The notes beneath the pieces are model-generated. The model saw only the letters and a program-made list of their open reading frames with translations, did not search any database and was not told where the DNA came from. A program made the position numbers and the translations under genes. Of a stretch of 12,073 bases of DNA, positions 1 to 12,073 are shown one piece after another. The stretch lies in contig JAFSTZ010000059.1 in NCBI GenBank assembly GCA_017445525.1, positions 1 through 12,073 of the forward strand, read 5' to 3'. Position 1 is the stretch's first letter, and the number at the start of each line of letters is the position of its first letter. Source of the stretch: Eubacterium sp. GTDB lineage: Bacteria > Bacillota > Clostridia > Lachnospirales > Lachnospiraceae.

Positions 1-263
1 GCTATCGCACTCCATCTGGCTTCCTCGGGCACAAAAAAGATATTATCCATAGTATAGGCATCTCTCTCGTCCTCGAATCCGTCACCTTCTTCCACAAGTT
101 CCTGATACCTCTTGTCAAATGCCGCAGATATATATCTTAAGAATATTAACCCTATAATGACCTTTCGATACTCTGCTGCCGGGATATGTCCCCACAGTAC
201 GCAAGCAGCATCCCAAAGTTGCTTTTCAAATCCAATGTTTGCATTCGTTTTCTTTTCTGCCAT
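1..263 (-). CDS. hsdM: Type I restriction-modification system methyltransferase subunit (HsdM), N-terminal part, truncated by window edge
   Basis: The visible 87 codons begin MAEKKTNANIGFEKQLWDAA and continue with a helical stretch (about residues 11-60) containing LWGHIPAAEYRKVIIGLIFL and RYISAAFDKR. An acidic linker and MDNIFFVPEEARW follow. This is the characteristic N-terminal helical bundle (HsdM_N) of the adenine-specific DNA methyltransferase subunit of type I restriction-modification systems. That subunit pairs with the HsdS specificity subunit and the HsdR nuclease. The AdoMet-binding and NPPF catalytic motifs would lie off the left edge, so whether the gene is intact cannot be judged. 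The ATG at 261-263 is preceded on the minus strand by AAAGGAG six bases upstream, which fixes the start. It is transcribed away from the symporter gene, and hsdS/hsdR would be expected to the left of the window. Family assignment is strong; gene completeness is unknown. Confidence 0.92.
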   Translation of the reverse strand, partial: MAEKKTNANIGFEKQLWDAACVLWGHIPAAEYRKVIIGLIFLRYISAAFDKRYQELVEEGDGFEDERDAYTMDNIFFVPEEARWSAI

Positions 264-317
264 TCCTTACTCCTTTATATCGTACATCTTGTAATCAGAT
301 AAACTGACCCAAATACC

Positions 318-346
318 ATTATACCTCTGATCGCCATAAGGCGCAA
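318..346 (-). promoter_or_regulatory. Sigma-A-type promoter for hsdM
   Basis: On the minus strand, TTGCGC (341-346) and a perfect TATAAT (318-323) are separated by exactly 17 bases. The predicted start near 311 gives a leader of about 48 bases before the hsdM ATG. This arrangement implies that the 83-codon open frame overlapping this region is promoter and leader DNA, not coding sequence. Confidence 0.75.
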
Positions 347-431
347 GTGCTTTGTCGGTTGTTTTACTTTTGATGAGCCAACTATACCAAACCCATAACA
401 ACAAAATAACAACAGATCGGGAAAAATCCGT

Positions 432-473
432 AAAAAAAGCCCGAAAGGAGCGCGTAAAATCGGGCATTTTTTT
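432..473. terminator. Bidirectional rho-independent terminator between divergent genes
   Basis: A stem GCCCGA (439-444) / TCGGGC (460-465) with a 15-base loop is followed on the plus strand by A and seven T (467-473). On the minus strand it is followed directly by seven T (complement of 432-438). Both orientations therefore meet the hairpin-plus-U-tract rule. It lies between two divergently transcribed genes, where no terminator is needed for either. It may insulate against antisense transcription or end a short unannotated RNA. Confidence 0.7.
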
Positions 474-533
474 ATCATAAACCATCACTTCACCATATCG
501 TATACAAACACTGGACACTCTGCATTCATTAAT

Positions 534-559
534 AAAAGTCTTGCATTTGCAAGGCTTTT
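534..559. promoter_or_regulatory. 12-bp-arm dyad over the -35 element (candidate operator)
   Basis: The left arm AAAAGTCTTGCA (534-545) and right arm TGCAAGGCTTTT (548-559) are inverted repeats with one mismatch (T539 against G554) and a 2-base centre. The dyad covers the whole -35 element and the upstream half of the spacer of the symporter promoter. This position is typical of a repressor site. The binding protein cannot be named from the sequence. Confidence 0.5.
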
Positions 560-569
560 GTCATATAAT
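541..569 (+). promoter_or_regulatory. Sigma-A-type promoter for the symporter gene
   Basis: TTGCAT (541-546) and perfect TATAAT (564-569) are separated by 17 bases. Transcription would start near 576, leaving a short leader with AAAGGAG eight bases before the ATG at 603. The -35 element lies inside the dyad at 534-559. Confidence 0.75.
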
Positions 570-602
570 TGACTTTGGTATCATGGGAAAGGAGAGTACA
601 GA

Positions 603-2261
603 ATGAACGACCGTTACGAGATCCCCGCTAAGCCGAAGAACATAGAAAAGGCTGTCAGGCATATAGATGAGCTGCTGTCAGCACGCAACATTTCTTCAAA
701 GAAAAAGACCAAGTCGATACTGATAGCGGAGGAGACCATCGCAAGGCTCATAGAGCATGCAGATGAGAGCACCGACCTTGTCATAGAGTCCCATGGTATA
801 TTTGGCAATATAAATCTAAGTCTTAAAAGCAGAGGTAGCTCCTTTGATATTGACGATATAGAGAATCATTTGCTGTTTGAAGGCGATCCAAGTGAGGATG
901 GCACGGAAAACGATGTCATACACAGATTTGTTGACAGGGTTTTCTGGGACAGGCTCTCCATCAGGAATCATAAAGGTATAAACCACGCACAGATAAAGGT
1001 GACCAAGTCTGCTTACAGCGGGATCCTCTATACACTATTAGCGCTTGTTGCGGGTATACTTATCGGGCTGATGCTCAAGTTTTTTGCATCTGAGGATATA
1101 TCTTCGGGAGCAAGCGAGTATGTTTTCACACCGGTATTTACTATATTTATGAATGCGCTCAAGATGATGATAGGTCCGCTGGTGTTCTGCTCCATAGCAT
1201 CGAGCATAGCTGATTTTACTGATATCAAAGCGCTTGGAAAGATAGCTATCAAGGTCGGGGTCGCTTATGTTATCACTTCGGTTGTTGCCATCGCTGTCGG
1301 ATATCTGGTGTCATTTTTGCTGCCGGCAGGAAATCCCGATCTTATACAGGCAGTAGGGGATCAGGCATCGGGCTTAGTGAGCGCCGGCGAAACCACGGAT
1401 ACGTCCATACTGGGCACGATCGTAGGGATAGTGCCGTCAGATATCATATCACCTTTTATGAACAACAATATGCTGCAGCTCATCTTCCTGGCAGTCGTAC
1501 TCGGAGTGACAGGGGCATCGCTTCACAACAGGATACCCGGTATAAGAAATGTCCTCTCTGTCATGAACAAGGCATGCTCTGCCATAGTTGCGTATATCGT
1601 AAAGTTTGTACCGGTGATGGTCATCTGCTCCATGGCAAAGATGATGCTGAGTATCGATATCGAAGATCTTAAGGATCAGTTTGCCTGGGTGCCGATAAAT
1701 TATCTCGGATGTATCATCATGCTGTGTTTTTATGCCATACTGCTGATTGTTGTCGGAAGGATAAATCCGCTGACTTTTTTTAAAAAATTCTCTCCTGCCA
1801 TGCTCACGGCATTTTCGATGAATTCGAGCAGTGCCGCGCTTCCGACATCTCTTGCGATGTGTGATAAGCTTGGGATCTCGCGAAGGATCAGTTCTTTTTC
1901 CATACCGCTGGGTGCGACCATCAATATGGACGGTTCGTGTATCACACTGATGATTAGTACCTTTTTTATGGCAGGGATATACGGAGTATCGATAGACGGC
2001 AGTTTGCTGACATCCTTACTGATCTCTGTTATGGCGTTGTCTTTAGGCTGTCCGGGGATACCCGGGGCGGGTATGGTCTGCATGACTATCCTGTTTCCCC
2101 AGTTTGGAGTGCCGGCTGATGCCGTGGCTCTTGTTATGGGGGTCTATCCTCTGATCGGCATGATCCAGACTGCGACCAACGTTACGGGAGACGCAGTAGT
2201 TACCACGATCATCGCCAGACAGGAGAAGCTTCTGGATCTTGAGAAATACAATTCTAAATGA
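603..2261 (+). CDS. SLC1/DAACS-family cation symporter with N-terminal degenerate anti-sigma-type ATPase domain
   Basis: Residues about 137-540 are a sodium- or proton-coupled dicarboxylate/amino acid symporter of the DAACS (SLC1, glutamate transporter) family in the cell membrane. Visible signatures are the serine-rich hairpin SMNSSSAALP (405-414), NMDGS (441-445) in TM7, the HP2 motif GIPGAG (485-490) and NVTGD (526-530) in TM8. Family members are usually about 400-450 residues. The extra 135 or so at the N terminus are soluble and resemble the GHKL ATPase fold of RsbW/SpoIIAB-type proteins: LIAEETIARLIEHA (40-53) matches the N-box region, with Arg at the usual Asn, and SRGSSFDIDD (76-85) resembles the next motif. 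Key ATP-binding residues look lost. By alignment from memory, substrate-contacting positions equivalent to GltPh D394 and R397 are Gly519 and Gln522, so glutamate or aspartate is an unlikely substrate. The ATG is preceded by AAAGGAG. The gene ends 101 bases before the next start. Confidence 0.88.
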   Translation: MNDRYEIPAKPKNIEKAVRHIDELLSARNISSKKKTKSILIAEETIARLIEHADESTDLVIESHGIFGNINLSLKSRGSSFDIDDIENHLLFEGDPSEDGTENDVIHRFVDRVFWDRLSIRNHKGINHAQIKVTKSAYSGILYTLLALVAGILIGLMLKFFASEDISSGASEYVFTPVFTIFMNALKMMIGPLVFCSIASSIADFTDIKALGKIAIKVGVAYVITSVVAIAVGYLVSFLLPAGNPDLIQAVGDQASGLVSAGETTDTSILGTIVGIVPSDIISPFMNNNMLQLIFLAVVLGVTGASLHNRIPGIRNVLSVMNKACSAIVAYIVKFVPVMVICSMAKMMLSIDIEDLKDQFAWVPINYLGCIIMLCFYAILLIVVGRINPLTFFKKFSPAMLTAFSMNSSSAALPTSLAMCDKLGISRRISSFSIPLGATINMDGSCITLMISTFFMAGIYGVSIDGSLLTSLLISVMALSLGCPGIPGAGMVCMTILFPQFGVPADAVALVMGVYPLIGMIQTATNVTGDAVVTTIIARQEKLLDLEKYNSK

Positions 2262-2284
2262 TAAATCGTTACTGTTCACGCCCG

Positions 2285-2320
2285 GCAGACTGTCCGGCAG
2301 GGAGTTTTAGGACAGTCCGC
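2285..2320 (+). other. Intercistronic hairpin
   Basis: GACTGTCC (2288-2295) and GGACAGTC (2310-2317) are perfect inverted repeats. They extend by a further GC/GC pair across one mismatch, with a 14-base loop. No T-tract follows, so this is not a standard terminator. It lies in the 101-base gap between the symporter and the secreted cystatin-like gene and may protect or process the mRNA. No convincing independent promoter was seen in this gap. Confidence 0.45.
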
Positions 2321-2362
2321 AGGCCAATATATATGGCAACAAAAACCAAGGAGGTAACACCT

Positions 2363-3280
2363 ATGCAGAAAAAAGTTGTAGCACTGTCAAAAAGAGCCGT
2401 AGCAACAGTTCTTGCCTGCTCTCTGATGATCGCAGCAGCTCCGGTGAGCATCTCAAAGGGCGCAGCCAAGCAGCCAAAGCTCAACCAGAAGAAGATCATA
2501 GTTATGGAAGGTCTGTCTGAGACTCTGACAGTCAAGAAGAACGGATTCACCATCAAGTCAACCAAGTGGTCTTCTGCTGACAAGAAGATCGCCACCGTGA
2601 AAAAAGGCGAGGTTACCGGAGTTTCCGAAGGAAAGACAACAGTTACGGCAAAGGTTAAGGCTGTAGCCAAAGGACAGAAAAAAGCAAAGACCTATACCCT
2701 CAAGTGCAAGGTAACTGTCACCCCTGAGGAAATCGTCGGCGGATGGGAATTCGCAGATGATCCGACGATCACGGAAGAAGTGAAGAATTATGTGGCAGAG
2801 TTGAAGGGTCCAAACCACTCATTTGAGGCAGTAGCGCTTCTTGCAACTCAGGTGGTTGCAGGTATGAATTACTGCGTGCTTGCCAAGAAAAAGACAGCAG
2901 ACAAGTCCACATTTACAGTGATTGAATTCTATGTGAACACCGAGCAGGTTGTAGAGCTTATCGCTGACTGGGCAACGACAGTAGAGACCGACAAGGAAGG
3001 CTTTACTGCTCCCCCTTCTCCGAAAATTCCTGAAGAGTATTACGCCAAACTGAGCGAGATTGTATCCAAATATGATAAAGCAGCGCTCACGCCTGTAGCA
3101 ATGGTTGAACTGAATACTACAACCGGGCAGGGCCTTCTTATCTGTCATACAGTTCCGAATGGATCCGACTTCGGTGACTGTCCGCCGTATAGCTTTGTAT
3201 GTGTTTCAGTAGATCAGGCTGCCGGTACAGGTAAGCTGGAAAAGGTTGATTATCTCACCGAGATTTTGGCCGGAGAGTGA
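2363..3280 (+). CDS. Secreted protein: Ig-like (Big_2-type) domain plus tandem cystatin-like region
   Basis: The 305-residue product starts MQKKVVALSKRAVATVLACS, a Sec signal peptide ending near residue 30-35. Residues about 37-120 form a bacterial Ig-like domain of the Big_2 type, with WSSADKKIATVKKGEVTGVS as the hallmark stretch. Next comes VGGWEF (125-130), a helix (about 136-147), then ATQVVAGMNYCVLAK (161-175). In cystatins (papain-family cysteine protease inhibitors) a Gly near the N terminus and a QxVxG loop form the inhibitory wedge, and both are present here. Residues about 242-297 look like a second copy of the fold, but with TTTGQG in place of QVVAG. The role is inferred: extracellular inhibitor or binder of cysteine proteases. 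The chosen ATG has AAGGAGG eight bases upstream. A longer in-frame start at 2258 has no such site and would bury the signal peptide. The gene is probably cotranscribed with the symporter. Confidence 0.8.
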   Translation: MQKKVVALSKRAVATVLACSLMIAAAPVSISKGAAKQPKLNQKKIIVMEGLSETLTVKKNGFTIKSTKWSSADKKIATVKKGEVTGVSEGKTTVTAKVKAVAKGQKKAKTYTLKCKVTVTPEEIVGGWEFADDPTITEEVKNYVAELKGPNHSFEAVALLATQVVAGMNYCVLAKKKTADKSTFTVIEFYVNTEQVVELIADWATTVETDKEGFTAPPSPKIPEEYYAKLSEIVSKYDKAALTPVAMVELNTTTGQGLLICHTVPNGSDFGDCPPYSFVCVSVDQAAGTGKLEKVDYLTEILAGE

Positions 3281-3309
3281 TCAAAATAGGTATATAAGTA
3301 TAAGAAAGA

Positions 3310-3348
3310 ACGCCATCGCCCCGACACCATGGGTGATGGTGTTTTTTT
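3310..3348 (+). terminator. Rho-independent terminator of the symporter/cystatin-like unit
   Basis: CGCCATCGCCC (3311-3321) pairs with GGGTGATGGTG (3331-3341), allowing two G-U pairs, with a 9-base loop. Seven T follow (3342-3348). It lies 30 bases after the stop codon of the cystatin-like gene. Confidence 0.85.
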
Positions 3349-3357
3349 ATAAATAAC

Positions 3358-3386
3358 AAGGCGGCTCCCTTAGGAACCGCCCTTAT
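3358..3386. terminator. Terminator between convergent genes, mainly for the alkylsulfatase
   Basis: GGCGGCTCC (3360-3368) and GGAACCGCC (3373-3381) form a stem with a CTTA loop. On the minus strand it contains a G-U pair and is followed by TTGTTATTTAT, serving the alkylsulfatase operon. On the plus strand CTTATTTTT follows, so it can back up the preceding terminator. Confidence 0.7.
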
Positions 3387-3423
3387 TTTTAAACTACTAT
3401 ATAATATGTATTTACTGAAACCG

Positions 3424-5751
3424 TCACGGCTCGATGATGTTGAAGTCCTGAGTCCATGTTGTGATATGGCCATAGAAACGCTCCGGAACCGTTGTATCTC
3501 CTGTTACACTCAGTGCAGCTTTTACCTGATCACCCTTGCCTCCCATCATAGCGAGAAGATGCTTCTTCTCACAGGTGATGGTAGCCATCGCATCCGATCT
3601 GTTCTCATCTGCGTATACAAGCAGTGCGCCTGACTTTCTCTTGATATAGAACTTCTCTTTTGTATCTGTCAGGTTCAGGTTAAATGTTATATCGTCATCC
3701 TTTACCTCTGTAGCATCAGTTGCGATACCGATAAAGTCTAACATCATCTTGGCTGTCATCGATCCTCTGACATCCTCACCGCCGCCTGCTTTTCTTGCCG
3801 TGATGGCGAGGTTGCCTTTTCTCAGCTCTCTGGCACCTGTCAGATAGCAGTTTCTCCATGTGCCGCTCTCAGCCTGATATCCCAGCTGCTCAAGAGCATC
3901 TGCACAGAGATATCTCGCTTCTTTATTCTTCGGATCTGCAAATACAAGCTCTTTGGTTATCTGCGCTACCCACTGATAATCACCCTTTGCAAAATCCTCT
4001 TTTGCCTTTTTGATAACAGCATCCGCGCTTCCCAAATACTCAACAAGCTTTTTTGCTGTCTCACTCGGCGGAAGCGGATCCAGATTTACGGGGTTCGCAT
4101 CATACCAGCCGAGATATTTCTGATAAACTGCTTTGATGTTATGTCTGAGGGTTCCGTAGTACTGTCTTGTATACCAAACCTTGTTCAGCTTATCAGGGAA
4201 TGTGATCATGTTTGATATCTCATTCGGCGTATATCCGAGGTTCGCATAGTGCAGAGTCTGATCATGTATATACTGATATGCTGCTGCAGTATTCTCCATG
4301 TAGTCTTTGATGTTCTCTCTGCCCCAGTGTGGCCAGTTGTGCGACTGGAACACTACATCGATCTTGTCACCATACTTGTGCTGCGCTTCAAGTATATATC
4401 TTGCCCAGTCTGATGCATCTCTGACCTCAGCTCCGCGGAGTGTGTAGAGATTGTGCATCGTTCCGGTACAGTTCTCTGCCAGCCACATAGCGTTGTACTT
4501 CGGGAAGTAAGCGTTCATCTCTGCAGGCGCCTCTGTCCCCGGTGTCAGCTGGAACTGCACCTCGAGTCCGTCGATATTGATAGTCTCATCCTTGGTCACA
4601 TCGTAGGTAGGTGCCAGAAGTCCGGTATTACCTACAGACTGTCCGAGGCCGATACCCATCGCGAGACTTCCATGCTCACCTGTCTCGATGAGAGTTCCGT
4701 ACTGATACTGTGCACGACGACTCATCGCACCGCCGGCATATACATTCTCCGATACAGCATGCTCCAAAAATCCCTCAGGAGCGATGACGGCCGTCTTGCC
4801 TTTTGCGATCTCTTTTTTGTGACTATCCCAATCCTGAGACTTGGTCGTCACTTGCTGCGGTGCCGTAGCCTGATCGATCAGACCGTAGATACCGCCGTAG
4901 TGATCCACATGAGAATGTGAGTACAGTACAGCCTTGATATCCAGCTTGTCGAGCTTCAGAGTATTCTTAGCATAGTCCTCCATCAGTGCTTTTGCAGCTT
5001 CCATATCCTGCTTGCACATCAGCACGTCAAACACCAACCAACCGTTGTCAGTACGGATAAATGTAGCGTTCGCCATGTCATATCCTCTGACCTGATAGAT
5101 GCCGGGACATACCTCAAAAAGTCCTGCATAGGAGTTGTACAGGGTGTTTCTGAACAGGCTCGGATTGATGGTTCCCGGAAGCTTGCTCTCCCCCTTATCT
5201 TCCAGCTGTTTGATGAAGTCAAATGCAGCAACATCCCATACGAGACCGCCCTGGTCATCCTTGATCACCGGAGCCTGAAGTGAACCAATGAGACCCTTTA
5301 ATGCATTCTCTTTCTCAGATTTGTCATTGAAATCCAGAGTGTCGAGCCACGCTGCATTTTTCTTGGTCGTGATATCGGTCGCATCCTTGTTGGAAGCGTT
5401 CAACGCCTCAAGAACTGTGACCTTTACTGTCTGCTTGTAGGTCTTTTCCTTTGATGACTTCTTTGCTTTGATCTTGACCGTGAGCTTTGCCTTCCCGGCA
5501 GATACACCCTTGATCTTGATCTCCTTTTTACTTGCGCTCGCCGTTGCCACTTTTGACTTGTCCGTGGTAACCTTGACAGACTTGATCGTAAAGCCGTTTG
5601 TCTTGATCTTCAGCTTTGCGGTCTTTCCGACATTTACCTCGGCCTTGTCCGCTACTGACGGCTTTGATGCCGCTGATGCGTCGGTCACATCAACCGGAAC
5701 ACATACAAGCATAAGCGCCAGTACCAGAAGTAACGATACGATCTTCTTCAT
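3424..5751 (-). CDS. Secreted MBL-fold alkyl/aryl sulfatase (SdsA1-like) with N-terminal Ig-like domain
   Basis: Alkylsulfatases of the SdsA1 type hydrolyse alkyl sulfate esters to alcohol and sulfate using two zinc ions in a metallo-beta-lactamase fold. All seven expected ligands are visible: His279, His281, Asp283 and His284 in SHSHVDHYGG, Glu407 in PGTEAP, Glu426 in AENCTG and His471 in QSHNWPHWG. The Glu-Glu-His spacings of 19 and 45 match SdsA1 as I recall it. APEGFLEHAVSENVYAGGAM (324-343) and TMHNLYTLRGAEVRD (431-445) are also family signatures. The helical dimerisation region (about 480-640) and SCP2-like C-terminal domain (about 655-775) complete the usual architecture. A signal peptide (1-28) and an Ig-like domain (about 30-115), which contains NGFTIKS, are added in front. 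The start has GGAGG nine bases upstream. The gene begins 51 bases after the ClC gene, so cotranscription is likely. The natural substrate is unknown. Confidence 0.93.
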   Translation of the reverse strand: MKKIVSLLLVLALMLVCVPVDVTDASAASKPSVADKAEVNVGKTAKLKIKTNGFTIKSVKVTTDKSKVATASASKKEIKIKGVSAGKAKLTVKIKAKKSSKEKTYKQTVKVTVLEALNASNKDATDITTKKNAAWLDTLDFNDKSEKENALKGLIGSLQAPVIKDDQGGLVWDVAAFDFIKQLEDKGESKLPGTINPSLFRNTLYNSYAGLFEVCPGIYQVRGYDMANATFIRTDNGWLVFDVLMCKQDMEAAKALMEDYAKNTLKLDKLDIKAVLYSHSHVDHYGGIYGLIDQATAPQQVTTKSQDWDSHKKEIAKGKTAVIAPEGFLEHAVSENVYAGGAMSRRAQYQYGTLIETGEHGSLAMGIGLGQSVGNTGLLAPTYDVTKDETINIDGLEVQFQLTPGTEAPAEMNAYFPKYNAMWLAENCTGTMHNLYTLRGAEVRDASDWARYILEAQHKYGDKIDVVFQSHNWPHWGRENIKDYMENTAAAYQYIHDQTLHYANLGYTPNEISNMITFPDKLNKVWYTRQYYGTLRHNIKAVYQKYLGWYDANPVNLDPLPPSETAKKLVEYLGSADAVIKKAKEDFAKGDYQWVAQITKELVFADPKNKEARYLCADALEQLGYQAESGTWRNCYLTGARELRKGNLAITARKAGGGEDVRGSMTAKMMLDFIGIATDATEVKDDDITFNLNLTDTKEKFYIKRKSGALLVYADENRSDAMATITCEKKHLLAMMGGKGDQVKAALSVTGDTTVPERFYGHITTWTQDFNIIEP

Positions 5752-5775
5752 AAACTACTACCTCCATTGTTTTTT

Positions 5776-5796
5776 ATTATATCTGACAGGAGTCAG
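5776..5796 (-). promoter_or_regulatory. Possible internal -10 element and small dyad before the alkylsulfatase gene
   Basis: In the 51-base gap there is a perfect minus-strand TATAAT (5776-5781), preceded by the dyad CTGAC-TCCT-GTCAG (5783-5796). No acceptable -35 element is found at 16-18 bases, so this may be only a regulated or weak internal promoter, or a short mRNA hairpin. Confidence 0.3.
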
Positions 5797-5802
5797 GTTT
5801 AT

Positions 5803-7062
5803 CTACGGCTCCGGATCAGCAACCTCCTCCTGTGATATTCTCCCTCCGACGATCCCGCCCAGAGCAGCTGCCAGAAGTATGGGGAGCAGCATCCTGACCG
5901 GAAACATAAGCATCAGCAGCATGGTGACTGCCGCCGGCTTTTTCATCTGTGCGCCAAGCGTGGCAGCCGTAACAACTGCCGCCGCAAATACCACATGCGA
6001 TGATGCTCCGTCACCAAACAGCAGCATACATACGCCGAATCCTCCGCACACGCACGCAAATATCAACGGGAAGAAATGTCCTCCCCGAAAACCGAACTGT
6101 ATCGAGCATGTAGTAAGCAGGCACTTTAACAAAGCAACTACTATCAGAAACAGCGGAGCATAAGTGCCAAACTCTGCCGGCAGTTCTCCCATCTGCTCCT
6201 CTCCCGAGAAAAGGATGATAGGCAGATACATCGCAGCTATACCGATCAGCACGCCGCAAAGTATACCTCGTGCTATCGGCGGGATGATCCCCGCTATCTT
6301 TTTTGCGATCCACTCACAGCCTTCAAAGAAGAGATACAGTATCAACCCCACCGGAATATACAAGAGCATCAATACATAATCCTGCCACGCAGGCGCAGTG
6401 AACTTCATCCTCGGCAATCCCCCCAGAGCTGCACCGAAAAAGTGACGCAAAAGCGCGATAACTCCGAAAGCGGCACCGATGGCGATACCATACAGAACCA
6501 GCTTGATAGGCTTTGGTATGGACGCTTTTTCTCTTTCCTCTGATGACCCAGGCTCCTCGACTGCCAGGATACCAAAAAGCGGTGCATGGAAGATGACTCC
6601 CAGCGTGATCGCCTCTCCTATCTCCGAATATCTGTCCTTTTCTTTTTTTGCATACTTGATGTTATCGCCGACCCAGGAACACAGTCCCGCTATGATACCG
6701 GTCAGCCCCGCCTCCGGACCAACGCTTCCTGCAAAGAGAAGTGGCAGGAATGCGAGGATCAGAAGTGCCGGCATATGCTTATAAGGATAAGAACCGGTCT
6801 TCTTGATCTTGCCCATAACTACGGGAAGCTCCTCGGGATAATCACCCAAAAAGTGGTGAAGTATACCGATGATAAGCCCTCCGACTGTACACAGGATAAG
6901 CGGATACCAGCTAAAATCAATGTTTGATGGGATATCCACCCACAGCGCTTTTGTACAGATAGAAAGCAGTCGCAAAAAGCCCCAGACCAGTGCGCCTGCG
7001 ATAGCTCCGAGCACTGCAGTAAACAGTATCATCTTGATCTCATTCAGTACTCTTTTCTTCAT
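5803..7062 (-). CDS. ClC-family anion channel/transporter with an altered gating motif
   Basis: This 419-residue polytopic membrane protein belongs to the voltage-gated chloride channel (ClC) family. It carries GSVGPEAGLTG (112-122), corresponding to the GxEGP selectivity motif, and GFRGGHFFP (324-332), corresponding to the GxFxP motif. About ten hydrophobic segments span the sequence and no C-terminal CBS domains are present. In E. coli ClC the external gating glutamate is the third residue of GREGP; here that position is Val114, with a Glu two residues after the second Gly (Glu117). An EE pair (169-170) sits near the position of the internal proton glutamate. It could be a channel or an unusual exchanger, and the anion is unknown. 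The ATG overlaps the stop of the upstream phosphatase gene (ATGA), which indicates translational coupling. Only a weak AGAAGAG lies upstream. The alkylsulfatase gene follows 51 bases later. Confidence 0.88.
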   Translation of the reverse strand: MKKRVLNEIKMILFTAVLGAIAGALVWGFLRLLSICTKALWVDIPSNIDFSWYPLILCTVGGLIIGILHHFLGDYPEELPVVMGKIKKTGSYPYKHMPALLILAFLPLLFAGSVGPEAGLTGIIAGLCSWVGDNIKYAKKEKDRYSEIGEAITLGVIFHAPLFGILAVEEPGSSEEREKASIPKPIKLVLYGIAIGAAFGVIALLRHFFGAALGGLPRMKFTAPAWQDYVLMLLYIPVGLILYLFFEGCEWIAKKIAGIIPPIARGILCGVLIGIAAMYLPIILFSGEEQMGELPAEFGTYAPLFLIVVALLKCLLTTCSIQFGFRGGHFFPLIFACVCGGFGVCMLLFGDGASSHVVFAAAVVTAATLGAQMKKPAAVTMLLMLMFPVRMLLPILLAAALGGIVGGRISQEEVADPEP

Positions 7063-9248
7063 AACTCTTCTCTTTCATTACTTCCGTTATATGTGATGGA
7101 CAGCATCGTCAGATCATCGAACTGCGGTGCCTCACCTACAAATATATCAACCTGCTCCTTTACAATCTCGAGCAGTCTCTCCGGCTTCGCTCCCGGCTCG
7201 AGATTCAGCGCCTCTGTCATCCTGTCAATCCCGTACAGCTCTTCATCCGCGTTTGTGGCCTCGGGGACACCGTCAGTATACAGAAACAGCGTATCTCCGG
7301 GGTCGAGCTTGAATGTCTGATCGGTATGCTTCATATTGGGCGCTAAGCCCATGACAAATCCGTGCTGATCCTTGATGATCTCAAAATCTTTATCCTTACG
7401 GCGGATGGCGGGATACTCATGTCCCGCGTTTGCTTCGATGAGCTCTCCGGTTGAGATGGTGAGTATAGAGAGAAATGCCGTAACAAAAAGCTTTTGCTTG
7501 TTGTTCTCACAAAGTCTGTTATTAACCGCCGTCAGTATCTCGGCCGGTGTGCCTCCCATCATGGTTCTGTCGTGGATGGACGTCATGGCCCTCGCCATAA
7601 ACATGGCCGCCGGGACTCCCTTACCCGAAACATCCGCTATAACCAGCGCCAGATGGTCATCATCTATCAGGAATATATCATAGAAATCACCGCCGACTTC
7701 CTTGGCCGGGTTCATGGATGCGATAACCTCGAACTCATGTCTGTCCGGATATATGGGGAATACGGTCGGCAGCATATCCACCTGGATCATAGTCGCGATG
7801 TTGAGCTCAGCTCCGATCCTTTCCTTCTCCGCCTGGATATGCATGATCTCTTCGATGTAGTTTCTGGTCTGCTCGGACATGTTGCTAAAGGCGTTTGCGA
7901 GTACTTCTATCTCATCACCTGTCTTGTATATGTCTTCTACCTCAAACTCCAGGTTGTCACCGGTGATCGACTCAACCTTTTTAGTCATCGCATCTATAGG
8001 TCTGATGATCCTTCTTGCAAAATAGATCGAGGTGATGATCGCATTCAGCAGGAGTATCAGCAGTACGATCAAAGTCAGATTCGATGAAGCTTTAAAGTTT
8101 TCATTGAACTTATCTCTGGTCTCTGTTGCGACCATATCCACTTTGCCCAGCAGAGCCTCAGTCTCGTCGTTCAGCTCATCCTCGGGTATGAACATCAGCA
8201 AAGTCCACTTTACAGTCGATACTGGAGCGTAAGCAGCATAATACTTGATTCCGTTCATCGTCAGCGATTTAAATCCTGTCTCACCGAACATCGCAGTCTG
8301 TACCAGATGTCTCACTTCGTTGCTGCTTGTCTCATAAGCCGAGATGGACATCTCACGATCCATCGCCAGATCACCCTCCTTTATCGGAGAATAGATGATC
8401 TGAGCCTGGTCATTTATAAGAACAGAGAAACCGGTTTCTCCGGCTTTTGTCTCAGAGAGCACCTGCTGAAGTGTATCCAGCTTCATGGATCCCTCAAGCA
8501 CACAGACCAGCTTCCCATCAACGTAGATCGGTGTACCAAAAACAACCTCTGTCAGATTGTAGAAAAAGCTATGGATAGCCGGAGAAAAGAACTGTTGCTT
8601 GGTCTCTTTGGCTCCTTTATACCACGGTCTTTGCCTGGCATCGTAGTCCTTGATAGACCCGTCTTCCTCGAACTTCTGATCGGCCATAGAGTCCACAACC
8701 AGAGACACGCCGCTGGGGAGTGCAACGATACAATCCATGGTATACTCGTTGTTCCCTTCGACAATCTCCTTCATCATCGGTTCGAGATTGGCTATTTTTC
8801 TCAGGATACTCAATGATTCTTTATCAGCACCCTTTTTGACGTCCGCCATCATCAGCTGTGCTGATATCTTGCCTCCGTTCTTTTTATCGGGAGGAAGAAT
8901 CTCCTTGTCGACAAACTGATCCGGATGGTCAAAGATAGTCTGTATCTGCATAGCAAGCACGTTAAAATCGTGCTTCAGCGTCCAGAACTCGCCGTCAACA
9001 TTTTTAGCATTGGCCTTTACCACGGAAAGCAGATGATTCTCAGTCTCAGCCATAAGTGTTTTCTGTGACTGATCTTTGATAACCTCTGCCTGTCGTTTGC
9101 CGTTTTCCTCGGTCATCATCGACAGTGATCGCAGCTGTATGATACCGATCACCGCAAAGGCTGAGATTGCAACCACAACCAGCACAAAGCATAGATTGAA
9201 AATCTTGCTCCCCAAACCACCGAATATCATCTTTCCTATCTTTTTCAT
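7059..9248 (-). CDS. Membrane sensor serine phosphatase: dCACHE-HAMP-SpoIIE (PP2C-type)
   Basis: The 729-residue product has TM1 (about 16-38), an extracellular dCACHE-type sensor (about 40-385, with YDARQRPWYKGA at 202-213), TM2 (about 391-410), a HAMP domain (about 411-465) and a short coiled linker. A SpoIIE/PP2C phosphatase domain (about 500-720) completes it. Phosphatase motifs are EVGGDFYD (517-524), IADVSGKGVPAAMFMA (537-552), YTDGVPEATN (657-666) and FDDLTML (710-716), which supply the metal-binding aspartates. Proteins of this design usually dephosphorylate an anti-sigma-factor antagonist in response to an external signal. No STAS-domain partner is encoded in this window. I chose the ATG at 9246-9248 because AGGAG lies five to six bases upstream. 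The earlier in-frame ATG at 9294-9296 falls between the -35 and -10 elements and so would not be transcribed. The gene is first in an operon with the ClC and sulfatase genes. Confidence 0.93.
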   Translation of the reverse strand: MKKIGKMIFGGLGSKIFNLCFVLVVVAISAFAVIGIIQLRSLSMMTEENGKRQAEVIKDQSQKTLMAETENHLLSVVKANAKNVDGEFWTLKHDFNVLAMQIQTIFDHPDQFVDKEILPPDKKNGGKISAQLMMADVKKGADKESLSILRKIANLEPMMKEIVEGNNEYTMDCIVALPSGVSLVVDSMADQKFEEDGSIKDYDARQRPWYKGAKETKQQFFSPAIHSFFYNLTEVVFGTPIYVDGKLVCVLEGSMKLDTLQQVLSETKAGETGFSVLINDQAQIIYSPIKEGDLAMDREMSISAYETSSNEVRHLVQTAMFGETGFKSLTMNGIKYYAAYAPVSTVKWTLLMFIPEDELNDETEALLGKVDMVATETRDKFNENFKASSNLTLIVLLILLLNAIITSIYFARRIIRPIDAMTKKVESITGDNLEFEVEDIYKTGDEIEVLANAFSNMSEQTRNYIEEIMHIQAEKERIGAELNIATMIQVDMLPTVFPIYPDRHEFEVIASMNPAKEVGGDFYDIFLIDDDHLALVIADVSGKGVPAAMFMARAMTSIHDRTMMGGTPAEILTAVNNRLCENNKQKLFVTAFLSILTISTGELIEANAGHEYPAIRRKDKDFEIIKDQHGFVMGLAPNMKHTDQTFKLDPGDTLFLYTDGVPEATNADEELYGIDRMTEALNLEPGAKPERLLEIVKEQVDIFVGEAPQFDDLTMLSITYNGSNEREEL

Positions 9249-9271
9249 ATCTGCTCCTAACCGTGAAAAAC

Positions 9272-9315
9272 CCTTTACTTTTCTATAATACAGCATTTCT
9301 ATAGAAATGTAAAGG
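9272..9315. repeat. Nested inverted repeats spanning the operon promoter (candidate operators)
   Basis: The outer arms CCTTTACTTTTCTATA (9272-9287) and TATAGAAATGTAAAGG (9300-9315) are 16-base inverted repeats with one mismatch and enclose the whole core promoter. A perfect 16-bp palindrome CATTTCTATAGAAATG (9294-9309) fills the spacer and overlaps the -35 element by two bases. The half-site TTTCTATA occurs three times: at 9280-9287, at 9296-9303 and, inverted, at 9300-9307. This geometry suggests a dimeric repressor binding cooperatively over the promoter. Confidence 0.6.
9285..9313 (-). promoter_or_regulatory. Sigma-A-type promoter of the phosphatase-ClC-sulfatase operon
   Basis: On the minus strand TTTACA (9308-9313) and TATTAT (9285-9290) are separated by 17 bases. 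Predicted initiation is near 9278, giving a leader of about 30 bases. The spacer consists largely of a palindrome described in the overlapping repeat entry. Confidence 0.72.
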
Positions 9316-9393
9316 TTTTTTAAGGAACAGAGGAAAGGCTGAAATCTATGACGAAAACCTGATTTTATTCGTAAAACTTCGCGGTTTCCAGCT

Positions 9394-9855
9394 TTATTTG
9401 TTATTTACCAGATAATCGAGAAGCCCCCTGCAACCCTCGTCAACATCTATATATGTCTCTTCAAAGTTGCCGGTGTACCATGGATCAGCGATCTCCTGAC
9501 CTTTTCTATCAGTATAATCAAGAAGAGATGATACCTTCCCTTCCGGGTCGTCTCCGATGATATTCATGATATTTTTGATATTCCATCTGTCCATCCCGAT
9601 GATATAATCATACTTATCATAATCATCACGACGCAGCTGAACTGCCCTGTGGCTCCGCATGGGGATACCCATCTCTCGCATCTTTCTCACAGTCCCCGGA
9701 TGCGGCCCGTTGCCGATCTCCTCCCTCGACGTCGCCGCCGAATCGATATAAAAACTGTCCTTGAGCCCGGCCTGATCGACCATATACTCCATAACAAACT
9801 GAGCCATGGTAGAACGACAGATATTGCCGTGGCAAATGAATAGTATTTTAATCAT
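9394..9855 (-). CDS. Low-molecular-weight protein-tyrosine phosphatase
   Basis: The 153-residue product starts MIKILFICHGNICRS, containing the catalytic CX5R loop (Cys8 to Arg14). The general-acid Asp124 lies in DPWYTG, the standard position for this cytoplasmic family. Length agrees with the usual 150-160 residues. Relatives dephosphorylate protein tyrosine, or protein arginine in the YwlE branch, and some act on tyrosine kinases of capsule production. No kinase is nearby, so the target is unknown. The start at 9853-9855 matches the conserved N terminus of the family, although the GAGG upstream is about 12 bases away, farther than ideal. An in-frame ATG at 9912 would add 19 unconserved residues. 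It follows the cyclophilin-like lipoprotein gene after 92 bases with no clear promoter or terminator between, so readthrough from that gene is likely. Confidence 0.94.
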   Translation of the reverse strand: MIKILFICHGNICRSTMAQFVMEYMVDQAGLKDSFYIDSAATSREEIGNGPHPGTVRKMREMGIPMRSHRAVQLRRDDYDKYDYIIGMDRWNIKNIMNIIGDDPEGKVSSLLDYTDRKGQEIADPWYTGNFEETYIDVDEGCRGLLDYLVNNK

Positions 9856-9947
9856 AATGCTATATAACCTCACATATCTTGTTATAGTACTATTTTTCAG
9901 ACCTTCGCCCATGTTTACAGAAAGTCGGTCACTTCACAGATTGCCTA

Positions 9948-10508
9948 CTACTCCGTGTACTCCGCCATGATTTCGGCATCAACATCCTTGCCGGATTTCA
10001 ATTTTTCAAACAGTTCATCCTTCACATCGAGTGGCTCACTGATCGAACCTATCCTCGTATAGCCAGCGGTGTTCTCCTCGTAAAGAATTACCAACGTGTT
10101 TCCCTGATAAAGAACAATATCTCCCGGCTTTGCCGTTATCTGCTCATCCCCATCAGTCGTCAATTCCCACGGAAGTGCCGCATTCTTCTCGAAGCCGCCA
10201 TAATCTGACATCTTCAGTTTGAGCGGCTCGCTGCTCACCTTTTGGAAAAATGCATTCGCCGTACTGTTTGCATCCGTATCCACATTGTATCTCTCGCCAT
10301 CAATCATCAAACTCACAATCACAGCTGGCGTCATATCCTCTATCCCTTCGCCCTGATCGACCATTCCTTCATCCTCCGCCACACCGGGATCCATCGTAGT
10401 ATCCGCCTGATGCGAAATCACTGTGTCCTCCGATCCACAGCCAACACAAAGCACGGCCATCATAATGACCGCAACTATCCTCCGCCCCAAATATCTTATC
10501 ACCCGCAT
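9948..10508 (-). CDS. Lipoprotein with cyclophilin-like domain
   Basis: The 186-residue product has a short basic N terminus, a hydrophobic stretch, and LCVGC, a slightly atypical lipobox with acylated Cys near residue 24. An acidic low-complexity linker of about 35 residues follows. The remaining part (about 64-160) resembles the bacterial cyclophilin-like fold (Cyclophil_like-type domains): a beta strand with IDGERYNV, ANAFFQKV, LKLKMSDYGGFEKNA, then the tail KPGDIVLYQGNTLVILYE and YTRIGSI. That GDIVLYxxNTLVIFY-TRIG pattern is the recognisable part. Such domains are often found as stand-alone or secreted proteins of unknown ligand, and peptidyl-prolyl isomerase activity should not be assumed. 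The ATG at 10506-10508 has GGGGG six bases before it and is preferred to the GTG immediately upstream. Expected location: outer face of the cytoplasmic membrane. Confidence 0.78.
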   Translation of the reverse strand: MRVIRYLGRRIVAVIMMAVLCVGCGSEDTVISHQADTTMDPGVAEDEGMVDQGEGIEDMTPAVIVSLMIDGERYNVDTDANSTANAFFQKVSSEPLKLKMSDYGGFEKNAALPWELTTDGDEQITAKPGDIVLYQGNTLVILYEENTAGYTRIGSISEPLDVKDELFEKLKSGKDVDAEIMAEYTE

Positions 10509-10551
10509 CACCTACCCCCGGACAGAATGATGTCTCATTTGTGTCGTTCTC

Positions 10552-10580
10552 ATTATAACACCAATATCTTTTCTTCGCAA
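10552..10580 (-). promoter_or_regulatory. Sigma-A-type promoter of the lipoprotein gene
   Basis: Minus-strand TTGCGA (10575-10580) and perfect TATAAT (10552-10557) lie 17 bases apart. Initiation would be near 10545, about 37 bases before the ATG. The tyrosine phosphatase gene downstream probably shares this promoter. Confidence 0.75.
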
Positions 10581-10639
10581 CTTGATTATCTCTATTGACA
10601 AAAACCGGACATACAAAATCAATGAACCTCTATATTTCT

Positions 10640-10753
10640 TTAATAGAATATATATACACGATTTGTCTGTACATAGGTGCGTTCCTGTCCGTCTCCTCCG
10701 GTCGCATTTAGCTTGATGCTGATCTCCAAAGTAGTCGAAGTACTGAGAATTCC
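10640..10753 (-). pseudogene. Out-of-frame C-terminal remainder of the secreted protein
   Basis: In the frame one base away from the upstream gene, 37 codons run from GILSTSTTLEISIKL to NRVYIFY before a TAA at 10640-10642. The alternating hydrophobic/polar pattern looks like real beta strands and continues smoothly from VKEIKTNSKK of the upstream frame. The in-frame tail of the upstream ORF (EFSVLRLLWRSASS) does not. The switch falls in a five-base A run on the minus strand (10754-10758); one extra A would restore a 240-residue protein. Confidence 0.55.
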
Positions 10754-11361
10754 TTTTTGGAGTTTGTTTTGATCTCTTTTACAAAGCTTTTGTCTCCAAC
10801 AACAGTTGAATCATATGTCCCTGTTTCCTGCAAAACAGCCGGTCCATATAAACAAGTTATTCGCTTCTCATAATTCTCATCCGGTTGTGCACCCGAATAA
10901 GTAATAACGTATTCTCTACTAAACTCAATAGGTCCACCTTTGTAGGAAAACTTCATGATATTTGAGTTTTTATATGGCTTTTCTATCACAAACTCTGCCG
11001 GATTGGCTTTTTCAAAAACATCCTGTTCTACAGACTCATCATAGTAGGTATAGTACGCTGTCAGAAGCTTTGGATCGTCAACCTCTTTGACATTGCCATC
11101 AGCGTCCGCATACTTAAATGACGTATAAACAGAGCTTGTCGTACTTCCTGCGACAAAATACTCTCCGCTGTTGAAGTCGGCGCCTTCCTTAATTGCGTAT
11201 TGACCGTCTTTTACGGTGAGACTGTCCGCAGTCGCCGCATACAAAGTATCTGCTTCAAATCCGTCCGCTGCTTTTGAAACATTACCCGCTGAGCTTATGC
11301 CGGCCATGGAAAAAATAACCGCTACAGCCGTGATCATAGTTACAATTCTTTTTATCCTCAT
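10708..11361 (-). CDS. Secreted protein of unknown function, probably frameshifted near its C terminus
   Basis: I do not recognise this family. The ORF encodes 217 residues beginning MRIKRIVTMITAVAVIFSMA, a clear signal peptide with probable cleavage around residues 26-32 (SSAGNVSKAA). The mature part is acidic and rich in Tyr, Thr and Ser, with a predicted mostly beta character (for example EYFVAGSTTSSVYTSFKYAD and EFSREYVITYSG). It has only one Cys in the mature region (ITCLYG) and no membrane anchor or cell-wall motif. The ATG at 11359-11361 follows GGAGG by six bases, which rules out the ATG four codons upstream as the main start. The last 14 residues of this frame look unnatural, and the adjacent frame provides a better continuation. 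The gene has its own promoter region, and no convincing terminator was found after it. Confidence 0.75.
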   Translation of the reverse strand: MRIKRIVTMITAVAVIFSMAGISSAGNVSKAADGFEADTLYAATADSLTVKDGQYAIKEGADFNSGEYFVAGSTTSSVYTSFKYADADGNVKEVDDPKLLTAYYTYYDESVEQDVFEKANPAEFVIEKPYKNSNIMKFSYKGGPIEFSREYVITYSGAQPDENYEKRITCLYGPAVLQETGTYDSTVVGDKSFVKEIKTNSKKEFSVLRLLWRSASS

Positions 11362-11405
11362 AGTATCCTCCAATCTGAAGCGTTGACATTTGTGACGCTC
11401 CTACA

Positions 11406-11456
11406 CAAAAAACATTATACCAAAACCACCATCTGATTAGGTGGTCTGCCAGACCA
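11406..11456 (-). promoter_or_regulatory. Extended -10 promoter with two overlapping palindromes, for the secreted protein gene
   Basis: On the minus strand TGGTATAAT provides an extended -10 (TATAAT at 11414-11419) without a matching -35. Where the -35 would lie there is a dyad ACCACC (11425-11430) / GGTGGT (11440-11445) with 9 bases between. It overlaps a perfect 15-bp odd palindrome TGGTCTGCCAGACCA (11442-11456). An activator or repressor site is the likely reading. On the plus strand the second palindrome is followed by GTTTTTG and could act as a weak terminator. Confidence 0.5.
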
Positions 11457-11636
11457 GTTTTTGTCACGCTTAGCCGGCAAAAAAAACAAGCGCTTTGTCA
11501 TCTCTGACCGGCAGAGCAGTTCAAAAGCTTGAGACCGGGGTTTTCCACAGCTACCCTTTTGGCATCTGCGAGCACATCCTGTAGCTCCTTTTGGGTTCTT
11601 TTCACGGATAGCCAAAATATTTTTTTAAAAAATGTG
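11457..11636. other. Gene-poor stretch between divergent genes, with a possible minus-strand coding relic
   Basis: Between the two divergent promoters, 180 bases contain no convincing gene. On the minus strand a frame closing at a TGA near 11500 reads VKRTQKELQDVLADAKRV followed by AVENPGLKLLN and CSAGQR. It resembles a genuine helical protein end, but it has no ATG and no ribosome binding site. Just beyond it a short ACAA/TTGT hairpin followed by eight T (minus strand, complement of 11479-11486) could be a weak terminator. Together these suggest the decayed 3' end of a gene or a small transcript. No known RNA family was recognised here. Confidence 0.3.
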
Positions 11637-11665
11637 TTGACAAATCAAAAGCCATGTTGTATAAC
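11637..11665 (+). promoter_or_regulatory. Consensus sigma-A promoter of the GntR-type regulator gene
   Basis: A perfect TTGACA (11637-11642) and TATAAC (11660-11665) are 17 bases apart. Transcription should begin near 11672, inside the adjacent operator, and gives a leader of about 110 bases. This is the strongest match to consensus in the window. Confidence 0.85.
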
Positions 11666-11686
11666 TGTATTAAGCACTTAATACAG
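11665..11686. promoter_or_regulatory. Perfect 22-bp operator overlapping the transcription start
   Basis: The arms CTGTATTAAG (11665-11674) and CTTAATACAG (11677-11686) are perfect inverted repeats around CA. The site begins at the last base of the -10 element and covers the predicted start, as expected for autorepression. YtrA-type GntR regulators commonly bind AT-rich palindromes in their own promoters, so the encoded regulator is the prime candidate. Confidence 0.75.
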
Positions 11687-11734
11687 CGGTACAAAAACAG
11701 CTGTGCTTGGAATGACGATTCCAAATAGTGCTTA
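11671..11734 (+). promoter_or_regulatory. Structured leader RNA of the GntR-type gene
   Basis: Within the leader TTGGAAT (11707-11713) and ATTCCAA (11718-11724) form a perfect 7-bp stem with a GACG loop. Outside it TAAGCACT (11671-11678) can pair with AGTGCTTA (11727-11734), making a multi-branched fold that ends about 30 bases before the ribosome binding site. No known riboswitch signature was recognised. Confidence 0.35.
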
Positions 11735-11781
11735 TCGCGCGAAGAAACAGATAATTACACATATCAAAGGAGGTACAGCCT

Positions 11782-12073
11782 ATGGCGTGGGACTTATCCG
11801 GCGAACGACCGATCTACATCCAGCTGGTCGAGCGCATCTCAAGACAGATCGCATCAGGCGCCTATAAGCCCGGAGACAAATTTCCGTCGGTAAGAGAGCT
11901 GGCGCTCGAGGCCGCGGTAAATCCAAACACTATGCAAAGGGCAATGGCTGCTCTGGAGGCTGATGGTCTGTTGATCACAAGCAGAACTTCAGGCCGCACG
12001 GTCACAGAGGATATGACGCTGATCGAATCAGTGAAAAAAAATATCGCAGTGAGCGAGTACAATAGTTTCTACA
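11782..12073 (+). CDS. GntR-family (YtrA subfamily) transcriptional regulator, truncated by window edge
   Basis: The visible 97 codons start MAWDLSGERPIYIQLVERIS. The winged helix-turn-helix follows, with GAYKPGDKFPSVRELALEAA (26-45), VNPNTMQRAMAALEADGLL (46-64) and the wing residues SRTSGRTVT (67-75). RPIYxQLxxRI at the N terminus and the short tail after the wing are typical of the YtrA branch. That branch has a small C-terminal domain of about 50 residues rather than a large ligand-binding domain. These regulators usually repress their own operon, commonly one with ABC transporter genes directly downstream, which would lie off the right edge. AAAGGAGG lies nine bases before the ATG. The perfect palindrome on the promoter fits autoregulation. 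The inducer is not predictable from the sequence. Confidence 0.93.
   Translation, partial: MAWDLSGERPIYIQLVERISRQIASGAYKPGDKFPSVRELALEAAVNPNTMQRAMAALEADGLLITSRTSGRTVTEDMTLIESVKKNIAVSEYNSFY

Follow-up and report, generated by a model that had tools for sequence, protein, structure and literature searches.

A degenerate RsbW-type domain fused to an SLC1 transporter and its possible role as a docking site for STAS proteins

Architecture of the fusion protein and fold of its N-terminal domain

The window, a stretch of 12,073 nucleotides from Eubacterium sp. (Lachnospiraceae; assembly GCA_017445525.1, contig JAFSTZ010000059.1, positions 1 to 12,073), carries on its forward strand, at 603..2261, a gene for a 552-aa fusion protein. 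Its architecture was assigned from the open reading frame list, Pfam and relatives of the same architecture: an N-terminal pseudo-RsbW domain (degenerate GHKL/HATPase_c_2; residues 1-136, 603..1010) is followed by an SLC1/SDF transporter. The SDF (SLC1/DAACS) domain (residues 143-539, 1029..2219) was assigned by Pfam (313.3 bits against a cut-off of 27.9, E 3.1e-93) and by matches to Glt_Ph and GltTk. The original prediction, that about 135 residues stand ahead of the transporter, was confirmed, as about 135-142 residues precede the Pfam domain. In the full-length AlphaFold2 model the last strand of the pseudo-RsbW domain is tied to the first membrane helix (TM1, residues 139-161) by a predicted linker of four residues (135-138, 1005..1016). 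By SLC1 topology, the N-terminal domain faces the cytoplasm.

The motifs on which the prediction was based were all located, EETIARLIEHA at residues 43-53, SRGSSFDIDD at 76-85 and DRVFWDRLSI at 111-120. Its statement that DAACS proteins usually begin at their first helix also held: in 80 genomes of the same family, 65 of 73 SDF matches above the cut-off were situated in frames of at most 485 aa, some of them shortened by contig ends. The remaining 8/73 were found in long frames (521-566 aa), and 8/8 of these carried the N-terminal domain.

On the reverse strand, a dCache-HAMP-SpoIIE (PP2C) phosphatase is encoded at 7059..9296 (Pfam SpoIIE, E 2.3e-45). Its gene overlaps a second one, for a CLC-type chloride channel/transporter, at the start of the latter (both within 5803-9296, reverse strand); the CLC protein is possibly a further transporter tied to the window's phosphatase.

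Against Pfam HATPase_c_2 the window domain scored weakly (20.6-20.7 bits, E 4.5e-4, below the 27.4-bit cut-off), so that the motif reading needed further evidence. At family level, HATPase_c_2 was matched by 42 of 76 members at E ≤0.1 (best 2e-7; members from the best 80 of 321 loci), and alignment of the family profile with five intact RsbW-like proteins covered 130 columns (hhalign probability 97.7, E 1.9e-12). AlphaFold2 prediction of residues 1-136 (pLDDT 88.7) gave the order b-a-a-b-b-a-a-b-b, a Bergerat-type fold of the anti-sigma kind, and the predicted domain matched SpoIIAB, RsbW and UsfX in the PDB. The postulated ATPase-fold domain was therefore recovered both by predicted structure and, through hhalign, by homology, and it is near certain that the N-terminal domain is homologous to RsbW-type domains. 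It differs from RsbW and SpoIIAB in lacking the N-box Asn, the G1 Asp and the glycine lid, in its fusion to a transporter and in its score below the Pfam cut-off. Annotation has mostly missed the domain: a HATPase_c_2 label was found on 4 of the best 120 relatives listed.

The nucleotide site was compared with that of two intact RsbW-like proteins from the same genome, which keep the nucleotide motifs and have Glu at both positions of the acidic pair described below. In the alignment, EETIAR of the window falls on EEIFVN and SRGSSFD on DSGTPYD. Arg48 (744..746) occupies the N-box place of the nucleotide/Mg-binding Asn, as predicted; the degenerate G1 motif SRGSSFD (residues 76-82, 828..848) has Ser in place of Asp; and the former ATP-lid region (residues 95-108, 885..926) is devoid of the GGLG of intact RsbW, in agreement with the poor lid noted before. 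The same decay was seen across 76 family members from the best 80 of 321 loci, with Asn at the N-box position in 5/76 (conservation rank 79), G1 Asp in 0/76 and, within the lid stretch, G.G or GG in 8/76. Left out of these counts are L065 and L066, which have no such domain, L105 and L107, which are truncated by contig ends, and L086, whose frame is short (451 aa); L046 is retained although cut at its start, and the 76 N-terminal rows represent 75 distinct sequences. With N-box Asn, G1 Asp and glycine lid all lost, the domain is, as had been proposed, very likely catalytically dead, judged from its sequence.

An acidic pair, Glu43-Glu44 (729..734), is by contrast among the most conserved positions. 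In the same 76 members Glu43 is invariant (76/76) and position 44 is Glu in 62 and Asp in 14, which places positions 43 and 44 at conservation ranks 2 and 6 among 140; E44 of the window corresponds to the catalytic Glu of the N-box. In the alignments the pair falls on RsbW Ser48-Glu49, of which Ser48 contacts RsbV Tyr53 and Glu49 contacts the phosphorylatable RsbV Ser56 (PMC7340262). For this mapping, a value of 4 was added to the chain index to obtain the numbering of that paper, and the RsbW residues reported there to hydrogen-bond RsbV (Arg23, Asp42, Lys44, Ser48, Glu49, Tyr118; PMC7340262) all landed on the right letters. Among these, only Glu49 is matched in kind by the window domain; Arg23 and Asp42 are kept neither in the window domain nor, in the same alignment, in the host's intact RsbW L113. 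The kept pair could be structural. A lost ATP site combined with a partly kept partner face fits a docking module.

The transporter half and the spread of the fusion

The nearest sequences of the SDF part were an aspartate transporter and Glt_Ph-type chains, and the model matched Glt_Ph structures. The TM7 NMDG motif (residues 441-444, 1923..1934) and the TM8 Asn and Asp contain N441, D443, N526 and D530, which we take to be the Na+-site residues. All four are kept in the window protein and in 87 of the 93 distinct proteins of its subfamily; since NMDG and the TM8 residues are intact, the window protein probably transports, as far as its sequence tells. The TM8 site (2145..2192) also includes Gly519 and Gln522 at the places of Glt_Ph Asp394 and Arg397, presumably the substrate residues of Glt_Ph, so that the substrate is probably neither glutamate nor aspartate. 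Compared with Glt_Ph and GltTk, the protein thus shares the SDF domain, the NMDG motif and the Na+-site Asn and Asp, and differs by the added N-terminal domain and by Asp394 → Gly and Arg397 → Gln.

Relatives were collected by scanning one genome per species, and the best 80 of 321 loci were kept. The N-terminal domain was present in 77 of these 80; it is missing from L065 and L066, and L107 is truncated. Among the 77, L105 is cut C-terminally, L046 is cut at its start and the frame of L086 is shortened. The records bear names from Lachnospiraceae, Butyrivibrio, Oribacterium, Treponema, other Spirochaetia, Coriobacteriaceae, Oscillospiraceae and others, and many of the fusion-bearing ones are rumen MAGs. 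A first N-terminal profile matched 20 of 299 genomes of the same family, and a deeper one 38 of 391 genomes of the class; 18 regions from profile-matching genomes comprised some SLC1 fusions, and others held intact RsbW, PP2C-RsbW, STAS-RsbW and MATE fusions. The host genome contains three fusions (window, L002 on C26 and L003 on C289) and a fourth SDF gene cut by a contig end.

In a midpoint-rooted tree of 141 SDF domains (5 tips being repeats of the same gene), the 31 plain-labelled domains formed one clade (0.996), including L150, which is cut before its N-terminus. The window's subfamily formed another (0.945) with 97 fused members plus L065/L066, and the divergent fusions fell outside; two changes between the fused and plain labels suffice on this tree. 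Conservation of the fusion, for which the original prediction called for a survey, is supported. The two Butyrivibrio loci L065 and L066, which belong to the fused clade without carrying the N-terminal domain, are natural controls for domain function. In the N-terminal domain, dN was below dS in 10 of 11 pairs, among them 0.025/0.26, 0.032/0.345 and, for the window/L032 pair with its saturated dS, 0.10/0.59; the eleventh pair (L053/L055) is without silent change. N-terminal dN exceeded that of the SDF part in 9/11 pairs.

Divergent SLC1 fusions were found at L003 1450-3003 (host, C289), L020, L030 (= L149), L031, L132-L134, L138, L146 and L147, and by sequence these could be transporter-derived sensors. 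The fusion protein might be a transceptor, whose transport cycle or substrate occupancy alters STAS (or RsbW) binding and feeds nutrient status into the SpoIIE/RsbW/STAS circuit. The divergent set, including host L003, with 0/10 distinct proteins keeping N441, D443, N526 and D530 together, speaks for such a role, as does the position of the fusion directly after a PP2C-RsbW gene in two genomes, L147 of the divergent set and L023 (SDF E 7.9e-42, domain E 2.6e-9). The window protein, however, keeps all four residues and so probably transports, and at least one of them is lost also in 11 of 33 plain-labelled proteins (31 plus L065/L066), which means that loss alone is no proof of a sensor. On balance we regard a transceptor as unlikely.

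Partner-switching genes near the fusions and in their genomes

Flanking genes were examined for 78 loci, namely the window and 77 of the best 80 (all but L065, L066 and L107); at L057 and L100 the gene caller took an antisense frame over the fusion, the domain of which is nevertheless present. The most complete arrangement was found in L051 (Butyrivibrio SIG341), where one strand carries a STAS gene (5193-5492), a 122-aa ORF, the fusion (5980-7635), an intact RsbW gene (7662-8108), a small ORF and a dCache-PP2C gene (8509-10677). Interleaved with this cluster (1572-3761, 8092-8490, 10696-11022) are radical-SAM-like genes and several small ORFs whose leaders are of the VAGG/VSGG type; by eye, these look like a RiPP cluster. 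The order in L084 is PP2C, RsbW, fusion, and in L083 PP2C, RsbW, ABC importer with GHKL-like tail, fusion. In L033 a STAS gene lies 29 bp ahead of the fusion, and genes for STAS-AMP-binding proteins lie 24 and 36 bp from it in L097 (1543-3405) and L073 (7723-9606), respectively. Large AMP-binding-enzyme-like proteins were also noted by eye directly upstream of the fusion in L049 and L106, and in L064 a MATE-HATPase_c_2 gene overlaps the end of the fusion gene. A stand-alone degenerate RsbW-like domain of 158 aa, by eye with an N-terminal membrane helix, is encoded in a Treponema MAG (L108 5438-5914, reverse strand), divergent from the transporter fusion.

Within the 705 kb of flanks of the 78 loci, 8 PP2C genes were observed against 1.05 expected, an expectation derived from 131 SpoIIE matches in 87.6 Mb of 28 genomes. 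The enrichment has P 1.5e-5 if the cases are independent; L083, L084 and L086 look related, so that about 6/8 are independent, and for six P is 7.8e-4. STAS genes numbered 5 against 0.97 expected (basis 120 matches; P 0.003). A partner-switching gene within 1.5 kb was found at 13/78 fused and at 0/29 plain SDF loci (P 0.012); the 13 include L085 (weak, E 7e-4, opposite strand) and two tandem fusions, without which 11/78 fused loci remain (P 0.025). At the other 65/78 fusion loci no partner-switching gene was detected within 1.5 kb, L097 being counted here as the STAS end of the adjacent gene lies beyond that distance. Some of the seeds of the neighbour profiles came from linked loci, and key genes were confirmed by Pfam. 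The linkage looks real, and it is a minority trait.

The window fusion's own operon contains no partner-switching gene. The PP2C gene of the window, to which the PP2C near the L051 fusion is similar (E 7.5e-220), lies on the opposite strand at a distance of 4.8 kb from the fusion and is one of 11 PP2C matches in the host, so the link may be due to chance; its dCache-HAMP-SpoIIE product is a candidate member of the fusion's signalling circuit.

The host genome encodes 7 STAS matches, 2 intact standalone RsbW (in two STAS-RsbW pairs) and 11 SpoIIE matches. It also encodes two MATE proteins whose HATPase_c_2 tails score above the cut-off, one of the two beside a PP2C. The SigB/F/G model had no match in the host; this assembly is 84.9% complete and also lacks the weak matches that were obtained in the other 27, so that the missing SigB/F/G says little, and a housekeeping sigma gene is probably missing from the assembly. 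The 28 genomes, i.e. the host and the genomes of 27 of the 80 loci, were hand-picked with linked ones included and are no random sample; their summed totals are the 131 SpoIIE and 120 STAS matches in 87.6 Mb used above. Besides the host, SpoIIE matches were obtained in 26/27 genomes and STAS matches in 27/27, with SigB/F/G above the cut-off in 6/27 and not in 21/27. Most of this hand-picked set therefore has a partner-switching system without evident SigB/F/G output.

RsbW-like domains were also found on other transporters. MATE exporters with a C-terminal RsbW-like domain are encoded at L064 7640-9397, L106 9857-11653, L049 1201-3027, L114, L115, L145 and L148; HATPase_c_2 is over the cut-off in L064 and L106 and weak in L049 (E 0.003), and, unlike the SLC1 type, most MATE fusions keep the N-box Asn. 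A GHKL-like C-terminal tail (local profile E 1e-5 to 6e-8) was found on single-chain amino-acid ABC importers (SBP3, permease, ATPase) or on the ATPase alone (L083 3053-5905, L086 2966-5869, L148 1320-2399); Pfam detected no HATPase in the L083 tail, for which 48 homologous proteins were found. The proteins encoded at L135 3202-4809 and L145 4640-6202 combine a STAS domain with an intact RsbW-like C-terminus, and the part in the middle looks by eye like an APH-type kinase.

Tentatively, and at somewhat less than even odds, these fusions may represent an overlooked branch of partner switching, in which membrane transporters rather than sigma factors are the outputs. SLC1 symporters, MATE exporters and ABC importers would carry pseudo-RsbW or RsbW-like domains, STAS proteins would be diffusible, phospho-controlled ligands set by sensor phosphatases, and the SLC1 side branch without its Na+ site would be a receptor feeding the circuit.

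A possible STAS docking site and its precedents

The reading we prefer is that the pseudo-RsbW domain is a docking site for an unphosphorylated STAS protein, whose binding would switch transport directly and not genes; from sequence and analogy we give such transport-regulating docking a probability of about 0.58. The guess of a STAS-type partner, made in the original prediction, gains support from the STAS, RsbW and SpoIIE genes linked to a minority of related loci and from the acidic residues kept at the STAS-contacting place of RsbW. A sensor phosphatase of the SpoIIE type would dephosphorylate the STAS protein, which, once free, would dock on the pseudo-RsbW domain via E43-E44; a separate, intact RsbW kinase would phosphorylate the STAS serine, and the acidic pair would then repel the phosphate, so that the transporter is released. 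In this scheme we infer that STAS binds, that binding depends on its phosphorylation and in which direction transport is affected.

The domain might instead act as a decoy that pairs with intact RsbW kinases, tethering or inactivating the kinase at the membrane in place of STAS binding. Such heterodimers have a parallel in M. smegmatis RsbW3, which interacts with RsbW1, a heterodimer being assumed by the authors (PMC7693655), and the predicted model contains strand b1 and helix a1, which build the dimer face of RsbW (PMC7340262); the pair at the STAS-contacting place, among the most conserved positions (ranks 2 and 6 of 140), is however not needed by a decoy, and we consider this explanation improbable. 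Equally improbable is a purely structural role, as an inherited cap that aids transporter folding or trimerisation and has no part in signalling: the 65/78 loci without a nearby partner-switching gene and the stabilising role that SulP STAS domains and MlaB can have (PMC8256260, PMC7367683) agree with it, but the acidic pair is selectively kept while the nucleotide site decays, related domains are fused to MATE and probably ABC transporters, and the domain was lost in just one tree branch, L065/L066.

If STAS docking holds, extracellular sensors would exert fast post-translational control of uptake, a new mode of SLC1 regulation. A review of STAS proteins mentions that some STAS-only proteins act on targets that are not known (PMC8256260), and a transporter that bears a dead RsbW domain offers one concrete candidate.

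The nearest precedent for the proposed docking is Mycobacterium smegmatis, where RsbW2 is reported to phosphorylate RsfB at Ser63 and RsbW1, without kinase activity, to bind unphosphorylated RsfB and not its S63E form (PMC7693655). In both systems a kinase would stand apart from a non-kinase RsbW-type effector; the mycobacterial effector controls SigF (PMC7693655), whereas here a transporter would take the place of the sigma factor. Direct action of a STAS protein on a transporter component is known from MlaB, which binds MlaF (PMC7367683), though the partner is an ABC ATPase and not of RsbW type, and the abstract of that work mentions no partner-switching kinase. In SulP/SLC26 proteins with their STAS domains (PMC8256260) and in SbtA, which is controlled by the PII protein SbtB (PMC10710835), a signalling-type domain or protein likewise acts on a secondary transporter; there, STAS belongs to the transporter itself, or the transporter is bound by a PII protein, whereas in the present fusion it is the counterpart of the STAS partner that has been joined to the transporter.
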